Shown one piece after another: positions 1 to 64,000 of a DNA stretch of 64,000 bases (the first letter of the stretch is position 1; the number at the start of each line of letters is the position of its first letter). The position numbers and the translations under genes are program-made. The notes beneath the pieces are model-generated. The model was not told where the DNA came from. It saw nothing but the letters and a program-made list of their open reading frames with translations, and ran no database searches. Source of the DNA: Halorhabdus utahensis DSM 12940 (lineage in GTDB: Archaea > Halobacteriota > Halobacteria > Halobacteriales > Haloarculaceae); NCBI RefSeq assembly GCF_000023945.1, contig NC_013158.1, positions 868,001-932,000 of the forward strand. Direction: 5' to 3'.

Positions 1-2
1 GT

Positions 3-83
3 GAGGGGATCGACGCGAACATGGCCGACATTCCCGACGGCGCGCCGGAGCGAGCCGATCGACTGGTCCGGGAGTTCTACTGA
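3..83 (+). CDS. C-terminal end of a truncated gene
   Basis: An open frame runs from the window edge to a TGA at 81-83. It encodes 26 residues (beginning EGIDAN, ending LVREFY) with the acidic, GC-rich composition of haloarchaeal proteins. The rest of the gene lies outside the window, so no function can be given. It ends 67 bases before the next start codon, and the next gene has its own promoter, so they are probably separate transcripts. Confidence 0.55.
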   Translation, partial: EGIDANMADIPDGAPERADRLVREFY

Positions 84-116
84 ACGCACGACGTTGCTTG
101 CCTGACTGGCCAAGGG

Positions 117-124
117 TTATAAAT
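117..124 (+). promoter_or_regulatory. TATA-like box of the small membrane protein gene
   Basis: TTATAAAT is centred about 30 bp before the ATG at 151. In haloarchaea this spacing places transcription start at or next to the start codon, so the mRNA is probably leaderless. This supports ATG 151 over the GTG at 148. Confidence 0.6.
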
Positions 125-150
125 TAACGGCCGGAGTATCGACCAGAGTG

Positions 151-432
151 ATGACAGAGGATACCACACCCGCGATCACGGACGACCATCGACTCCTGCT
201 CGGCGCAGGGTTCGCCTTCGGCGTGATGATGACACTCCTGGTGCTGGTGCTCGTCCTCGTTCTGGACGGCACGTTCGCCGTCGACGACCTCGTGACGACG
301 TCGGACGGACTGATCGCGGTCGCGGGGATCGTCTTTGCGGGCATCCTCGGGATCGCGATGTACGTCCTCGCGTTCCCGGACAACCGGGCCATGATCCCGA
401 TCGCAAAGGACGACGAACGAGCCCGGGAGTAA
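151..432 (+). CDS. small two-helix membrane protein
   Basis: The 93-residue product has a short acidic N-terminus, a hydrophobic helix at about residues 17-40 rich in Leu and Val, a polar loop (VDDLVTTSDG), a second helix at about 53-72, and a charged C-terminal tail of about 20 residues. This is the layout of a small integral membrane protein with both ends on the same side. I recognise no catalytic or binding motif and cannot assign a family. The start was chosen from the TATA box at 117-124. Confidence 0.65.
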   Translation: MTEDTTPAITDDHRLLLGAGFAFGVMMTLLVLVLVLVLDGTFAVDDLVTTSDGLIAVAGIVFAGILGIAMYVLAFPDNRAMIPIAKDDERARE

Positions 433-524
433 CGCCCGCATCGACCTTGTCGACGGACCGATGCGCGCGGCGAGCGGACTGCCGGTGACGTCGGGTTTTT
501 GCCCGGCTTCGAGAAACATCACCC

Positions 525-845
525 ATGACCGAATTCGATCCGGACCGCTTCACCGACAAGTACGAGCACTACTTCACCGAGCTCCAGCAGGCCTATCGCC
601 GGGCGTTCGAAGCGATGTCGGAGCGCCACGACTCCGACCTGATCCACGGGATCGACCAGCGAATCCTCGCCGAGAGCGAGCCCTTCTACGAGGGAGACGG
701 CGAGTTTCGGATCGACCTGCCCGACGACGCCAGTGATCGACTCCCCGACGTGGACGCCGACCGCCTGGAGACGGTCCTCGGGGAGTACACCGGCGAACTC
801 GAAACCCAACTGCGCTCCGTCTTTGATTTCGAGGAGGCGTGGTAG
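525..845 (+). CDS. conserved haloarchaeal protein (DUF5783-like)
   Basis: This is a 106-residue soluble acidic protein without membrane segments. It resembles a small protein conserved across haloarchaea that I recall as DUF5783, notably in the N-terminal KYEHYFTELQQAYRRAF stretch and the central LAESEPFYEGDGEFRIDLP stretch. The family has no known function. The predicted fold is mostly helical, with a C-terminal helix (LETVLGEYTGELETQLRSV). It precedes the NifU-like gene by about 50 bp on the same strand. The family name is from memory; the gene call itself is solid. Confidence 0.75.
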   Translation: MTEFDPDRFTDKYEHYFTELQQAYRRAFEAMSERHDSDLIHGIDQRILAESEPFYEGDGEFRIDLPDDASDRLPDVDADRLETVLGEYTGELETQLRSVFDFEEAW

Positions 846-895
846 TTGTCGGAGTCCAAAGGCCTAAAGCCACAGCTCGGCTACGTGAGGATACA

Positions 896-1261
896 ATGAG
901 CACAGAGTCACAGGAAGGGTCGTCCGATCTCGAACAGCGCGTCGTCAACTTCCTGCGGCGCAACTTCCCGCAGATCCAGATGCACGGCGGCTCGGCCGCG
1001 GTACAGGATCTCGACGAGGAGGCCGGCGAAGTGACGATCATGCTCGGTGGCGCCTGCAGCGGGTGTGGTATCTCGCCGATGACGGTTCAGGCGATCAAGT
1101 CCCGCATGACCAAGGAGATTCCCGAGATCAACACCGTCCACGCCAACACCGGTATGGAGGGTGGCGGCATGGGCGGGATGGAAGAGTCTTCGAGTCCCGG
1201 TGACTCCCGCGGCGGCAGCCTGGACAGCGACGACGACGAAGGCCCGAGCGCACCGTTCTGA
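896..1261 (+). CDS. NifU C-terminal domain iron-sulfur protein
   Basis: The 121-residue product carries one NifU/Nfu domain at about residues 12-90. The CxxC motif (C54-SG-C57 in GGACSGCG) in this family holds a transferable Fe-S cluster at the dimer interface, so the likely role is cluster scaffold or carrier in Fe-S protein maturation in the cytoplasm. The C-terminal tail of about 30 residues is Gly/Met- then Ser/Asp-rich and looks disordered. An upstream in-frame GTG exists at 839, but the ATG at 896 directly precedes a normal family N-terminus and avoids overlap with the previous gene. Confidence 0.9.
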   Translation: MSTESQEGSSDLEQRVVNFLRRNFPQIQMHGGSAAVQDLDEEAGEVTIMLGGACSGCGISPMTVQAIKSRMTKEIPEINTVHANTGMEGGGMGGMEESSSPGDSRGGSLDSDDDEGPSAPF

Positions 1262-1273
1262 CTCGCCGATCCG

Positions 1274-2158
1274 TTACTTGCCGAGTTTGCTCTCCCGTTC
1301 CCAGCCCCTGAGTAGCGCCGCCAACGTCTCGTTGACCGGCGTTTCGACGTCGCTATCGGCCACGTAGCCGTTGATCGCCTCGACCTCTGTCCGGCGGCCG
1401 GACTGGACGTCACGGTACATCGACGATTCGTTGTCGGCGGTCGCGTCGACAACCGATTCGAGCGCGGCTATCGCCGCCTCGTCCGGCAGGTCGACGCCGT
1501 GATCTCTCGCGACCCGGGCAGTCTCGCGAGCGGCCCGGCGGGCGACGTCCGACAGCGGGCCGTCGCTGAGTGCGCCGTTCGGCACACGAGAGAGTGCTGT
1601 CGTCGCGTTGATACCGGCGTTGACGGCGAGTTTCTCCCAGCGCCGGCGTGGCATGTCAGCGGCGACAGTCGTCTCGATCCCGGCCGTGCTGAAGGCCTCG
1701 CCGATCCGATCCGCAATCGTGCTCTGGCCCCCGTCTGGCGGGCCAAGGACGATCTCGCCGATGCCAGTACACCGGACACTCCCGGGTTCGTCCTGGAGCG
1801 CGCCGTAGGTCGCCGTCCCTGCGAGCACCGTCGCCACGAGGGAGGCCAGCCGTTCCTCGTTGCCCATGCCGTTCTGCAGGGAGAGGACCGCGTCACAGTC
1901 ACAGCCGGAAAGGGCCTCGACGGCCGCGGGCGTGTCGTACGATTTGACGGTCACGATCGCCAGGTCTGCAGCGCCGGAAACGGTTTTCGAGGCCCGGGGA
2001 CGGACCACCGCTTGGATCTCGCCGGTGATTCGAAGCCCGTCTTCCTGCACGGCGTGTACGTGATCCTCGCGGCCGACGAGCGTGACGACGTGTTCACGGG
2101 CGAGTAGCCCGCCGATCAGACTCCCGAGACTCCCCGCGCCGAAGACGACGACATCCAT
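1274..2158 (-). CDS. panE: ketopantoate reductase (2-dehydropantoate 2-reductase)
   Basis: The 294-residue product reduces 2-dehydropantoate to pantoate with NAD(P)H in CoA biosynthesis. The N-terminus MDVVVFGAGSLGSLIGGLL is a Rossmann dinucleotide-binding motif (GAGSLG at 7-12). The C-terminal ApbA helical domain contains the family's K-x-x-x-N pattern (EKLAVNAGINATTAL). Length is normal. ATG 2158 was chosen because the Rossmann motif begins there; an upstream extension would read into the divergent larC promoter region. The gene converges on the NifU-like gene with a 12 bp gap. Confidence 0.9.
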   Translation of the reverse strand: MDVVVFGAGSLGSLIGGLLAREHVVTLVGREDHVHAVQEDGLRITGEIQAVVRPRASKTVSGAADLAIVTVKSYDTPAAVEALSGCDCDAVLSLQNGMGNEERLASLVATVLAGTATYGALQDEPGSVRCTGIGEIVLGPPDGGQSTIADRIGEAFSTAGIETTVAADMPRRRWEKLAVNAGINATTALSRVPNGALSDGPLSDVARRAARETARVARDHGVDLPDEAAIAALESVVDATADNESSMYRDVQSGRRTEVEAINGYVADSDVETPVNETLAALLRGWERESKLGK

Positions 2159-2261
2159 TGGTGGCGCTGGGGCCGGCGAAGACAAGTCAGTACCGGCGAC
2201 CGCCAGGAGAGAGCGAGCGGAGACACCAGCGCTTTTTGTCGCGCGTCGCCTCCGCACGTGC

Positions 2262-3542
2262 ATGGACACGCTCGCGTTCGACGGCCGGATGGGTGCCAGC
2301 GGCGACATGATCCTGGCGGCACTGCTGGATCTCGGCGCTGATCCCGACGTGCTCGCGCCCGTCGAGAATGCCCTCGGCGTCGAGTTCGACATCGACCGGA
2401 CGACGACGGGCGGGATCGATGCCGCGAGCGTCGACGTGCGCTATGCAGCGGAGGCTGGCGACGGGACTCACGAACACGAGCATGGAGCGGAACACGACCA
2501 CGACCACCATCACGATCACGCTACGCACGAGCACGAGTCCACGGTAGAGGGACACGGCCCGACGCGGCGCTACGACGAGGTCATCGAGGTCGTCGAGAGG
2601 ATGGCCCTGCCGGACGCGGTCGAGGAACGGGCGCTGTCGATCTTCGCGCGCCTCGGGACCGCCGAGGCGGCCGTCCACGGCACCGACCTCCACGCGACGC
2701 ATTTCCACGAGGTCGGGGCCGACGACGCCATCGCTGACGTCGTCGGGGCGAGCCTGTTGCTCGCAGATCTCGATCCAGACAAAGTCCTCACCACGCCGCT
2801 GTCGACCGGCGACGGGACAGTTTCGATGGCCCACGGAACGGCGACAGTCCCCGCACCGGCGGTCGTCGAGATCATTGCCGACGCCGACTATTCGATCCAG
2901 GGTGGCCCCATCAAGCGCGAACTCCTGACGCCGACGGGCGCGGCGATCCTCGCCGAAGTCGCTGACGGCGTCGAGACGCTCCCAACCATGGACGTGTGGG
3001 CGTCGGGCTACGGCGCGGGCGATCACGACACCGGCGACCGGGCGAACGCCCTCCGGGTGCTACTCGGCGAGACAGCGGGCGACCTCCGGCGGGAGTCGAT
3101 CACGGTCCTCGAGACGAACGTCGACGACGTGAGTCCGGAGATGCTCGGTGGGCTCCAGGAAACATTGACCGAAGCAGGCGCCAGGGATGTCTCGATTCTC
3201 CCGGTGACAATGAAGAAATCCCGACCCGGCCATCTGATCAAGGTCGTGGTCAAGCCCGAGGACGCCGATCGCGTGGCCCGGCGACTGGCCGAGGAGACCG
3301 GGACGCTCGGCGTCCGTGAGCACGGGGCCGGGCATCGCTGGGTGGCCGAGCGCGAAACGCGGACGGTCGACATCGAACTCGACGCCGAGACCTACCCGGT
3401 CGACGTGAAGGTTGCCAGCGACCGCGAGGGGACATGGCTCGACGCGAGTGCGGAGTATGAAGATGCGCTGTCGGTGGCCAGGGAGACGGGGCGACCAGTC
3501 AGGGAAGTCATGAAACGAGCCGAGCAGGCAGTGGGTGAGTGA
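2262..3542 (+). CDS. larC: nickel-pincer cofactor nickel insertase LarC
   Basis: The 426-residue product matches LarC. In known members this enzyme inserts nickel into the pyridinium-3,5-bisthiocarboxylic acid mononucleotide in a CTP-dependent step, forming the cofactor of lactate racemase and related enzymes. Typical stretches are the N-terminal FDGRMGASGDMILAALLDLG, the central HFHEVGADDAIADVVG and the C-terminal KKSRPGHL. A His/Asp/Glu-rich segment at about residues 69-100 (runs such as HDHDHHHDH) is probably a flexible nickel-binding loop. No larA, larB or larE lies nearby. The gene is divergent from panE. Confidence 0.9.
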   Translation: MDTLAFDGRMGASGDMILAALLDLGADPDVLAPVENALGVEFDIDRTTTGGIDAASVDVRYAAEAGDGTHEHEHGAEHDHDHHHDHATHEHESTVEGHGPTRRYDEVIEVVERMALPDAVEERALSIFARLGTAEAAVHGTDLHATHFHEVGADDAIADVVGASLLLADLDPDKVLTTPLSTGDGTVSMAHGTATVPAPAVVEIIADADYSIQGGPIKRELLTPTGAAILAEVADGVETLPTMDVWASGYGAGDHDTGDRANALRVLLGETAGDLRRESITVLETNVDDVSPEMLGGLQETLTEAGARDVSILPVTMKKSRPGHLIKVVVKPEDADRVARRLAEETGTLGVREHGAGHRWVAERETRTVDIELDAETYPVDVKVASDREGTWLDASAEYEDALSVARETGRPVREVMKRAEQAVGE

Positions 3543-3546
3543 CTAT

Positions 3547-5157
3547 TCAGAGTAAGTCGGGGTCCGGAACGTAGCCGTCCAACTGTGTCACCGTATAGCG
3601 GAATCCGGCCCAGCCGAACAGCCAGGCGAGACCGACACTCCCGACAGCGGCCAGAACGAGGACGACGGGACCAGTGCCCACCGCCCAGGCGACAGTCACC
3701 GGCAGTGCCGCGATGCCGAGGCCCACCGCGAACAGGAGAAACGCGTAGGTACTCGGCTCGACCGTCTCCGAGCCCCCGGGCAGCGACTGTGTCTCGATCG
3801 ACGGGAAGACGACGCCCCCGAACATCGCGATACCCGGGGCACCGAGTGCCATTCCACTGGCCACAAGTACGATGGAACCGATGGTCATCGGCGGGATTCC
3901 CAGGAGGAACCCGGAAAGGATCGTCCCGCCGACCGTCGCCGGAATCCCGACCACCCACCCGGCCACGGTGAGGCCAGCCAGGAACGACCGGGAGTCGACA
4001 CCGCAGGTGAGCGTGATCGGGAGCAAGCCTTCCTCGCCGCCGATCGGGTTCAGGGCGAAGGCGGTTCCCGTCGCGACGACACCGGCCACGGCCATGCCGT
4101 GGGTCAGCCACGATGGGATCGAGCCGCTCTGGATGGCGAACTGGATGCCGAACATCGCCAGCACGAAGTACGGAACCAGGGCATACTGGACGATGAACGG
4201 CGAGCGACGGGCACGCAGGACGGACTTGCGGACGACTGCCCGTGTGGCCACCGGCAGGTGCGCGTCGGGCAGCCACCCGAGAAGGTCCGTCCCGGCGACA
4301 GTCACGCCGGATCGCTCCGCCGGGCGGACGCGCTCGCCGAACCAGACACGCCGTGACAGCGCGACCCCGGCTCTCGCACCGATCGGCACACCGAGCACGA
4401 CGACGCCGACAGCCCCGAGTAGCTGGCCCGACGACGCGGAGACGTTCGGCGTCCCGGCGAGCGCGAGATCGCCGAGCCAGGCCGGCGGCAGCCCGAGCAG
4501 TGGGTCGACAATCGCCCGGGACAGCGCGTGGCCTTCCAGGAAGAACATGTAGCCGCCGAACGCCAGGAACGTCCCCACAACGCCGAGTTTTCCGCGGTGA
4601 CGCGTGACGAACTGCGATCGCATCGAGACGCGTCTGGCCGCCATCCCGGCGGCGAAGCCGACGCTGATCACCACGGCGAGCACACCGAGGGCGACCGCAG
4701 CCAGGACCACCGCCGCCAGCGGGTCGCCCGTGCCGAGTCCGTACGCGAGGATGGTCACGCCGGCGGGAACTCCCAGGAACAGAAGGGCGCGGCCGAACTC
4801 CGCACCCATCACGCCGACCGCGACAGCCGCCGGTGAGGCCGCCGTCAGGACCGCCCCGGGCGCATCGAGGGACCCGGTCCGCTTGACCGTCCGCTGGGCG
4901 ACGATGAACGTGCCGATGACCAGGACTGCCAGCGCGACCATCCGTGGCTGGGTCATCGTCGACAACCCCTCCTCGGCCACGAGCGATCCCAGGAAGAACG
5001 CCATCACGGCACCGATGAGCGCGTAGAACAGACCAACAACGATGCCGGCGATCATGTTGTTGCGGCTCGAGGTTCGGACCCGTCGCCACGTCCGTCGGAT
5101 CTCAGTGTGGGCGACCAACCGGGCAGCACTCGGCCAGGGTGCTCGCTTTCGGGTCAT
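3547..5157 (-). CDS. ABC-2 type transporter permease
   Basis: The 536-residue product is largely hydrophobic with roughly a dozen predicted membrane helices. It has a basic cytoplasmic N-terminus (LVAHTEIRRTWRRVRTSSRN) and a long central loop at about 290-320. It is the membrane partner of the ATPase encoded immediately upstream: start and stop codons overlap by four bases, indicating translational coupling. Haloarchaeal permeases of this size paired with an ABC-2 ATPase are usually annotated as exporters. The substrate cannot be inferred. It converges with larC across only 4 bp. Confidence 0.85.
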   Translation of the reverse strand: MTRKRAPWPSAARLVAHTEIRRTWRRVRTSSRNNMIAGIVVGLFYALIGAVMAFFLGSLVAEEGLSTMTQPRMVALAVLVIGTFIVAQRTVKRTGSLDAPGAVLTAASPAAVAVGVMGAEFGRALLFLGVPAGVTILAYGLGTGDPLAAVVLAAVALGVLAVVISVGFAAGMAARRVSMRSQFVTRHRGKLGVVGTFLAFGGYMFFLEGHALSRAIVDPLLGLPPAWLGDLALAGTPNVSASSGQLLGAVGVVVLGVPIGARAGVALSRRVWFGERVRPAERSGVTVAGTDLLGWLPDAHLPVATRAVVRKSVLRARRSPFIVQYALVPYFVLAMFGIQFAIQSGSIPSWLTHGMAVAGVVATGTAFALNPIGGEEGLLPITLTCGVDSRSFLAGLTVAGWVVGIPATVGGTILSGFLLGIPPMTIGSIVLVASGMALGAPGIAMFGGVVFPSIETQSLPGGSETVEPSTYAFLLFAVGLGIAALPVTVAWAVGTGPVVLVLAAVGSVGLAWLFGWAGFRYTVTQLDGYVPDPDLL

Positions 5158-5906
5158 TGTTCGCCAACAGTCCCGACACTGGCACGCGAACGGGTCACGT
5201 TCAGGAAGACATCCTCCAGGTCGGCGTCTTCACCGAGCCGGGATCCCAGGTCCTCGGGTGGCCCCTCGGCGACGAGCTGGCCGTCCTGCAAGACGCCGAC
5301 TCGATCACCCAACTCCTCGACGACGGGCAGGATGTGCGTCGAGAGGAACACCGTGACCCCTCGCTCGGAGACATCGGCGATGGTGTCCTTGACGGTCCGG
5401 GCCGCCCGAGGGTCCAGCCCGGCGGTCGGCTCATCGAGGAACAGGACCTCGGGCTCGTGGACCATCGCGCCGATCAAGCCGAGTTTCTGTTTCATCCCCT
5501 TCGAGTAGCCTGCGACGGCACGGTTAGCCGCCTCAGCGAGCCCAAACCGCTCGAGGAGCGTCTCGATGCGATCGTCGGCCGCGACACCACGAAGCCCGGC
5601 GACGTACTGGAGGTTCTCCCGGCCAGTGAGTTCGGGATAGACTGGCGGCTCCTCGGGCAGATAGCCGATGCGTGGTGTGACCCGCTCGCGGCGCTGGATC
5701 GACTCACCGGCGACCGTCGCCGTTCCGGACGTCGGTTCCTGCAGCGTCGTCAACATCCGGATTGTGGAGGTCTTGCCAGCGCCGTTCGGGCCGAGGAAGC
5801 CGAACACCTCGCCGTGGGAGACCGTCAGGTCCAGATCCCGTACGGCGACTGCCGTGCCGTATTCCTTGCGGAGGGAGTCGGTTGCGATGGCGGGGGTATC
5901 GCTCAT
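5154..5906 (-). CDS. ABC transporter ATP-binding protein
   Basis: The 250-residue ABC ATPase has Walker A GPNGAGKTS (about 39-47), Q-loop region, a variant signature YSKGMKQK (about 132), Walker B VLFLDEPTAGLDPRA and a switch His in FLSTHIL. This pattern is typical of ABC-2/drug- or Na-type exporters. It powers the permease encoded just downstream in the same two-gene operon. The first gene of the operon starts at ATG 5906; the stretch upstream is short and shared with the end of the RNase H-like gene. The substrate is unknown. Confidence 0.93.
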   Translation of the reverse strand: MSDTPAIATDSLRKEYGTAVAVRDLDLTVSHGEVFGFLGPNGAGKTSTIRMLTTLQEPTSGTATVAGESIQRRERVTPRIGYLPEEPPVYPELTGRENLQYVAGLRGVAADDRIETLLERFGLAEAANRAVAGYSKGMKQKLGLIGAMVHEPEVLFLDEPTAGLDPRAARTVKDTIADVSERGVTVFLSTHILPVVEELGDRVGVLQDGQLVAEGPPEDLGSRLGEDADLEDVFLNVTRSRASVGTVGEQ

Positions 5907-5958
5907 GTGGATGTGTCCAGACAGACCCCCAAAACGCGTTTCGGTATCGCTTGGTCCT

Positions 5959-6696
5959 TCAGGCGTCGTCCTCGCGATGCTCGGCGAGGGCCTCCTCGAT
6001 GGTCAACTCGCCGGCGGCGACCCGGCGGGCCAGAGCCTCGTCGATGGCACGGTTCGTCTCGCTTTCCTCCCTGGAGCGTTCCTTGATTCGGTCGAGTTCC
6101 CCCGCAGTCGGGTCGATATCGATCGAATCGACCCGCTCGCCCTCGATTCGGGCGATATTGACGGCCGCGAGCACGTCGCCCATCCCCCTGGCACCGGTGC
6201 CGAGGTACGGCGTCGTCCCGGTCTCGTCGACCACTTCGACGGGGACGGCTTCGAGGTCGTCCACGATCCGCGAGCCGACGAGTCGCGCGCCGTCGCCGAT
6301 CCGGACCAAGGGATCCGCGGCGTCTTCGACTTCCCGGCGGACCACGTCGCCGACCTGATCGGGCGGCACCTGGAAGGCCCCGATCACCACGTCGCCGGCG
6401 AGGACAGCGATCCCCGGTTTCTCGCCCGGATCGACGCCGACGACGATCCGTCCGGCTTCCCCGCGCATGATAGCCAGGAGATCCTCGACGGCGCGTCTGG
6501 GTTCGGCGGGGTCGGCCTCGACGACGGCGACGTCCCCCGGGACGTCGATTTCGTCCTCGGGACCCACGACGATCGCCTCGGTCCGGTCGGGGAGTTCGTC
6601 GGCGGGCTCGATCGTGGTGAACGTCACGCCGCGGTCGCGTAGCTCCGTGACCACGCCGTGATAGAGTTCGAAGTCCGCAGTGGCGACGACGATCAC
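5959..6696 (-). CDS. putative RNase H-fold nuclease-like protein
   Basis: The 245-residue acidic protein carries VVGVDPGEKPGIAVL at about residues 90-104. This is the first beta-hairpin with catalytic Asp that marks RuvC/YqgF-type RNase H folds. Further candidate metal ligands are E148 or E151 and the acidic GDVLAAVNIARIEG region, but I cannot place the whole active site. The N-terminal 85 residues form a separate alpha/beta domain, and the C-terminus is a charged helix (IDEALARRVAAGELTIEEAL). It starts with GTG. The gene is divergent from radB, hinting at DNA processing; that link is inference. Confidence 0.7.
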   Translation of the reverse strand: MIVVATADFELYHGVVTELRDRGVTFTTIEPADELPDRTEAIVVGPEDEIDVPGDVAVVEADPAEPRRAVEDLLAIMRGEAGRIVVGVDPGEKPGIAVLAGDVVIGAFQVPPDQVGDVVRREVEDAADPLVRIGDGARLVGSRIVDDLEAVPVEVVDETGTTPYLGTGARGMGDVLAAVNIARIEGERVDSIDIDPTAGELDRIKERSREESETNRAIDEALARRVAAGELTIEEALAEHREDDA

Positions 6697-6798
6697 GGTC
6701 GTGCATCGCGTCGTGTGTACTTGTCACACTCGATACTCAGCGAGTTCCCGTTCTTCTTGATAGCAATTTTCATACACTCACAGGATCTCGTAGATATC

Positions 6799-6936
6799 GT
6801 GAAAATAGATGCCAAAGAATTGGCAGCCGCCTATCGGAACGTCGCCGAGAGACATATCGACGTAGCCGAAAAAGGAGAAGAAACATCGATGGAAGCCTGG
6901 GAGAAACTCAACGAACGAAACAGCAGTCGACCCTGA
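6799..6936 (+). CDS. possible small protein upstream of radB
   Basis: A GTG-started 45-codon frame encodes a charged, helical peptide (KIDAKELAAAYRNVAERHI, then EKGEETSMEAWEKLNER). Its composition looks like a real haloarchaeal protein, but its third positions are less GC-rich than those of its neighbours. The frame is open further upstream to 6658, where the translation becomes hydrophobic and unconvincing. It could be a small protein or the remnant of a longer one. I see no recognisable family. Confidence 0.35.
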   Translation: MKIDAKELAAAYRNVAERHIDVAEKGEETSMEAWEKLNERNSSRP

Positions 6937-6976
6937 TCCGCGGGGTTTTTGCACGGACCGCCAGTAGAACTGCGCA

Positions 6977-7660
6977 GTGAGCGACCCGATCTCGACCGGC
7001 TGTGACGCCGTCGACGACCTGCTCGGCGGGGGACTCGAACGTGGTGCCGTCACGCAGATCTACGGCCAGCCGGCGGCCGGGAAGACCAACCTCGCACTGG
7101 GGGCAGCCGTCGAAACGGCCGCGGCGGGGGAGTCAGCACTCTACCTCGACACCGAGGGCGTCTCGATCGACCGCTTGGAGCAACTCGCCGACGCCCGCGG
7201 CGACGTGTCGGAACTCGCTTCGCGGATCATCCTCACCGAGGCCCACACCTTCGAGGAACAACAGGAGGCAGTCCGCGACGCCGAGGAGTTCGCCAGTCAG
7301 GTCGATCTGATCGTGCTGGACAGCGCGACGGGATTCTACCGGCTGGAGCGCACTGAACAGGAAGACGGCGAGGCGCTGCGGGCGGTCGCCCGCCAGATCA
7401 CACATTTGCTGGCCCTGGCCCGTAAGCACGATCTCGCCGTCGCCTTTACCAATCAGGTATTCAGCGATCCTGACGGCGATCGGGTCCGGCCCCTGGGCGG
7501 CCACACGCTCAATCACTGGTCGTCGCTCGTCCTCCGGCTGGATCGCTTCCGCGGCGGCAAGCGTCGCGCCACGCTGGAGAAACACCACGCGAAGGCGACC
7601 GGCGACACCGCCCGTTTCCAGATTACGGACGCCGGTATGTCTGGCGTCGAAGAGATCTGA
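6977..7660 (+). CDS. radB: DNA repair and recombination protein RadB
   Basis: The 227-residue RecA-family ATPase lacks the N-terminal helix-hairpin-helix domain of RadA, which defines RadB. Walker A is GQPAAGKT (about 30-37) and Walker B is VDLIVLDSAT (about 108-117). It ends with the RadA/RadB-like L2 and C-terminal region (FTNQVFSDPDGDRVRPLGGH). RadB is a recombination mediator that helps RadA filaments form. Translation starts at GTG 6977, 19 bp after a T-run. It is transcribed away from the RNase H-like gene. Confidence 0.95.
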   Translation: MSDPISTGCDAVDDLLGGGLERGAVTQIYGQPAAGKTNLALGAAVETAAAGESALYLDTEGVSIDRLEQLADARGDVSELASRIILTEAHTFEEQQEAVRDAEEFASQVDLIVLDSATGFYRLERTEQEDGEALRAVARQITHLLALARKHDLAVAFTNQVFSDPDGDRVRPLGGHTLNHWSSLVLRLDRFRGGKRRATLEKHHAKATGDTARFQITDAGMSGVEEI

Positions 7661-7708
7661 ACGGTGCCTTCCCCCCGGATTTTTCTGTGAACTGCCTGAG
7701 AACAGCGC

Positions 7709-8064
7709 ATAGATCCCGACGAGGACGCCTACGGGCTAGCGATACGCGACTATCACGAGCGGGAGGCGGGGTTCGAAATCATCAAGCGCGACGACGGACG
7801 GATTCTCGCTCAGAGCCGCGATCCACACGACACCGACGAGCCGCCCATCGGGAGTACCACGCGTTCAACCGGGACCGCGGTCGGTTGCCCGGTGCGCTCA
7901 GGATGCGGACGCGCTACAAAACCTTCGCGACGGCGTGGTTCGACTACCTGCTCGTCTCGCCGACGGAGATGGACGACGTTCTCGAAGCGACTGTCTGGAC
8001 GCGAACGGAGACGTGGCAAGGTGAAAGGGATCTGTATACCGCGATGCTAGAAAAGGAAAGATAG
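7709..8064 (+). pseudogene. decayed class I SAM-dependent methyltransferase
   Basis: Two pieces of one protein are visible in different frames. The first, from 7712, reads DPDEDAYGLAIRDYHE... and runs through RILAQSRDPHDTDEP. The second, from 7843 to the TAG at 8064, reads AHREYHAFNRDRGRLPG... and ends in YTAMLEKER. These match the two ends of a haloarchaeal methyltransferase of about 240 residues as I know the family. The middle, including the SAM-binding glycine motif, is missing. A one-base shift near 7841-7843 separates the frames, and an ATA at 7709-7711 sits where the start codon would be. Together these are an internal deletion, a frameshift and a lost start. Confidence 0.75.
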
Positions 8065-8076
8065 TGGACGAGCATA

Positions 8077-8095
8077 CGCGGCGCGAAGCGCCGCG
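8077..8095. repeat. perfect hairpin 1 (8 bp stem, 3-nt loop)
   Basis: CGCGGCGC-GAA-GCGCCGCG forms a perfect inverted repeat 13 bp after the methyltransferase remnant stop. It is the first of three tandem hairpins. Confidence 0.8.
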
Positions 8096-8099
8096 TTTC

Positions 8100-8129
8100 G
8101 CCGAGCGCCGACGGCGCTCGGCTGTTTTT
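8100..8129 (+). terminator. perfect hairpin 2 followed by T-run
   Basis: GCCGAGCGCC-GAC-GGCGCTCGGC (8100-8122) is a 10 bp perfect stem followed by TGTTTTT. It could end plus-strand transcription from the radB direction. Confidence 0.6.
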
Positions 8130-8149
8130 GGCCGAGCTTTTTGCAAGTG

Positions 8150-8170
8150 GGGGTCGCCATAGGCGACCCC
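8150..8170. terminator. perfect hairpin 3 next to the phoU stop
   Basis: GGGGTCGCC-ATA-GGCGACCCC is a 9 bp perfect stem. On the minus strand a CCTTTTTA run lies between the phoU stop codon and this hairpin, so the pair may end the pst-phoU transcript. Confidence 0.5.
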
Positions 8171-8190
8171 TCGCAGTAAAAAGGTCGTCT

Positions 8191-8871
8191 TCAGTAGATC
8201 AGGGCGTCGTCGTTGTCGACCATGTACAGCGTCCGGGCGGCGATGTTGACGGCGTGGTCACCGACGCGTTCGAGGTCCCGAACCGTGAGGAGGAGCCGTG
8301 AGACGTCACGCATGAGGGATTCGATCTCCTCGTCGGTGGTGTCCTCGTCGATCTCGCGTTCGATGAGGTTGCGCATGACCGTGTCGGAGGCGTCCTGACA
8401 CATCGCGTCGACCTCGTCATCGCGGTCGCCGATCGCATAACAGAGTTCGCTGTCCTCGTCAGTGTAGGCCGCCATGGCCTGCTCGTTCATCTCGACGACG
8501 ATCTCGCCGATCGCCTGGACGTCGACGTCCGGTCCGTGATCCTGTTCGGCATCGATGGCGTACTCGCCGAGGTTGACGGCGAGGTCGGCGATGCGTTCGA
8601 GGTCCGTGATGATCTTGAAGCTCGCAGCGATGAAGCGAAGGTCGCCGGCAACCGGCTGCTGGAGCGCGAGCAGGTTGACGCACTCGCGTTCGAGATCGAG
8701 ATAGAGCTGGTTGATCTCGTCATCGCCGTGGATGACTTCTTCGGCGAGTTCGTCGTCTTTCTTCTCCAAGGCGTCCAGTCCCGTCTGGAGACGGTCGAAG
8801 ACGATCTCGCTCATGTAGAGGACGTCCTCCTGGAGTTCGTCGAGTTTCTCCTGATATCCTTTACGTGGCAT
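8191..8871 (-). CDS. phoU: phosphate signalling protein PhoU
   Basis: The 226-residue all-helical protein has two PhoU repeats. Each carries the conserved metal-binding pattern, seen as FIAASFKIITDLERIADLAVN (first repeat) and LLLTVRDLERVGDHAVNIA (second repeat), both with the E/D-x-x-x-D type ligands. In known systems PhoU restrains the Pst transporter and phosphate signalling when phosphate is plentiful. It is the last gene of the pst operon, 87 bp after pstB. Length and start are normal. Confidence 0.95.
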   Translation of the reverse strand: MPRKGYQEKLDELQEDVLYMSEIVFDRLQTGLDALEKKDDELAEEVIHGDDEINQLYLDLERECVNLLALQQPVAGDLRFIAASFKIITDLERIADLAVNLGEYAIDAEQDHGPDVDVQAIGEIVVEMNEQAMAAYTDEDSELCYAIGDRDDEVDAMCQDASDTVMRNLIEREIDEDTTDEEIESLMRDVSRLLLTVRDLERVGDHAVNIAARTLYMVDNDDALIY

Positions 8872-8958
8872 GGTTGGTCCTGGGTGGCTCGATCCTATAT
8901 ATGTTGGTCATGTTCGAACGATCCGCGGCACGGCCACGAGATCCGATGGATCCCCGTG

Positions 8959-9876
8959 TCATCCGAACTTGCCGGTGATGTAGTCCTCGACGCGCTGGCT
9001 CTCCGGGTTCTCGAAGATCTTCTCGGTGTCGTCGTATTCGACGAGTTCCCCGCCGGTGAGGAAGACGGCCGTCTGGTCGGAGATTCGCGCCGCCTGCTGC
9101 ATGTTGTGGGTGACCACCACAACAGTGTACTCCTCGGCGAGTTCCTCGATCAGATCCTCGATCTTCGAGGTGGCGATCGGGTCCAGGGCGGACGCGGGTT
9201 CGTCCATCAGGAGGACCTCGGGGTCGGTCGCCAGCGCCCGGGCGATACACAGCCGCTGTTGTTGGCCGCCGGAGAGCCCCAGCGCGTTGTCGCCCAGGCG
9301 GTCGTTGACCTCGTCCCAGATCGCAGCCTTGCGAAGCGAGGTCTCGACAAGGTCGTCTTCTTTCTCTTTCTCGTCACGGCCGAGCAGGCGTGCGACCAGC
9401 CCGCGGTTGATCTCGCCGTGTTTGCGTGGCCCGTAGGCGATGTTGTCACGGATGGATTTGGGGAACGGGTTGGGCTCCTGGAACACCATCCCGACGCGCT
9501 TGCGCAGTTCCACCAGGTTCGTTCCGGGCTGGTAGATGTCCTGGCCGTCGAACGCGACGGTCCCCTCGATGCGAGCGGCATCGATCCGGTCGTTCATCCG
9601 GTTGAGACACCGGAGAAACGTCGACTTCCCACAGCCCGAGGGACCGATCAGTGCGGTGACGCTCTTTTCCGGGATATCCATCGAGATGTCCTTCAGCGCG
9701 TGATCGTCGCCGTAGTAGACGTCGAGGTTCTCGACGGACATGATCGGCTCGCCGCCGACGTCGTAGTCCGTCCAGGCGTCCCTGGTTTCCTCGACGCTCT
9801 CGCCGCTGGTCGTGACCGTGCCGGCTGTGGTCTGGTCTGACGTCGATGCATCGGTTGTGGTGTCGGTTTCGCTCAT
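8959..9876 (-). CDS. pstB: phosphate ABC transporter ATP-binding protein PstB
   Basis: The 305-residue PstB powers phosphate import. Walker A is [12 protein letters not shown], the signature is LSGGQQQR, Walker B is [13 protein letters not shown], and the switch His lies in [13 protein letters not shown]. About 50 N-terminal residues ahead of the ATPase domain are Thr/Ser/Asp-rich and probably disordered, a common haloarchaeal feature. The start overlaps the pstA stop by four bases (ATGA), indicating coupling. Its partners are PstA, PstC and PstS encoded upstream. Confidence 0.96.
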
Positions 9877-12329
9877 TGGTTGAGTTTCCTCCTGAAGTAA
9901 CGCCGGGAGGCGATCCCGACGGCGTAAAACGAGAGGACGACAGCGAGCAGGACGAGGGCCGTCCCGTAGCCGAACAGCAGATCTTCGCCCACACCGGCCG
10001 TGATGATGGCGTACAGCTGGTAGGGGAGAGCGCTGGCCGCGTCAAGCAGTGCCGGGTTCTGGACGGAGACGAACGGTGGCGTCAGGCCGGTCGAGACCTC
10101 GAAGCTCCCGAGGACGTCGGGACTACTGCCGGGGAAGTTCGCCCCACCGGTAACCAGCAGCAACGGGGCGGTTTCGCCGGCTATCCGCCCGATCCCGAGG
10201 ATGACGCCCGTGATCACGCCCGGCATCGCCGCGGGGATGACCACGCTCCGGATCGTCTCCCACTTGGAGACACCGAGTGCCGCACTGGCGTCGCGGTACT
10301 CGTCGGGGACGCTCTTTAGCGCCTCCCGGCTGGTGATCAACACCAGCGGCAGCAGCATGAACCCGAGCACGAGCTGGCCGGCGAAGATCGACTTCGAGTT
10401 GCCGAACCGCGGGATCAGAAACGCCAGCCCGAACAGCCCGAAGACGATGCTGGGTGTGCTCCAGAGGCCGTTGGTCGCAATCTCGACGATGCGGGTGACG
10501 ACGGTCCCCTCGGCGTATTCGGTCAGGTAGACCGCCGCGCCCAGCGCCAGCGGAACCGCCATCACGACGGCGCCGGCGACCAGCCAGACGGTGCCGACGA
10601 TGGCCGGCATGACGCCCGGCTGGATCCCCAGTCCTTGCGAGGGATTCATGATGAACGGCCAGTCGAGGGCGCCGAACGGCGAGATGACGAGCAGGTCGAA
10701 AAAGACCAGTTCGTTGAACGTGAGAACGGCGTGGCCGACAAGGGCGACCAGGGAACCGGTCAGGCCGACGAGCGCGAGGTGAGTCTGTGCGAGCGAATCG
10801 TCTCGTGTCTCGGGATCGCCCTCCCCGCGGACGTGGACGACACCGATCACGGCCGCGTAGATCCCGAAGCAGAGCCCAACGAGCTGGGCGGCGACCGACA
10901 CGGTGACGACGCCTGCAAGCGGTCCGAGTCGCGGACTGCCGACGGCGACGATACCGCTTGCCACTTCGAACCAGACTGCGAGCGCGAGGTAGCCAAGGCC
11001 ACCAGTGACGGCGAGTTTGAGTTCTTCGGTCGGTGCGACGGTCGCGGAACGGACGGCGTCACCGGCACGGAGACGACTGAGCAACAGGACGACTGGATAC
11101 GCGACCAGCGCGACGGCGACGGCGCCGGCGAGGGTCGTCCCGACGAAGGCGAGCACGGTGTCGGCCACGTCCGAGACGAGCGCGAACCCGCCGACGCCAG
11201 CCAGCACGAGCCAGCCGATCAACAGTCCAGCCCGGACCGTCTCCGGAACGGTATCGCGTGCGTGCAACACGTCGATCCCGTCGTACTGGCGGCGGGCGAG
11301 CGCGAACAGGAGGACGACCGACAGCATTGCGAACCCAGTGCCGACCCGGGGAGACGGCGAGACGGTGACGCCGCCGGCCGAGACCGACTGCCGGGTCGCG
11401 AGAACGACCGCGAAGAGGACGCCAAGGGCTCCGACGACCGTCAGGATACCGGCTCTGACGATCGCGCCCACGATCCCGAGCACCGATCCACGGTCGACAT
11501 CGAACGTCCAGGCGTCCCGCATAACGAGGGCCGGGAATAGCGTTCCCGAGAGGAGCAGTCCCGTCGCGGCACCGATCGAGAGGTTCTCGACGACGATCCC
11601 GAGTCCGCGGGACGTGATGAACGTGATCAGTCCGACCAGCACGCCGAGGACGGCTACGACGACCAGCGAGATCAGCAGGTACGCCCCGGTCTGGCGGCCG
11701 CGCGTGCCGAACCCGCTGTAGGCTTTGCCGGCCGTCCAGCCACCGACCAGCGCAAGCACGAACGCCAACGACGGGACGACGATGCTTGACGGGAACGTCG
11801 CGGAGATGTCCGGCGGCGACCAGGTCCAGGCCGGTCCCAAGAGACCGAGCACGACCGCAGCGCCCGCCACCGTGAGCAACAGGCCGACCGGCACCGTCGT
11901 GGCAAGATCCTCGCGCGTGAGGACCGAGAAGCCGACGACCGCGAGGCCGACGATCGGCGCCACCGCGAACCAGCCCAGCGTCCCGAGCCCGAGTGTGTTT
12001 GCAGCGATCAGGCCGGCCGCGACTGCCCACATACTGCCGAAGATGAGTCCCGTCACGAGGCCACCGGCGCGGCTGGGGGACGTTTGGACCCACTCCCGCC
12101 AGGAGACGACGCCGAGTCCGAGCGTGGCCAGCCCCAGCGCGAGGAGTCCGACGCCGAACCACCGGAACAGCGCCAGCCCGGCCACCGTCGCGTCGACGGG
12201 TTGGCTGGCGAACAGCGCGTAGACGGCCGACAGAAGAACGGCCAGCGCCACGCCGACGGTTCCCACGGCGAACCGTTCGTAGGGCGAGGAACCCTCGGCG
12301 ACCAGCGTTCGATCGTAGGCTTCGCTCAT
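9873..12329 (-). CDS. pstA: phosphate ABC transporter permease PstA, extended form
   Basis: The 818-residue product is much longer than a bacterial PstA of about 280-300. The C-terminal part, from about residue 525, is a normal PstA permease with the EAA-type loop ([31 protein letters not shown]) and [16 protein letters not shown]. The preceding roughly 520 residues add about 13 or more predicted helices without a recognisable motif. Haloarchaeal PstA proteins often have an N-terminal extension; this one is long. Overlaps of four bases with pstC and pstB show a coupled operon. Confidence 0.93.
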
Positions 12330-13399
12330 CGGTCACCTCCGAGTTTGCGTTGCATGCGTTTCTCGATGTACTGCGAGGCGATCGAGAGCGTCGTCACGAT
12401 GACGAACAGGACGACGCCGGCGGCGAACAGCGCACTGAGGTAGTACTCCGTGCCGACCGCGGGCCCGAAGTTGCCGGCGATCAGCGTCGTCAGCGTCTCG
12501 CCGCTGTCGAAGACGTCGAACGCCGGCTGTGGCAGTTCCTGGACGTGGGCGATCATCACCGTCGCGGCCATGGTCTCGCCGATGGCGCGCCCGATCCCGA
12601 GCAGGACGGCCGCCGAGATGCCGGAAAACGCCGCGGGGACAGTGACGCTCTTCATCGTCTGCCAGTCCGTCGCACCCATCGCGAGCGAACCGCTCTTCAT
12701 CGCCTCCGGCACCGTCGAGATCGCGTCTTCGGCGACCGAGACGACGGTCGGAAGCGCCATCAACCCGATGACGACGCCGATCGGGAGCAGCGCACCGAAG
12801 CCCGTCGAGAGCTCGGTGCTCACGTAGGGGTTGATGATCGTGAAGCCGATGAAGCCGTAGACGATTGAGGGGATCCCGGCCAGGATCTCGACGCCGGGCT
12901 TGACGACCTCACGCACCTGCTCGGGCGCGATCTCGCTGATGAACAGTGCACCGGCGACCCCCAGCGGACCGGCGACGAGCGTCGCGACGACGGTCGTGAT
13001 CGCCGTCCCCCAGATCATCGGGACCAGCGAGAACGTGTTCGTACTGGGATTCCAGAGGTCGCCGTCCAGCGGGAGCAGGATGTCGATGCCCATCAACTGG
13101 AACGCGGGGATCGCTTCCAGAAAAAGGAAAATCGCAATGAGAGCCAGCGTGACGACCGTCGTGATCGTCATCAGAAACGTGAGAACGCGGGCCGCGACGG
13201 CCTGGCGTGTCCCCCACGCGACCCCACTCACCAGCAGAAAGGCCAGCAAAAGCGGCATCGTCCACGGCGACTGGAAGAAGAAGGCCGCTGCCGCCCCGAC
13301 GAGCAACAGCGACTGGATCACGATAAGGAGGAGACCGAACGGATCGGCCTCCTCGAATACGGTCGGCGTCAGCCGCTGGCTCATCGGTTGTGTCGACAT
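12326..13399 (-). CDS. pstC: phosphate ABC transporter permease PstC
   Basis: The 357-residue permease has about seven to eight predicted helices and the conserved cytoplasmic loop (AMKSGSLAMGATDWQTMKSV) followed by LLGIGRAIGETMAATVMI, diagnostic of PstC. It forms the membrane channel with PstA for phosphate import. It follows pstS by 62 bp and overlaps pstA by four bases. Several Met and Arg residues at the N-terminus make the exact start slightly uncertain; ATG 13399 gives the usual length. Confidence 0.95.
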   Translation of the reverse strand: MSTQPMSQRLTPTVFEEADPFGLLLIVIQSLLLVGAAAAFFFQSPWTMPLLLAFLLVSGVAWGTRQAVAARVLTFLMTITTVVTLALIAIFLFLEAIPAFQLMGIDILLPLDGDLWNPSTNTFSLVPMIWGTAITTVVATLVAGPLGVAGALFISEIAPEQVREVVKPGVEILAGIPSIVYGFIGFTIINPYVSTELSTGFGALLPIGVVIGLMALPTVVSVAEDAISTVPEAMKSGSLAMGATDWQTMKSVTVPAAFSGISAAVLLGIGRAIGETMAATVMIAHVQELPQPAFDVFDSGETLTTLIAGNFGPAVGTEYYLSALFAAGVVLFVIVTTLSIASQYIEKRMQRKLGGDR

Positions 13400-13461
13400 G
13401 TTCCCCCCGAATTAGCGACGTACCTACCTGCGCGTTTGAGTGCACTCGTGTTCATTGGTGA

Positions 13462-14535
13462 TCAGGGCGATGGGAGCTTCTCGCGTTGGTTCTGCTGGCG
13501 ATCGGCCGGGAGCTTGAAGTAGTTGTTCGATGCGACGCAGATCTCCTGTCCGAAGTCCGAGAGGATCAGGTCGAGGAAGGCTGCCTCCTTTCTCGACGTG
13601 TTCTTCCAGGTGTACATGTGAAGATCCCGGGAGAGGGGGTACTCCCTGGCGCCGAGGTTCTTCCCGTACTCGTAGACCGTCCCGTCGACTTCCAGCGATA
13701 TCGGTCGGACGGGACCGTTCTCGGAGACGAACTTCAGCGCCAGGTACGCAATCGCGTTGTCGGACTGTTCGACCAGCTGTGACACCTGCTGGTTCTGTCC
13801 CTTCCGGACGTCCGGACTGATCGACGCGTCAGGGTCGCCGTAGAGATTCGCCCTGAAGGCAGTGTCCGTCCCCGACCCCTCCGCGCGACCGATGACGCGG
13901 ATGGTCTTGTCCGGGCCACCGATCGCCGACCAGTTGGTGATCTCCTTGCGATAGATCTGTTTGAGTTCCGTGGCAGTGACGCCGGTGACGCCCGCCTCGA
14001 AGATCTCTTCGCTGACGACGATCGGCTGGCCGTCGACGCCCACGACGTGGTCGACGAAACTGTCGAGCACCTCCTGGCTCGCGTCCGGCAGTTCGTCGGT
14101 GACCGGCGCGCTGGAGTTGCCCATGTCCACGCGGCCTTCGCTGACGGCTTTGACGCCGGTTCCCGAGTGACTCAATGCGATGTTGGCCCGGAAGGGGGGC
14201 GTCGATCGGACGGCAGTCGGTTCGAACCCGTACTTGCTCGCGAAGTGATCCGCGAGGTTCTGGGTCGTGTCGATGTCGAACTCGCCGTGTGGCCAGTACT
14301 CCGTGTCACTCGAAGGTGGGTTGCCGTTCCACCGCTGGGAGGCAGTGTTGGCGATCGGGTACACCGTCGACGAACCGTCAGCGGTCAACGTCGACTGCCC
14401 GCCAGCCCCGCCATCAGCCCGTGCTGGCTGGAGTGCTCGCTGACTCGCACACCCGGCGAGTCCTGCGATTCCGACTGTCCCGGCACCGAGGAGAAAGTCC
14501 CGCCGTGAAACGTCACGCACGGTTTTGCGTGCCAT
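13462..14535 (-). CDS. pstS: phosphate-binding lipoprotein PstS
   Basis: The 357-residue product is a secreted phosphate-binding protein. The N-terminus has a Tat signal (RRDFL at 11-15), a hydrophobic stretch and a lipobox LAGC with C29, so it is probably exported folded and lipid-anchored outside the cell. The mature part shows PstS hallmarks: TADGSSTVYPI, ALSHSGTGVKAVSEGRVDMGNSS and RAEGSGTDTAF, which in the family contact phosphate. It is the first gene of the pst operon and has its own promoter at -27. Confidence 0.95.
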   Translation of the reverse strand: MARKTVRDVSRRDFLLGAGTVGIAGLAGCASQRALQPARADGGAGGQSTLTADGSSTVYPIANTASQRWNGNPPSSDTEYWPHGEFDIDTTQNLADHFASKYGFEPTAVRSTPPFRANIALSHSGTGVKAVSEGRVDMGNSSAPVTDELPDASQEVLDSFVDHVVGVDGQPIVVSEEIFEAGVTGVTATELKQIYRKEITNWSAIGGPDKTIRVIGRAEGSGTDTAFRANLYGDPDASISPDVRKGQNQQVSQLVEQSDNAIAYLALKFVSENGPVRPISLEVDGTVYEYGKNLGAREYPLSRDLHMYTWKNTSRKEAAFLDLILSDFGQEICVASNNYFKLPADRQQNQREKLPSP

Positions 14536-14557
14536 TGTTCGACCAAGTCGCCGAGAC

Positions 14558-14566
14558 GAATAAGTA
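14558..14566 (-). promoter_or_regulatory. TATA-like box of pstS
   Basis: Read on the minus strand, TACTTATTC is centred 27 bp before the pstS ATG, predicting a leaderless pst transcript. Confidence 0.55.
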
Positions 14567-14581
14567 CCCTACTATTAGCAG

Positions 14582-14597
14582 TATATAGACTATATAG
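14582..14597. repeat. direct TATATAG repeat upstream of pstS
   Basis: TATATAG occurs twice, 2 bp apart, about 47-62 bp before the pstS start, and a third copy lies at 14857-14863 just before the other promoter. The position fits an activator or repressor site; which protein would bind is unknown. Confidence 0.45.
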
Positions 14598-14873
14598 CCA
14601 TATTTACTCGGGCACGAAACGCGGCTCCGGCAACCGAATGAAACCACGTAACCGCCTGACAGAGTGGCATGATCTGGGTTGCCTAGGTCATGATAACCTG
14701 TAGGACCGACAGAAGGAAAGCGTTCATCAGGCTCTTCGATCCTGGCGAGAAGAAAGAGGAGAGGACGGTGCGTACACGAGGTGTATCAAAATCCGGTCGC
14801 ACACAGTCCGAGACGCAGGATGTTCCACCCGGCAGGACCGGCCGTTGCGGATATTATATATAGATTCGAAAGC

Positions 14874-14881
14874 GTTTATTG
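14874..14881 (+). promoter_or_regulatory. TATA-like box of the AbrB-PhoU gene
   Basis: GTTTATTG is centred about 27 bp before ATG 14905, predicting a leaderless transcript and supporting that start over the earlier in-frame codon at 14845. Confidence 0.6.
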
Positions 14882-14904
14882 TGATACGGTCAAAATACGA
14901 TAGC

Positions 14905-15909
14905 ATGGAGACCCGCAAGGTTCAGGTCACCGGTGGCTCGACGTATACGGTCTCATTACCGAAAGAGTGGGCGACGGAAAACGACGTCAGCGCGGGCAGC
15001 GTCGTGGAGTTCCACTCCGAGGAGGACATGTTGTTGCTCTCCCCGCAGGACGATCGCGAGCGGGCGGAGGGGAGCCTCGACGTGAGCGGGCTGACCGAGG
15101 AGACGGAGTTGACCCGCGCCGTGATGACGATGTACGTCAGCGGGTTCGACATCATCCGCCTGGAGGCCCCCCGGATCAGCGCGACCCAGCGCCGGTACAT
15201 CAGAAACGCCACCCAGGGACTCGTGGGCCTGGAAGTCATCGAGGAGACCGGCGACCGGGTCGTGCTCCAGGATCTGCTCGACTCCTCTGAGCTGTCGGTC
15301 AACAACGCGATCACCCGGATGCGGCTGGTCTCGCTGACGATGACGGCCGACGCGGTGACGGCCCTGATCGAGGACGACGACGAACTCGCCGCCGACGTCA
15401 TGGAACGGGACGACGACGTCGACCGGCTATGGTATATGGTCTCACGGGTGTTCCGAACCGTGTTGCGAAATCCGACAGCGGCCAACGATATGGGCTTCCC
15501 CCGGGAGACCGTCTTCGATTATCAGTCCGGCGCACGCCAACTCGAACGTATCGCCGACCACGCCAACAAGATCGCCGACATCGCCACCGACATCGAGGCA
15601 GTCCCCGAGGAGGAGGCTGACGCGCTCGACGAACTCCGGGAGATCGCCATCTCCGTGCCCGAGACGGCGATGGACGCCCTGCTGGCCGACGATCCTGACG
15701 AGGCGGTCTCGCTGGCCAACGAGGCACGGGGGCGTATCCCCGAAGTCGACGAGAAAGCCCGAGAGGTCGACAGTCTGATCCGGCAGTTCGACGACCCCCA
15801 GCGCGCCCACCGACTCGGCCTGGTGGTCGACTCGTTGAGTCGAACCGCCGACTATGGAAGCAACATCGCCGAAAGTGCGCTGCAGAAGGCGGTTCCGCGA
15901 CCGGCCTAA
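14905..15909 (+). CDS. AbrB-domain PhoU family regulator
   Basis: The 334-residue protein begins with a SpoVT/AbrB-type swapped-hairpin DNA-binding domain (METRKVQVTGGSTYTVSLPK, residues 1-50). The rest is a PhoU-like helical domain with two repeats (LERIADHANKIADIATDIE at about 211-229, and VVDSLSRTADYGSNIAES near the end). This fusion is widespread in haloarchaea and suggests a transcription factor that senses phosphate status. It is transcribed divergently from pstSCAB-phoU, so it probably controls that operon; that is inference from position and domains. Confidence 0.9.
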   Translation: METRKVQVTGGSTYTVSLPKEWATENDVSAGSVVEFHSEEDMLLLSPQDDRERAEGSLDVSGLTEETELTRAVMTMYVSGFDIIRLEAPRISATQRRYIRNATQGLVGLEVIEETGDRVVLQDLLDSSELSVNNAITRMRLVSLTMTADAVTALIEDDDELAADVMERDDDVDRLWYMVSRVFRTVLRNPTAANDMGFPRETVFDYQSGARQLERIADHANKIADIATDIEAVPEEEADALDELREIAISVPETAMDALLADDPDEAVSLANEARGRIPEVDEKAREVDSLIRQFDDPQRAHRLGLVVDSLSRTADYGSNIAESALQKAVPRPA

Positions 15910-15980
15910 CAAGCGGCGACTGTGGCCTCTCGAGAGTCTCCGGTTCGTTGCAACACCCATTAGTGCCACCTGACCCTGTC

Positions 15981-16658
15981 ATGTTCATGGCGTTGCGTGC
16001 GACCTACGAGATCACGTGCGAGCACCTGCCGTTCGTCTCGGTCGCGGCCAGCGTGCCCGAGGCAACTCTGTCTGTGCAACTCGTCCCCAGCCAGGACGAG
16101 TACACATCGTTCGTCGTCACGGTCACCGAGGGACCGGTGTCAGCCCTCAAAGACGCGTTCGAAGACGCACCGTTCGTGGCCGGGTACACCCGTCTCAACA
16201 AGTCCGCTGATCCACCGCGATACAAAGTGTTGCCGGATCTCAGCATGAGCGACCAGTTCCCCGCGGACTTCGACGTGGGTGGGCTGAAAGCCCTGGCCGA
16301 CACCGATTCTCTTGTCGATGAGATCCAGGCGACAACAACCGGCTGGATACAGTCCGGTCAGTTCGCCGACCGGGAAACACTCGCTGAGTTTCAAATGTTC
16401 TGGGAGCGCCACGGTGGCTTCGATCTCCGCCGGATCGAATCCACTTCACGCCCTCAGGCGGGAGCTGACGGGCTAACCGATCGCCAACGCGAGGCGCTCC
16501 TCGCGGCCGCTGAAATGGGCTATTTCGACGTGCCAAGGGACGCATCGCTGGCTGATGTTGCAGCCGACCTCGATATCAGCGCGTCTTCGCTCTCCGAACG
16601 GCTCCGACGAGGCCAACTCGCACTGATCGAGACGCACCTCGACAGGTCGGAAACTTGA
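15981..16658 (+). CDS. Bat-type helix-turn-helix regulator
   Basis: The 225-residue product has a C-terminal HTH_10 domain of the bacterio-opsin activator family at about 168-222 (LTDRQREALLAAAEMGYFDVPR, then ADVAADLDISASSLSERLRRG). The N-terminal 150 residues form the ligand- or partner-sensing domain usual in this family. It is a cytoplasmic transcription regulator with unknown target. Two ATG codons (15981, 15987) are possible; 15981 is taken. The next gene, a hydrolase, follows by 85 bp. Confidence 0.85.
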   Translation: MFMALRATYEITCEHLPFVSVAASVPEATLSVQLVPSQDEYTSFVVTVTEGPVSALKDAFEDAPFVAGYTRLNKSADPPRYKVLPDLSMSDQFPADFDVGGLKALADTDSLVDEIQATTTGWIQSGQFADRETLAEFQMFWERHGGFDLRRIESTSRPQAGADGLTDRQREALLAAAEMGYFDVPRDASLADVAADLDISASSLSERLRRGQLALIETHLDRSET

Positions 16659-16743
16659 CTTCCGCAAATTTTCCTGCCCCCATATGAACGGCCGTACGAC
16701 TGAGAGTTAGTGTTAGCTTCGCCCATCCCCGAGCGATCGACCC

Positions 16744-17502
16744 ATGCAAACTGTCACGTCCGCAGACGGCACACGTATCGCATACGACCGACACGGCGAG
16801 GGATCGCCGCTCATCCTCTTACACGGCACCAGCGCCGACCGTCACAGTTTCCGACCGCTGATCCCCCGTCTCGCCGACGAACACACGCTCATCGTCCCGG
16901 ATCGCCGAGGGCGAGGCGATAGCGAAGACGGGTCGGCGTACAGTCTCGACCGCGAGGTCGAAGATCTGCGCGCACTCGTCGGGGCAGTCGACGGCACACC
17001 CTCGGTTTTCGGTCACTCCTTCGGGGGGCTCGTGACGCTGGCGGCTGCGCCGGATCTCGCAATCGAGCGACTCGTCCTCTACGAACCGGCCGTACTGGTC
17101 GGTGACCATCAAAACACCGACCTGGCAGACCGCTTGGAGGAACGTTTCGATGCTGGCGACCGTCGGGACGTGCTCCGACTGTTCATCGAAGAAGCTGGCG
17201 GGGTTCCCGACGCGACCGCGCTGCCGTGGTGGCCCGAGGATGCCCCGTTCGATCGGGCAGAGACCATCGTCCGGGAGAGTCGCGCTGTCGAGGACTACCG
17301 ACTCCCTGTCGATCCCTCGATCGACGGACCGGCACTCCTGCTGACGGGGGAGCGCGGGCCAGAGCCGCTCAGGGATGCGATAGTCACTGTCGAAGATCGA
17401 CTGCCGGATGCTCAGCTAACGGAGTTCGAGGGCGTCGGTCACATGGGTCCCGAATCGGCAGCCCACCGGGTCGGCGACACCGTCACTTCCTTCCTCGGAT
17501 AG
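16744..17502 (+). CDS. alpha/beta hydrolase
   Basis: The 252-residue protein has the alpha/beta-hydrolase fold. The oxyanion-hole motif is LILLHGTSAD (about 23-32), the nucleophile elbow is GHSFGG (Ser at about 92), and the catalytic His lies in EGVGHMGPES near the C-terminus. An acid residue is expected before the last strand (LTGERGPEPL region). There is no signal peptide, so it is cytoplasmic. The substrate cannot be told from sequence. Confidence 0.88.
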   Translation: MQTVTSADGTRIAYDRHGEGSPLILLHGTSADRHSFRPLIPRLADEHTLIVPDRRGRGDSEDGSAYSLDREVEDLRALVGAVDGTPSVFGHSFGGLVTLAAAPDLAIERLVLYEPAVLVGDHQNTDLADRLEERFDAGDRRDVLRLFIEEAGGVPDATALPWWPEDAPFDRAETIVRESRAVEDYRLPVDPSIDGPALLLTGERGPEPLRDAIVTVEDRLPDAQLTEFEGVGHMGPESAAHRVGDTVTSFLG

Positions 17503-17628
17503 GCGACGTTACTGTCGACGTGTCCGTGTCCTCTCTGAATCAGTACCGCCAGTGAGGTGTGAGGGAGGGCTGTCCGAATCAGCAGAGCTGTCGACAGCAA
17601 TAGGTCGACTCGAAAATGCGAGACTGCG

Positions 17629-18000
17629 TTATTCGAGCACTTCGGCGTTGACCTGGCCGTCCTGACCGGGTCGGGAGGTGACGCGAGCCTCGCCCTCGCT
17701 GGTGGCGACCACTGCGCCCTTCGTGATGATGTTCCGCCGGACGTAGTTGGGATTGGCGGGGTTCTCGACGACGTTCTCTATCTCGGCAGCGACGGTGCCG
17801 TCGTCGGTCGCCACACTGGCGACGTCGGTCACGATGGCGCGGATCTTCTCGGTCCCACCGCGGGCATCGACGAACTTGAGTTTCTGCTCGCCGACTTCCG
17901 TCTCGGTCGGTTCGTCGCCGAGTTCGTGGCGGCGCTTGTTCCGTGCGTGACGTCGTCGACCTCCAGTACGTTTTCGCGTCGAACGGCCCTGGAATTTCAT
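17629..18000 (-). CDS. rps8e: 30S ribosomal protein S8e
   Basis: The 123-residue product has the S8e hallmark N-terminus MKFQGRSTRKRTGGRRRHAR and the central INTKGAV-like stretch (NIITKGAVVATSEGEARVTSRPGQ). It binds 16S rRNA in the small subunit. Length is normal for archaea. It is a single gene with an AT-rich upstream stretch (18001-18015) that may contain its promoter. Unlike most genes here, it has a basic N-terminal half. Confidence 0.97.
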   Translation of the reverse strand: MKFQGRSTRKRTGGRRRHARNKRRHELGDEPTETEVGEQKLKFVDARGGTEKIRAIVTDVASVATDDGTVAAEIENVVENPANPNYVRRNIITKGAVVATSEGEARVTSRPGQDGQVNAEVLE

Positions 18001-18153
18001 GTCGAAGTAAAGTATCAGCGCGCACTTGAACCTCTCGAATCACAGCCGCCGGTTCACTCGCGACGGAAATGTGGTGTCTCGGCAAGACGGGACATCTGCA
18101 CGGACCAGCGACTCGCCGATCGACCGACCGAAAACGACGGGGTACAGCGACCC

Positions 18154-18354
18154 TTATTCCTCGACGATGATCGCGTCGACGGGACAGGCGTCCGCAGCCT
18201 CTCTGGCGGCCGCGACCATATCGCCGTCGACCTCTTCTTGCCCGTCGACGACGTACGCGAGCCCGTCGTCACGCATTTCGAAGATTTCCGGTTCCATTGC
18301 TGCACAGATCTCGTCGCCGACACATAGGTCCTGATCGACTTCCACTGTAGCCAT
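18154..18354 (-). CDS. small single-cluster ferredoxin with Asp at a ligand position
   Basis: The 66-residue ferredoxin has C11, D14, C17 and C57 (CVGDEIC... CPVDAI). One cluster is expected. The second Cys of the normal CxxCxxC motif is Asp, as in Pyrococcus furiosus ferredoxin, where Asp ligates one iron and allows interconversion between three-iron and four-iron forms. The product is an electron carrier in the cytoplasm; its partner is unknown. ATG 18354 gives the standard family start. Confidence 0.88.
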   Translation of the reverse strand: MATVEVDQDLCVGDEICAAMEPEIFEMRDDGLAYVVDGQEEVDGDMVAAAREAADACPVDAIIVEE

Positions 18355-18520
18355 TATTGTTACCTCCGGTGGAATTTGCCGATTCAGACTCATAAAGCAC
18401 ACTGGTATTCTCTGCGCTCTGGAATCCTCACGGAGAATCGTGGGAGTCCACGCCGGACCGTTCCCCGGCGGCAAGATGTGATCGCCAGCTTTAGGCGTAT
18501 CTGTGGTCCACGTCCGGACG

Positions 18521-18961
18521 ATGAGTCTCCGGACGGCCGTGGCCGCCCCGTTCGTGCAGGCCGGAAGCGACCAGCTTCCGCGGAGTGACTTCGTGGTCGA
18601 CCTCAGCCTCGACCGTGACTGGTTCTCCCCGGAGCAGGCCAAGCGCCTGATCGACGTCGCCGAAGGCGAAGGATTACTGACAGCGAGCGACGGGACCCTG
18701 AAGCTCACCTTCGAATCGGCGTCGGTGACCATCCCCGATGGATACCAACCCGACGAGTCGATCCTGCGCAAACGCTCGACGTTCGAGCGCGTCCTCGATA
18801 CGGTCGTGGCCGAGGGGACGGACAAACAGCAGGCCGTCGCGGCGATCAACGGCCTCCAGTCCGATCTCGGCGTCACCCTGGAGACGGCGGCGATCCTCTA
18901 CGCGCGCCGGCAGGGCATCGACGTCGACGAGGCGATCGACCGCACGCTGGAGGCACTCTGA
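18521..18961 (+). CDS. DUF2240 family protein
   Basis: The 146-residue acidic protein matches the archaeal DUF2240 family as I remember it: LRTAVAAPF at the start, the LSLDRDWFSPEQAKRLID stretch, and a C-terminal helical part (ILYARRQGIDVDEAIDRTLE). The middle resembles a winged-helix arrangement, so nucleic-acid binding is possible, but no function is established. The stop overlaps the next start (TGATG), coupling the two genes. Confidence 0.8.
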   Translation: MSLRTAVAAPFVQAGSDQLPRSDFVVDLSLDRDWFSPEQAKRLIDVAEGEGLLTASDGTLKLTFESASVTIPDGYQPDESILRKRSTFERVLDTVVAEGTDKQQAVAAINGLQSDLGVTLETAAILYARRQGIDVDEAIDRTLEAL

Positions 18962-19326
18962 TGGTCGACGATTGCGTCACCGACGGCGAGCGCATCGCGA
19001 CGCTCCTGCGGGCGGAGATCGACGGCCGCGAGACGGCCGGGCTGGATCGGCTCTCTGTCGTGGAAGGCGAGGACCGAGAGCCGTCCGCTCCGGATGGCGG
19101 CCCGGCAGTCGTCGACGACGATGGTCGCGTCCTCGCCACACTGGAGCCGACGTCGGACGGGCTTGTCCTCGGCGTGCGGGCCGGCGAATCGACTGTGCAA
19201 GCCCACGCGGACGATGAATTTTTGAGAGTGGACGTAACTGACGAGCAAGTGCAGGTCACCGTCCCGACCGCCGCCGCGGTCAAACGGGCCGTCGATCTGC
19301 TCGTCAGCGTCGCCACTGAGAGGTGA
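18961..19326 (+). CDS. uncharacterised acidic protein coupled to DUF2240
   Basis: The 121-residue soluble protein has an N-terminal helix (DGERIATLLRAEIDGRE), a beta-rich middle and a C-terminal helix (AAAVKRAVDLLVSVATER). I recognise no motif. Its ATG overlaps the stop of the DUF2240 gene by one base, so the two are co-translated and possibly work together. Confidence 0.75.
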   Translation: MVDDCVTDGERIATLLRAEIDGRETAGLDRLSVVEGEDREPSAPDGGPAVVDDDGRVLATLEPTSDGLVLGVRAGESTVQAHADDEFLRVDVTDEQVQVTVPTAAAVKRAVDLLVSVATER

Positions 19327-19465
19327 GCCTGTCCAGCGTGTCATCGAATCGGTCACCGCCAGTCGGGCGAGACGCGAACCTTCGGCGGACTCACGGATCC
19401 GCATTCGTGCGCATCCGGTTCCGGTCGAAGGTGTTCGGACCTCCGGCCAGCCAGGGGATGTCCGA

Positions 19466-20797
19466 TCAGTCTACTGCTGAGTCGCCCTCTTGACGTTCCT
19501 GGACCCGGATCGTCGAAATTCGGGACCCCTCGACGCTCGTCACCGTGACGACGTACCCGGCGACCGCAACGCGATCGCCACGTTCCGGCGCACGGTTGAG
19601 TTGCTCGAGTACCAGCCCACCGATCGTTTCGACCTCGTCACTCGTGAACTCCCCCTCGATCATGTCGTTGATTTTTGACAACGGGACGCCCCCATCAATG
19701 TCGTATCCCCCATCATCACGCGGGCGAATCGAGGGTTCGCGCTCGTCCATATCAAACTCATCCCGGAGGTCCCCGACGAGTGCCTCGACGACGTCTTCAA
19801 CCGTTGCGATCCCCTCAAACGCCCCCCACTCGTCGATAACTGCAACCATTTGCTGTTGGTCTTCCCTGAACTGTCTCAGGAGATCGCTGAGTGCCATCGT
19901 CTCGGGGGCGATCGCGATCTCGCGGGCGATGTCGCCGACTGACTCGGCGTCCCCACCCTCCACCTCCGCTCGTAACACGTCCTTGACGTCCACGAATCCG
20001 ATCACTTGATCGCCGTCCTCGGCGGCAAGCACTGGATAGCGGGTATGACCAGCCTCGAGGACGATCGACTGGAGGTCCGAGAGCGCGGCATCCGCCCGAA
20101 CGCTCACCACGTCAGGCCGTGGAACCATGACCTCCCGCACCACGATGTCGTCGAGATCGAAGACCCGCTCGATCATCGTCACTTCTGCCAGGTCGATGTC
20201 CCCCACCTCACCCGATCGTGTGAGTACCCGGAGGAGCTCTCGCTCACCGAGTGTCTCATCCGTCTCGGAAGCGGGCGGCACACCGAGCGACCGCGTGAAC
20301 GCGTTAGCCGCCCCGTTAAAGACGACAATACCCGGATAGAGTATGAAATAAAAGAACTTCATCGGCGGGGCGAGAAACAGCGAGAGTCGCTCGGTCTGGG
20401 CGATTGCGATCGTCTTCGGCGCGAGTTCACCGAAGACGACGTGGAGGAACGTGATGATACTAAATCCGATTGCGAACGCCACGAGATGGATGAGACTCGC
20501 CGGGAGAACCGATTCCAGTATTGGCTCGATGAGCGCCGCCACGGCGGGTTCGCCGACCCACCCCAATCCGAGCGAGGCGATGGTGATGCCGAGTTGCGTC
20601 GTGGCGAGGTAGTTATCGAGATTCGTCATCACTTCTTGCAGCGTCGCCGAGCCGGGCCGCCCTTCCTCGGCGAGCTGGTCGACCGACGTCCCCCGAACCC
20701 GAACGAAGGCGAACTCCGCAGCGACGAAGAAGCCGTTTAAAACCACCAGAATCAGCGCCAAGACAAGTTGTGCTGCCGAGAGCGCGACGTTTACCAT
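19466..20797 (-). CDS. CNNM/HlyC-CorC family protein (DUF21-CBS-CorC)
   Basis: The 443-residue membrane protein has the CNNM layout. A DUF21 transmembrane domain with about four helices (about 1-150) carries the polar stretch near the first helix (LVVLNGFFVAAEFAFVRVR). A CBS pair follows (about 200-325), then a C-terminal CorC_HlyC domain (about 345-430, with DIDGGVPLSKINDMI). Family members act as Mg or Na/Mg exporters regulated by nucleotide binding at the CBS domains. It is a single gene. ATG 20797 places the first helix directly at the N-terminus. Confidence 0.92.
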   Translation of the reverse strand: MVNVALSAAQLVLALILVVLNGFFVAAEFAFVRVRGTSVDQLAEEGRPGSATLQEVMTNLDNYLATTQLGITIASLGLGWVGEPAVAALIEPILESVLPASLIHLVAFAIGFSIITFLHVVFGELAPKTIAIAQTERLSLFLAPPMKFFYFILYPGIVVFNGAANAFTRSLGVPPASETDETLGERELLRVLTRSGEVGDIDLAEVTMIERVFDLDDIVVREVMVPRPDVVSVRADAALSDLQSIVLEAGHTRYPVLAAEDGDQVIGFVDVKDVLRAEVEGGDAESVGDIAREIAIAPETMALSDLLRQFREDQQQMVAVIDEWGAFEGIATVEDVVEALVGDLRDEFDMDEREPSIRPRDDGGYDIDGGVPLSKINDMIEGEFTSDEVETIGGLVLEQLNRAPERGDRVAVAGYVVTVTSVEGSRISTIRVQERQEGDSAVD

Positions 20798-20906
20798 CGG
20801 TGCCACCAGCAAGGACTACCGCTCGATTGTAACAAGCGCATATCTATGCATCTCGTTCCATATACAAAAATCATCGAACGGATTCACGGGCCACGTCGCC
20901 GCCCGC

Positions 20907-21566
20907 TCACAGGCCGGCGAGAACGTCGAGCAAATCCGTCCGAAGCTTGTCCCGATCGACCGCGGCGTCGGCCCGCGGGTGCAACTCGGGACCACCGGGA
21001 TAGAGTACCTGTACCGCGGCCAGGCCGGCGTCTTTGGCTCCCGCGACGTCGACCTCCGGCTTGTCGCCGACGTACACCGCCTCGGACGGGCGGACAGACA
21101 TCTCCCCGAGGATCGCCTCGAACGCGATCGGATCGGGTTTGCGCGTCTCCAGCGCGCCGGTCACGACACTGGCGTCGAGATAGTCATCCCACCCGAGCAC
21201 GTCGAGTTTGCTCCGCTGGGCGCGAACCGGCCCATCGGTCAACACGCCGACGCGGTAGCCCGCGCCGTTGGTGAGATGGGCGAGCAGGTCACTCGCGCCA
21301 TCGACCGGAACGAGCGCGTCGTTGACCGCCTCGCGGTAGGTGTCGGCTACGGCGTCGGGATCGACCGTCTCGTCGTCGATGACGGCCTCGAAAATAGGGG
21401 CCCGCGTTTCGCTCGTGACTGCCTCGTGGTGGGTATCCTGATAGGTCGTGTACTCGATCGGGTCGCCGCCGGCGACGGCGGTCGCCTCCTCGATCAGCGT
21501 CCCCCGATCGCGCGTGGTCACGGCCAGCGTCTCATCTAGGTCGAAGACCACCGCGTTGACGGTCAT
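20907..21566 (-). CDS. HAD-superfamily phosphatase
   Basis: The 219-residue protein carries HAD motif I FDLDET (D9, D11), motif II VLTDG, Lys in RKPDP (motif III) and motif IV VGDKPEVDVAGAKDAG. The cap domain between motifs I and II is alpha-helical. It is probably a small-molecule phosphatase; the substrate is unknown. The gene is divergent from pyrF with a 142 bp gap. Confidence 0.9.
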   Translation of the reverse strand: MTVNAVVFDLDETLAVTTRDRGTLIEEATAVAGGDPIEYTTYQDTHHEAVTSETRAPIFEAVIDDETVDPDAVADTYREAVNDALVPVDGASDLLAHLTNGAGYRVGVLTDGPVRAQRSKLDVLGWDDYLDASVVTGALETRKPDPIAFEAILGEMSVRPSEAVYVGDKPEVDVAGAKDAGLAAVQVLYPGGPELHPRADAAVDRDKLRTDLLDVLAGL

Positions 21567-21697
21567 CGAGAGAGGATACAGCGGAGGCACAATTGAGTGT
21601 TGTGTTCGACGCAACGTCTGGGTCGCGTTCACAGACCGAGCACGAGAGGAGCGAGGAAGTCGTCGCCCACATGGAAATACTTGAGTCGAGGGGATCC

Positions 21698-21703
21698 GGA
21701 GGG
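21698..21703 (+). promoter_or_regulatory. Shine-Dalgarno of pyrF
   Basis: GGAGGG ends 5 bp before ATG 21709. A leadered transcript is the exception among the mostly leaderless genes here. Confidence 0.6.
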
Positions 21704-21708
21704 AAGAT

Positions 21709-22563
21709 ATGACCTTCTTCGAGCGACTGGCCGGCCGGATCGACGCGGTCGACAGCGTCGTCTCGGTGGGCTTAGATCCCGATCCCGACCGCCTCCCCGA
21801 CCACCTCGCCGACCGGGAGTTGCCGCGGTGGGCGTTCAACCGCCGGATCATCGACGCGACCCACGAGCACGCCGCCGCCTACAAACCCAACGCCGCGTTC
21901 TACGAGGACCCCGACGGCTGGCGCGCGCTGGCCGAAACCATCGCCTACGCCCACGGCAAGGACGTGCCAGTCCTGCTCGATGCAAAGCGGGGCGACATCG
22001 GCAACACGGCCCGCCAATACGCCGAAGTGCTCGACGGGGACGGTCTCGACGCCGACGCGATCACCGTCAACCCCTACATGGGCCGGGATTCCCTGGAGCC
22101 GTTTCTCGCTCGCGAGGAGACCGGCGTCTTCGTCCTCTGTCGGACCTCGAACCCGGGCGGGGCGGACCTCCAGGGCCTCGAACTCCAAGACGGTGAGGCG
22201 CTCTACGAACGCGTCGCGGCGCTCGCCGACCTGTGGAACCGCAACGACAACGTCGGCCTGGTCGTCGGCGCGACGGCCCCGGAGGAACTCGAATCGCTAC
22301 GCGAGCAGGTTCCGGACCTCCCCTTCCTCGTGCCGGGCGTCGGCGCGCAGGGTGGGGACGCCGAGGCTGCCGTCGAGCACGGGCTGGCGGACGTGCCGGG
22401 TGTCGACCCACAAGTCGGCCTCGTGAACTCCTCACGGGGGATCATCTTCGCCGGCGAGGAGGCGGGTGGCCCGGGCGACGCCGATCCGGATGCCTACTAT
22501 CGGGCAGCCGGCGAGTCGGCGAAGCGGCTCAAACGGAGACTGAACCGTCATCGAGACGGATAA
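21709..22563 (+). CDS. pyrF: orotidine 5'-phosphate decarboxylase
   Basis: The 284-residue product decarboxylates OMP to UMP in pyrimidine synthesis. It is the long class of PyrF: VVSVGLDPDPDRLP near the start, KPNAAFYE, the catalytic Lys-Asp network in LLDAKRGDIGNTA (about 84-96), and the phosphate-binding VNSSRGI near the end. It is preceded by a clear Shine-Dalgarno and is alone on its strand before the sensor-domain gene 73 bp later. Confidence 0.95.
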   Translation: MTFFERLAGRIDAVDSVVSVGLDPDPDRLPDHLADRELPRWAFNRRIIDATHEHAAAYKPNAAFYEDPDGWRALAETIAYAHGKDVPVLLDAKRGDIGNTARQYAEVLDGDGLDADAITVNPYMGRDSLEPFLAREETGVFVLCRTSNPGGADLQGLELQDGEALYERVAALADLWNRNDNVGLVVGATAPEELESLREQVPDLPFLVPGVGAQGGDAEAAVEHGLADVPGVDPQVGLVNSSRGIIFAGEEAGGPGDADPDAYYRAAGESAKRLKRRLNRHRDG

Positions 22564-22636
22564 AATCTTACGGCGAGTTGGTGACAGCGTAATCTGGGCC
22601 GCCTTTTCGTATCCCCGGGCAACAAAAGATCGATCC

Positions 22637-23344
22637 ATGACGGCCACGTCTAATAGATCGCTGTCGCGTCGCATCCTTGGCGTCGTGGTGGCGAAGCGAA
22701 CGTATCGCAACCTGGCGTACATGTTCCTGCGGTTCCCGCTGGGGATCGCGTACTTCACGCTGTTCCTCACTGGAATCACTCTGGGAATCGTCTTGATCCC
22801 GCTAGTGATCGGCGTCCCAATTCTAATCGGCGTCCTCGGAGCCGCCGACTATGCGGGTGTGATCGAAGCACGGATCGCAACAGGGCTGCTGAACGTCGAC
22901 GCGACCTGGACACCCACCGACGCGGACGAGCTGTCGGTCCGCAACTATGCCAAGACGGTCGTAACCGACCGCCACAACTACGGGATGGTTGTCTATTTCC
23001 TGGCGCAGTTCATCGTCGGCACTGTCGCGTTCGTCGCGCTCACACTCGGGTTGGTGATCCCACTGACGCTACTGGTCGCGCCGCTGGTGTACTGGTTGCC
23101 CGGCGTCCGCTACGAGCTGTTGACCGGCGAGGGGTCGACCGTCGAACTGGGGGCGCTCTCAATCGATAGTTCAACCGGAGCAGGCGGGTTCGGTCCCATC
23201 GTCATCGACACGCTCCCGGAAGCACTCGCCGCGTCGGTCGTCGGTGTGATCGTGTTGCTAGTGACTCTCCATCTCGTCAACGCCGTCGCCCGGGTGATGG
23301 GGTGGCTCACGTGTACGATCTTCTCGTCGTCGAGTCAGAACTGA
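22637..23344 (+). CDS. putative sensor-domain membrane protein
   Basis: The 235-residue membrane protein matches the haloarchaeal and actinobacterial Sensor domain family (four-helix, found in front of histidine kinases or alone). It has two long helices at about 30-70, an extracytoplasmic or loop part (about 75-110), two further helices at about 115-155, and a helix at about 200-225. No output domain is fused. Its last 10 bases overlap the 3' end of the convergent zinc-finger gene. Function is unknown. Confidence 0.8.
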   Translation: MTATSNRSLSRRILGVVVAKRTYRNLAYMFLRFPLGIAYFTLFLTGITLGIVLIPLVIGVPILIGVLGAADYAGVIEARIATGLLNVDATWTPTDADELSVRNYAKTVVTDRHNYGMVVYFLAQFIVGTVAFVALTLGLVIPLTLLVAPLVYWLPGVRYELLTGEGSTVELGALSIDSSTGAGGFGPIVIDTLPEALAASVVGVIVLLVTLHLVNAVARVMGWLTCTIFSSSSQN

Positions 23345-23532
23345 TAGGTGTCGCCGGTGTCCGGCTGATCGTCCCCACTCGGTTGCCCGCCACCGCCCAC
23401 TTCGCGGGCGCACTCGACGCAGAACCCGACCGACGCCTCGTAGTGGCGCTCACAGACGAGCGTGCCACATCTATCGCAAGTGTACCCGGCACCGGTGCGA
23501 CCGCAGATGCCACAGAGACCGGAACTGCTCAT
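23335..23532 (-). CDS. small zinc-finger protein
   Basis: The 65-residue protein has eight regularly spaced candidate zinc ligands: C7, C10, C19, C22, C27, H30, C38, C41. This pattern resembles cross-braced fingers such as HIT or B-box domains and would bind two zinc ions. An acidic Gly/Asp tail follows. Such small zinc-finger proteins are common in haloarchaea and mostly uncharacterised. It is too short for many gene finders but has clear coding character and overlaps the convergent gene by 10 bases. Confidence 0.8.
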   Translation of the reverse strand: MSSSGLCGICGRTGAGYTCDRCGTLVCERHYEASVGFCVECAREVGGGGQPSGDDQPDTGDTYQF

Positions 23533-23618
23533 ATCCTCTCTTGGCCGGCCACGGACTTCAGAACTGGGGGTACATGCTTGCCGGATCAAACCGACCACGC
23601 CACGAGCGGAATCAGATG

Positions 23619-23627
23619 TCTTTAACT
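23619..23627 (+). promoter_or_regulatory. TATA-like box of carS
   Basis: TCTTTAACT is centred about 30 bp before the carS ATG, so the transcript has at most a few leader bases. Confidence 0.5.
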
Positions 23628-23652
23628 GACGGCCATCGTATCGCCGGGAAAG

Positions 23653-24198
23653 ATGTCGTGGCTCTCGGTCGTCGTCATCGCGTTCTGGGCGATGTTGCCC
23701 GCATATCTCCCCAACAACGTCGCCGTGCTGGCCGGCGGCGGTCAGCCGATCGACGGCGGGCGAACCTATCGCGGTGCGCGCCTGCTCGGCGACGGTAAAA
23801 CCTGGCGTGGCACGGTCGCCGGCACCGCGGCGGGGGCGGCCCTGGCGCTCGCACTCGACGCCGCGGCACCCGCCATTGGCGACGCGATCGGGATCGACCT
23901 GCCTGGATTCCCGATCGCGGCCGCCGTCGCGCTGGCACTGGGCGCGATGGTCGGTGACATCGCCGCCTCGTTCATCAAACGCCGCCTCGATCGCCAGCGC
24001 GGCGCGCCCGTCCCCGGCCTCGATCAACTCGATTTCGTACTCGGCGCGCTCGGCCTGGCCGTACTCGCCGCGCCAACCTGGTTCGGCGAGACGTTCACGC
24101 CGGCCGTGCTGGCAGTCGTCGTCATCCTGACTCCCATCCTGCACGTCACGACGAACGCGCTCGCGTACGTGTTGGGGCTGAAAGACGAGCCGTACTGA
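23653..24198 (+). CDS. carS: CDP-archaeol synthase
   Basis: The 181-residue integral membrane enzyme transfers CMP from CTP to digeranylgeranylglyceryl phosphate, making CDP-archaeol, the branch point of archaeal phospholipid synthesis. It has about five helices. The cytoplasmic loop with [15 protein letters not shown] and the [20 protein letters not shown] segment carry family-typical charged residues. Length is normal. It is followed by hemC after 84 bp. Confidence 0.93.
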
Positions 24199-24282
24199 TC
24201 GGCTGGCGACACTTCGATCCAAGCCAGCTATCGCCAGCGTCGAGCGGTGAGGTTATCCCGCTCGACCGTGGACACACGGCTA

Positions 24283-25404
24283 ATGAGCAGCCGTGCCACG
24301 ACGTTCCGGTTGGCCACGCGCGGGTCGGATCTCGCGCTCCGGCAGACCGGGGCGATACGCGACGCCCTGGAGAGTCGCCGTCACGAGGTCGAACTCCTCG
24401 AAGTCGAGACGACGGGCGACGAACTCCGTGACGAACTCATCCATCGCCTCGGCAAGACCGGCGCGTTCGTCCACAGCCTCGACGAGCGCGTCCGGGCAGG
24501 CGAGGCCGACGCCGCGGTCCACTCGTTGAAGGACGTCCCGACGGAGGATCGCGAGGGGTTGACCGTCGCCGCGGTGCCCGAACGCGCGCCGGCGAACGAT
24601 GTCCTGGTCACGCCCGACGGAACCGACCTCGATGACCTTCCGGAGGGCGCAACGGTCGGGACGTCCAGTCTCCGCCGGCGCGCGCAGTTGCTGGCCGAAC
24701 GCCCGGATCTCGACGTCCAGCCACTGCGCGGCAACGTCGACACCAGAGTGGAAAAGTTACTCGCACCCACCCTCAAGGCAGAGTATACGGCGCGACTGGA
24801 TGCCCAAGAGAGCGAAGAAACCACCGAAAATGGCGACGACGAAACGAAGGCGACGGGCCAGACGTTCGAGCAGTCCTTCGACGACTGGTTCAACGGCCTC
24901 GCCGAGATCGAGCGCAAAGCCACGGCACGCGAGGTCGACACCGAATACGATGCGATCGTGCTCGCCGAAGCCGGGCTGGATCGGCTGGGACTGACCCATC
25001 ACCTCGACTTCCAGGCACTCCCCGACGAGCAGTTCGTTCCATCTCCCGGCCAGGGGGTCGTCGCCGTCGTCGCCGAGGAAGGCGAAGCCGCCGAGGCGAT
25101 CCGCGATATCATTGATGACGCTCGCACGCGCGTCGAGGCGACCGTCGAGCGCACGATCCTCGAAACGCTGGGCGGCGGCTGCGTGGCCCCGATCGGCGTC
25201 CGGGCGGTGTTCCAGGGTCGAGTCGTCACGACGACAGTCCGCGTGCTCGCGCCCGACGGAACCGAGGAGATCGCCGACCGACGCGCACTCCCGGTCGAAG
25301 ACCACGTCGACGCCGCCCGCGAACTGGGCGAGGACCTCGCCGACCGCGGTGCAGATGAGGTGATCGAACGCGCCAAGGAGATGGCGGAGGCCGACGACAC
25401 ATGA
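24283..25404 (+). CDS. hemC: hydroxymethylbilane synthase (porphobilinogen deaminase)
   Basis: The 373-residue enzyme joins four porphobilinogens into hydroxymethylbilane. It shows the family start (LATRGSDLALRQT), VHSLKDVPT, GTSSLRRRAQL and the dipyrromethane-attachment Cys in GGGCVAPIG (domain 3). Bacterial enzymes have about 310 residues; the excess is an acidic segment at about 175-220 (with ESEETTENGDDE). ATG 24283 was chosen over an upstream in-frame GTG because it directly precedes the conserved N-terminus. hemD follows after 39 bp. Confidence 0.95.
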   Translation: MSSRATTFRLATRGSDLALRQTGAIRDALESRRHEVELLEVETTGDELRDELIHRLGKTGAFVHSLDERVRAGEADAAVHSLKDVPTEDREGLTVAAVPERAPANDVLVTPDGTDLDDLPEGATVGTSSLRRRAQLLAERPDLDVQPLRGNVDTRVEKLLAPTLKAEYTARLDAQESEETTENGDDETKATGQTFEQSFDDWFNGLAEIERKATAREVDTEYDAIVLAEAGLDRLGLTHHLDFQALPDEQFVPSPGQGVVAVVAEEGEAAEAIRDIIDDARTRVEATVERTILETLGGGCVAPIGVRAVFQGRVVTTTVRVLAPDGTEEIADRRALPVEDHVDAARELGEDLADRGADEVIERAKEMAEADDT

Positions 25405-25443
25405 GGCCGGTCGCCGGCACTCACCACACCGGGAGGGAGAGAC

Positions 25444-26178
25444 ATGACTGACGACCGGCCGACCGTCGCCGTCTTCCGCCCGGACGACGAGCGACTGGAG
25501 ACGGCGGTCGAACTCCTCGAATCGCTCGACGCGAACCCAATCGCCGACCCGATGCTCGCCGTTGAGCCGACGGAGACGCTTCCCCGCACGGACGCCGAGG
25601 TGGTCGTTTTCACGAGCAAGACCGGGGCCGAACTGGTGGCCGGCGAGTGGACGCCCGGCGACGCAACAGTGTGTGCGATCGGCGAGCCGACGGCCGCCGC
25701 ACTCCGGGCGAACGGGATCGCGGTCGACGTCGTGCCGGAGACGTACTCCTCGTCCGGACTCGTCGATGCACTCGGGGAGCAAGTCGACGGGCTGCGAGTC
25801 GAGGTCGCCCGCAGCGACCACGGCAGCGACGTGTTGCTGGACGGGCTGGAATCGGCCGGCGCGTACGTCCACGAGACGGTACTGTATCGACTCGTCCGTC
25901 CAGCGAACGCCGGCGAGTCCGTCCGGCGGGCCGCCGAAGGCGACCTCGACGCCGCGCTGTTCACCTCCTCGTTGACGGTCGAACACTTTCTGGCGATCGC
26001 GAGTGAGCGAGGCCAGCGAGCGGCGGCGATCGAGGGATTGTCCGAGGCAGTCGTGGGGACGATCGGCGGACCAACCCGAGAGACGGCAGCGGGACAGGGA
26101 GTCGACGTCGATGTCGTTCCCGAAGCGGCCGAGTTCGAGGCACTTGCCACAGCGGTCATCGATCGGCTCGATCGATAG
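25444..26178 (+). CDS. hemD: uroporphyrinogen-III synthase
   Basis: The 244-residue enzyme closes hydroxymethylbilane to uroporphyrinogen III. It is a diverse family; the match rests on the two-domain alpha/beta layout, FTSKTGAEL, the VARSDHGSDVLLDGLE stretch, YRLVRP, and FTSSLTVEHFL, plus position directly after hemC. In many haloarchaea cobA (uroporphyrinogen methyltransferase) lies between the two genes; here it is absent. It is cytoplasmic. Confidence 0.9.
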   Translation: MTDDRPTVAVFRPDDERLETAVELLESLDANPIADPMLAVEPTETLPRTDAEVVVFTSKTGAELVAGEWTPGDATVCAIGEPTAAALRANGIAVDVVPETYSSSGLVDALGEQVDGLRVEVARSDHGSDVLLDGLESAGAYVHETVLYRLVRPANAGESVRRAAEGDLDAALFTSSLTVEHFLAIASERGQRAAAIEGLSEAVVGTIGGPTRETAAGQGVDVDVVPEAAEFEALATAVIDRLDR

Positions 26179-26243
26179 TTGATCGACGAGCGCACGGAGA
26201 ATCGCAATTCGACGACGAGCGCTACCGACGTATTCCACCCAAG

Positions 26244-26250
26244 CTATTTT
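26244..26250 (+). promoter_or_regulatory. TATA-like box of the kinase-like gene
   Basis: CTATTTT lies about 31 bp before GTG 26278, supporting that codon as the start over the TTG at 26179 directly after hemD. Confidence 0.4.
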
Positions 26251-26277
26251 GGCGACACCGACCACTCTCCGAACACC

Positions 26278-27873
26278 GTGTCTTTGTTCGGATTGCGCTC
26301 CGCCGTGAACCGGCGCCTCTCCCCGGCGGGGCTGATCGTGGCGGTGATCGGGTTCGGCCTGACTCGCTTTACCGTGACGTTCACCGTCGGAGAGCAACCG
26401 TTGCGGTTTGCCTTCGCTGGCATCGTCCCACTGACGCTCGGCCTGACCCTATCGGCATTCGGGGTCGCGTTGACCGTCGGGTCGTTCGATCGACGCTACG
26501 TCCGAATCACGGCCCTCTGGACCGTGATCGGAACGGCGACCATGTTCCTGCTCGTGGTCCTGACGCTGATGGGATCGGGCGTCGATGAGATGGGAGAAAT
26601 CGCCGGTGTGCAATGGCAACCAGCGCTGTCGAACTTCCTGATCGGCGGGGCGATCGGGGGCGCACTGACGGGTATCTATGCGGCCGAGAACCGTCGCCAG
26701 CGCGGGGAACTCAAACAGCAGACCGACCGCCTGGAGATTCTCAATCGCAGTCTGCGCGACCGAGTACTCAACGCCGTGCTGGTGATCGACGGCCAGATCG
26801 GTGTGCTCGACGACCGCGACGATCCGGAGTTGCAGGGCCGGGTCGTCGAGACAGTCCAATCCCAGTCGAAAAGCATCCAGCGAACCGTCGAAGACGTCAA
26901 GCACCTGGCTCGCTCGACGGAAGGTGCCAGGCGCGGACTCGAAGAGATGGATCTGACCACCGTGGTCGAACGAGCCATCGGGACCGTCTCCGCGGATTGT
27001 CAAGATTGCCAATACGAGGTGACGACACGCCCCGAGAAACCGGTGTCTATCTGGGGGAACGAGATGCTCGAACGCGCGATAGAGCACGTCCTCCGTCGGG
27101 GAACCGACCGCGACGACGGGCCCACGCAAGTGTCGATAACCATCGAGCAAGGAAATCGGCTTGCCCACCTCCGAATTACGGACGACGGCGCGGAGTTGAG
27201 CGACTCTCAGCGTGAAATCCTCGAAGAAGGGGCCGGTAGTGACTACGACGACCCGTCGAGCGGATTCGGACTCAACGTCGTCAGGTTGGTACTCGACACG
27301 ATTGGCGGCCACGCCGAAACGAGCGACGATGGCGGGACGACCACGATCGAACTGGCGATCCCACTGACGTCGGCAGCGACCCATCCCGGTCGATCGACGG
27401 TGCGAGCGCCGGATTCCTTCGGTGTCTCCCGCCGTGAAATGTGGCTGACTGTCGTGGCGTCGCTGGTTGCTGGCGTCACGATGGGCGTCGTCGGCCAAGC
27501 GACTTCGGGCGTGGTCCCGATCATCGGGTCGTTGTACGGCAGCACGCAACCAGTCGTCGGCTGGATCACTCACGAGTTCCACAGCGTCGTCTTCGGGTTG
27601 ATGTACGCGGGGATACTCGCGTCCGTCCCCGACCCCTACGCCGAGGACGTCAGATGGTGTCTGGCAGCCGGGATGGGGTGGGCGCTCGCCCTCTGGCTCG
27701 TCGCCGCAGGCGTCATTATGCCGCTGTGGTTGCGCCTAGTCGGACAGCCAGCTGTGGTGCCGAGTCTGTCGCTTCTGTCGCTGCTCAGTCACCTCGTTTG
27801 GGGCGCGACGATGAGCGCGCTGTACGTCGGTGGGCGGCTGGCGATGGATCGAAAGGCAGGGCAATCAGACTGA
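26278..27873 (+). CDS. membrane histidine-kinase-like protein lacking the phospho-acceptor His
   Basis: The 531-residue product has an N-terminal membrane part with four helices (about 15-135), a coiled linker, a kinase dimerisation helix, an ATPase-like domain (about 215-355), and a C-terminal membrane part with three to four helices (about 375-520). The dimerisation helix reads LNRSLRDRVLNAVLVI. Related haloarchaeal kinases have LRH at the same place, so the His is Asp (D161). The ATPase domain keeps DDGAELSD and GFGLNVV but its N-box (RAIEHVLRRG) lacks the usual Asn. Probably a pseudokinase or a signal integrator; true activity is unknown. Confidence 0.75.
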   Translation: MSLFGLRSAVNRRLSPAGLIVAVIGFGLTRFTVTFTVGEQPLRFAFAGIVPLTLGLTLSAFGVALTVGSFDRRYVRITALWTVIGTATMFLLVVLTLMGSGVDEMGEIAGVQWQPALSNFLIGGAIGGALTGIYAAENRRQRGELKQQTDRLEILNRSLRDRVLNAVLVIDGQIGVLDDRDDPELQGRVVETVQSQSKSIQRTVEDVKHLARSTEGARRGLEEMDLTTVVERAIGTVSADCQDCQYEVTTRPEKPVSIWGNEMLERAIEHVLRRGTDRDDGPTQVSITIEQGNRLAHLRITDDGAELSDSQREILEEGAGSDYDDPSSGFGLNVVRLVLDTIGGHAETSDDGGTTTIELAIPLTSAATHPGRSTVRAPDSFGVSRREMWLTVVASLVAGVTMGVVGQATSGVVPIIGSLYGSTQPVVGWITHEFHSVVFGLMYAGILASVPDPYAEDVRWCLAAGMGWALALWLVAAGVIMPLWLRLVGQPAVVPSLSLLSLLSHLVWGATMSALYVGGRLAMDRKAGQSD

Positions 27874-27957
27874 TCGCGTCGCAGCCGACCGCGTTCCGGG
27901 TTACTTCCCGTTCCCAGCCACCACAACATTCATTGGTCGCGTCGTGGGCCACCACGT

Positions 27958-28992
27958 ATGTTCGGCGACCAGCGCCACACCCACGTCGGAATCGACGGGG
28001 ACGTGTTCACGATCAACGGCCAACGGACTTACGCCGGGCGAACCCACGAGGGCCAGTCGATCGAGGGGTTGCTTTTCAACGCCCGCCTGGTCCACGCTAT
28101 CTTCGACGACGAGAACCCCGAAACGGTCGACAACTGGGCGTATCCCGACACCGGCGAGTGGGATCCGGAACGCAACGTCTCTGAGTTCCTCGGTGCGATG
28201 CCGACGTGGCGAAAGCACGGGCTCCGGGCGATCGCGACCAACCTCCAGTGCGGGAGTCCCGAGGGGTACTCCGAATCCCAACCCTGGACGGTCTCGGCGT
28301 ATCGACCGGACGGGACGCTGAAACCGGTGTGGATGGGGCGACTCGAACGCGTGCTGGATCGCGCCGACGAACTCGGCATGGCCGTGATCCTCGGGCTGTT
28401 TTACTTCGGGCAGGACGACGTGTTGGCAGACGAAACGAGCGTGATCCGGGCCGTCGATGAGGTGATGGCGTGGCTTCACGAAAAGGAATATACCAACGTC
28501 GTCCTCGAAGTCGCAAACGAGTGTGACATCAACTACGACCACGCGATTCTCCAACCGGAGCGCATTACCGAACTGATCGAGCGTATCAGGGAGACCGAAC
28601 ACGACGGCCATCGCTACCCCGTCGGGACGAGTTTCTCGGGTGGGGTGGTCCCGACGGACGACGTGATTGACGCGTCGGATCTCGTGCTCCTCCACGGCAA
28701 CAATGTCGACGATCCCGAGCGGATCCGCGAGATGGTCGCCGAGGTCCGGTCGGCACCTACCTACGAACCGATGCCGATCGTCTTCAACGAGGACGATCAC
28801 TTTCGCTTTGGCTCCGATAGTAACATGCTGGCCGCCCTCGAGTCCGGGGCCTCCTGGGGATACTTCGACCCCGGCGAGAACGATTACTGGCACGGCTACC
28901 AGTCACCGCCGGTCCGGTGGGACCCCAACACCGCCCGCAAGCGCGCCTTCTTCGCGTATCTCGACGGCGTTACCGATCCAGACGGTCGCTAA
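27958..28992 (+). CDS. clan GH-A (TIM-barrel) glycoside hydrolase-like protein
   Basis: The 344-residue product resembles cellulase-type TIM barrels. Strand 4 ends in VVLEVANE (N187-E188, candidate acid/base) and strand 7 carries PIVFNEDD (E278, candidate nucleophile). Aromatic residues line likely sugar sites (FYFGQ, WGYFDPGENDYWHGY). There is no signal peptide, so it would act inside the cell, perhaps on imported oligosaccharides or on glycolipid or glycoprotein parts. Subfamily and substrate are undetermined. It is a single gene. Confidence 0.75.
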   Translation: MFGDQRHTHVGIDGDVFTINGQRTYAGRTHEGQSIEGLLFNARLVHAIFDDENPETVDNWAYPDTGEWDPERNVSEFLGAMPTWRKHGLRAIATNLQCGSPEGYSESQPWTVSAYRPDGTLKPVWMGRLERVLDRADELGMAVILGLFYFGQDDVLADETSVIRAVDEVMAWLHEKEYTNVVLEVANECDINYDHAILQPERITELIERIRETEHDGHRYPVGTSFSGGVVPTDDVIDASDLVLLHGNNVDDPERIREMVAEVRSAPTYEPMPIVFNEDDHFRFGSDSNMLAALESGASWGYFDPGENDYWHGYQSPPVRWDPNTARKRAFFAYLDGVTDPDGR

Positions 28993-29087
28993 TCAGGTGG
29001 CCGGTCCGGAAATAGACGATCGGAAATGATTCAATTCCCCACCCATCATTGATATAGCGCCATATGATTTATCCGCCCGATCCTGAC

Positions 29088-29096
29088 GTTTTTATC
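29088..29096 (+). promoter_or_regulatory. TATA-like box of the DHH/RecJ-like gene
   Basis: GTTTTTATC is centred 28 bp before ATG 29120, indicating a leaderless transcript. Confidence 0.6.
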
Positions 29097-29119
29097 GCTG
29101 TCCGAACCAAGCAATAGCG

Positions 29120-30529
29120 ATGGCACCCGTGCCGAAACTCGCCGATCGAGCCGCGGAGTGTGCCCAGCGCCTTCGAAGCGCCGATGAGGTGCTCCTGGCC
29201 TCGCACATCGATGCTGACGGATTGACGAGCGCCGGAATCGCCACGACGGCCCTTGAACGGGCGGGGATTCCAACGACAACGGTCTTCAAGAACCAGCTCG
29301 ACGACGAAGAAATCGCGTCGATCGCCGCACGAGACTTTCAGACGGTGCTGTTCACCGACTTCGGGAGTGGCCAACTCGATGCGATCACGAAACACGAACA
29401 GCAAGGGGACTTCGAGCCGATCGTCGTCGACCATCACCAGCCGGCCGACGCCGAGACGCGCTATCACCTCAATCCCCTCCTCGAAGGGATCGACGGCGCA
29501 TCCGAACTTTCGGGGGCTGGGGCAAGTTACCTACTCGCACGCGCGTTGGAGGAAGACGAACAGGACAACCGTGACCTCGCCGCGCTCGCGGTGGTCGGCG
29601 CTGTCGGCGACATGCAGGCAGTCGGCGGCGAGCTCGTCGGTGCGAATCGAGCGATCGTCGAGGACGGAATGGGAGCAGGCGTCCTCGAGGAGGCGACCGA
29701 CATCGCGCTGTATGGCAAACAGACCCGACCGCTGCCGAAGCTGCTCGAATACGCCGATCAACCCCAGATTCCCGGGGTTTCGGGCGACGAAGCCGGCGCG
29801 ATCGACTTCCTGGAATCGCTCGGGATCGATCTCGAAGTGGATGACGAGTGGCGTCGATGGGTCGACCTCTCCGCGGAAGAGCGTCAGACGGTCGTCAGCG
29901 GGCTCGTACAGCGTGGTGTCGAGCGGGGCGTGCCGGCGGACCGGATCGACTCACTCGTCGGGACGAGTTATACGCTCTCAGGAGAGGCACAAGGCACCGA
30001 ACTCCGTGACGCAAGCGAATTTTCGACCCTGCTCAACGCGACGGCGCGCTATGAACGTGCCGACGTGGGCTTGGCCGTCTGTCTCGGCGACCGCGAGCAA
30101 GCCCTCGAACGCGCCCGTCGATTGCTCGCGAACCACCGGCGGAACCTTTCGGAGGGCCTTGAGTACGTCCGCGAGAACGGCGTCGAGTCGGGCGAGACAG
30201 TCCAGTGGTTCGACGCCGACGACGCTATCCGGGAGACGATCGTGGGGATCGTCGCCGGGATGGCACTCGGACTCCCCGGCGTCGACCGCGAACGGCCGAT
30301 CGTCGCCTTCGCCCGGAAGTCCGAGGACGAGCGGAAGGTTTCGGCCCGGGGGACCGCCACCCTCGTCCGCCAGGGGCTGGACCTCTCGGATGCGATCCAC
30401 ACGGCGAGCGTCGCGGTCGGTGGCGGTGGCGGGGGCCACGACATCGCCGCCGGCGCAACGATCCCGGCGGCCCGCCGAGAGGAGTTCATCGACCGGCTCG
30501 AGAGTGCTATCGCCGAACAACTGGCCTGA
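29120..30529 (+). CDS. RecJ/GAN-like DHH-DHHA1 exonuclease
   Basis: The 469-residue DHH phosphoesterase has motif I SHIDADGLTSAG, motif II with TDFG, motif III VDHHQPAD and motif IV region GAVGDMQ, followed by a C-terminal DHHA1 domain with the glycine-rich GGGGGGHDIAAG. This is the archaeal RecJ-like layout. Related proteins include GAN, a replisome-associated nuclease that binds GINS, and single-strand-specific RecJ-type exonucleases. Which of these it is cannot be told. It is cytoplasmic and leaderless. Confidence 0.88.
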   Translation: MAPVPKLADRAAECAQRLRSADEVLLASHIDADGLTSAGIATTALERAGIPTTTVFKNQLDDEEIASIAARDFQTVLFTDFGSGQLDAITKHEQQGDFEPIVVDHHQPADAETRYHLNPLLEGIDGASELSGAGASYLLARALEEDEQDNRDLAALAVVGAVGDMQAVGGELVGANRAIVEDGMGAGVLEEATDIALYGKQTRPLPKLLEYADQPQIPGVSGDEAGAIDFLESLGIDLEVDDEWRRWVDLSAEERQTVVSGLVQRGVERGVPADRIDSLVGTSYTLSGEAQGTELRDASEFSTLLNATARYERADVGLAVCLGDREQALERARRLLANHRRNLSEGLEYVRENGVESGETVQWFDADDAIRETIVGIVAGMALGLPGVDRERPIVAFARKSEDERKVSARGTATLVRQGLDLSDAIHTASVAVGGGGGGHDIAAGATIPAARREEFIDRLESAIAEQLA

Positions 30530-30930
30530 AATCCGCGGATGACCGACGAATATCTCGCCAGTGGGCTGTCTGTCTGCCACTGCATAAACCATATTACGCT
30601 ATAGCAAATACAGTGGGCCGGTCGAGAAGCGAGTTCGGCTCGTTCGAGTCAGGACGCGGACCTCGTTCGGCGATCTCAAACAGAAAGCGGCATAAAGCGC
30701 CCACACATTTTCGTCAGTATGGGTCGAACCCATTCGATTCCGGGCGCCACCTCAAGCAGGCGGCGTGACTGGGATCAACCGATGGTGCCCCACCGACAGC
30801 CGCGGGCACGCCGACGGGCACGGGTTCACGATCAACGCTCCTTCTCACCGTCTCTTGGCTGTTGTCGCTGTTGAGTTCGCTGCATAGCGGCTCGCATCGG
30901 TGACGAACGATTCGAACACAGCCTAGAGAC
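30530..30930. other. 401 bp region without a supported gene
   Basis: No convincing coding frame is present: the longest frames are basic or interrupted. The region holds a TATA-like GCATAAAGC (about 30689-30697), an AT-rich patch near 30580-30610, and a 6 bp perfect hairpin (30719-30733). A promoter for cysK is expected near the right end. An unannotated small RNA is possible but unsupported. Confidence 0.5.
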
Positions 30931-31914
30931 ATGACGACACATCACGAACCTGCGACATCCGTACTCGAAACGATCGGCCGAACACCCCTTGTCGAAGTTG
31001 ACAGCGTCGACGGGGCGGAGATATACGCGAAGGTGGAGACGTTCAACCCGGGCGGCAGCGTCAAGGACCGGATCGGCAAGCGCATCATCGAGCAGTTGCT
31101 GGAGCGCGGGGCGATCCCACCCGGTGGGACGATCGTCGAGCCGACAGCCGGCAACACCGGCATCGGAATGGCGATCGCGGCCGGCCGACACGACCTTGAG
31201 GCGATCTTCGTCGTTCCGGAGGGCTTCAGCCCGGAGAAGGAACGACTGATGGCCGCCCTCGGCGGCGAGATCGTCCACGTGCCGGGCGAGGGCGGGATGG
31301 ACGGTGCGATCGAGCGCGCACACGAAATTGCAGAAGAGGAAGAAGACGCTACCGTCCCCCAACAGTTTTCGACGCCGCTGAACGTCGAGGCCCACTACCG
31401 GACGACTGGGCCGGAGATCCTCGAAGCACTCGACGGGGAGATCGGGGCGATCGTCGTCGGCGTGGGCTCGGGTGGGACCCTGACGGGGATCACTCGCGCC
31501 GTCCGCGAGCACGTCCCGGACGTCCACGTCGTCGCCGTCGAGCCGGCGGGGTCGACGTTCGGCACGCTGCTCGGAAAGCCACGGGACGAGAAGCCATACA
31601 AGACAGAGGGGATCGGGACACACGACCCCGAAGTTACGGAGCTGCTGGAGCCCGACGAGCTCGACGACTTCGTGACGATCACCGACCGGGAGGCCCACGC
31701 CGAAGTACAGCGCCTCGCCGCCGAGGAAGGCCATCTCGTCGGATCAAGTTCCGGCGCGGCGAGTGTCGCCGCGCGGCAGGTGGCCGATGAGATCACGGCG
31801 GGTGACCGGGACCCGCCCCACGACACCGTCGTGACGGTGTTCCCGGACGGGAGCGAGCGATACCTCTCGAAGAACATCTATGGAGCGTTCGACGAGTGGG
31901 AGGGCAAAGCATGA
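30931..31914 (+). CDS. cysK: cysteine synthase / PLP beta-family enzyme
   Basis: The 327-residue PLP enzyme of the O-acetylserine sulfhydrylase / cystathionine beta-synthase group. The Schiff-base Lys is K45 in GGSVKDR. PLP-phosphate loop is VGVGSGGTLTG, and the substrate-binding stretch is PTAGNTGIGMA. It makes cysteine from activated serine and sulfide, or cystathionine from serine and homocysteine; the two cannot be separated here. Its stop overlaps the start of the next PLP gene by four bases, so the two act in one sulfur amino-acid route. Confidence 0.9.
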   Translation: MTTHHEPATSVLETIGRTPLVEVDSVDGAEIYAKVETFNPGGSVKDRIGKRIIEQLLERGAIPPGGTIVEPTAGNTGIGMAIAAGRHDLEAIFVVPEGFSPEKERLMAALGGEIVHVPGEGGMDGAIERAHEIAEEEEDATVPQQFSTPLNVEAHYRTTGPEILEALDGEIGAIVVGVGSGGTLTGITRAVREHVPDVHVVAVEPAGSTFGTLLGKPRDEKPYKTEGIGTHDPEVTELLEPDELDDFVTITDREAHAEVQRLAAEEGHLVGSSSGAASVAARQVADEITAGDRDPPHDTVVTVFPDGSERYLSKNIYGAFDEWEGKA

Positions 31915-33095
31915 GCGAAGAGCACGACAGCGAATTCGTCGGTAGCGCGTTCGAGACGCGGGCGATCCACGCGGGGTGGGAGCCCGATGCGGAAACAGGA
32001 GCGATCATGCCGCCGATCTACGCCTCCTCGACGTTCGCCCAGGACGCCCCCGGAGACCATCGCGGCTACGAGTACTCCCGGACGGGCAATCCGACGCGGA
32101 CAGCCCTGGAGGACAACCTCGCCAGCCTCGAAGGAGGATCACACGGCCGGGCGTTCGCGAGCGGAATGGCCGCGATCAATACGGTCCTGAACCTGCTCGA
32201 AGCCGGCGACCACGTCGTCGTCGGTCAGGACGTCTACGGCGGCACTCACCGGCTGTTCACGGAGGTCTACGAGGACTACGACCTCGAATTCTCATTCGTC
32301 GACGCGACCGATCCTGATGCACTCCGTGAAGCGGTCACACCGGCGACCGAGCTCGTCTGGATCGAAACGCCGACGAACCCGCTCATGCGGGTGCTGGACA
32401 TCGAGGCCGTCGCGGGCGTCACCCACGCGAACGACGCGCTGCTTTCCGTCGACAACACGTTCGCGACGCCGTACCTCCAGCGCCCGCTCGAACATGGCGC
32501 GGACATCGTGACCCACTCGCTGACGAAATATCTGGGTGGTCACTCCGACGTCGTCGGCGGCGCACTGTTCACCGACGACGCCGAACTGGACGAGCGACTG
32601 GGCTTCTACCAGAACAGCGTCGGGGCGACGCCGGACCCATTCGCCTGTTTTCTGGTCCTCCGCGGGATCAAGACCCTCCCCGTCAGGATGGACCGCCACT
32701 CCGAGACAGCCATGGGGCTGGCATCGTGGCTCGCCGAGCAACCGGCCGTTGAAACAGTCCACTACCCGGGCCTTTCCACCCACCCACAGCACGACGTCGC
32801 CGCGCGACAGATGGACGACTACGGCGGGATGGTGAGCGTTGAACTCGACGCGCCGCTAGACGCAGTCGAGACGTTCGTTTCGAACACCGAAGTGTTCACG
32901 CTGGCAGAAAGTCTCGGGGGCGTCGAGAGCCTGATCGAGCATCCGGCGTCGATGACTCACGCAGCGGTCCCCCCAGAACAGCGACGACAGAACGGTATCA
33001 CTGACGGCCTCGTTCGACTCAGCGTCGGTCTGGAGGGGGTCGAAGATCTCCGGGCAGACCTGCAACAGGCACTGTCAGAAGCGATCGACGGCTGA
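31911..33095 (+). CDS. trans-sulfuration PLP enzyme (cystathionine gamma-synthase/lyase type)
   Basis: The 394-residue Cys/Met metabolism PLP enzyme has SRTGNPTR (phosphate-binding residues), ASGMAAI, VDNTFATPYLQRPL and the Schiff-base Lys K206 in HSLTKYLGG. Families with gamma-synthase, gamma-lyase and O-acetylhomoserine sulfhydrylase activity share these motifs. Together with the upstream cysK-like gene (four-base overlap), a cystathionine-based exchange between cysteine and homocysteine is likely; direction is unresolved. ATG 31911 is preferred over the in-frame GTG at 31896. Confidence 0.9.
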   Translation: MSEEHDSEFVGSAFETRAIHAGWEPDAETGAIMPPIYASSTFAQDAPGDHRGYEYSRTGNPTRTALEDNLASLEGGSHGRAFASGMAAINTVLNLLEAGDHVVVGQDVYGGTHRLFTEVYEDYDLEFSFVDATDPDALREAVTPATELVWIETPTNPLMRVLDIEAVAGVTHANDALLSVDNTFATPYLQRPLEHGADIVTHSLTKYLGGHSDVVGGALFTDDAELDERLGFYQNSVGATPDPFACFLVLRGIKTLPVRMDRHSETAMGLASWLAEQPAVETVHYPGLSTHPQHDVAARQMDDYGGMVSVELDAPLDAVETFVSNTEVFTLAESLGGVESLIEHPASMTHAAVPPEQRRQNGITDGLVRLSVGLEGVEDLRADLQQALSEAIDG

Positions 33096-33138
33096 TGCGG
33101 TGACGAGCAGGGGACGACCCGAGGGCACCCGGCCGGGA

Positions 33139-34185
33139 TCACTCGACGGCGAGGTGAAACGGTTCCCGCTCGATCGAGGTCCGGAGATCGCCGAGCGCAT
33201 CGCGGCCGGTATCGCTTGCGACGGACATCACGGCAAAGACCTCCTCGCGATCCACCTTCACGCCCGTTTCAGTGAGCGCATCACCCGGCCGGTTCCGGAG
33301 TTCACGGAGTGTCCCGACACTCAACAGATACGGGACTGACCAGGCAGCGAGCGTATTACCGTGAGAGAGCGGCATAGCTTCGAGATAGGACTGGGCGTCG
33401 TCGAGAAAGGTTCGAGCGCGGGTAGCCGTGCGGTCGACGACACGACCGACCGCATCCCGGTTTCGATCGGCCAGGACATGCTCCTGCTCGACGTTCTCGG
33501 CGGCCAGCCAGGTGGCCGGCAGGTAGACGTTGTTCTCCTCGTGGAAGTCCGCGTGGACGTCCTTGGCGACGTTGACGAGTTGGAGGAGCCGGGCGAACGA
33601 GCCGGCGGTCTCGTAGAGGGTTTCGCTCCGGCCCTGAGCGACGCCGTCGCGAGTGAGCAGGTTCGTGATGAGCATGCCGACGGTCCCGGCGGCGTAGTGA
33701 CAGTACTCGTCGAGTTCCGCGTAGTCCGCGAGCCGGAGCCCGCCGGTCGCGGCGTGCGCCGAGAGAAAGTCGGCCATCCCGTCGACCATTTCCCGAACGG
33801 GCGGGACGATCGCCGCCCGTGCGTCGGCCGGTTGGTCGGCGAACGTGGCCCACACCGTCGGCGCGCGTGCGACGACCCGCCAGTCCTCGGAGCGTTCCGG
33901 CTCAGGGAGCCAGGGATCGACGGCCGATCGGAAGTCGAGCATGGTCCCGTCGGCGTCGGGATCGAGTGCGGCGTCGTAGGTGGCCAGGAGCGAGACCTGC
34001 TCGTCCGGCGGAATGTGTCCGGCGTCCTCGATCGTGTCCGCGACGCGACAGAGCAGGTACCCCAGACCGATCTGGGATGCCATCGGCTCATCGAGTGCCT
34101 CGACGGTGAGCGCAAACGTACGGGAGACACCCTGTACGGCCTCGTAACACCACTCGATGTCGGGAGGAGGGTGCCCGGAGTTCAT
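33139..34185 (-). CDS. squalene/phytoene synthase family protein
   Basis: The 348-residue prenyl-condensing enzyme has the first Asp-rich motif DTIED (50-54), the second DVHADFHEENNVYLP (about 214-228), and SRTFALTVEAL near the start. These bind diphosphate through Mg. Members join two farnesyl or geranylgeranyl diphosphates head to head. The EENNVYLP form of the second motif fits squalene-type enzymes I know from haloarchaea better than CrtB, so squalene synthesis is the leading call. ATG 34185 is chosen over the TTG nine bases upstream. Confidence 0.85.
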   Translation of the reverse strand: MNSGHPPPDIEWCYEAVQGVSRTFALTVEALDEPMASQIGLGYLLCRVADTIEDAGHIPPDEQVSLLATYDAALDPDADGTMLDFRSAVDPWLPEPERSEDWRVVARAPTVWATFADQPADARAAIVPPVREMVDGMADFLSAHAATGGLRLADYAELDEYCHYAAGTVGMLITNLLTRDGVAQGRSETLYETAGSFARLLQLVNVAKDVHADFHEENNVYLPATWLAAENVEQEHVLADRNRDAVGRVVDRTATRARTFLDDAQSYLEAMPLSHGNTLAAWSVPYLLSVGTLRELRNRPGDALTETGVKVDREEVFAVMSVASDTGRDALGDLRTSIEREPFHLAVE

Positions 34186-34266
34186 GTTGATCAACGCGAG
34201 ATGGTACGGCCCCCGGGGGCAAAAACCCGTGCCCCGCGAGACACAATCACTAAGTAGCCTATTGGT

Positions 34267-34923
34267 GTGGATACGACCGATCAGATGCCGCTGCTCATCG
34301 ACATCAGGAAATTACGGGTCATCAACCAGCTGATCAAGGCCGGTGCGGAGAACGCGGCCACCTCGCTCGGATCACTCGCTGGCGTCGAATCGACAGTCGA
34401 GATCAAGAGCCTGGCGTTCGTCGAACCGCCGGACATCGCCCGCGAGATCGGGACCGATCCGATCTACAGCGCGAGCATCCGGCTCAACGAACCTCCCTAC
34501 GGTGTGTTTTTGCTCACGTTCTACGAGGAGACAGCCCGTGAGATGGCCGAACTGTTGACCGGCGCGAGTGTCGACGATGAGTTCAACCAGTTACAGGAGA
34601 GCGCACTCCAGGAGGTCTGTAACATCCTCACGTCGGGGTTCATCGACGGGATCGCAAACACCCTCGGGACGACTATCGACATGGGGACACCGACGCTCCG
34701 GTTCACTGGGGGCGAAGAGATCGCGGAGGACGCACTCTCACACGTCCGGGTGGACTCACTGTCGATCGTCCTCGACAGCCTCGTGGACGTGACTGACCGG
34801 GACGCCGCGTTCAAGATCAGGCTGTTCCTGATCCCCGATCCGGGCGCGTTCGTCAACATGCTGGACCAACTCGAACTCGGCGAGATCGACGAGGACGACA
34901 CCGAAGCGGACCCTGTATTTTGA
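34267..34923 (+). CDS. cheC: chemotaxis protein CheC
   Basis: The 218-residue CheC-family protein has two copies of the active-site-like helix: ESALQEVCNILTSGFIDGIAN (about 115-135) is the clear one. The N-terminal copy (RKLRVINQLIKAGAENAATSLGSL) is weaker. CheC proteins dephosphorylate CheY-P or bind CheD. Start is GTG 34267 or ATG 34285. It marks the left edge of the motility island and lies apart from the second, longer CheC gene near cheY-cheD. Confidence 0.85.
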   Translation: MDTTDQMPLLIDIRKLRVINQLIKAGAENAATSLGSLAGVESTVEIKSLAFVEPPDIAREIGTDPIYSASIRLNEPPYGVFLLTFYEETAREMAELLTGASVDDEFNQLQESALQEVCNILTSGFIDGIANTLGTTIDMGTPTLRFTGGEEIAEDALSHVRVDSLSIVLDSLVDVTDRDAAFKIRLFLIPDPGAFVNMLDQLELGEIDEDDTEADPVF

Positions 34924-34978
34924 GGGGCTCCGAGGGCGATCCCGTGTCTTGATGTGGATCGAGGCCGTTCGCACGTCC

Positions 34979-35428
34979 ATGACATTTGCAGACGTGGTTG
35001 TTGCCGGGCTGCACTTGCTGTTTGCCGCCGTGTGGGCGGGTAGCGTCGTCTTCATGACTGTCGCCGTCCTGCCGGCAGCAAGAGACGGGGTACTCGACAG
35101 CGAACCGCTCGCGCGCCTGACGACGCAGTTCAAGCGGATCGCCCGCGCGGGTGCGATAGTGACCCTGCTGACCGGCGGCCACCAGGCGGCCACCGGTTAC
35201 ATGGAGACGCTGTTCAGTTCGACGCGGGGGCATCTCGTCCTCGGAATGGTCGTCCTGTGGCTTGCACTCGCCGCGCTCTCGGAGATCGGTGCGGCGCGGC
35301 TCACCGACGGGACGGACCAGCAGAAAGTCAGGACGCCCGCCGCCGATGCCCGGCCGTTCTTCCTCGCCGCATCGGTCGTCGCCGTGGCACTGTTCGTCGA
35401 CGCCGGCGCGCTGGCTGCCCCCTGGTAA
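34979..35428 (+). CDS. CopD-like four-helix membrane protein
   Basis: The 149-residue membrane protein has four predicted helices (about 5-28, 48-66, 78-96, 122-145). The opening GLHLLFAAVWAGSVVFM carries a His in the first helix, and HQ follows in LLTGGHQAATG. These match haloarchaeal transporter-like proteins of the CopD group, in which His residues may bind metal or haem. Two earlier in-frame starts exist (34949, 34952); 34979 gives the usual N-terminus. Its relation to the chemotaxis genes around it is unclear. Confidence 0.7.
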   Translation: MTFADVVVAGLHLLFAAVWAGSVVFMTVAVLPAARDGVLDSEPLARLTTQFKRIARAGAIVTLLTGGHQAATGYMETLFSSTRGHLVLGMVVLWLALAALSEIGAARLTDGTDQQKVRTPAADARPFFLAASVVAVALFVDAGALAAPW

Positions 35429-35488
35429 GCCCGCGGACGGCCACCACGAGGAGACCAGACGGAGGGGGAACCGCGGCGTTCCGACGGG

Positions 35489-35497
35489 CTTTTTTAG
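35489..35497 (+). promoter_or_regulatory. TATA-like box of rps6e
   Basis: CTTTTTTAG is centred about 26 bp before the ATG at 35519, predicting a leaderless transcript. Confidence 0.6.
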
Positions 35498-35518
35498 CGC
35501 GACCGGTTTGAATCGGGT

Positions 35519-35902
35519 ATGGTTGACTTCACTGTCGCCGTGGCCGATCCGGACACGGGCGAAACCCATCAGGTCGACATCGACGGACAGGACGCCAATC
35601 GCTTCGTGGGCCGAGAGCTCGGCGACGAGGTCGAAGGGAGTGCGATCGGTCTCGACGGCTTCACCCTGGAACTGACTGGCGGATCCGACGACGCCGGCCG
35701 CCCGCTCCGGGCGGACGTCCGTGGGCCGAATCTCAAGTCGATCCTGCTCGAGGGCGGGACCGGGTTCAGCCCCGAGCGCGACGGCGAACGCAAGCGTGTC
35801 ACCGTCCGTGGCCGGGAGATCAGCGACGCAGTCAGACAGCTGAACGTAACGATCGTCGAACACGGCGACGGCGACGTGGCCGACCTGCTCACCGAAGAGT
35901 GA
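35519..35902 (+). CDS. rps6e: 30S ribosomal protein S6e
   Basis: The 127-residue product is archaeal S6e, a small-subunit protein. Diagnostic are [20 protein letters not shown] and [27 protein letters not shown]. It has the short archaeal length without the eukaryotic phosphorylated tail. It has its own promoter and sits inside the chemotaxis island, which is a matter of gene order rather than function. Confidence 0.97.
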
Positions 35903-36051
35903 CGTCACTGGAGCGAGGACCGCTCCACGAGAAGTCACGGCGTCTGCGATACGCCGAGTAGCGAGGGTCACCGTGCGTTCTCTCGATTGATATTCGCACG
36001 TAACGCTCAATAGTTGGCCAGTCCTATCGAGGGATAGACAGACGAGAATCC

Positions 36052-36927
36052 ATGTCGGAATCAGTCATCGCGGATTTCGTCGCCTCGTTCAATTCCGAGC
36101 GCTCGGCTCGCGCCGAGCCCGTCAAGGGGCGGGTGCTCCTCAGCCAGAAGCGGCTGGTGCTCGCGGCGGACGACTCGAAGACGACGATTCCGCTCTCGTC
36201 GATTTTCGACGTCGCAGTCGGGCATGTCCCCCCCGATCTCGGTGACTTTTTCGATTCGACGGTGACAGTGGCCTTCGAAAAGGGAAACGACCGCTTCGTC
36301 GCCGTGGTCGAGGCCGACGACGACACGATCGAGAAGTTCTCGACGGTGCTGTTCAAGGCCCTGCTCAACGGGACCGACACGACGGTCCAGCACCCCGCAG
36401 AGATCGGTGGCCGGGTGACCGATTCCGAGTACGTCCCCGCGAAGCTGTTCCTCGATCCGAAAGGCGTGAAGTTCAAACGACAGGGTGACACCGTCACGGT
36501 GTCGCTCGCAGCAGTCACGAAGTTCGAGCGTTCGACCAGGGAGATCGCTGGCTCGGAACGTGCCGTCCTGTCCGTACGACATATGCCGGATGGCCAGGCG
36601 ATGACGACCGTGGCAGCGATCCCCTCCGCCCGGAAGCTCAGTCTCCTGGGCCGGTACCTTCGGCTGGAGTACTCCGATCTCATGGCCGAACTCAAGGACA
36701 TCGAGCTCGCGGACCCGGAGATCGAACTCCTGGTTGCGGTGTACTCGACCGGCGATATGGACGGGATCCCGCTCGCGAACGTCCTAGACCGCGAGGCCAG
36801 CGAAGTGACGATGCTCGTCAACGACCTCTCGGAGAAGGACCTGCTCACGACCGGAGAGGCGGGACCGACGCTCACGCCGAAAGGCCGGGTCGTGGTCAAT
36901 CGCCACCTCGAAGACGTCAACGAATGA
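36052..36927 (+). CDS. cheF: archaeal chemotaxis adaptor CheF
   Basis: The 291-residue protein belongs to the former DUF439 family, now CheF. In Halobacterium CheF binds phosphorylated CheY and contacts the archaellum motor. The N-terminal two-thirds consist of beta-rich PH-like repeats (VKGRVLLSQKRLVLAADD, then YVPAKLFLDPKGVKFK); the C-terminal 80 residues are a winged-helix-like domain (ELLVAVYSTGDMDGIPLANVL ... LTPKGRVVV). A second CheF gene converges on it 24 bp away. Confidence 0.9.
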   Translation: MSESVIADFVASFNSERSARAEPVKGRVLLSQKRLVLAADDSKTTIPLSSIFDVAVGHVPPDLGDFFDSTVTVAFEKGNDRFVAVVEADDDTIEKFSTVLFKALLNGTDTTVQHPAEIGGRVTDSEYVPAKLFLDPKGVKFKRQGDTVTVSLAAVTKFERSTREIAGSERAVLSVRHMPDGQAMTTVAAIPSARKLSLLGRYLRLEYSDLMAELKDIELADPEIELLVAVYSTGDMDGIPLANVLDREASEVTMLVNDLSEKDLLTTGEAGPTLTPKGRVVVNRHLEDVNE

Positions 36928-36951
36928 CATCCTCCTCGCCGACCGCGAGGG

Positions 36952-37815
36952 TCACTGATCCGCGATGACTTCGCTCGCGATCGATCGACCCCTGGGTTTG
37001 AGTCCGACCTCCCGTCGGGTTCGCTTCTGTTTCACCACGCCCTGTTCGGCGAGTTGATCGAAGATATCCTCGACCTCCGCGATATCCAGACCCACAAAAT
37101 CGGGGATCTCGAACGGAGAAACACCCGAATAGAGCGCCATCAACACTTCGCGTTCCGCGTCGCTCAACTCGAGGTCGGACTCGACGTGTTGGTCCCCGGA
37201 GCGAAGCAACGACGCGAGGATCGAGCAGTCACTCGCCGACCCTGACAGATAGGTTTTGACGCTCGTCCCGTCGATGGCATGTTCGACTTCGAGGACGCTC
37301 CGCTGTTTCTCCAGAACGGTACGTTCGGTCTCGTCGATGGTGCCGACGTCGCTGAGTTCGATCTCGACGAACTGCCCGCTCGAGATCGCAAGTTCGACGG
37401 ATTCCTCGCCGACTTTGATCCGCGCTTTCTCCCAGGGGGCGTCCTGGACGACGCCACCCTTGACCGCGGGGTGTTTCGCGAGGACGACCTGTTGATCCAG
37501 GCGGGCGCTGTAGATCTCTGACGCGAACTCGTCCACGTCGGACGGAGAGAGCAACAGCACGTCCCGGCCAGTCTGAACCGAGACGTATCCCGAAACGTTG
37601 GCGATCGCCTCATTGACGTTTTTCCGGGTCTTGACGCTCCGGATCTCCGCGAGAGAGACCGTTTTCTTGCCCTCGTTGCTCGCCAGTACCAGACGCTTGT
37701 TCGAGAGCAGAATCCGGCCCGGGAGCCACTCGACGTCGTTGAGTTTGCGGCCATTCTCGACTACCTGGACGAATTTGCCCCGGCTGTCGGCGAGTTTGCG
37801 TTCACCCTCGCTCAT
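36952..37815 (-). CDS. cheF: archaeal chemotaxis adaptor CheF (second copy)
   Basis: The 287-residue paralogue of the neighbouring CheF has the same layout: beta-rich N-terminal part (LPGRILLSNKRLVLASNEGK) and C-terminal winged helix (EVLMALYSGVSPFEIPDFVG ... LKPRGRS). It closes the minus-strand cheB-cheA-cheR-HEAT-cheF operon, 70 bp after the HEAT gene. Halobacterium also has two CheF proteins in its che region, where loss of one affects motor switching; each paralogue may serve a different partner. Confidence 0.9.
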   Translation of the reverse strand: MSEGERKLADSRGKFVQVVENGRKLNDVEWLPGRILLSNKRLVLASNEGKKTVSLAEIRSVKTRKNVNEAIANVSGYVSVQTGRDVLLLSPSDVDEFASEIYSARLDQQVVLAKHPAVKGGVVQDAPWEKARIKVGEESVELAISSGQFVEIELSDVGTIDETERTVLEKQRSVLEVEHAIDGTSVKTYLSGSASDCSILASLLRSGDQHVESDLELSDAEREVLMALYSGVSPFEIPDFVGLDIAEVEDIFDQLAEQGVVKQKRTRREVGLKPRGRSIASEVIADQ

Positions 37816-37885
37816 CGGAATGGACGCCTCGTGTCAGGAAGTTGGCGGCCCCTCGTATTAACGTCTCGGCTCCCGCAGTGACAGG

Positions 37886-39112
37886 TCACAGTCGCCCTCC
37901 GAGCTTTGAGATGGCCGAGAACGCGCGTTTGCGTATCTCTTCGTTGTCGGTCTCGTCGATCAGCGTGTCCAGCGTCTCTCGCGACCGGTCGCCACCGACC
38001 TTCCCCAATGCAAAGATCGCCTGGGTCCGGGCCTGTGTCGGGCGCTCATCGTCCGTGACGACGTCGAGAAGACGGCGCTCGACGCTGACGTCTTCAAGTT
38101 CAGTCAGACTGGTCGCCGCGAACTGTGAGGTCATCTGATCGTCGTCGTCGAGCGCCGCGATCATCGCGTCGAGGACCCGATCGTCAGGTTCGGTGACGAC
38201 CCGGCCGAGTAGCCACGCCGTGTTCCGGCGCTGTGCGACCTGGGTCCCCTCCTCCAAAATCTCGACCAGTGGAGCTACGACGCTGTCGTCGTCAGTCTCG
38301 CTCAACCGGTCGACGATCGTCTCGCGGATCTCGTGACTCTTCTGTGTGGGGACGTTCGCGAGCAATTGAATGATCGAATAGACGGCCGTCCGCCGAACGG
38401 TCGCCGCATCGTCACCGAGTGCATTGACCAGCGCATCGACGGGCGCGGCGTTATCGAAGTTACCGAAAGCGTTGACCGCGATCCGGCGGACACGCTCCGC
38501 TGGATCGTCGTAGAGGTCGAGCAGGGCCTGGAGTGCCTGTCGGTTCCCGATCTGTCCGAGTGCCTCGGCGGCTTCCCGCCGGACGACGCCGGCGTCGTCC
38601 GTCAACAGGGATTCAAGCGGCTCCGTCGCCCGCGGGTCGCCGATCGACCCGCACGCCCTGGCAGCCCGCGCACGCACTCGGGGATCAGGATCGGTAAACC
38701 GCCCGACAAGTGGTTCGATCGCATCGGTGTCACCGAACTGCCCGAGGCCGTTGGCGGCGGCCATCCGGAGTTCGGGCACGTCGGCTTCGAGTGCGTTGAC
38801 GAAGGCCTTCGCGCGCACCCAGTCCGCTTCGCCACCCTCGAAGTCGACCCCCGCCATCGACTCGATGAGTGCCTCGATGGCATCTTGGCCGAGTTCGTCG
38901 AGGGAGTCGACTGCCGCGGCAGTCACCATGCCCGAATCGTCAGTTTCAGCAGCCTCGACGAGTGCACTCACGACATCCCGCCGATCCGCATGCTCGTCGA
39001 ACTCCCCGAGCATCGACGCGGTGCGCATCCGAACCTCCTCGTTGTCGCTCTCCCGGAGGAGCCTGATGAGTTCCTGGACGTCGCCCTCGCGCTGGAGTTC
39101 GAACAGAGACAT
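37886..39112 (-). CDS. HEAT-repeat protein of the chemotaxis operon
   Basis: The 408-residue protein is built almost entirely of about 11-12 PBS-lyase-type HEAT repeats (units such as PELRMAAANGLGQFGDTDAIEPL and DPRVRARAARACGSIGDPRATEPL). Such repeats form a curved scaffold for protein contacts. A HEAT_PBS protein lies beside the CheF genes of Halobacterium and was found linked to the Che/CheF interaction network. It starts 1 bp after the cheR stop. A scaffold role between CheF and other Che proteins is likely. Confidence 0.88.
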   Translation of the reverse strand: MSLFELQREGDVQELIRLLRESDNEEVRMRTASMLGEFDEHADRRDVVSALVEAAETDDSGMVTAAAVDSLDELGQDAIEALIESMAGVDFEGGEADWVRAKAFVNALEADVPELRMAAANGLGQFGDTDAIEPLVGRFTDPDPRVRARAARACGSIGDPRATEPLESLLTDDAGVVRREAAEALGQIGNRQALQALLDLYDDPAERVRRIAVNAFGNFDNAAPVDALVNALGDDAATVRRTAVYSIIQLLANVPTQKSHEIRETIVDRLSETDDDSVVAPLVEILEEGTQVAQRRNTAWLLGRVVTEPDDRVLDAMIAALDDDDQMTSQFAATSLTELEDVSVERRLLDVVTDDERPTQARTQAIFALGKVGGDRSRETLDTLIDETDNEEIRKRAFSAISKLGGRL

Positions 39113-39113
39113 G

Positions 39114-39929
39114 CTACACCCTGGTGTAGATGCGACGCTGTTTGTCGACCGATTCGAACGTCCCCCGACACTGGTTCGGGATCGTCTCGGTCATCCCGAT
39201 CATGAGATAGCCGCCGCTCCGGAGGGACTCGCTGATCGTCTCGAAGATGGGTTCCTTGAACGACGAGTCGATGTAGATGAGGAAGTTCCGACACAGCATG
39301 AGGTCGAACTCGCCCTGCGGGTCCCCGCGGATGAGATCGTGTTGCTCGAAGGAGACCATCTCGCGGATCGAGTCCCGGACGGTGAACGTATCGCCGTCGC
39401 GGTCGATATACGGCGACACGTCCGACAGCGGTTCGAGTTCGGCCTCGATGTCGGTCGTCTGTGACGTCTCGTAGACGCCCGCCCGCGCTTCGGCCAGGAT
39501 ATCCGGATTGATATCCGTCGCGAGGATGTCCAGACGGCGTTCGTCGATCTGGGCGTCGTCCCGTGCAAGCATCGCCAGGGAATACGGCTCCCGCCCGTCC
39601 GCACACGGGGCACTCCAGACCCGGACCGTCCGGTGGTCCGTAGTGAGCTCACGGAGGACGTCACGGAGGCGTTCCCAGGCCTCCGGGTTCCGGAAGAACC
39701 CGGTGACGTTGATCGACAGGGAATCCATCAATGCCTCGGCCTCGTCGCCGTCGCGTTTCAGCAGTCGCTCGTACGCGCGGTAGTCATCGCTGTCGGTCCG
39801 GCGGATCCGGGCCGTGATCCGTCGGTCGAGATAGGCGTCGTTGTAGAAATCCGTCTCGAAGTCGAGCTCCGACCCGATATACTCGAGCAGCGACCGGAAC
39901 CCACGCGGTGACCCTGATCTGCGACTCAT
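39114..39929 (-). CDS. cheR: chemotaxis protein methyltransferase CheR
   Basis: The 271-residue protein has the N-terminal helical CheR domain (about 10-75) and a SAM-binding methyltransferase domain. The latter carries RVWSAPCADGREPYSLAML (motif I, with the usual GxxxGEEPYS changed to CADGREPYS), ATDINPDIL, and FDLMLCRNFLIYID. It methylates glutamates of chemoreceptors for adaptation, opposed by CheB. It lies 41 bp after cheA and 1 bp before the HEAT gene. Confidence 0.94.
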   Translation of the reverse strand: MSRRSGSPRGFRSLLEYIGSELDFETDFYNDAYLDRRITARIRRTDSDDYRAYERLLKRDGDEAEALMDSLSINVTGFFRNPEAWERLRDVLRELTTDHRTVRVWSAPCADGREPYSLAMLARDDAQIDERRLDILATDINPDILAEARAGVYETSQTTDIEAELEPLSDVSPYIDRDGDTFTVRDSIREMVSFEQHDLIRGDPQGEFDLMLCRNFLIYIDSSFKEPIFETISESLRSGGYLMIGMTETIPNQCRGTFESVDKQRRIYTRV

Positions 39930-39970
39930 CGTCCCCTCGTCAGTGAGTGAGTGTCAATTGTCATGTAGTA

Positions 39971-41983
39971 TCACAGTGTGACGACGTCGAGAATGTGCAC
40001 GATGTTCCCGTCGCCGATCACCGCAGTTCCGGAGAGCCCCGGGGTTCCAGAGAGCAGTCCCTCCAGCGGTTTGACCACGACTTCCTCCTGGCTGTTGACC
40101 TCGTCACAGTGGAGTGCGACTTTGCGTTCAGATTCCCTGACGCGGATCAGCATCCCGTCGCCGTTCGTGCGTTCGCCGGGGACGTCGAAGGCCTCGTCGA
40201 GGTGGATGATCGGGTAGATCTCGTCGTTGTGTTTGATGACCTCGTTGCCGTTGATCTCGCGCGCCTCCCCGGCGTCGGTGATCTCGTCGACGTTCTTGAT
40301 CGGGATCCCGTACTGTTCGTCGCCCACCTGGATGAACAGCACCTTCACGATCGCCATCGTCACCGGGAGCCGCAGCGAGACGGTCGTCCCCTCGTCGGGT
40401 TCGCTCTCGACGTTGACCGAACCGTCCAGTTGCGAGACGGTCTCGTGGACGACGTCCATCCCGACGCCGCGGCCGCTCGTCCCCGTCACTTCCTCGGCCG
40501 TCGAGAAGCCGGGGTGGAAGGTGAGATCGTAGATCGCCGAGTCGTCCATCCGGTCGAGTTCGTCGGCCGACCGGATGCCCTGCTTGCGGGCCTGCTCGCG
40601 GATCGCCTCGACGTCCAAGCCCGCACCGTCGTCTTCGACGGAGATGACGACGTGATCACGCTCCCGGCGGGCACGCAACTCGATCGAACCCTCCCGGGAC
40701 TTGCCCTTGCGCTCGCGTTCCGCCGGCGGTTCGATCCCATGATCCACGGCGTTCCGGAGGATGTGCATCAACGGATCGGAGATCTCGGTCAGGATCGTCC
40801 GATCGAGTTCGATGTCCTCGCCCTCGATCGAGAAGTCGATCTCCTTGCCGAGGTCCCGCGAGAGATCCCGCACGAGACGGGGGAACTTCCCGACGACCTT
40901 CCCCAGCGGGATCAGCCGCATGTCCATGACGGTGTTCTGGAGGCTCGCCGTGATCTTGTCGAGTTCGTTGAGGGTCTCGCCGGTCGAATCGACGTTGTTC
41001 TGTTCGGCCGCCCGGCGAAGTTTGATCCGGCTAGTCACAAGCTGTTCGACCAGGCCGTGTAAGTCGTCGAGCTGATCGACGTCGACCCGGACGGATTTGA
41101 TCTCGTCCACAGCGGTCTCGGAGGCACTCGACGACGTGGACGCGCTGGTACCGGCGTCGTCCGTGGCTCCCGTCTCATCCGCCGTGTCTGCAGCCGCGAC
41201 TGCCTCCGAGACGTCCTGTACGGTCGCGGATTCGACGGGACCGACGTCGTCGACCGCTGCCCGAACTGTCGATTCGTCGGCGGCCGCGAACACGGCGAAC
41301 GTTTCGTCGAACACGCCGTTCTCGATCTCGTCTGTGGATGGATCGGTCGCCACAACGTCGAGGGCGTCCTCGATGGCGTCCAGCGCCAGCATCGCGTCGA
41401 CGCCCTGCATGTCTCCGCCGCCGATGTCGACGTCCGCAAGCGTGACAGTGCCCGATTCCGGCTCGGGAACGTCCACACGATCGAGGATCGGTTCGACATC
41501 GATCGAAGGCCCGGATGCCGAGGTGTCGCCCTCGGCCCCGGCGTCGACGTCACCATCCGAACCGGACGACCGACCGTCGTCACTCGCTGCACCGGCGGCG
41601 TCGGGACCGTCTTCCATGACTGCACGGATGTCCTCGACCCGGTCGGCCGTGTCGGCGGACGGTTCACCGTTCGCTTCGATCTCGGTGACGATGGCTTCGA
41701 TGTCGTCGACACCGGCGAACACGAGATCCATGATCTCCGGCGTGACGTCCATGTCGCCCTGGCGGATGGCATCGAGGAGGTCCTCGATCGCGTGGGCGAG
41801 GTCGCTGGCGTCGTCGAATCCCATCGCGCCGAAGTTCCCCTTCAGCGTGTGGGCTGTTCGGAAGATCGAATCCATCGCCGCCTGATCGCTGGGGTCCGAT
41901 TCAAGTTCGAGTAACGAGTTGTTCAACTCCGTGATTGCCTCCTCGCTCTCGCGAATGAAGGCGTCGAGATATTGTTCGTCCAT
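39971..41983 (-). CDS. cheA: chemotaxis histidine kinase CheA
   Basis: The 670-residue kinase has P1 (about 1-110, phospho-acceptor H45 in FRTAHTLKGN), an acidic linker with a P2-like domain (about 170-280), dimerisation helices (about 300-365, VDQLDDLHGLVEQLV), an ATPase domain (about 370-525, LRNAVDHGIE, DDGAGLD, GRGVGMDVV) and a CheW-like domain (about 535-670). It phosphorylates CheY and CheB in response to transducers. The linker is very rich in Asp, Ala, Ser and Thr. It begins 5 bp after cheB. Confidence 0.96.
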   Translation of the reverse strand: MDEQYLDAFIRESEEAITELNNSLLELESDPSDQAAMDSIFRTAHTLKGNFGAMGFDDASDLAHAIEDLLDAIRQGDMDVTPEIMDLVFAGVDDIEAIVTEIEANGEPSADTADRVEDIRAVMEDGPDAAGAASDDGRSSGSDGDVDAGAEGDTSASGPSIDVEPILDRVDVPEPESGTVTLADVDIGGGDMQGVDAMLALDAIEDALDVVATDPSTDEIENGVFDETFAVFAAADESTVRAAVDDVGPVESATVQDVSEAVAAADTADETGATDDAGTSASTSSSASETAVDEIKSVRVDVDQLDDLHGLVEQLVTSRIKLRRAAEQNNVDSTGETLNELDKITASLQNTVMDMRLIPLGKVVGKFPRLVRDLSRDLGKEIDFSIEGEDIELDRTILTEISDPLMHILRNAVDHGIEPPAERERKGKSREGSIELRARRERDHVVISVEDDGAGLDVEAIREQARKQGIRSADELDRMDDSAIYDLTFHPGFSTAEEVTGTSGRGVGMDVVHETVSQLDGSVNVESEPDEGTTVSLRLPVTMAIVKVLFIQVGDEQYGIPIKNVDEITDAGEAREINGNEVIKHNDEIYPIIHLDEAFDVPGERTNGDGMLIRVRESERKVALHCDEVNSQEEVVVKPLEGLLSGTPGLSGTAVIGDGNIVHILDVVTL

Positions 41984-41988
41984 ATGGG

Positions 41989-43053
41989 TTAGTGCACCTC
42001 CGCGTTGATCGCGTCGAGAATCCGGTCCGAGAGGGTATCGAGTGGACAGATGGCGTCGACCTGTCCGGTCTCGACGGCCCGCTTCGGCATGCCGTAGACG
42101 GCCGAGGACGCTTCGTCCTGTGCGAGGGTCGTCCCACCCGCAGCCTTGATCGCCCGAATCCCAGCGGCACCGTCAGTTCCCATGCCGGTGAGAATGACAC
42201 CGACCAGCGGGTCGTCGATGACCGCCGCAGCGCTCTCCATGGTCACGTCGACTGACGGACGGACGCTGTTGACGGGGTCGTCATCAGTCAGGGCCACGCG
42301 AAGCCGACCACTCCGGTAGTTCGAGACCTCCATGTGTCGGCCGCCAGCAGCGACCAGTGCTTCGCCGCCACCGATCCGGTCGCCGTCGCCAGCCTCCCGA
42401 ACGGTGTATTCGCTTCGTTTGTTCAGGCGCGTGGCGAAGCGGCCGGTGAAGTCCGTTGGCATATGCTGGACGACGAGGATCCGCAGATCCGCCGCGGCCG
42501 GCAGCTCCGAGAGAATCTGCTCGACGACTGTCGGTCCACCCGTCGAGGAGCCGATGACAAGCGTCGGGTTCTCGACGACGCTCCCCGGTTTGATCGTCGG
42601 TTCGGAAGCGCTCGCCGGCTCACTCCGCCCGGCGTCGGTCGTCACGTCGACCTCGGCGACCGAGAGCACCATATCGACGAGCTGTTCTTTCAGTCGCGAC
42701 ATCTCCATCGACACTTCGCCGCCGGGTTTGGTGAAAAAGTCGACAGCGCCCTTCTCTAAGGCCTCGAACGTGACGTCCGCGTTTTCGTCAGTGTGGGCAC
42801 TGAGCATCAGGATCGGCGTCGGGCGCTCGGCCATGATCCGCTCGGCCGCCTCGATGCCGTTCATCTCCGGCATCTCGACGTCCATCGTCACGACGTCCGG
42901 TTCGTGCTCCCGAACGGCAGTGATCGCCGCACGGCCGTCTCTCGCCGTCGTGACAACCTCGATGCCGCCCTCTTCGAGGATGTCGGAAATGACGCTCCGC
43001 ATGAAGTGAGAGTCGTCGGCGACGACGGCCCGGGGCGATGATCGTGATGACAT
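41989..43053 (-). CDS. cheB: chemotaxis protein-glutamate methylesterase CheB
   Basis: The 354-residue protein has a receiver domain (1-120; acceptor D58 in TMDVEMPEMNG, Lys in FFTKPGG), a linker, and a methylesterase domain (about 160-350) with the catalytic Ser in VIGSSTGGPT, His in VVQHMP, and Asp in ILTGMGTDGAAG. It demethylates or deamidates receptors when phosphorylated by CheA. It is the first gene of the minus-strand che operon. A TATA-like box sits about 34 bp upstream. Confidence 0.96.
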   Translation of the reverse strand: MSSRSSPRAVVADDSHFMRSVISDILEEGGIEVVTTARDGRAAITAVREHEPDVVTMDVEMPEMNGIEAAERIMAERPTPILMLSAHTDENADVTFEALEKGAVDFFTKPGGEVSMEMSRLKEQLVDMVLSVAEVDVTTDAGRSEPASASEPTIKPGSVVENPTLVIGSSTGGPTVVEQILSELPAAADLRILVVQHMPTDFTGRFATRLNKRSEYTVREAGDGDRIGGGEALVAAGGRHMEVSNYRSGRLRVALTDDDPVNSVRPSVDVTMESAAAVIDDPLVGVILTGMGTDGAAGIRAIKAAGGTTLAQDEASSAVYGMPKRAVETGQVDAICPLDTLSDRILDAINAEVH

Positions 43054-43082
43054 GTTCCGTGTGCAGACCTGTATGGGGGCGG

Positions 43083-43090
43083 ATTTAAAT
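43083..43090 (-). promoter_or_regulatory. TATA-like box of the cheB operon
   Basis: ATTTAAAT, centred about 34 bp before the cheB ATG, predicts a leader of only a few bases. Confidence 0.5.
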
Positions 43091-43217
43091 GTGACCGACC
43101 GAACAGGAGCGGCCAGTCGACAGTCCGATCGGATCGATCTGTCTCCGGTGAAACCTTGCTAAACCGGGCAAATAAAGACTCCGGCGTCGTAATCATCGTT
43201 GATAACCCGGTGGACAC

Positions 43218-43225
43218 ACTTAAGG
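43218..43225 (+). promoter_or_regulatory. TATA-like box upstream of cheW
   Basis: ACTTAAGG would put transcription start near 43248, giving a leader of about 68 nt that carries the Shine-Dalgarno at 43303-43307. Confidence 0.35.
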
Positions 43226-43302
43226 TAGTTTTGCCGAAAGTCAGGATAGAGTCAGTCGGTGGCGGCAGGGGTACTCGGTAGACGAGTTCCGGTGCGCCGC
43301 CG

Positions 43303-43307
43303 GGAGG
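43303..43307 (+). promoter_or_regulatory. Shine-Dalgarno of cheW
   Basis: GGAGG lies 8 bp before ATG 43316 and decides that start over the GTG at 43259. Confidence 0.6.
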
Positions 43308-43315
43308 ACATACAG

Positions 43316-43741
43316 ATGACAGACACGATCGGCCAGGTACTCGAGTTCGAGCTCGGATCGGAAACGTACTGCGTGAGTATCGACCACGTCACCGAGATCG
43401 TCGACATCGGCGAGGTCACCAGCGTCCCGAACTCACCACGACACGTCCGGGGGGTCATGGACCTTCGGGGACGCACAACCTCGATCGTCGACCCCAAAAT
43501 AGTGTTCGGGATCAACGAGGACGGAGCGGAACGACGGATCATCGTCTTCGATCCCGAAATTATCGCCGACCAGGAGGCGGCAGGATGGCTCGTCGACGAG
43601 GTCCACCAGGTCAGACAGATCGACGAGGGCGATGTCGACGACTCACCCGGCGGCGCGGACTCGGCGTCGATCAAGGGCGTCGTCAAACGGGACGAGGGGT
43701 TCGTCATCTGGGTGGACCCGGTAGCCGTCCACGCCGAGTAA
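43316..43741 (+). CDS. cheW: chemotaxis coupling protein CheW
   Basis: The 141-residue single-domain CheW links chemoreceptors to CheA. It shows LEFELGSETYCVSIDHVTEIVD at the start, VPNSPRHVRGVMDLRGRTTSIVDP in the receptor- and CheA-contact region and VDEVHQVRQID. It is divergent from cheB, so the two transcripts share a 262 bp control region. The KaiC-like gene follows by 118 bp. Confidence 0.94.
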   Translation: MTDTIGQVLEFELGSETYCVSIDHVTEIVDIGEVTSVPNSPRHVRGVMDLRGRTTSIVDPKIVFGINEDGAERRIIVFDPEIIADQEAAGWLVDEVHQVRQIDEGDVDDSPGGADSASIKGVVKRDEGFVIWVDPVAVHAE

Positions 43742-43859
43742 ACCACGGAGGGAAATCCACTCCGCGTGAAACAGTAGACTGTCTGAGACGATCCGGAAGC
43801 CTTTTTCACTGGTGGCGACCCAACGTGGGGTAGATGACAACGTCCACGGGGTATCCACG

Positions 43860-44585
43860 ATGGTAGAACTCACCGAAACTGGCATTGACGGGCTCGATTC
43901 GATTCTCAACGGCGGTATCGTGACGAACTCGACGACACTGGTCGTCGGCACACCGGGGGCCGGCAAGAGCATCCTGGGGCTGCAGTTCATCTACAACGGC
44001 GTCACGCAGTCCGACGAACGCGGCATCTACCTCTCCTTCGAGGAGAACCGCGAAGATCTGACAGCGGCGGCCGAATCGATCGGCTTCGATCGGTGGTCGG
44101 AGTTCGAAGACAACGGCGACATCAAGGTCTACGACAAGCGCCGCCTCCTCCAGGAAAACAGCTTCACGGACACCCTCGATGTCCTCCTGGATGACATCCA
44201 AGACGGCGAATACGACCGGCTCGTGTTGGACTCACTGGCCATGTTCGAGTTGTTCTTTGACGACGACGCCGAACGCCGGACGTATCTCCTCAAGTTCACG
44301 GACATCCTGAAACAGAACGGCCTGACCAGCTTGCTGACCAACGAGCAGTCCACGGTGTTTCCCGACAACGACATCGGCTTGGAGAACTTCCTGACGGACG
44401 GCAACATCTATCTGATCCAGACGCCGACCGAGTCGGGAGTCAATCGGTACGTCTGGGTGGCGAAGATGCGCAAACAGGAGATCGAGACGGACATCTTCCC
44501 GATGGAGATCGCCCACGGGGGTATTCAGGTCCACGACAATGCGAGTGCGTTCTCGATGATGAACGACTCCGAGTCGCCGCTGTGA
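43860..44585 (+). CDS. KaiC-like RecA-superfamily ATPase
   Basis: The 241-residue single KaiC domain has Walker A GTPGAGKS (30-37), the catalytic Glu pair in YLSFEENRE, and Walker B RLVLDSLAMFEL. Cyanobacterial KaiC has two such domains and a phosphorylated Ser-Thr pair; that C-terminal site is not recognisable here. It is related in fold to ArlH, which switches by nucleotide binding. Its place after cheW suggests a link to taxis, perhaps signal or energy sensing; the role is inferred only from position. Confidence 0.85.
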   Translation: MVELTETGIDGLDSILNGGIVTNSTTLVVGTPGAGKSILGLQFIYNGVTQSDERGIYLSFEENREDLTAAAESIGFDRWSEFEDNGDIKVYDKRRLLQENSFTDTLDVLLDDIQDGEYDRLVLDSLAMFELFFDDDAERRTYLLKFTDILKQNGLTSLLTNEQSTVFPDNDIGLENFLTDGNIYLIQTPTESGVNRYVWVAKMRKQEIETDIFPMEIAHGGIQVHDNASAFSMMNDSESPL

Positions 44586-44726
44586 AGCAGTGAGTCCGAG
44601 CGGGACACGCAGAACCCACATTTGTTGGCGTTACCGGCAATGATAGACCGTTCTTATGGCTGAGAATGAGGGGTAGCGGGCTGCTGGAGCACAGTTCCAG
44701 TAAAAATAGAAATACTCGACGAGGGT

Positions 44727-44752
44727 GATTTCACGGCGATTTCATCGGCGAT
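44727..44752. repeat. two overlapping direct repeats before the HTH gene
   Basis: GATTTCACGGCGAT (44727-44740) and GATTTCATCGGCGAT (44738-44752) differ by one inserted T and share three bases. They end directly before the TATA-like box, as an operator would. Confidence 0.45.
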
Positions 44753-44753
44753 A

Positions 44754-44760
44754 CTTTTAT
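44754..44760 (+). promoter_or_regulatory. TATA-like box of the HTH regulator
   Basis: CTTTTAT is centred about 32 bp before ATG 44789; a leaderless or nearly leaderless transcript is expected. Confidence 0.5.
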
Positions 44761-44788
44761 CTTTACGCTGATTCATATTCTGATAACG

Positions 44789-45124
44789 ATGGCATCGGTC
44801 GAGTTACTGCGGACCCTCGGGAACAAGTACAGCGCCGAGATACTGGACGCGACCGACGAGCCGAAGTCCGCACAGGATCTGAGCGACGAACTCGACATCC
44901 CGATCGCGACCTGTTATCGGCGCATCGACGAGCTCACCGAGCACGATCTGCTGGAGCTTCACGACAACGTGTTGTCCGACGACCGCCGTCGTATCAAGGT
45001 CTATCGGCGAAACGTCGACTCGATCCAGGTCGGGTTCGACGACTCCCTGATGGTCGACGTCCAGGAGCGCTCGGAAGTGACGAACAAACTCGACGAGGCG
45101 TGGCGGACGCTCTCGGAATCCTAG
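44789..45124 (+). CDS. winged-helix transcription regulator
   Basis: The 111-residue protein is an ArsR/TrmB-like winged helix: LLRTLGNKYSAEILDATDEP, recognition region AQDLSDELDIPIATCYRRIDELTEHDLLELHD, and wing VLSDDRRRIKVYRRN. No Cys-based metal site is seen. Small regulators of this kind, just before archaellin genes, are candidates for controlling archaellum expression, as EarA does in methanogens. Whether it is an orthologue cannot be decided here. A small membrane protein gene follows 67 bp later. Confidence 0.82.
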   Translation: MASVELLRTLGNKYSAEILDATDEPKSAQDLSDELDIPIATCYRRIDELTEHDLLELHDNVLSDDRRRIKVYRRNVDSIQVGFDDSLMVDVQERSEVTNKLDEAWRTLSES

Positions 45125-45191
45125 GTTTCGAACACGCGGACAGGCACCATCGATAGAACGGCGATCGTGGTCCGCCATCGACCGATTATCA

Positions 45192-45530
45192 ATGCAGATA
45201 TTTTCGAGGAATGATTTAATACGGGTGCTCGGAAACTCTCAGGCAGTGCCAGTACTTGAACTCCTCTATGCGGTTTTGACCCTCGTCTTCGTAGTCGCGG
45301 GACTCACGATGGTCGGTATGGCAGTCCGTGCGTACGCACAAACGTCACGACGGGCGATGTTACACCTCTCGCTCGGGTTCGCGCTGGCGGTGGCCGGCGC
45401 AGCGGCCACGATGATCAGTGCGTTCGTGACTGACTTCGACGGTGCGCGCGGATTGTTGCTCGTCAACAGCGGGTTGACGACGTTTGGCTACCTGTTCGTG
45501 ATGTACAGTCTCGTCACCTACGAAGCGTGA
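45192..45530 (+). CDS. three-helix membrane protein (DUF7521-like)
   Basis: The 112-residue protein has three predicted helices (about 22-45, 54-77, 86-108). It matches small membrane proteins that follow ArsR-like HTH genes in haloarchaea, which I recall as DUF7521. The pairing suggests a membrane sensor or anchor for the regulator. No functional residue is evident beyond the conserved polar loop AYAQTSRRAMLHLSLGF. Confidence 0.75.
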   Translation: MQIFSRNDLIRVLGNSQAVPVLELLYAVLTLVFVVAGLTMVGMAVRAYAQTSRRAMLHLSLGFALAVAGAAATMISAFVTDFDGARGLLLVNSGLTTFGYLFVMYSLVTYEA

Positions 45531-45689
45531 GCGGTTCAGGACTCGCCACGATCGTGCAGTGTGTTACCTGTACACGGCGACTGAAGGCGAACACGCCCAT
45601 TTCGGGCCGACTATGCTACATTCTCAATATTTGAACGGGGCGAGGATGCCGGCCAATCCCCGTTTTCAGAATAGATAATTTGAGAGATA

Positions 45690-45697
45690 TTCTTAAA
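45690..45697 (+). promoter_or_regulatory. TATA-like box of archaellin gene 1
   Basis: TTCTTAAA is centred 27 bp before position 45721, the first base of the leader shared with the second archaellin gene. Confidence 0.6.
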
Positions 45698-45726
45698 GGG
45701 GTGTACGAATTCGGTTCAATTAGAGT

Positions 45727-45747
45727 CTGGGAGTAACCCAGGCGGAG
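45727..45747 (+). promoter_or_regulatory. leader hairpin and Shine-Dalgarno of archaellin 1
   Basis: CTGGG-AGTAA-CCCAG forms a 5 bp stem right before GGCGGAG, which serves as ribosome-binding site for ATG 45754. The same element precedes archaellin 2. Confidence 0.55.
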
Positions 45748-45753
45748 CATACA

Positions 45754-46380
45754 ATGTTCGAACGAACCAACGACAAACCGAACGAGCGGGCCCAGGTCGG
45801 GATCGGCACACTCATCGTGTTCATCGCGATGGTGCTGGTCGCCGCGATCGCCGCGGGCGTGCTGATCAACACGGCCGGGTTCCTGCAGAGTAGTGCCGAA
45901 GAAAGTGGTGAACAGGCAGCCGAGCAGGTCACGAATCGCCTGGTCGAAGTCAACACCGTTGGCACAGTCGATACCAGCCAAGATCCGACTGTCGTCACGG
46001 AAGTCAAGATCACGACCCGACTGGCGCCAGGATCGTCCGACGTGGACCTAGATGGCGTGACGATGCAATGGGTCCAAGCAGGCGGGAGTTACAATCTGGT
46101 GTCGGACCAGACCAGCGACATCAATAACGCCGATGGGGTATTCAGTTACGATGAGCTGCGGGACAATGACGGCTCCGTCGGCACCGACAGTACGTTGAAC
46201 AACCGCGTCGACCGCGCAGTCATCACTATCGGCCTCGATGGATCCAATGACAACATTGCCGGTCAGATGGAAGGTGGCGAGACCGCCACGCTGACGATCA
46301 GTACGCAGTCCGGTGGCGAGACCACCATCACGCTGGTCGTGCCGGACTCCCTGACTGAGAAGTCCTCGGTCAACCTGTAA
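45754..46380 (+). CDS. arlA1: archaellin (archaellum filament protein) 1
   Basis: The 208-residue product is an archaellin (flagellin). A type IV prepilin-like signal (ERAQ then [21 protein letters not shown]) is processed by prepilin peptidase close to residue 13-14; the long hydrophobic helix forms the filament core. The surface domain follows (about 75-208). No Cys and no N-x-S/T glycosylation sequon is present. The first 72 residues and last 35 are identical to archaellin 2, encoded 336 bp downstream. This is the major filament subunit candidate. Confidence 0.96.
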
Positions 46381-46653
46381 ATCCGCCTCCCCTCTTTCGT
46401 CTACGCTGTTTCTGGGTTCCTGTGTACGCGTTGAGCGGCGGCCTTCTCATGAACTGATTCACGCATTCACTATCCATGCGAACTGATATCGATTCGATCC
46501 GCAGTTGTGAATATTGATTTCGAAATGTGACCATCGGCTCGCCTGCCGGACTTCTCTCGGCTCGTGTACACCCATGCCATGTAGTTAGGCTTCAGTATCC
46601 CCTGAATTCGAAGGACGGAGCCCCAAATTCAATTGTGATAATTTGGGAGTTGC

Positions 46654-46661
46654 AATTAAAT
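46654..46661 (+). promoter_or_regulatory. TATA-like box of archaellin gene 2
   Basis: AATTAAAT is centred 27 bp before 46684, matching the geometry of the first archaellin promoter although the sequence outside differs. Confidence 0.6.
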
Positions 46662-46689
46662 AGGTGTGTGAAGTTGATTCACGTAGAGT

Positions 46690-46710
46690 CTGGGAGTAAC
46701 CCAGGCGGAG
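46690..46710 (+). promoter_or_regulatory. leader hairpin and Shine-Dalgarno of archaellin 2
   Basis: The same CTGGG-AGTAA-CCCAG stem-loop and GGCGGAG as in copy 1, exactly 963 bp downstream of it. Confidence 0.55.
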
Positions 46711-46716
46711 CATACA

Positions 46717-47325
46717 ATGTTCGAACGAACCAACGACAAACCGAACGAGCGAGCCCAGGTCGGGATCGGCACACTCATCGTGTTCATTGCGATGGTGCTG
46801 GTCGCCGCGATCGCCGCGGGCGTGCTGATTAACACGGCCGGGTTCCTGCAGAGTAGTGCCGAAGAAAGTGGTGAACAGGCAGCCGAGCAGGTCACGAATC
46901 GCCTGGTCGAAGTCAACACCGTCGGAACGGTAAACAATGGCCAGGTCGAGGCCGTTGATATCACCGCTCGTCTGGCACCCGGGTCAAACGACGTCGATCT
47001 CGAGGGCGTGACGATGCAATGGGTCCAGGCCGGCGGGAGTTCCAATTTAGTGGCAGACGGTAGTGGCGACGAAGGCAATGCGGATGGTGTCTTTACCTTC
47101 TCAGAGCTGCGGGACAATGACGGCTCCGTCGGCACCGACAACACGTTGAACAACCGCGTCGACCGAGCGATCATCAGCATCGACCTGACACAGACAGACG
47201 TCAGCAGCTCCATGGCAGGTGGCGAGACCGCCACGCTGACGATCAGTACGCAGTCCGGTGGCGAGACCACCATCACGCTGGTCGTGCCGGACTCCCTGAC
47301 TGAGAAGTCCTCGGTCAACCTCTAA
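46717..47325 (+). CDS. arlA2: archaellin (archaellum filament protein) 2
   Basis: The 202-residue archaellin has the same prepilin-like signal and helix as copy 1 (identical to residue 72) and the same last 35 residues. The central surface part differs by many substitutions and a 6-residue net deletion. No N-x-S/T sequon and no Cys is present. Having its own promoter, it can be expressed separately from copy 1, for example as a second filament subunit or to vary the filament surface. Confidence 0.96.
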
Positions 47326-47421
47326 ATCCGCCTTTCCTCCTTCGTTTTTCGAATTGCCAGCCAACCACAGGCGAGTCTGCTCAGCGACGGAATTATACCG
47401 CGTCACGTCGAATACTAACAC

Positions 47422-48078
47422 ATGCCACCAGGGGACGACAACGACGACGAGGACGGACGCGTGCTCGCCCCCGAGGAGCTCGACATCTCCGAGGACGAGC
47501 ACGTCGCGGAGATCGAGGACGGCCGGTACGTCGTCTCCCCGAATGATCCGATCGGTGATGTCGACGGGATCAAAACAACCGAAACAGAGCCGGAACCAGC
47601 CACCGATGAATCGGAAAGTGACGTCGACGAAGCATCCGATCAGGCGTCGCCAGCCCCGTCAAATACGCCGACGGACGCAGCGTCCGAATCCCGGGAGCCC
47701 TGGCAAGACAACGCAAGCGAGACGGGAGAGATGACCGAAGCGGACGTCGAAGCGTGGCTCCGGGACTCGTTCACTTCGGCTGACTCCAGGTACGGCTTTC
47801 ACGTCACGGCGACGTTCGACGGCCGGGTGTCCCAGCGCCGGATGATGTCCAACGATGTGGTGACGATCTTCGAGAGCCTGATCCTGTGGTACGCCCAGCA
47901 CATCGACAGCGAGACGCCAGTCGAGGAGATCCTCGGTATCCTGCTGACCGAATCGAACGTGCCGATCAGTTACCCGACCGAGAGTCTTTCGGCGGCGATC
48001 AAAGCCCGGGGCCTCGGCCCGGACGATTCGATCGGGGAACTCATGAACGCCATCGGCGACGATGGCTTCGAGCTCTGA
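47422..48078 (+). CDS. archaellum-locus acidic protein (DUF7500-like)
   Basis: The 218-residue soluble protein has an acidic N-terminus (EELDISEDEHVAEIEDGRYVVS, about 17-40), a disordered Thr/Ser/Pro/Glu-rich linker (about 50-105), and a compact C-terminal domain of about 110 residues. The latter contains VEAWLRDSF, GFHVTATFDGRVSQRRMM and VEEILGILLTESNVPISYP. I recall this family as DUF7500 and as commonly near archaellin genes. No function is known. It leads a row of three genes with 1-4 bp gaps or overlaps. Confidence 0.8.
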   Translation: MPPGDDNDDEDGRVLAPEELDISEDEHVAEIEDGRYVVSPNDPIGDVDGIKTTETEPEPATDESESDVDEASDQASPAPSNTPTDAASESREPWQDNASETGEMTEADVEAWLRDSFTSADSRYGFHVTATFDGRVSQRRMMSNDVVTIFESLILWYAQHIDSETPVEEILGILLTESNVPISYPTESLSAAIKARGLGPDDSIGELMNAIGDDGFEL

Positions 48079-48079
48079 G

Positions 48080-48592
48080 ATGAGTCGTGCGTTCGATTCC
48101 TTCTTCGGCGATCCACTCGGCCTGAGCCAGCAACTTCTCGTCGGCGTCGTGGTCGTGACGCTCGTGTTCTCCGGCCCGCTCGTGCCCGGACTGTCGTTCG
48201 GGGGGGCCGGCCCGCCGGCGACGATCGGCGACGGCAACGCCAGCGTCTCGTCGGTGGCTATCGATCTCGACGCCGTCGAGATCACACCCGGCCGGTTCGG
48301 GACTGACGTCGAGTACCTCCGGATTCCGGACGCGAGACTGTCCATCGACGACGTCGAAGGAGAGCCACGGATCGTCTACCGACTGGTCGTCCCGGAACTG
48401 CAACTCGACCACGCCGAGACACGGCTGCTTGCGAGTCCCGGTGACGTCACCGTTCGGCCGAGCGACGTGGCCTTCCTGTCCGGGGAACTGTCGGCAGCGC
48501 ACTATAACGGAACGCTACGCGTTCGCGTCCAATCGCTGTCAACCGATCGAACCGTGTTCAACGAGTCCATCAGGATCGAGGTAAGACGGTGA
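48080..48592 (+). CDS. single-pass membrane-anchored protein of the archaellum locus
   Basis: The 170-residue product has a short cytoplasmic start, one helix at about 15-37 (SQQLLVGVVVVTLVFSGPL) and an exported beta-rich domain (about 45-170). The domain includes the sequons NAS, NGT and NES, so it probably faces outward and may be glycosylated. It starts 1 bp after the preceding stop and overlaps the next gene by four bases. I do not recognise the domain. It could be a periplasmic part of a complex with the large membrane protein that follows. Confidence 0.75.
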   Translation: MSRAFDSFFGDPLGLSQQLLVGVVVVTLVFSGPLVPGLSFGGAGPPATIGDGNASVSSVAIDLDAVEITPGRFGTDVEYLRIPDARLSIDDVEGEPRIVYRLVVPELQLDHAETRLLASPGDVTVRPSDVAFLSGELSAAHYNGTLRVRVQSLSTDRTVFNESIRIEVRR

Positions 48593-50664
48593 CCCGGGTT
48601 GGTGCAGCCGAAGTCGACGAGTGGCTATCCGAACGTGGGTCGATGATCCGTCGACAGGCCGTCGCTGTCCTGTTCGGCGATCGCGTCGGCCTGACCCTGT
48701 TTCTGGGTGTCGTCGTCGTGCTGGCGGCCCTCTGGCGAGTCGGGTTTTTCATCACCGACACCTACGCCATCGCGAACACGCTCGTGAATCTGGCCGACGG
48801 ACGGCTCCACATCGCTCGGATCGAGTACTCGCTGACGCTCGGGTCCCAGCCGGGGTTATACGAACACGGCGGTCAGGTCTTCGGGCGCAACTACGGCCAG
48901 GCGGCACTCGCTCTCCCCTTCTACTGGCTGCTCGAAGGGACCGCGGCACTCGCCGAGTTGCGGCTGGTACTCGCGGGCGGGTGGAGTCTGCTCGTGGCCG
49001 CATTCGCGTCACAGCTCGGTCAGGTGCTTGATCGCCCCCGCGTGACGTTGGCTGGAACGCTGGGCGCGCTGGGCCTGTTCGTCGGCAACGTCGCGCTTTC
49101 GACGCCGCTCGATCCCCGGTGGAACGGCTTGCTCGCTCTCCAGCTCCTCTCGCTGGTGGCGGCAGGTGTGGTCGCCGTGGCGGTGTATCGATTGCTCAGT
49201 GAGTACCACGGACAGCGAGTCGGCGTGGCCGGGGGATTGCTGGCGGCACTCGCCCTGCCGATCGCGTTCTGGGCGACGATGCCGAAACGCCACGTCATGT
49301 CGGCGGCGCTGATCGCAATCGTCGTCTTCGGGTTCGCCCGGAGTCGAAATGCTGCTCGGCCACTACCGTCGCGAGCCCTGTCCTACGCCGCTGTCGGGGT
49401 CCTCGCGTGGCTACACGCCGCCGAGGCGTTGGTGGTGCTGGTGGTACTCGTCCCGTTCGACCTCGCGACCGCTCGACGCAACGGAATTCGAGAGCTAGGC
49501 GTGCTCGGCGTCGTTTTCGCCCTCTCGCTGGTTCCGTTCGGACTGACGAACTACCTCATCACCGGCTCGCCGTTCACTGCCCCGCGAATGCTCTCGAATC
49601 TCGGTGGACTCGCGGAACTCAGCCCCGGGGGAGATATCGTCGTCGACGGCGGTGGCGAGCCCACACAACCGACGACACCGGATCCGACGCCACCGGGCGA
49701 GCCCGCGTCGCCAGGCGAAACGTCACCCCCCGACGGAGCGAGCGGCCCTGGCGATCCCGGGACGGGGCTCTGGAGCCAGATCACCAGTGCTCTCGGTGGT
49801 GTGATCGGACTGGGGGCCACCGGTATCAACGGCGCTATCGGGGTTCTCGACAGCCTCGTCGGGGCGGTCGTGTTCGGCATCGAGGCAGCGGCGGCCCGGA
49901 TCGGCGAGCTGTGGGGATACGTCGCGGAAGGGATCGGGATCGCCTTCGGGGACCTCGAGCGACTCGGCCACGTCTTCCTCAGGAGCGGCCGGATCCCGGG
50001 GGTGGACTACGCGACCAACGACCACGAGACCGTCGAGCTGACCGTCCTGGAAGCCGCGCCGATGCTCGGGACCCTCGTCGCCATCCCGATCGTCCTCGGC
50101 AAACGAGGGCTGGAAAGCGGGGGAGGGAAGCTTCGTGGACGACTGACGGCGATCCGCTCGACTCCGCGATACCAGACGGACCTCTTCGCGGGGACGCTCG
50201 TCGCCGCGTTCACCCTCCTGTACCTGCCCAGACTGCCGCTTTACTCCCAGATCACGGTCCGGTATCTGGTTCCGATCATGCCCGTGGCGGTCTACGGTGT
50301 GATGCGGCTGCCAGCCGTCCGGCGGAGCCTCACGACGAACGTCCGGGAGTTCATCGACGCATACGTCGGAGCCACTGTGGTTGGCATTGTCGGCGTCATC
50401 GCGGTGTTCGTCGCGATCGACCCGGCGATCGGCGAGGCGATGCAGTTTCACGCCCTGTTGAACCTGATCGCTGCGGGGATTGCCGCGGCTGTCGTCGTCC
50501 TGGACACGATCGACGGCCCCGACCTGCCAGTCGCGACGGCGATCGGGACTGCGGGCGGGGCCGCCACGACGCTTTATGTCCTTGCCGGGATCGAGTACAT
50601 CACGTACGGCCAGTTCGCACTCCCGGTCGCCGAGTGGCTCTCGACACTGATTCCAGTGTTCTGA
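48589..50664 (+). CDS. large polytopic membrane protein (possible GT-C glycosyltransferase)
   Basis: The 691-residue protein has about 12 predicted helices in two blocks (about 33-340 and 480-690). Between them is a region with a Pro/Thr/Gly-rich linker (about 357-392; TPDPTPPGEPASPGE). The first outer loop (TDTYAIANTLVNLADGRL) and YEHGGQVFGRNYGQAALALPF resemble lipid-linked-sugar GT-C enzymes, but the usual acidic pair is not clear. It starts at GTG 48589, coupled to the previous gene. Position suggests a job in building or modifying the archaellum; this is inference. Confidence 0.75.
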   Translation: MTRVGAAEVDEWLSERGSMIRRQAVAVLFGDRVGLTLFLGVVVVLAALWRVGFFITDTYAIANTLVNLADGRLHIARIEYSLTLGSQPGLYEHGGQVFGRNYGQAALALPFYWLLEGTAALAELRLVLAGGWSLLVAAFASQLGQVLDRPRVTLAGTLGALGLFVGNVALSTPLDPRWNGLLALQLLSLVAAGVVAVAVYRLLSEYHGQRVGVAGGLLAALALPIAFWATMPKRHVMSAALIAIVVFGFARSRNAARPLPSRALSYAAVGVLAWLHAAEALVVLVVLVPFDLATARRNGIRELGVLGVVFALSLVPFGLTNYLITGSPFTAPRMLSNLGGLAELSPGGDIVVDGGGEPTQPTTPDPTPPGEPASPGETSPPDGASGPGDPGTGLWSQITSALGGVIGLGATGINGAIGVLDSLVGAVVFGIEAAAARIGELWGYVAEGIGIAFGDLERLGHVFLRSGRIPGVDYATNDHETVELTVLEAAPMLGTLVAIPIVLGKRGLESGGGKLRGRLTAIRSTPRYQTDLFAGTLVAAFTLLYLPRLPLYSQITVRYLVPIMPVAVYGVMRLPAVRRSLTTNVREFIDAYVGATVVGIVGVIAVFVAIDPAIGEAMQFHALLNLIAAGIAAAVVVLDTIDGPDLPVATAIGTAGGAATTLYVLAGIEYITYGQFALPVAEWLSTLIPVF

Positions 50665-50728
50665 AAATATCCGCCGAGTGACGGCACAGAGCCGGCGTTT
50701 GCTATCAAACGCGATAATAGTACGGAAG

Positions 50729-50736
50729 CATTTATC
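50729..50736 (+). promoter_or_regulatory. TATA-like box of the cheY-cheC-cheD operon
   Basis: CATTTATC would start transcription near 50760, about 9 bp before the cheY ATG. Confidence 0.5.
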
Positions 50737-50768
50737 TAGGCAATTCGCTAATCTGAGAAGTAGAACCC

Positions 50769-51128
50769 ATGCCAGAAGTATTGATCGCGGACGATTCGGA
50801 GTTCATGCGGAACCTGCTGCGCGAAATCCTCGAGGAAGACCATCAGATCGTCGGTGAGGTCGAAAACGGCGTCGAGGCCGTCGAGGCCTACAAGGACAAG
50901 GATCCGGACCTCGTGATGATGGACATCGTGATGCCGATCAGAGACGGTATCGAGGCCACCGACGAGATCAAAACCGAAAGTCCAGACGCGAACGTGATCA
51001 TGTGCACCAGCGTCGGCCAGGAGGAGAAGATGAAAGAGGCCGTGAAGGCTGGGGCCGACGGGTACATCACCAAGCCGTTCCAGAAGCCAAGCGTCATGGA
51101 AGCTATCGAAGACGTCGTCCCCTCATAG
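50769..51128 (+). CDS. cheY: chemotaxis response regulator CheY
   Basis: The 119-residue single receiver domain has D8-D9, acceptor D52 (MMDIVMP), T80-S81 and K102 (ITKPF), the full set needed for phosphotransfer from CheA. Phosphorylated CheY acts on the archaellum through CheF and controls reversal of rotation. It is immediately followed by the CheC-type gene (no intergenic base) and cheD. Confidence 0.96.
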   Translation: MPEVLIADDSEFMRNLLREILEEDHQIVGEVENGVEAVEAYKDKDPDLVMMDIVMPIRDGIEATDEIKTESPDANVIMCTSVGQEEKMKEAVKAGADGYITKPFQKPSVMEAIEDVVPS

Positions 51129-52349
51129 ATGAACGTCGACATCCAGTCGCTCGGGACGTTCAACGAACTCGCCCACGAAGGGGCAAAGGAGGCCACGGCA
51201 TCGATGACCCAGATGACGGGCATCGACGCCGACGTGGACGTGACCCAGATCACGCTGATGGATCGGGGCGACGTCGGCGAAACGCTGGCCGAGCAGGCGT
51301 TCGTCGGGGTCGAATTCGACTTCGAGGGCGAGCTATCGGGTCAGACAGCGCTGGTACTTGATCAGGACAGTAGCGAGACGTTGGCGGGAACGCTGATGCC
51401 CGGCGACGAGATCAGTGCCGAAATGGCCAAAAGCGGGGTCAAGGAGATCGGCAACATCATGATGAGTGGGTTCATCGACGGCTGGGCCGACTATCTCGAA
51501 ACCACGATCGATCACTCCCCGCCGACGTACATCGAAGGGACCGGCAAGGAGATCCTTCCGACGTCGGATGATTCATCGCCCGACGATCAGGTCTTCGTGT
51601 TCAAAAGCGAGATCGAGTGGGTCGACGAATCAGTCGACTTCTACATCTACATGTTGCCGGATCAGGACTCGCTCACGGACCTGATGGCGGACCACGCCGA
51701 CGCCGAAGCCGACGCGATCCCGGTCGACAAGCTCCACGTCTTCAACCGGATGACCCAGCAGGGCACCAAGCAGGCCGCCGAAAACGTCTCGATGATGACT
51801 GGAATTGATGTCGAAGCGGAAGTCTCACAAATCAACTTCACGCGGATCGAAGACATCCCCAAGCAGGTCGGGACCGACCGATACGTCGGGACGGCCGTCG
51901 AGTTCACCGACCTCCCGAGTGGGTTCCTGCTCGTGTTGTTCGACGAGGCCTCGGCGAAGAACGCGGCCGAGGCGCTGATGCCCACCGCGGTCGAGGGTGA
52001 AGAACTCACCGACCAACACACGGCAGCCATCGAGGAACTGGGGAACATCATGACCAGCGGGTTCGTCGACGGCTGGGCGAACGTCCTCCAGACGTCCATC
52101 GATCACACGCCGCCGCGGCTGGTTCACGACATGGGGCGGGCGATCATCGACCCGCTTGCGGCCCAGGTCGGGCAACATCAGGACCACGCGTTCGTCATCG
52201 ACTCGCGGATGCGAACGGACGACGTCGAGTTCGAGAGCGAGATCTACGCGTTGCCCAACGACGAGGAACTCCGGGAAGCACTCGAGGAACTGGCGGTCGA
52301 ACGGGCGGAAGAGACTGACGCGGACCCCGAAGAAATATTCCAGGAATGA
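51129..52349 (+). CDS. cheC: two-domain CheC-type phosphatase-like protein
   Basis: The 406-residue protein is an internal duplication of the CheC domain. The active-site-type helix occurs in both halves: GNIMMSGFIDGWADYLETTI (about 113-132) and GNIMTSGFVDGWANVLQTSI (about 304-323). Each is followed by DHSPP or DHTPP. Single CheC domains dephosphorylate CheY-P. It begins right after the cheY stop and overlaps cheD by four bases, so the three are translated together. Confidence 0.9.
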   Translation: MNVDIQSLGTFNELAHEGAKEATASMTQMTGIDADVDVTQITLMDRGDVGETLAEQAFVGVEFDFEGELSGQTALVLDQDSSETLAGTLMPGDEISAEMAKSGVKEIGNIMMSGFIDGWADYLETTIDHSPPTYIEGTGKEILPTSDDSSPDDQVFVFKSEIEWVDESVDFYIYMLPDQDSLTDLMADHADAEADAIPVDKLHVFNRMTQQGTKQAAENVSMMTGIDVEAEVSQINFTRIEDIPKQVGTDRYVGTAVEFTDLPSGFLLVLFDEASAKNAAEALMPTAVEGEELTDQHTAAIEELGNIMTSGFVDGWANVLQTSIDHTPPRLVHDMGRAIIDPLAAQVGQHQDHAFVIDSRMRTDDVEFESEIYALPNDEELREALEELAVERAEETDADPEEIFQE

Positions 52350-52861
52350 AGGTCTACGACGGATCGCAGACTGAGCAATCGAGCACGCCCGAGCGCATCA
52401 AGGTCGGGATCGCCGAGTACGACGTCTCGACGAACGGCGCGACACTGTCGACCAGTGGACTCGGCTCCTGTATCGGCGTCGGGCTCCACGACGAGGAGTC
52501 CAGCGTCTCTGGGCTCGTACACGTGATGTTGCCAGTCTCGGAGGAAGTCAACGGCGGAAACCCGGCGAAGTTCGCGGACACCGGCGTCAAAACCCTGGTC
52601 AGAGAACTCGAAGACCACGGTGCGGATCGGTCGAACATCGTCGCGAAGATCGCCGGCGGGAGCGACATGCTCGATTTCTCGAAGAACGGCTCCGGCATCG
52701 GTGTCCGGAACGCGAACGTCGTCGAGGAAACCCTCTCGGCACTCGACATCCCGATCGTCGGCGAAGACATCGGCGGCGACCACGGCCGATCGATCCGGCT
52801 CGAAGGCGATACCGGCGATCTGATCGTCAAAAGCGCAAACCGGGACTCGAAGCGGCTCTGA
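52346..52861 (+). CDS. cheD: chemoreceptor glutamine deamidase CheD
   Basis: The 171-residue CheD has the catalytic Cys in LGSCIGVGL (C42), the His in LVHVMLP (H59) and the Thr in FADTGVKTL (T79). It deamidates chemoreceptors and is controlled by CheC. It lies at the end of the cheY-cheC-cheD unit, overlapping cheC by four bases. After its stop, a T-run within GGCCGTTTTTTCGG (around 52905) could terminate transcription. Confidence 0.95.
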   Translation: MKVYDGSQTEQSSTPERIKVGIAEYDVSTNGATLSTSGLGSCIGVGLHDEESSVSGLVHVMLPVSEEVNGGNPAKFADTGVKTLVRELEDHGADRSNIVAKIAGGSDMLDFSKNGSGIGVRNANVVEETLSALDIPIVGEDIGGDHGRSIRLEGDTGDLIVKSANRDSKRL

Positions 52862-53134
52862 CCGGTCAGAGATGACACCCAGTCGATTCGAGAGGGCGTC
52901 TCTGGCCGTTTTTTCGGAGAGACATACGGGAACCGTCATAACTACCGACCAGCGACAGTGAACGTCAGTTCGTTCTGAATATCGATACCAATACCGCGCC
53001 GGCGGAGGGTTACAGCACAATCACGCGACGTCAGACGCTAATTTCCGATCGATTTTGCTGAACGGAACCGTCAGTTATCAAATATGATACTCTAAACGGT
53101 ACATTGAAGGGCGCGTGCGGGGATATTACTCCTA

Positions 53135-54856
53135 ATGAGTACGCTCTCGTTGCTCCAGTCCGGGACAGTGGTCGAGGGGGTGGACCCTACCCTCCTCGCG
53201 GCCACCGGTGACTGGATCGTCGAGTCGGTCGGCTCGCTGTCGACCGAACCGCTCGCCGTCGGTGTCCTGACGGTGGGGGTGGTCGGCATGAGTATCCGAT
53301 CCGTCTTCGACTCGATCCTCTCGGACGAGGACGGGGGCCCCGACGTGGACGAGGGGGACGACGACGGGTTGATGCCCGAGGAAGGCGGGGATGACCTCGG
53401 CGACCTTGGCGGCGGGTTCGGTGATGGCGGCGACGACTTCGGAGATTTCGAAGACGACGACTTCGGCGAGATGGACGGGGGCGGTGCGGACACTGACGAA
53501 CTACAGCACCGCCTCGACGAGCTCGAAACCGAGGTCGGCAGCCTCTCCTCGACGGTCAACACGGTCCGCAACGAGAACGAGCAGATCTCTGAAACGGTCG
53601 ACGACGTCGAGGAAAACGTTCGAAAACTGCTCGACATCTACGAGATGGTGACTCGGGGCGTCAATCCCTTCGCCGACGACATCGACGCCGGCGGATTGGG
53701 CGGCCCCGGAGAGGAGTCGTTTGGCCTCTTCGACAATGGTGACGACCAGTCCGAAGAGGGAGACCTCGACGAAGACATCGCCAACGCCGACGCGGAAGGG
53801 TTCTTCGACGAAGACCTCGTCGAGGACGACGAGCTGGAAGCCGATGCCGACGTCGGCGATGTCCTGGGCACGGGCGAAGACGACGGCGGTGACGACGGTG
53901 GGTTCGAAGACGACTTCGAGGACGACTTCGACATGGACGATGATTTCGGCGACGCCGAAGACGACTTCGACATGGACGAGGGCGGCGACGGTGACGCGGA
54001 CAGCGGCGGTGAGGGCGGGAAATCCTTCGCCGAGCTCAAAGACGAGTACGAGGCCGGCGACGCCGAATGGGCCGAAGGCGACGCCGAAGATCCGGACGAA
54101 AGCATCGAGGAGACGACCGACGACCTGGCGGCAGACGACGACTCGCTTGATGACGATGAAGCCCTCGTGGACGAGGACGACGACTTCGCCATGGAGGACG
54201 ACGGTGGAGAGGCGGGCGACGGGCTGGCCGACGACGATCTCTTCGATACGGTTATCGAGGACGAGGGCGACGAAGAGAGCGCAGACGAGGCTGTCGATGC
54301 GACTGAATCCGCCACGAGCGTCGTCGAGGACGACACAGAGACAGAAGAAACCGAGCCGGATCAGGAGACGATTACCCCCGAGGAGGAGAGCGTCACGGAA
54401 ACGGCGCAGACCGAGGAGGACGCGACTGAGCCGGCGGCCAACGCCGAAGCGCCGTCAGCCAAAGAAGAGGCCGACGGGTCGGGAGCAACCGAAGGAGCGA
54501 GCGCCGAATCCGACGACGGAAAGCCATACCTCACGTCGCTTCCGGACGGGTTCCTCGCCGACCTGATCGTCGTCGAATGGCTGGAGTTCCTGGTCGAGGA
54601 AGTCGGGATCCGGGCCACCGCGGAGGCCATCGACTACTACGAACGCATCGACTGGATCGACGAGTCCGTCGCCGACCAGTTACAGGCGTACCTCAAGGGC
54701 TTCGAGGAAGGCGGTGAGTCCGAGAGCCTGACCATCGACCACCACACCAAGAGTCTGCGGTACGTGAGCCAGCTGAACGGCGGCGGGGCGGAGTCGATCG
54801 CCCTCCAACAGCTGCCACGCCAGACCGGAGGTGGCCCCGATGGGATTCAGCGTTAG
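53135..54856 (+). CDS. arlCE: archaellum stator-associated fusion protein ArlCE (FlaC/D/E)
   Basis: The 573-residue protein joins ArlC and ArlD/E modules. After a hydrophobic-leaning N-terminus (about 1-60) come an Asp/Gly-rich stretch, a coiled coil (about 120-170, DELQHRLDELETEVGSLSSTV) with the ArlC-type VNPFADD, and an acidic linker (about 190-460). The C-terminal ArlD/E domain (about 470-560) includes LTSLPDGFLADLIVVEWLEF and SLRYVSQLNGG. In Haloferax, ArlCDE form a cytoplasmic ring and connect CheF/CheY to the motor. It starts the arlCE-FGHIJ operon. Confidence 0.93.
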   Translation: MSTLSLLQSGTVVEGVDPTLLAATGDWIVESVGSLSTEPLAVGVLTVGVVGMSIRSVFDSILSDEDGGPDVDEGDDDGLMPEEGGDDLGDLGGGFGDGGDDFGDFEDDDFGEMDGGGADTDELQHRLDELETEVGSLSSTVNTVRNENEQISETVDDVEENVRKLLDIYEMVTRGVNPFADDIDAGGLGGPGEESFGLFDNGDDQSEEGDLDEDIANADAEGFFDEDLVEDDELEADADVGDVLGTGEDDGGDDGGFEDDFEDDFDMDDDFGDAEDDFDMDEGGDGDADSGGEGGKSFAELKDEYEAGDAEWAEGDAEDPDESIEETTDDLAADDDSLDDDEALVDEDDDFAMEDDGGEAGDGLADDDLFDTVIEDEGDEESADEAVDATESATSVVEDDTETEETEPDQETITPEEESVTETAQTEEDATEPAANAEAPSAKEEADGSGATEGASAESDDGKPYLTSLPDGFLADLIVVEWLEFLVEEVGIRATAEAIDYYERIDWIDESVADQLQAYLKGFEEGGESESLTIDHHTKSLRYVSQLNGGGAESIALQQLPRQTGGGPDGIQR

Positions 54857-55295
54857 TGGCTCGGCCGCGATCCTCCTGGTCGCGTTCTTCGTCGCCTTCG
54901 GGACGTTCTACAGCGCCGCCTCGAACTCCATGGAGACTGTCAACGATGCGCGAGGCGCTGCCCAGGACGACCTGCTCGCCCAGCAGAACACGGCGATCAC
55001 CCTGACGGACGTATCGGTGGCACACAACGTCTCCGGGGACGAGCTGTACTACGTGAACGCGACCGTGAAAAACACCGGGGCCAACGGGTTGAGCGTCGCC
55101 GACACCGACTTCATGGTCGACGGCGAACTGCAGACGTCGTTTCTCGACCGGGCCGTCGACGGCGACAGCTCGACGGACGTCTGGGCGACCGGGCAGCGAC
55201 TCACCGCCAACATGACGGTCCCCACCCAGCCCGACCGGCTCAAGGTCGTCACCGGCCCGGGTGTGGCCGCGACGGAGGTGGGACTGAGTGGCTAG
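54840..55295 (+). CDS. arlF: archaellum stator protein ArlF
   Basis: The 151-residue protein has one N-terminal helix (MGFSVSGSAAILLVAFFVAF) and an outward beta-sandwich domain with sequons NVS, NAT and NMT. ArlF binds the S-layer and with ArlG forms the stator complex in other archaea. ATG 54840 overlaps the 3' end of arlCE by 17 bases. arlG starts within its last eight bases. Confidence 0.92.
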   Translation: MGFSVSGSAAILLVAFFVAFGTFYSAASNSMETVNDARGAAQDDLLAQQNTAITLTDVSVAHNVSGDELYYVNATVKNTGANGLSVADTDFMVDGELQTSFLDRAVDGDSSTDVWATGQRLTANMTVPTQPDRLKVVTGPGVAATEVGLSG

Positions 55296-55737
55296 CGTGT
55301 CAGCGTCGCATTTGATCATCTTCATCGCGAGCATCCTCGTAGCGGCGAGCGTCGCGGGGACGATCACCAGTACGGTCGGCCAGCTCAGCGATGCGGTCGA
55401 CGATCTCGGGGTCGACGCCAGCCAGGAGGTCCGGACCGAGATCGAGATCATCAGCGATAGCGGCGCACAGGTGTACGACAGAGAGGGCAACGGAAACATC
55501 ACGCTGTACGTCAAAAACACCGGGTCCCAGCGGCTCCCGGCCGACGGGGTCGGAATGGACGTGATCGTCGATGGGATCTACCGGACTGACGTGAGTATGA
55601 CTGTCGTCGACGGGAGCGTCTGGCGACCCGGAACGGTCGTCCGCATGGGGATCTCGATCCCGGACCTACAGAGCGGGGACCACCGTGTCCAGTTGACGAT
55701 CTACGGTGACAGGGAGGTGTTCGAGTTCAACACATGA
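55288..55737 (+). CDS. arlG: archaellum stator protein ArlG
   Basis: The 149-residue protein starts with GTG and has one N-terminal helix ([18 protein letters not shown]) and an extracellular beta-rich domain with the sequon NIT. It partners ArlF in the periplasmic stator. It overlaps arlF by eight bases and arlH by four, so it is translated as part of the chain. Confidence 0.92.
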
Positions 55738-56495
55738 GCATCGCAACCACTGATCTGTACTCGCTTGGCTTAGACGAGCGCGACAGACTGAACAAGGAAC
55801 TCGGCGGCGGCATCCCGCCCGGCAGCATCGTCCTCGTCGAAGGGGACTACGGTGCCGGGAAGTCCGCGATGAGCCAGCGCTTCGCCTACGGCCTCTGTGA
55901 GACCGGCCAGACGGTCACGATGCTTTCGACGGAGTTGACCGTCGGCAGTTTCCTCGATCAGATGCACAGCCTGGACTACGGCATGGTCGAGCACATCCTC
56001 GACGAGAACCTCCTGTTCCTGCACGCCGACATCGGCGACTCCAACACCTTCCAGGGTGGCGACGACGACAACGACCGCATGGACCTGCTCAAGCGGCTGA
56101 TGGACGCCGAAGTAATGTGGGACACGGATGTCATCATCATCGACACCTTCGACGCCATCCTCCGGAACGACCCCAAGTTCGAGGCCCTGGTCCGCCAGAA
56201 CGAGGAGCGCCAGGCTGCTCTGGAGATCATCTCGTACTTCCGGGACGTCATCGCCGAGGGGAAGGTCATCATGCTCACGGTCGACCCCTCGACGCTTGAC
56301 GAGGACGCGATCGGCCCCTTCCGGGCCATCGCCGACGTGTTCATCGAACTCGAGATGATCGAGGTCGGCAACGACGTGCGCCGACAGATCTCGGTGAAAC
56401 GCTTCGCCGGGATGGGCGAACAGGTCGGTGATACCATCGGGTACTCCGTCCGGTCTGGGACGGGCATCGTCATCGAATCGCGCAGTGTCGCATAA
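55734..56495 (+). CDS. arlH: archaellum ATP-binding regulator ArlH
   Basis: The 253-residue RecA/KaiC-fold protein has Walker [12 protein letters not shown] (about 35-45) and Walker [10 protein letters not shown]. ArlH binds ATP, autophosphorylates and docks on ArlI, acting as a switch in motor assembly and rotation. It follows arlG and precedes arlI by 12 bp, the conserved order. Confidence 0.96.
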
Positions 56496-56507
56496 GGGGA
56501 AATACAC

Positions 56508-58181
56508 ATGACAGATCACGGCAGACCCAAACCGTCGGACGAACTCCGCCAACACGCAGCGAGGCGTCCACACCTCCGTGATCACCTCCAGAAGTTCAAG
56601 CAGATCACCGGCGAGTTCCCGATGTTCGTCGAGGAAGCCGACGGCGAATACGAGACCAATCGCCCGAACATCCTCTACCCCGTCGGCGGCCCTATTTACA
56701 CGCACGTCTACGGCGACATCGGCCAGGACATCAAGTACTACGCGATCGAGCCGGAACTGGCAGAGGACGAGCAGACGGTCTTCGAGAAGGTCCGCAACCG
56801 GTTGCTCGAACGCAGCGTCATGAAGCCCGCACCGACCGAGGAAGGTGAGTACGACGACCGGATCGAAGAACTCCTTCAAGAGACGACGAACGTCAAGCGG
56901 CGTGAAAGCGGTGACGGCGTCCTGAGTCGACTGGGGAACATTACGAACCTCGGGAAAGTTGACGTCACCGAGGAGACCTACGAAAACATCCGCTACCGGC
57001 TGAACCGCGACATCGTCGGCCTCGGTCCCCTCGAGCCGGTGATGCGGGACCCGGCCAACGAGGACATCCACGTCATCGGTCCCCACGAGTGTTACGTCGA
57101 TCACTCCGTCTACAGCCTCATCAAGACGACCGTCGACTTCGGCGAACCCGCGGATTACGAGCAGTGGCTGCGAAACATGGGCGAACGGATCGGCGACCCC
57201 GTCTCCGACAGCGACCCGATCATCGACTCGACGCTGCCGGACGGCTCGCGTATCAACATCATCTACTCCGACGATGTCTCGTTGAAGGGGCCCTCGATGA
57301 CCATCCGACAGGGCACGGAGGTGCCCCTGTCGATCTTCCAGATTACGAAGTGGGGCACCCTCTCCCCGGAACTGGCGGCCTACCTCTGGCTCGCCCTGGA
57401 GAACGAACAGACGGTGTTCGTCGTCGGGGAGACCGCCTCCGGGAAGACGACGACGCTGAACTCCATCATGTCGTTCATCCCCCGGGATTCGAAGATCTAC
57501 ACCGCCGAGGACACCTCCGAGGTCCTGCCGCCACACGACACCTGGCAGCAACTCCTCACCCGGGAAGGTGACGACGAGGGGACGGACGTCGACATGTTCG
57601 ACCTCGTCGCCGCCGCGCTCCGGTCGCGGCCCGACTACATCATCGTGGGCGAGGTTCGTGGCGAGGAGGGTCGAATGGCGTTCCAGGCGGCCCAAACCGG
57701 CCACCCGGTCATGCTGACCTTCCACGCTGCCGACATCGTTTCGATGATCCAGCGCTTCACCGGCGAACCGATCAACGTCCCCGAGACGTTCATGGACGTC
57801 GCCGACATCGCGCTGTTCCAGAACCGGGTCAAGCAGGGCGACGACGTCCTCCGCCGGGTCACCTCAGTCCAGGAAATCGAAGGCTACTCCAAGGAGATGG
57901 ACGGTGTCGTCACCCGCCAGAGCTTCTACTGGGACCCCGTCGAGGACGAGATCGTCTTCCAGGGGATGAACAACTCCTTCGTCCTCGAAGAGCAGATCGC
58001 GACCCTGCTAGGGTACGAGGACACCCGCGACATCTACGACGACCTCCAGTTCCGGGCGGATATCATCAGGCGGGCGATCCAGGAGAACGTGCTGGGCTAC
58101 CACGAGGTCAACGAGTTGATCGAGAACTTCCAGCGCGACGGCGTCGAGGGACTCCCCTTCGACATCCACCGCCAAGACTGA
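56508..58181 (+). CDS. arlI: archaellum assembly and rotation ATPase ArlI
   Basis: The 557-residue hexameric secretion-type ATPase has Walker A GETASGKTT (about 307-315), Asp-box/Walker B-type YIIVGEVRGEE, and a His-box-like GHPVMLTFHA. It powers filament assembly and rotation. The long N-terminal domain (about 1-270) contacts ArlH and ArlJ. Its final A base is shared with the arlJ start (TGATGG). Confidence 0.96.
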   Translation: MTDHGRPKPSDELRQHAARRPHLRDHLQKFKQITGEFPMFVEEADGEYETNRPNILYPVGGPIYTHVYGDIGQDIKYYAIEPELAEDEQTVFEKVRNRLLERSVMKPAPTEEGEYDDRIEELLQETTNVKRRESGDGVLSRLGNITNLGKVDVTEETYENIRYRLNRDIVGLGPLEPVMRDPANEDIHVIGPHECYVDHSVYSLIKTTVDFGEPADYEQWLRNMGERIGDPVSDSDPIIDSTLPDGSRINIIYSDDVSLKGPSMTIRQGTEVPLSIFQITKWGTLSPELAAYLWLALENEQTVFVVGETASGKTTTLNSIMSFIPRDSKIYTAEDTSEVLPPHDTWQQLLTREGDDEGTDVDMFDLVAAALRSRPDYIIVGEVRGEEGRMAFQAAQTGHPVMLTFHAADIVSMIQRFTGEPINVPETFMDVADIALFQNRVKQGDDVLRRVTSVQEIEGYSKEMDGVVTRQSFYWDPVEDEIVFQGMNNSFVLEEQIATLLGYEDTRDIYDDLQFRADIIRRAIQENVLGYHEVNELIENFQRDGVEGLPFDIHRQD

Positions 58182-59926
58182 TGGCCTCCGAAGAAGCCAC
58201 CCTCGACCTGACGATCTCCGGCACGATAGCCTCGCTACTCGAATCCTATCGCCGGATGGGGATCCCGATTCAGCGGTATCTGTTCGGCATCCTCCTGCCG
58301 GCGTTCGTGTTCTTTCTCGCCACCCTCGGCGTGGCGCTGCTGGTGAACCTGCCGCTTGGGATCAAGCTCCCCTTCCCGCTGCTCGGGTTGCTCCTCCTCG
58401 GGGCTGCGGTGTTCTATCCCAGAGTACAGCTCTCCCAGCGCAAGCAGGCGCTGAACGACAGATTTCACCTCATGGTCACCCACATGACGGTCCTCTCGAC
58501 GACGAAAATCGACCGCATGGAGGTGTTCAGAGCGCTCGCCAGTGAAGACGAATACGGCGAACTCGCCACCGAGATGGGACGGGTCGTCGAACTGGTCGAT
58601 ACCTGGAATCTGAGCCTCGACGACGCGTGTCGTCGCCGGGCGAAGGAAGTGCCAAGCGACGCGCTCGCGGATTTCTTCGACCGACTGGCATACACTATGG
58701 GCGCGGGACAGAGTCTCGAGGACTACCTACTCTCCGAACAGGACATGATCATCGAGAACTACAAGACGATCTACGAGGGGACGCTTGGCAACCTCGAGGT
58801 GATGAAAGACCTCTACCTGTCGATGATCCTCTCGATGACGTTCGCCCTGGTGTTCGCTGTGGTCCTCCCGATCCTGACGGGGACGAACCCAATGATGACC
58901 GTGAGTGCGGTCATCGTGCTGTTCATCTTCGTCCAGACGGGCTTTTTCGTCGCGATCCGCTCGTTGGCCCCCTACGACCCGGTCTGGTACCATCCGGAGG
59001 AGATAACCTCGCCGATGGAGCGGCGACTCAACGTTAGTTTCGCCGCTGGCGTGGTGCTGACATTGGTGTTCGGGTTCATCAGCTTCGGTGGGTTCGCCGG
59101 GATCAGCCCGATCACGCTGGACATGATATTCTTCTTCTGGGACCCCGTCCCCCTGTCGATTTACGCCGTCTTCCCCATCACGCCGCTGCTCATCCCCGGA
59201 CTCATCATCCGACAGGAGGAGAAGAAGATCAAGGCCCGCGATCAGGAGTACCCGAGTTTCATCCGGGCACTTGGATCGACCGAAGGAGCCAAGCAGTCGA
59301 CGACCGGTGCCGTCCTGGAATCCCTTCGCGAGAAGGAGTTCGGGCCGCTCAGCGAGAACATCGACAACCTCTATAAGCGACTCAACATGCGGATCGAGCC
59401 CGAGAAGGCCTGGCGACACTTCACCGCCGAGTCACGGTCGTACCTGATCCAGACGTTCAGCGAGATGTACCTCATCGGCCGGAAGATGGGTGGCAGCCCG
59501 AAGCAACTCGGGGAGCTCATCAGCGAGAACATGAACGAAGTCCTCCAGTTGCGCCAGCAGCGCGACCAGGAGACGACGACCCTCATCGGCGTGCTCTATG
59601 GCATCTCCGCGGCCGCGACCTTCGCCTTCTTCATCGGGCTGCAGGTCGTAAACATCCTCTCGGAGATGAGTCTCAACCTCCAGACGGGATCGAGCAATTT
59701 CGAGGTCAGCACGCTCATCCACACCTCCGTCTACGAGATTCCGATCATCGAGTTCCTGCTCATCACCGTGATTATCTTCAACGCGCTCCTGTCGTCGCTG
59801 ATGATCCGGACGACCGACGGCGGTCACAAGCTCAACAGTTACATGCACTTCGTCGTCCTCTCGTGGATCGGCGCGCTGGTCGCTATCTTCACGAAATTAG
59901 TCGTCTCCAGCGTCATCAGCATCTGA
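58181..59926 (+). CDS. arlJ: archaellum membrane platform protein ArlJ
   Basis: The 581-residue polytopic membrane protein of the T2SF/GspF type has two T2SF domains, about 8-9 helices in total, and cytoplasmic helical parts (about 75-210 and 360-480). Conserved stretches are LSLDDACRRRAKEVPSDALA and FTAESRSYLIQTFSEMYLIG. It anchors ArlI and the filament base. It is the last gene of the operon. Confidence 0.95.
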   Translation: MASEEATLDLTISGTIASLLESYRRMGIPIQRYLFGILLPAFVFFLATLGVALLVNLPLGIKLPFPLLGLLLLGAAVFYPRVQLSQRKQALNDRFHLMVTHMTVLSTTKIDRMEVFRALASEDEYGELATEMGRVVELVDTWNLSLDDACRRRAKEVPSDALADFFDRLAYTMGAGQSLEDYLLSEQDMIIENYKTIYEGTLGNLEVMKDLYLSMILSMTFALVFAVVLPILTGTNPMMTVSAVIVLFIFVQTGFFVAIRSLAPYDPVWYHPEEITSPMERRLNVSFAAGVVLTLVFGFISFGGFAGISPITLDMIFFFWDPVPLSIYAVFPITPLLIPGLIIRQEEKKIKARDQEYPSFIRALGSTEGAKQSTTGAVLESLREKEFGPLSENIDNLYKRLNMRIEPEKAWRHFTAESRSYLIQTFSEMYLIGRKMGGSPKQLGELISENMNEVLQLRQQRDQETTTLIGVLYGISAAATFAFFIGLQVVNILSEMSLNLQTGSSNFEVSTLIHTSVYEIPIIEFLLITVIIFNALLSSLMIRTTDGGHKLNSYMHFVVLSWIGALVAIFTKLVVSSVISI

Positions 59927-59985
59927 GTCGGCACCGTTCTCACGCTATCGCGAAGCTTTTGCCGGTGGCTCCGCTCGATTCAGGC

Positions 59986-60429
59986 ATGATTGACCGCGCG
60001 GAGTTTCTGGCGGGAGACCGACCTGAGGACATCGCCTTCTTTCTACACGAAGACAGCGTCTCGAACCTCGACGCGCTCGACGCACACGCCGAGACAGTCG
60101 CGGATGGCGCTGTCCTCGTCCTCCCGGGCGAGAAGGGGCGGAGTGCGTTTGAGTCAGTCGTCGGGATGGACCCGATGGCCCTGGCCCAGCAGGCGATGGA
60201 CACGCCGGGCGACATTCACGACGACCTGACTGGCGGGGTCTGTCCGGCGAGTGACGACGATCCCGAAGCCGATCACACGGTCAAGTTCGTGTTCGCGTTC
60301 GCCGAGGCCCAGAACGACGAGGTCGGCGGGCTCTATGCCGAGGGTGACGTGATCCACGCCTACGCCGTCTGTACCTGCGGCGAGACCTACAGCGAGAAGT
60401 GGCTCGCCGACGAACCTGACGCTCAATAA
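59986..60429 (+). CDS. DUF5807-like conserved protein
   Basis: The 147-residue soluble acidic protein matches haloarchaeal DUF5807 as I recall it (FLAGDRPEDIAFFL at the start, VLVLPGEKGRSAFESVVGMDPMALAQQAM). The C-terminus has a CTCGE motif (C137, C139) plus Cys in GGVCPAS, possibly a metal site. It has no known function. It follows arlJ by 59 bp and could be read from the same transcript, but it is widely conserved in non-motile species too as far as I know. Confidence 0.75.
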   Translation: MIDRAEFLAGDRPEDIAFFLHEDSVSNLDALDAHAETVADGAVLVLPGEKGRSAFESVVGMDPMALAQQAMDTPGDIHDDLTGGVCPASDDDPEADHTVKFVFAFAEAQNDEVGGLYAEGDVIHAYAVCTCGETYSEKWLADEPDAQ

Positions 60430-60435
60430 CGCCCG

Positions 60436-60630
60436 ATGCAGATGACAACAGATGTGAACGGGACGAAGGGCGTCCTCACCGGCTTGATCGGGCTCGTCGG
60501 CACAGTGGTCTTTCTCGGACTATTCGTCTACCCGTTGCAGTACGGACTCAAAGAGAGCGCTGCAGTGGCAGGACTGATCGTCCTCGCTGGACTCTGGGAG
60601 TTCGTCCTCGATAGTGCGGAACTCGGGTGA
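60436..60630 (+). CDS. small two-helix membrane protein
   Basis: The 64-residue product has two helices (about 13-32 and 40-58; VLTGLIGLVGTVVFLGLFVYP and AVAGLIVLAGLWEFVL). ATG 60436 or 60442 may be the start. It follows the DUF5807-like gene by 6 bp and is probably co-transcribed with it. No family is recognised. Confidence 0.6.
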   Translation: MQMTTDVNGTKGVLTGLIGLVGTVVFLGLFVYPLQYGLKESAAVAGLIVLAGLWEFVLDSAELG

Positions 60631-60784
60631 CTGTCGAAACATTCACAGCCGGAACAGTTCGAGTGGCTGGCCAACCAGCACCCGAACGAGGTCTGTCAGG
60701 GTCTCCTCGGCTCGCTTCGCTCACGGCTTCACCGTTCGAATTTCCGAGACACTCCCTTTGTCGTGTCCCGCTTCGCTCGGGGTA

Positions 60785-61852
60785 CTACTCCTCGACCTCT
60801 AACCGCCGGAAGGCATCTACAATGGCCTGCTTGGCCACCGCCCCCCGCGTCGTCCAGTGGTGGGCGTAATCCAGCATGTCGTCGTAGACATCGGGTTTAC
60901 AGCCGGCCGCCTTCGGGTGGCCGCCGCCGTTGACCTGGGCCGCGACCTCGTGGGCACGCTCGAAGTTCTCAGTCCCACGGATCGAGGCCGAACCGGCGGG
61001 TTTGACGATCACCCCGGCGTCGGCTCCCTGCTCGCGGAGTGCCTCGGCGACCTCGTTTTGCGAGCAGCGACCGTAGGTCACGCCGACCGTCCAGGGACCG
61101 ACCTCCCGAAGTTGAGCGCGTTCGACGGCCTTCTCGATCAGGGCTTCCTTCTCGATGCGGCGCTCGGCGAGCAACTCCTCGGCATCGGTCGGTAGGTCTG
61201 CACCGTGCGCTCGGATGATCTCGACGTACTCCTCGGGTTCGAGCCAGTGGGCGAGGTCAGCCAGATCGTCGCTCCGGGGATCGTCGCGGATCCAGAGGTC
61301 GTGGTCGCGGGTGACAGCCGTCAGATCGACGAAGCGATCGGGGAAGTCAGCGTCTAGTTCGGCGAGTGCGACGTCAGCGGTACACGCCTCATCCGACTCG
61401 CCGACAGTGAGTGTGACGCCGGCATCCGCAACCATCCCGGCAAGATCCTCGTCCCACTGATGGTGGTCGAACCACCGGACCGATCCAGCGCGGGCCACGA
61501 TATCGTCGAGTCCCGCAAGATCAGCAGCCTCGTCGGGGCAGAGATCACAGACGAACACGTCCGTGTCGGGTTCGAGATACTCGGCGACCCATTCAAACGC
61601 ACGGGCGAGATCGTGCGGACTCGCTTCCAGAAGCGCACCCTCGCCGAAGGCGTCCCGGATCAAGGCGACGCAGGCGAGGCCGTCGGCGTCGGGATCGGCG
61701 ATCACGACTGTGCCAGCGTCGGCGAGCGTGTCGGCGGCTTCCCGCTCGCGTTCGATCTCCTCGACGGTATCCGGATGAAAGAACCCCTCACCGGGGAGGA
61801 TCGACTTGCGCTCGATCGAGAGGCGGTCGTCGTCGATGAGCCAGTCGTCCAC
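60785..61852 (-). CDS. DHH-DHHA1 family phosphoesterase
   Basis: The 355-residue protein has the DHH catalytic domain with IADPDADGLACVAL (motif I), VCDLCP (motif II), FDHHQ (motif III) and DLTAVTRDHDLW. The C-terminal DHHA1 domain has the substrate-binding VNGGGHPKAAGC. It is smaller than the RecJ/GAN-like protein elsewhere in the window and closer to nano-RNase or cyclic-dinucleotide phosphodiesterase types. The nucleic-acid or nucleotide substrate is unknown. It starts at GTG 61852, two bases after the stop of the universal stress gene, so both form an operon. Confidence 0.85.
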   Translation of the reverse strand: MDDWLIDDDRLSIERKSILPGEGFFHPDTVEEIEREREAADTLADAGTVVIADPDADGLACVALIRDAFGEGALLEASPHDLARAFEWVAEYLEPDTDVFVCDLCPDEAADLAGLDDIVARAGSVRWFDHHQWDEDLAGMVADAGVTLTVGESDEACTADVALAELDADFPDRFVDLTAVTRDHDLWIRDDPRSDDLADLAHWLEPEEYVEIIRAHGADLPTDAEELLAERRIEKEALIEKAVERAQLREVGPWTVGVTYGRCSQNEVAEALREQGADAGVIVKPAGSASIRGTENFERAHEVAAQVNGGGHPKAAGCKPDVYDDMLDYAHHWTTRGAVAKQAIVDAFRRLEVEE

Positions 61853-61854
61853 GC

Positions 61855-62313
61855 TTAGGCCTCCTGGGGCGTCACGGCACTTGTCTCGTCGGCGTCGAGT
61901 TGCCGGACGGTCAGGACGGGAACGGGCGAACGTCTCACGACCGCCTCGGCGACGCTACCGAGGAGGAACGCGTGTTCGCCGTGGCGGCCACGCGTCCCAG
62001 TCACGACGACGTCGGCCGCGACCTCCTGGGCGTAGGCACAGATCTCCGCAGCCGGCCGTCCCTCTCTGACAGCCGTGACCACCGATCGATCAGTCTGTTG
62101 GGTCAGTTGGGCAAGCACATCCTCACCGTGCTGCTGAAGCGCGGCTTCGAGATCGTCCCGGACCGCCGCCGGGGAGGCGTCGACCTCGCTCGCGTCAGTC
62201 ACGTACAGCGCATGGACCGTCGCGTCGAATCGACGGGCGAGATCAAGGCCGACTGTCACCGCCCGGTCAGCGCTCTGGGAGCCGTCAGTCGCCAGAACCA
62301 CCGTGTCGTACAT
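61855..62313 (-). CDS. universal stress protein
   Basis: The 152-residue UspA-family protein has VVLATDGSQSADRAV at the start and the ATP-binding GTRGRHGEHAFLLGSVAEAVVRRSPVPVLTV pattern (G-2x-G-9x-GS). It likely binds ATP. It is leaderless with a TATA box at -27 and is the first gene of a two-gene operon with the DHH phosphoesterase. Confidence 0.9.
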   Translation of the reverse strand: MYDTVVLATDGSQSADRAVTVGLDLARRFDATVHALYVTDASEVDASPAAVRDDLEAALQQHGEDVLAQLTQQTDRSVVTAVREGRPAAEICAYAQEVAADVVVTGTRGRHGEHAFLLGSVAEAVVRRSPVPVLTVRQLDADETSAVTPQEA

Positions 62314-62335
62314 AGACGAGCATGGCGGTCGGTTC

Positions 62336-62344
62336 GTATAAAGG
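62336..62344 (-). promoter_or_regulatory. TATA-like box of the universal stress/DHH operon
   Basis: CCTTTATAC on the minus strand is centred 27 bp before ATG 62313; a leaderless transcript is expected. Confidence 0.65.
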
Positions 62345-62470
62345 TTCAGTGACCGCCCACGGAGGACCTGTCCAACCTTGATCAGGACTGGAGATGCAGT
62401 TCGATAGGGAAACGGTCCGAGAGTCGTCCCTCGGTGGGTTTTTTGAGGGGTCACGCCGCAGGAGAGGATA

Positions 62471-62923
62471 ATGGCTGTCGAAATCGACACGATACTGGTA
62501 CCGGTCGACGGCACGGACCGTTCTGATCGGGCCGTCAAGCACGCATTGCCGATCGCCGACCGGTACGATGCCGAGGTACACATCCTGTACGTGATCGAGG
62601 AGACGGTCGCTGCGGGGCTCGAACAGGGAGATATCGAAGCCGACAGTGTCGCGAACGAACACCGGGCGTTCATGGACGCCGTCCGGGAACAGGTGCGTGC
62701 GGACGGCCACAACATCGACCTCTCACAGTCGACCGTCTTTGGCTATTCGGCAAGTTCACTGACTCGGCACCCAGTCAGCGTCGTGTTGGACGCCGCCGAG
62801 GACATCGGCGCGGACTTCATCGTCATTCCCCGCCAGTCCGTCATGGACGAACCTGGCGCAATGCTCGGCAAAGTCGCCGAATACGTCCTCACGTACGCGA
62901 GTCAACCCGTTCTCTCGGTCTAG
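62471..62923 (+). CDS. universal stress protein
   Basis: The 150-residue UspA-family protein has ILVPVDGTDRSDRAVKHAL at the start but no G-2x-G-9x-GS loop: the matching region reads IVIPRQSVMDEPGAMLGKVAEYVLTYASQPVLSV. It may therefore not bind ATP. GGAG lies about 10 bp before the start. Its TAG shares a CTAG with the convergent acetyltransferase stop. Confidence 0.88.
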   Translation: MAVEIDTILVPVDGTDRSDRAVKHALPIADRYDAEVHILYVIEETVAAGLEQGDIEADSVANEHRAFMDAVREQVRADGHNIDLSQSTVFGYSASSLTRHPVSVVLDAAEDIGADFIVIPRQSVMDEPGAMLGKVAEYVLTYASQPVLSV

Positions 62924-63549
62924 GGTTCGTCGTCGGGTTCACGTTCGGCATCGTCATCTGCGTCGGAAGCCGAATCGGTTCCTGTGTTGGCCGCCTCGGA
63001 AGCCGAATCGTCACCACTGGAGTCGGCGATCCGGATCGCCATCTCCAGTTCGAAACTCTCGGTGTTTCGGATCTCGAAGCCGACTTTCTGGTAGAGCCCG
63101 ATGGCGGGTTCGTTCCAGCGCTCGACCGTCAACCAGACGCGATCGATGCCGCTGTCTTTGCCGTAACCGAGCAGCGTCTGGAGTAACTCCGTGCCGATAC
63201 CCGCCGACTGGTGACTGCCGAGGACGAAAATCGCCAGTTCGGATGCTCCCTCCTCGTCCGGGACTAGCATTGCATGGCCGACGGCATCACCGTCGTGCCA
63301 GGCGATCGTGTTCAGGCAGTCAGGCTCGAAGACGCGTTCGAGCCATCGCCGGATCGACTCCTCGCCGACCGGCGGGATGCCCTGGGCCCGGTCCTCCGAG
63401 TCGAACGCCTTGTACATCTCGACGAGTGCCTCTCGATCGTCGTCGGCGACCCGGACCACGATCTCCCGACCGATGCCGTCGATGAACCGATGTGGCGGAG
63501 TCGGAAACGGCCCGGATATCTCCGCCGGGTAGGATCGATCTCCGTTCAT
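62920..63549 (-). CDS. GNAT family N-acetyltransferase
   Basis: The 209-residue GNAT enzyme has the acetyl-CoA loop in LGSHQSAGIGTELLQTLLGYG (Q/R-x-x-G-x-G/A) and the fourth-motif LYQKVGFEI. The C-terminal about 35 residues are a repetitive Asp/Ser/Glu-rich tail, probably disordered. The target of acetylation is unknown. It is the second gene after the small universal stress gene, with a four-base overlap. Confidence 0.88.
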   Translation of the reverse strand: MNGDRSYPAEISGPFPTPPHRFIDGIGREIVVRVADDDREALVEMYKAFDSEDRAQGIPPVGEESIRRWLERVFEPDCLNTIAWHDGDAVGHAMLVPDEEGASELAIFVLGSHQSAGIGTELLQTLLGYGKDSGIDRVWLTVERWNEPAIGLYQKVGFEIRNTESFELEMAIRIADSSGDDSASEAANTGTDSASDADDDAEREPDDEP

Positions 63550-63914
63550 CGGATGAGTGTCACCGGGGTTTCGGCGTTGAGTATCACGAACTCGGCGATG
63601 GATCCGAGCTGGATCTTCCCGAGAGGACTCCGCTGGCCGCCACCGATCACCAGTCTGTCGAAGTCCCCCTCGTCGGCCAGCCCGACGAGGTCACCGGCTG
63701 GATGGCCCGACAGACGATGGATCTCCGCATCCACGCCGGCCGAGTCGAGAACGTCACGGACGTCGGACTCGATCTCGGTCGTCGTCGCGTCGACGTCTTC
63801 GGCGTCGAAGATCGCCACCGCCAGCTCGTCGCCAGTTTCCTGCACCCGCTCGACGGTGTCCTCGAGCGCGCGTCGGGAGCGTTCACTCCCGCCGACTCCC
63901 AACAGGATTTTCAT
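63546..63914 (-). CDS. short universal stress protein
   Basis: The 122-residue USP-like protein starts MKILLGVGGSERSRRALE and keeps the ATP-binding loop GGGQRSPLGKIQLGSIAEFVI. It is shorter than the usual 140-150 residues, missing part of the middle. It forms a coupled operon with the GNAT gene and is probably leaderless. Confidence 0.85.
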   Translation of the reverse strand: MKILLGVGGSERSRRALEDTVERVQETGDELAVAIFDAEDVDATTTEIESDVRDVLDSAGVDAEIHRLSGHPAGDLVGLADEGDFDRLVIGGGQRSPLGKIQLGSIAEFVILNAETPVTLIR

Positions 63915-63935
63915 ATGTCTCCCATTGGGGTAGCG

Positions 63936-63945
63936 CCTAAAAAGT
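63936..63945 (-). promoter_or_regulatory. TATA-like box of the short universal stress gene
   Basis: ACTTTTTAGG on the minus strand is centred 27 bp before ATG 63914. Confidence 0.6.
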
Positions 63946-64000
63946 CTCTGTTCCTCGGTACACGTCCCGGCAGGGTTTGCCAGAGATTTCCGGCGACATA

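Follow-up and report, generated by a model that had tools for sequence, protein, structure and literature searches.

Three adjoining genes between the archaellin genes and cheY of Halorhabdus utahensis DSM 12940 are genuine and tightly spaced, yet they represent a conserved archaellum gene, P1, and a separate two-gene module, P2-P3. P1 belongs to a known gene family, whereas P2-P3 is little described and places a known enzyme fold in a setting that is new for it. We propose that P2-P3 glycosylates filament proteins as a dedicated accessory module and stands in for AglB N-glycans on the archaellum, perhaps through O-linked sugars. We regard the chances of this explanation as about even, and it draws on the fold of P3, the gene linkage and clade structure of the module, its co-occurrence with filament genes and the depletion of sequons in the adjoining archaellins.

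Gene layout and the DUF7500 protein

The window, a stretch of 64,000 nucleotides (positions 868,001 to 932,000), lies within the single 3.12-Mb contig NC_013158.1, and the two archaellin genes, P1, P2 and P3 are on its forward strand. Two archaellin genes, at 45754..46380 (PF01917, E 1e-31) and 46717..47325 (matched to PF01917 in the search of its own genome), are the presumed substrates of the module, and the exported parts of both encoded proteins contain zero N-x-S/T sites. P1 (47422..48078) begins with an ATG at 47422, 96 bp downstream of the stop of the second archaellin gene (47325), and terminates with a stop codon at 48076-48078; it encodes an acidic protein of 218 amino acids in which a membrane segment is absent. 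P2 (48080..48592; 170 amino acids) begins with an ATG at 48080, one base past the P1 stop, and P3 (48589..50664), which encodes a polytopic protein of 691 amino acids, begins with a GTG at 48589, in a 4-bp overlap with the stop codon region of P2. The cheY gene, whose receiver domain was confirmed, begins after P3 at 50769. These coordinates confirmed the original prediction of three adjoining genes with 1-bp or overlapping junctions between the archaellins and cheY. The arrangement also extends beyond chance, as P1 matches DUF7500 with 233 bits and many genomes carry homologs of P2 and P3 that keep this order.

The Pfam search revealed that P1 is a full-length member of DUF7500 (PF24332), with a score of 233.3 bits over profile positions 1-187 of 187 and a Pfam cut-off of 27 bits. 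This family has no function on record, and its presence here is tied to archaellins. Among 59 related genomes, DUF7500 and archaellins occupied an identical set of 36, with one of the 36 DUF7500 matches (genome G044) scoring under the cut-off. In 33 of the 36 genomes, an archaellin-family gene was located no more than approximately 12 kb from DUF7500, and in G012, G026 and G044, whose assemblies are fragmented, the two were found on separate contigs. In a wider set of 117 genomes, which overlaps the 59, 70 contained both genes and 43 neither; archaellins alone were found in two (G080, and G121 with a weak match), and DUF7500 alone in two, both with matches under the cut-off. Comparison of the P1 profile with nine ArlCDE sequences (hhalign; FlaD/E or FlaC regions) gave a probability of 3.4 over 11 columns, with thin profiles, and a PDB sequence search with the P1 profile yielded no meaningful match. 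P1 behaves as a core or general haloarchaeal archaellum/taxis protein outside the P2-P3 enzyme, and our guess is that it might be a cytosolic archaellum or taxis adaptor. DUF7500, as a near-constant follower of archaellins, thereby gains a role to look for.

Fold, distribution and neighborhood of the P2-P3 module

The AF2 model of P3 (pLDDT 87.4, pTM 0.88) was compared with known structures, and rows 1-46 of the resulting list were GT-C enzymes or their kin, among which we include GPI transamidase subunit U as a presumed relative, before the Z-score fell to 7.1 at row 47. The Z-scores (VIA) were 20.5 for ArnT (5ezm), 19.9 for ALG12, 19.2 for STT3, 17.8 for AglB (3waj) and 17.1 for Pmt4. The alignment with ArnT covered 379 residues with an rmsd of 5.4, and the Foldseek E-value was 2.8e-4. 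As modeled, P3 belongs to the GT-C glycosyltransferase fold, which bears out the GT-C-like features originally noted in its sequence. An alignment of 57 sequences of the P3 family contained 22 invariant columns, including D57, R100, K233, R234, H235, E488 and R558. In GT-C enzymes, an acidic residue is conserved in the outer loop that follows TM1, and D57 provides this feature in P3, at the start of the first outer helix (56-69), which comes after helix 32-47.

Weak sequence matches pointed in the direction of the fold. PMT_2 (PMT/GT39) was weakly matched by 7 of the 57 family members (best 6.1e-5), the P3 of the window not being among them, and NF047440 (LA_3751 putative glycosyltransferase) was weakly matched by 16 of the 57 (best 1.6e-8); among the matches listed, the NF047440 scores were below the curated cut-off of 200 bits, with 21.5 bits for the P3 of the window. 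None of the 57 members matched the STT3 profile PF02516 at E 0.1. The motif of STT3/AglB is WWDxG, and WWD is absent from the P3 sequence of the window. P3 itself reached no family cut-off, its profile gave no meaningful match among PDB sequences, and neither the PHROGs search nor a plasmid search for P3 gave a match.

The AF2 model of P2 (pLDDT 84.9) consists of a single helix at 15-30 followed by a confident beta domain, and the sequence contains three N-x-S/T sites. The earlier description of a soluble, acidic P1 and a single-pass P2 with a sequon-bearing exported domain is upheld. P2 matched no Pfam family at E 1, and PF01917 and PF07790, the archaellin/pilin-like subunit families, were absent from the matches of 48 P2 relatives at E 0.1. 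Its best structural match was a glycosidase domain (Z 9.9) with many ties, and the P2 profile gave no meaningful match among PDB sequences. The modeled fold of P2 is a generic beta-sandwich of a common type, and we regard its fold matches as uninformative.

P3 was found in 23 of the 59 related genomes and P2 in 22. Three of the seven genomes of the window's genus carry P2-P3; the other four keep DUF7500 and archaellins without the pair, and in the two of these that were laid out (L081, L082) cheY directly follows DUF7500. Six archaellin-free genomes of the 59 clearly carry P3 (seven when the marginal match in G009 is counted). A scan of named genomes added 71 further loci, including loci in Haloarcula, Halorientalis, Halomicrobium, Natrinema, Natronomonas and Halosimplex. 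Of 89 non-identical P3 copies, 71 have P2 immediately 5' of them. An archaellin gene was located within 3 kb upstream of 25 of these 89 copies and a PilA-type pilin gene (AVSPVIG motif) within that distance upstream of 35, while 23 had neither and 6 were at a contig edge. A link to filament genes, as originally proposed, stands, but it is not restricted to the archaellum, and for the pair the expectation that the trio would be found mainly near motility genes failed. An archaellum-only role of P2-P3 was rejected, because the module is also present at pilin loci and in archaellin-free genomes.

The same distribution bears on the idea, also part of the original prediction, that all three proteins assemble into a single archaellum complex. 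The one-base spacing and the overlap between the three genes fit such a complex, and the order P1-P2-P3 recurs in at least 17 stretches in which P3 lies by archaellins. However, P1 tracks archaellins in 36 of 36 genomes, whereas P2-P3, or P2, adjoins archaellum genes in only 12 of the 36, so that in 24 P1 lacks the pair. DUF7500 is also missing from between the archaellins and the pair that follows them in Natrinema, Natronomonas and G007, and P2-P3 occurs where archaellins are lacking altogether. A single three-part complex is thus largely refuted, and we consider it very improbable.

Of the 64 non-archaellin copies of P3, 35 had a PilA-type pilin gene on the same strand no more than 3 kb upstream, an arrangement expected by chance for approximately 0.5% of places (10 Pilin_N genes in the 3.1-Mb genome of H. 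utahensis). In a quick tree of P3, all 25 archaellin-linked copies fell inside one clade of 31 rows (SH-aLRT 98), and a single change of context suffices for the rows labeled archaellin or pilin. In G025, P3 is relocated by 245 kb, but P2 remains beside DUF7500. The genome of H. utahensis contains a second P2-P3 pair (563.1-565.5 kb of the contig) that no pilin directly adjoins; of the pilins listed, the closest lies at 574.6 kb. Among the 35 pilin-type loci, a GT2 and GtrA pair was present in 25, DUF2298 in 26 and a phosphoribosyltransferase in 27. In known systems, GT2 and GtrA-type genes make and flip lipid-phosphate sugar carriers. Because GT2-GtrA genes are found at approximately none of the 25 archaellum-type copies, and because the phosphoribosyltransferase is also kept, the conserved synteny at pilin-type loci may be mere neighborhood.

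Sequons in the archaellins beside the module

Sequons (N-x-S/T) in archaellins were compared with the numbers expected from shuffles of the same sequences. The 25 genomes with an archaellum-linked module (36 archaellins) contained 23 sequons versus 76.5 expected, and 22 of their archaellins were sequon-free, whereas the 61 genomes without the module (109 archaellins) contained 320 versus 240.7 expected, with 27 archaellins sequon-free. Rank tests of the two sides gave p values of 2.9e-6 per genome, 2.7e-4 per genus (13 with and 30 without the module) and 0.020 among the genera of the window's family (8 with and 9 without). The module-free side comprised 23 of the 24 such archaellate genomes of the 59 (G012, present as fragments, was excluded) and 38 of the 50 in the 117-genome sample, and it includes genomes with P3 copies elsewhere (G018, G020, G021, G112, G119 and G141). 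Excluded from the count were 25 ArlF/ArlG-like proteins, three without the motif, two with unknown bases, one identical and one short; archaellins with GIET/GVET starts (L195, L247, L248 and L254) were included. After these exclusions, G010 and Haloarcula japonica are absent from the module-bearing side.

Exceptions were observed on both sides. Eleven of the 61 module-free genomes had no archaellin sequon at all; three of them (G020, G112 and G119) carry P3 elsewhere, and none was found in the other eight. Twelve further stretches around sequon-free archaellins of pairless genomes, inspected for another glycosyltransferase, contained neither P2 nor P3 by gene labels; of three extra genes compared with Pfam, one encodes a protein of no known family, one matches DUF7827 weakly and one encodes a protein resembling LPG synthase. 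Eleven of the 25 module-bearing genomes retain at least one archaellin sequon, and in Salinibaculum (G019, KK48) and G031 the module is present with sequons above expectation. In the Haloarcula species counted, most archaellins are sequon-free (0 to 2 sequons per genome). Loss of AglB as the cause of sequon loss was ruled out, because each of the 12 module-bearing genomes among the 59 contains STT3/AglB; no STT3 match was found in G008, a module-free genome with six sequons.

Archaellins remote from the main locus (7 proteins) contained 14 sequons versus 12.6 expected; five of them are from module-bearing genomes, three with zero sequons and two with three each. The 70 pilins adjoining the pair showed a mild depletion (56 sequons versus 102.4 expected). 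This depletion is not specific to adjacency, because six pilins of the H. utahensis genome away from the pair also had 0 sequons versus 6.6 expected. In an archaellin alignment numbered from the G of GIGTLI, Ser/Thr occupied position 82 in 22 of 35 module-bearing rows versus 0 of 22 others, position 158 in 31 of 35 versus 5 of 22, and position 183 in 32 of 34 versus 3 of 22. Position 79, the site of a sequon Asn, was Asp in 34 of 35 module-bearing rows versus 6 of 22 others, and Asn in 16 of the 22 others. These column differences are not corrected for kinship, and we therefore take them as a hint only.

A proposed role for P2-P3 and its relation to known systems

In the explanation that we propose, P3 would transfer a sugar, at the external face of the membrane, from a lipid-phosphate carrier to the exported domain of the subunits encoded just upstream, before or during assembly. 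These subunits would be archaellins at loci of the window type and PilA-type pilins at sister loci, and the anchored beta-sandwich of P2 might present the subunit or steady P3. We infer the catalysis of P3, its donor, its substrate and acceptor residue and the bond type, as well as the roles of P2 and P1. Because GT2-GtrA genes are missing at archaellum-type loci, the donor would need another source at those loci. In lineages that carry the archaellum version, the archaellins would have lost most AglB sequons and decoration by P2-P3, perhaps O-linked, would replace the N-glycans; it is this loss of sequons that suggests that the P2-P3 coat stands in for them. More tentatively, and with less confidence than we place in the module as such, the system might be independent of AglB, probably O-linked, and have moved once from type IV pili to the archaellum, replacing N-glycans there, after which the archaellins lost sequons and gained conserved Ser/Thr residues at a small number of sites.

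The depletion of sequons might instead be a by-product of lineage history or habitat that is not linked to the module. A pair-by-pair kinship test on the DUF7500 tree could draw on only three independent pairs with branch support (a mean of 2.2 agreed and 0.1 disagreed; median p 0.5) and thus lacks power, and pairless lineages with sequon-free archaellins exist. However, the contrast also appears within genera, with means per 100 residues of 0.41 with the module and 2.58 without it in genus g1 and of 0.0 and 3.53 in genus g3, and the module-bearing archaellins of Natrinema are likewise depleted. We judge a by-product of this kind to be unlikely, though of the alternatives it deserves the most attention.

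Slightly less probable in our view is that the sugar acceptor of P3 lies elsewhere, in the AglB glycan, in a lipid or in the S-layer, so that its adjacency to filament genes reflects co-regulation only. GT-C enzymes also modify lipids and glycans, and ArnT, the best fold match, modifies a lipid; in addition, AglB is retained and the 23 copies with neither filament gene nearby accord with such a role. The 35 non-archaellin copies directly behind pilins argue against it, and extension of an N-glycan would leave the avoidance of sequons by the adjoining archaellins unexplained. That last objection also applies to an assembly or anchoring complex, in which a GT-C scaffold devoid of catalysis would hold the filament base or escort subunits. 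The exported Ig-like domain of P2, whose tied fold matches include TRAP translocon subunits (Z ~8), suits such a complex, as does the position of the module, when linked, always behind subunit genes. The invariant polar residues D57, K233, R234, H235, E488 and R558 nevertheless look like an active site, and the module is dispensable within a genus; we consider this scaffold quite improbable.

If P2-P3 is indeed a filament glycosylation module, its association with sequon-poor archaellins and its clean presence or absence inside one genus would show that another enzyme can supply the sugar coat, and the purpose of the archaellum sugar coat would become directly testable through an exchange of coats. 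No paper on DUF7500 or on HVO_1213 to 1216 was found in the literature search, and the P2-P3 module was in no title or abstract found for archaellins with O-linked or GT-C enzymes in haloarchaea. Two papers describe N-glycosylation in Halobacterium as needed for archaella and as keeping filaments apart (PMC6591318, PMC11239922). For Haloarcula marismortui, one study reports a second band for which incompletely glycosylated FlaB was suspected (PMC6528647); this would be odd if the archaellins of that organism were without sequons, as is mostly the case in the Haloarcula species counted.

Among known systems, the AglB/STT3 oligosaccharyltransferase shares the GT-C fold with P3 and glycosylates proteins at the outer face, as is likewise proposed for P3, and archaellins are described as known AglB substrates (PMC6591318, PMC11239922). 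Unlike AglB/STT3, the P3 family has no STT3 Pfam match, the AglB gene is separate and present, and the archaellins beside P3 lack AglB sequons. The likeness to ArnT/PMT-type GT-C enzymes, which use lipid-monophosphate sugar donors, consists of the fold matches to ArnT and Pmt4 and the weak PMT_2 matches; P3 differs in reaching no family cut-off and in sitting in a two-gene unit with P2. In Pseudomonas, genes of the pilin O-glycosyltransferase TfpO/PilO, a different protein family from P3, lie next to pilA. The module resembles this system in having a dedicated putative transferase gene right behind a filament subunit gene, and it differs from the bacterial system in the anchored partner P2 and the archaellum version that the P3 unit adds.

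P2-P3 loci outside the archaellum cluster

The genome of H. utahensis carries a second pair of genes for P2, the single-pass beta-sandwich protein, and P3, the GT-C-fold membrane protein, at 563-565.5 kb (positions 8998-11537 of stretch L086). No pilin gene directly adjoins this pair, which is flanked by a phosphoribosyltransferase gene and by genes resembling an Mrp antiporter operon, a resemblance by cluster only. Where P2-P3 loci lie behind PilA-type pilins, GT2 and GtrA genes were found in 25 of 35 stretches and DUF2298 in 26 of the 35; the GT2 and GtrA genes overlap at L078 5554-6770 and at L092 5044-6481, and DUF2298 is close by in both. The two genes were also found apart. In genome G025 (L069, L070), P3 has moved to a place approximately 245 kb from the archaellum locus, where P2 is still present, and the related P3 genes of Halorientalis (L107, L110, L111) likewise have no adjoining P2.

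Sequons, P3 and AglB

Archaellins with zero sequons were found in stretches L257, L258 and L259-L263, and P3 was not found in the corresponding genomes (G053, G065, G033, G096, G094 and G087). In genus g24, a gene for an uncharacterised 800-aa protein (L258 9873-12275; L265 7495-9861) lies between the DUF7500 gene and a cheC-like gene and occupies the position held by P2-P3 in the window. In addition, no match to the STT3 profile of the AglB family was found in genome G008 despite the six sequons of its archaellin, and its AglB may be weakly matching or divergent.

Other genes of the archaellum locus

A 573-aa protein in the window (53135-54856) contains FlaC and FlaD/E regions on one chain. 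Between a regulator gene and the archaellins lies the gene for a 112-aa DUF7521 membrane protein (45192-45530), which holds the same position in many of the archaellum stretches compared. Domain matches also revealed a KaiC-like gene (43812-44585) and a small winged-helix gene (44789-45124) upstream of the archaellins. Their domains and place make them likely counterparts of Haloferax volcanii cirA and csmR, as these are described in PMC13286277.
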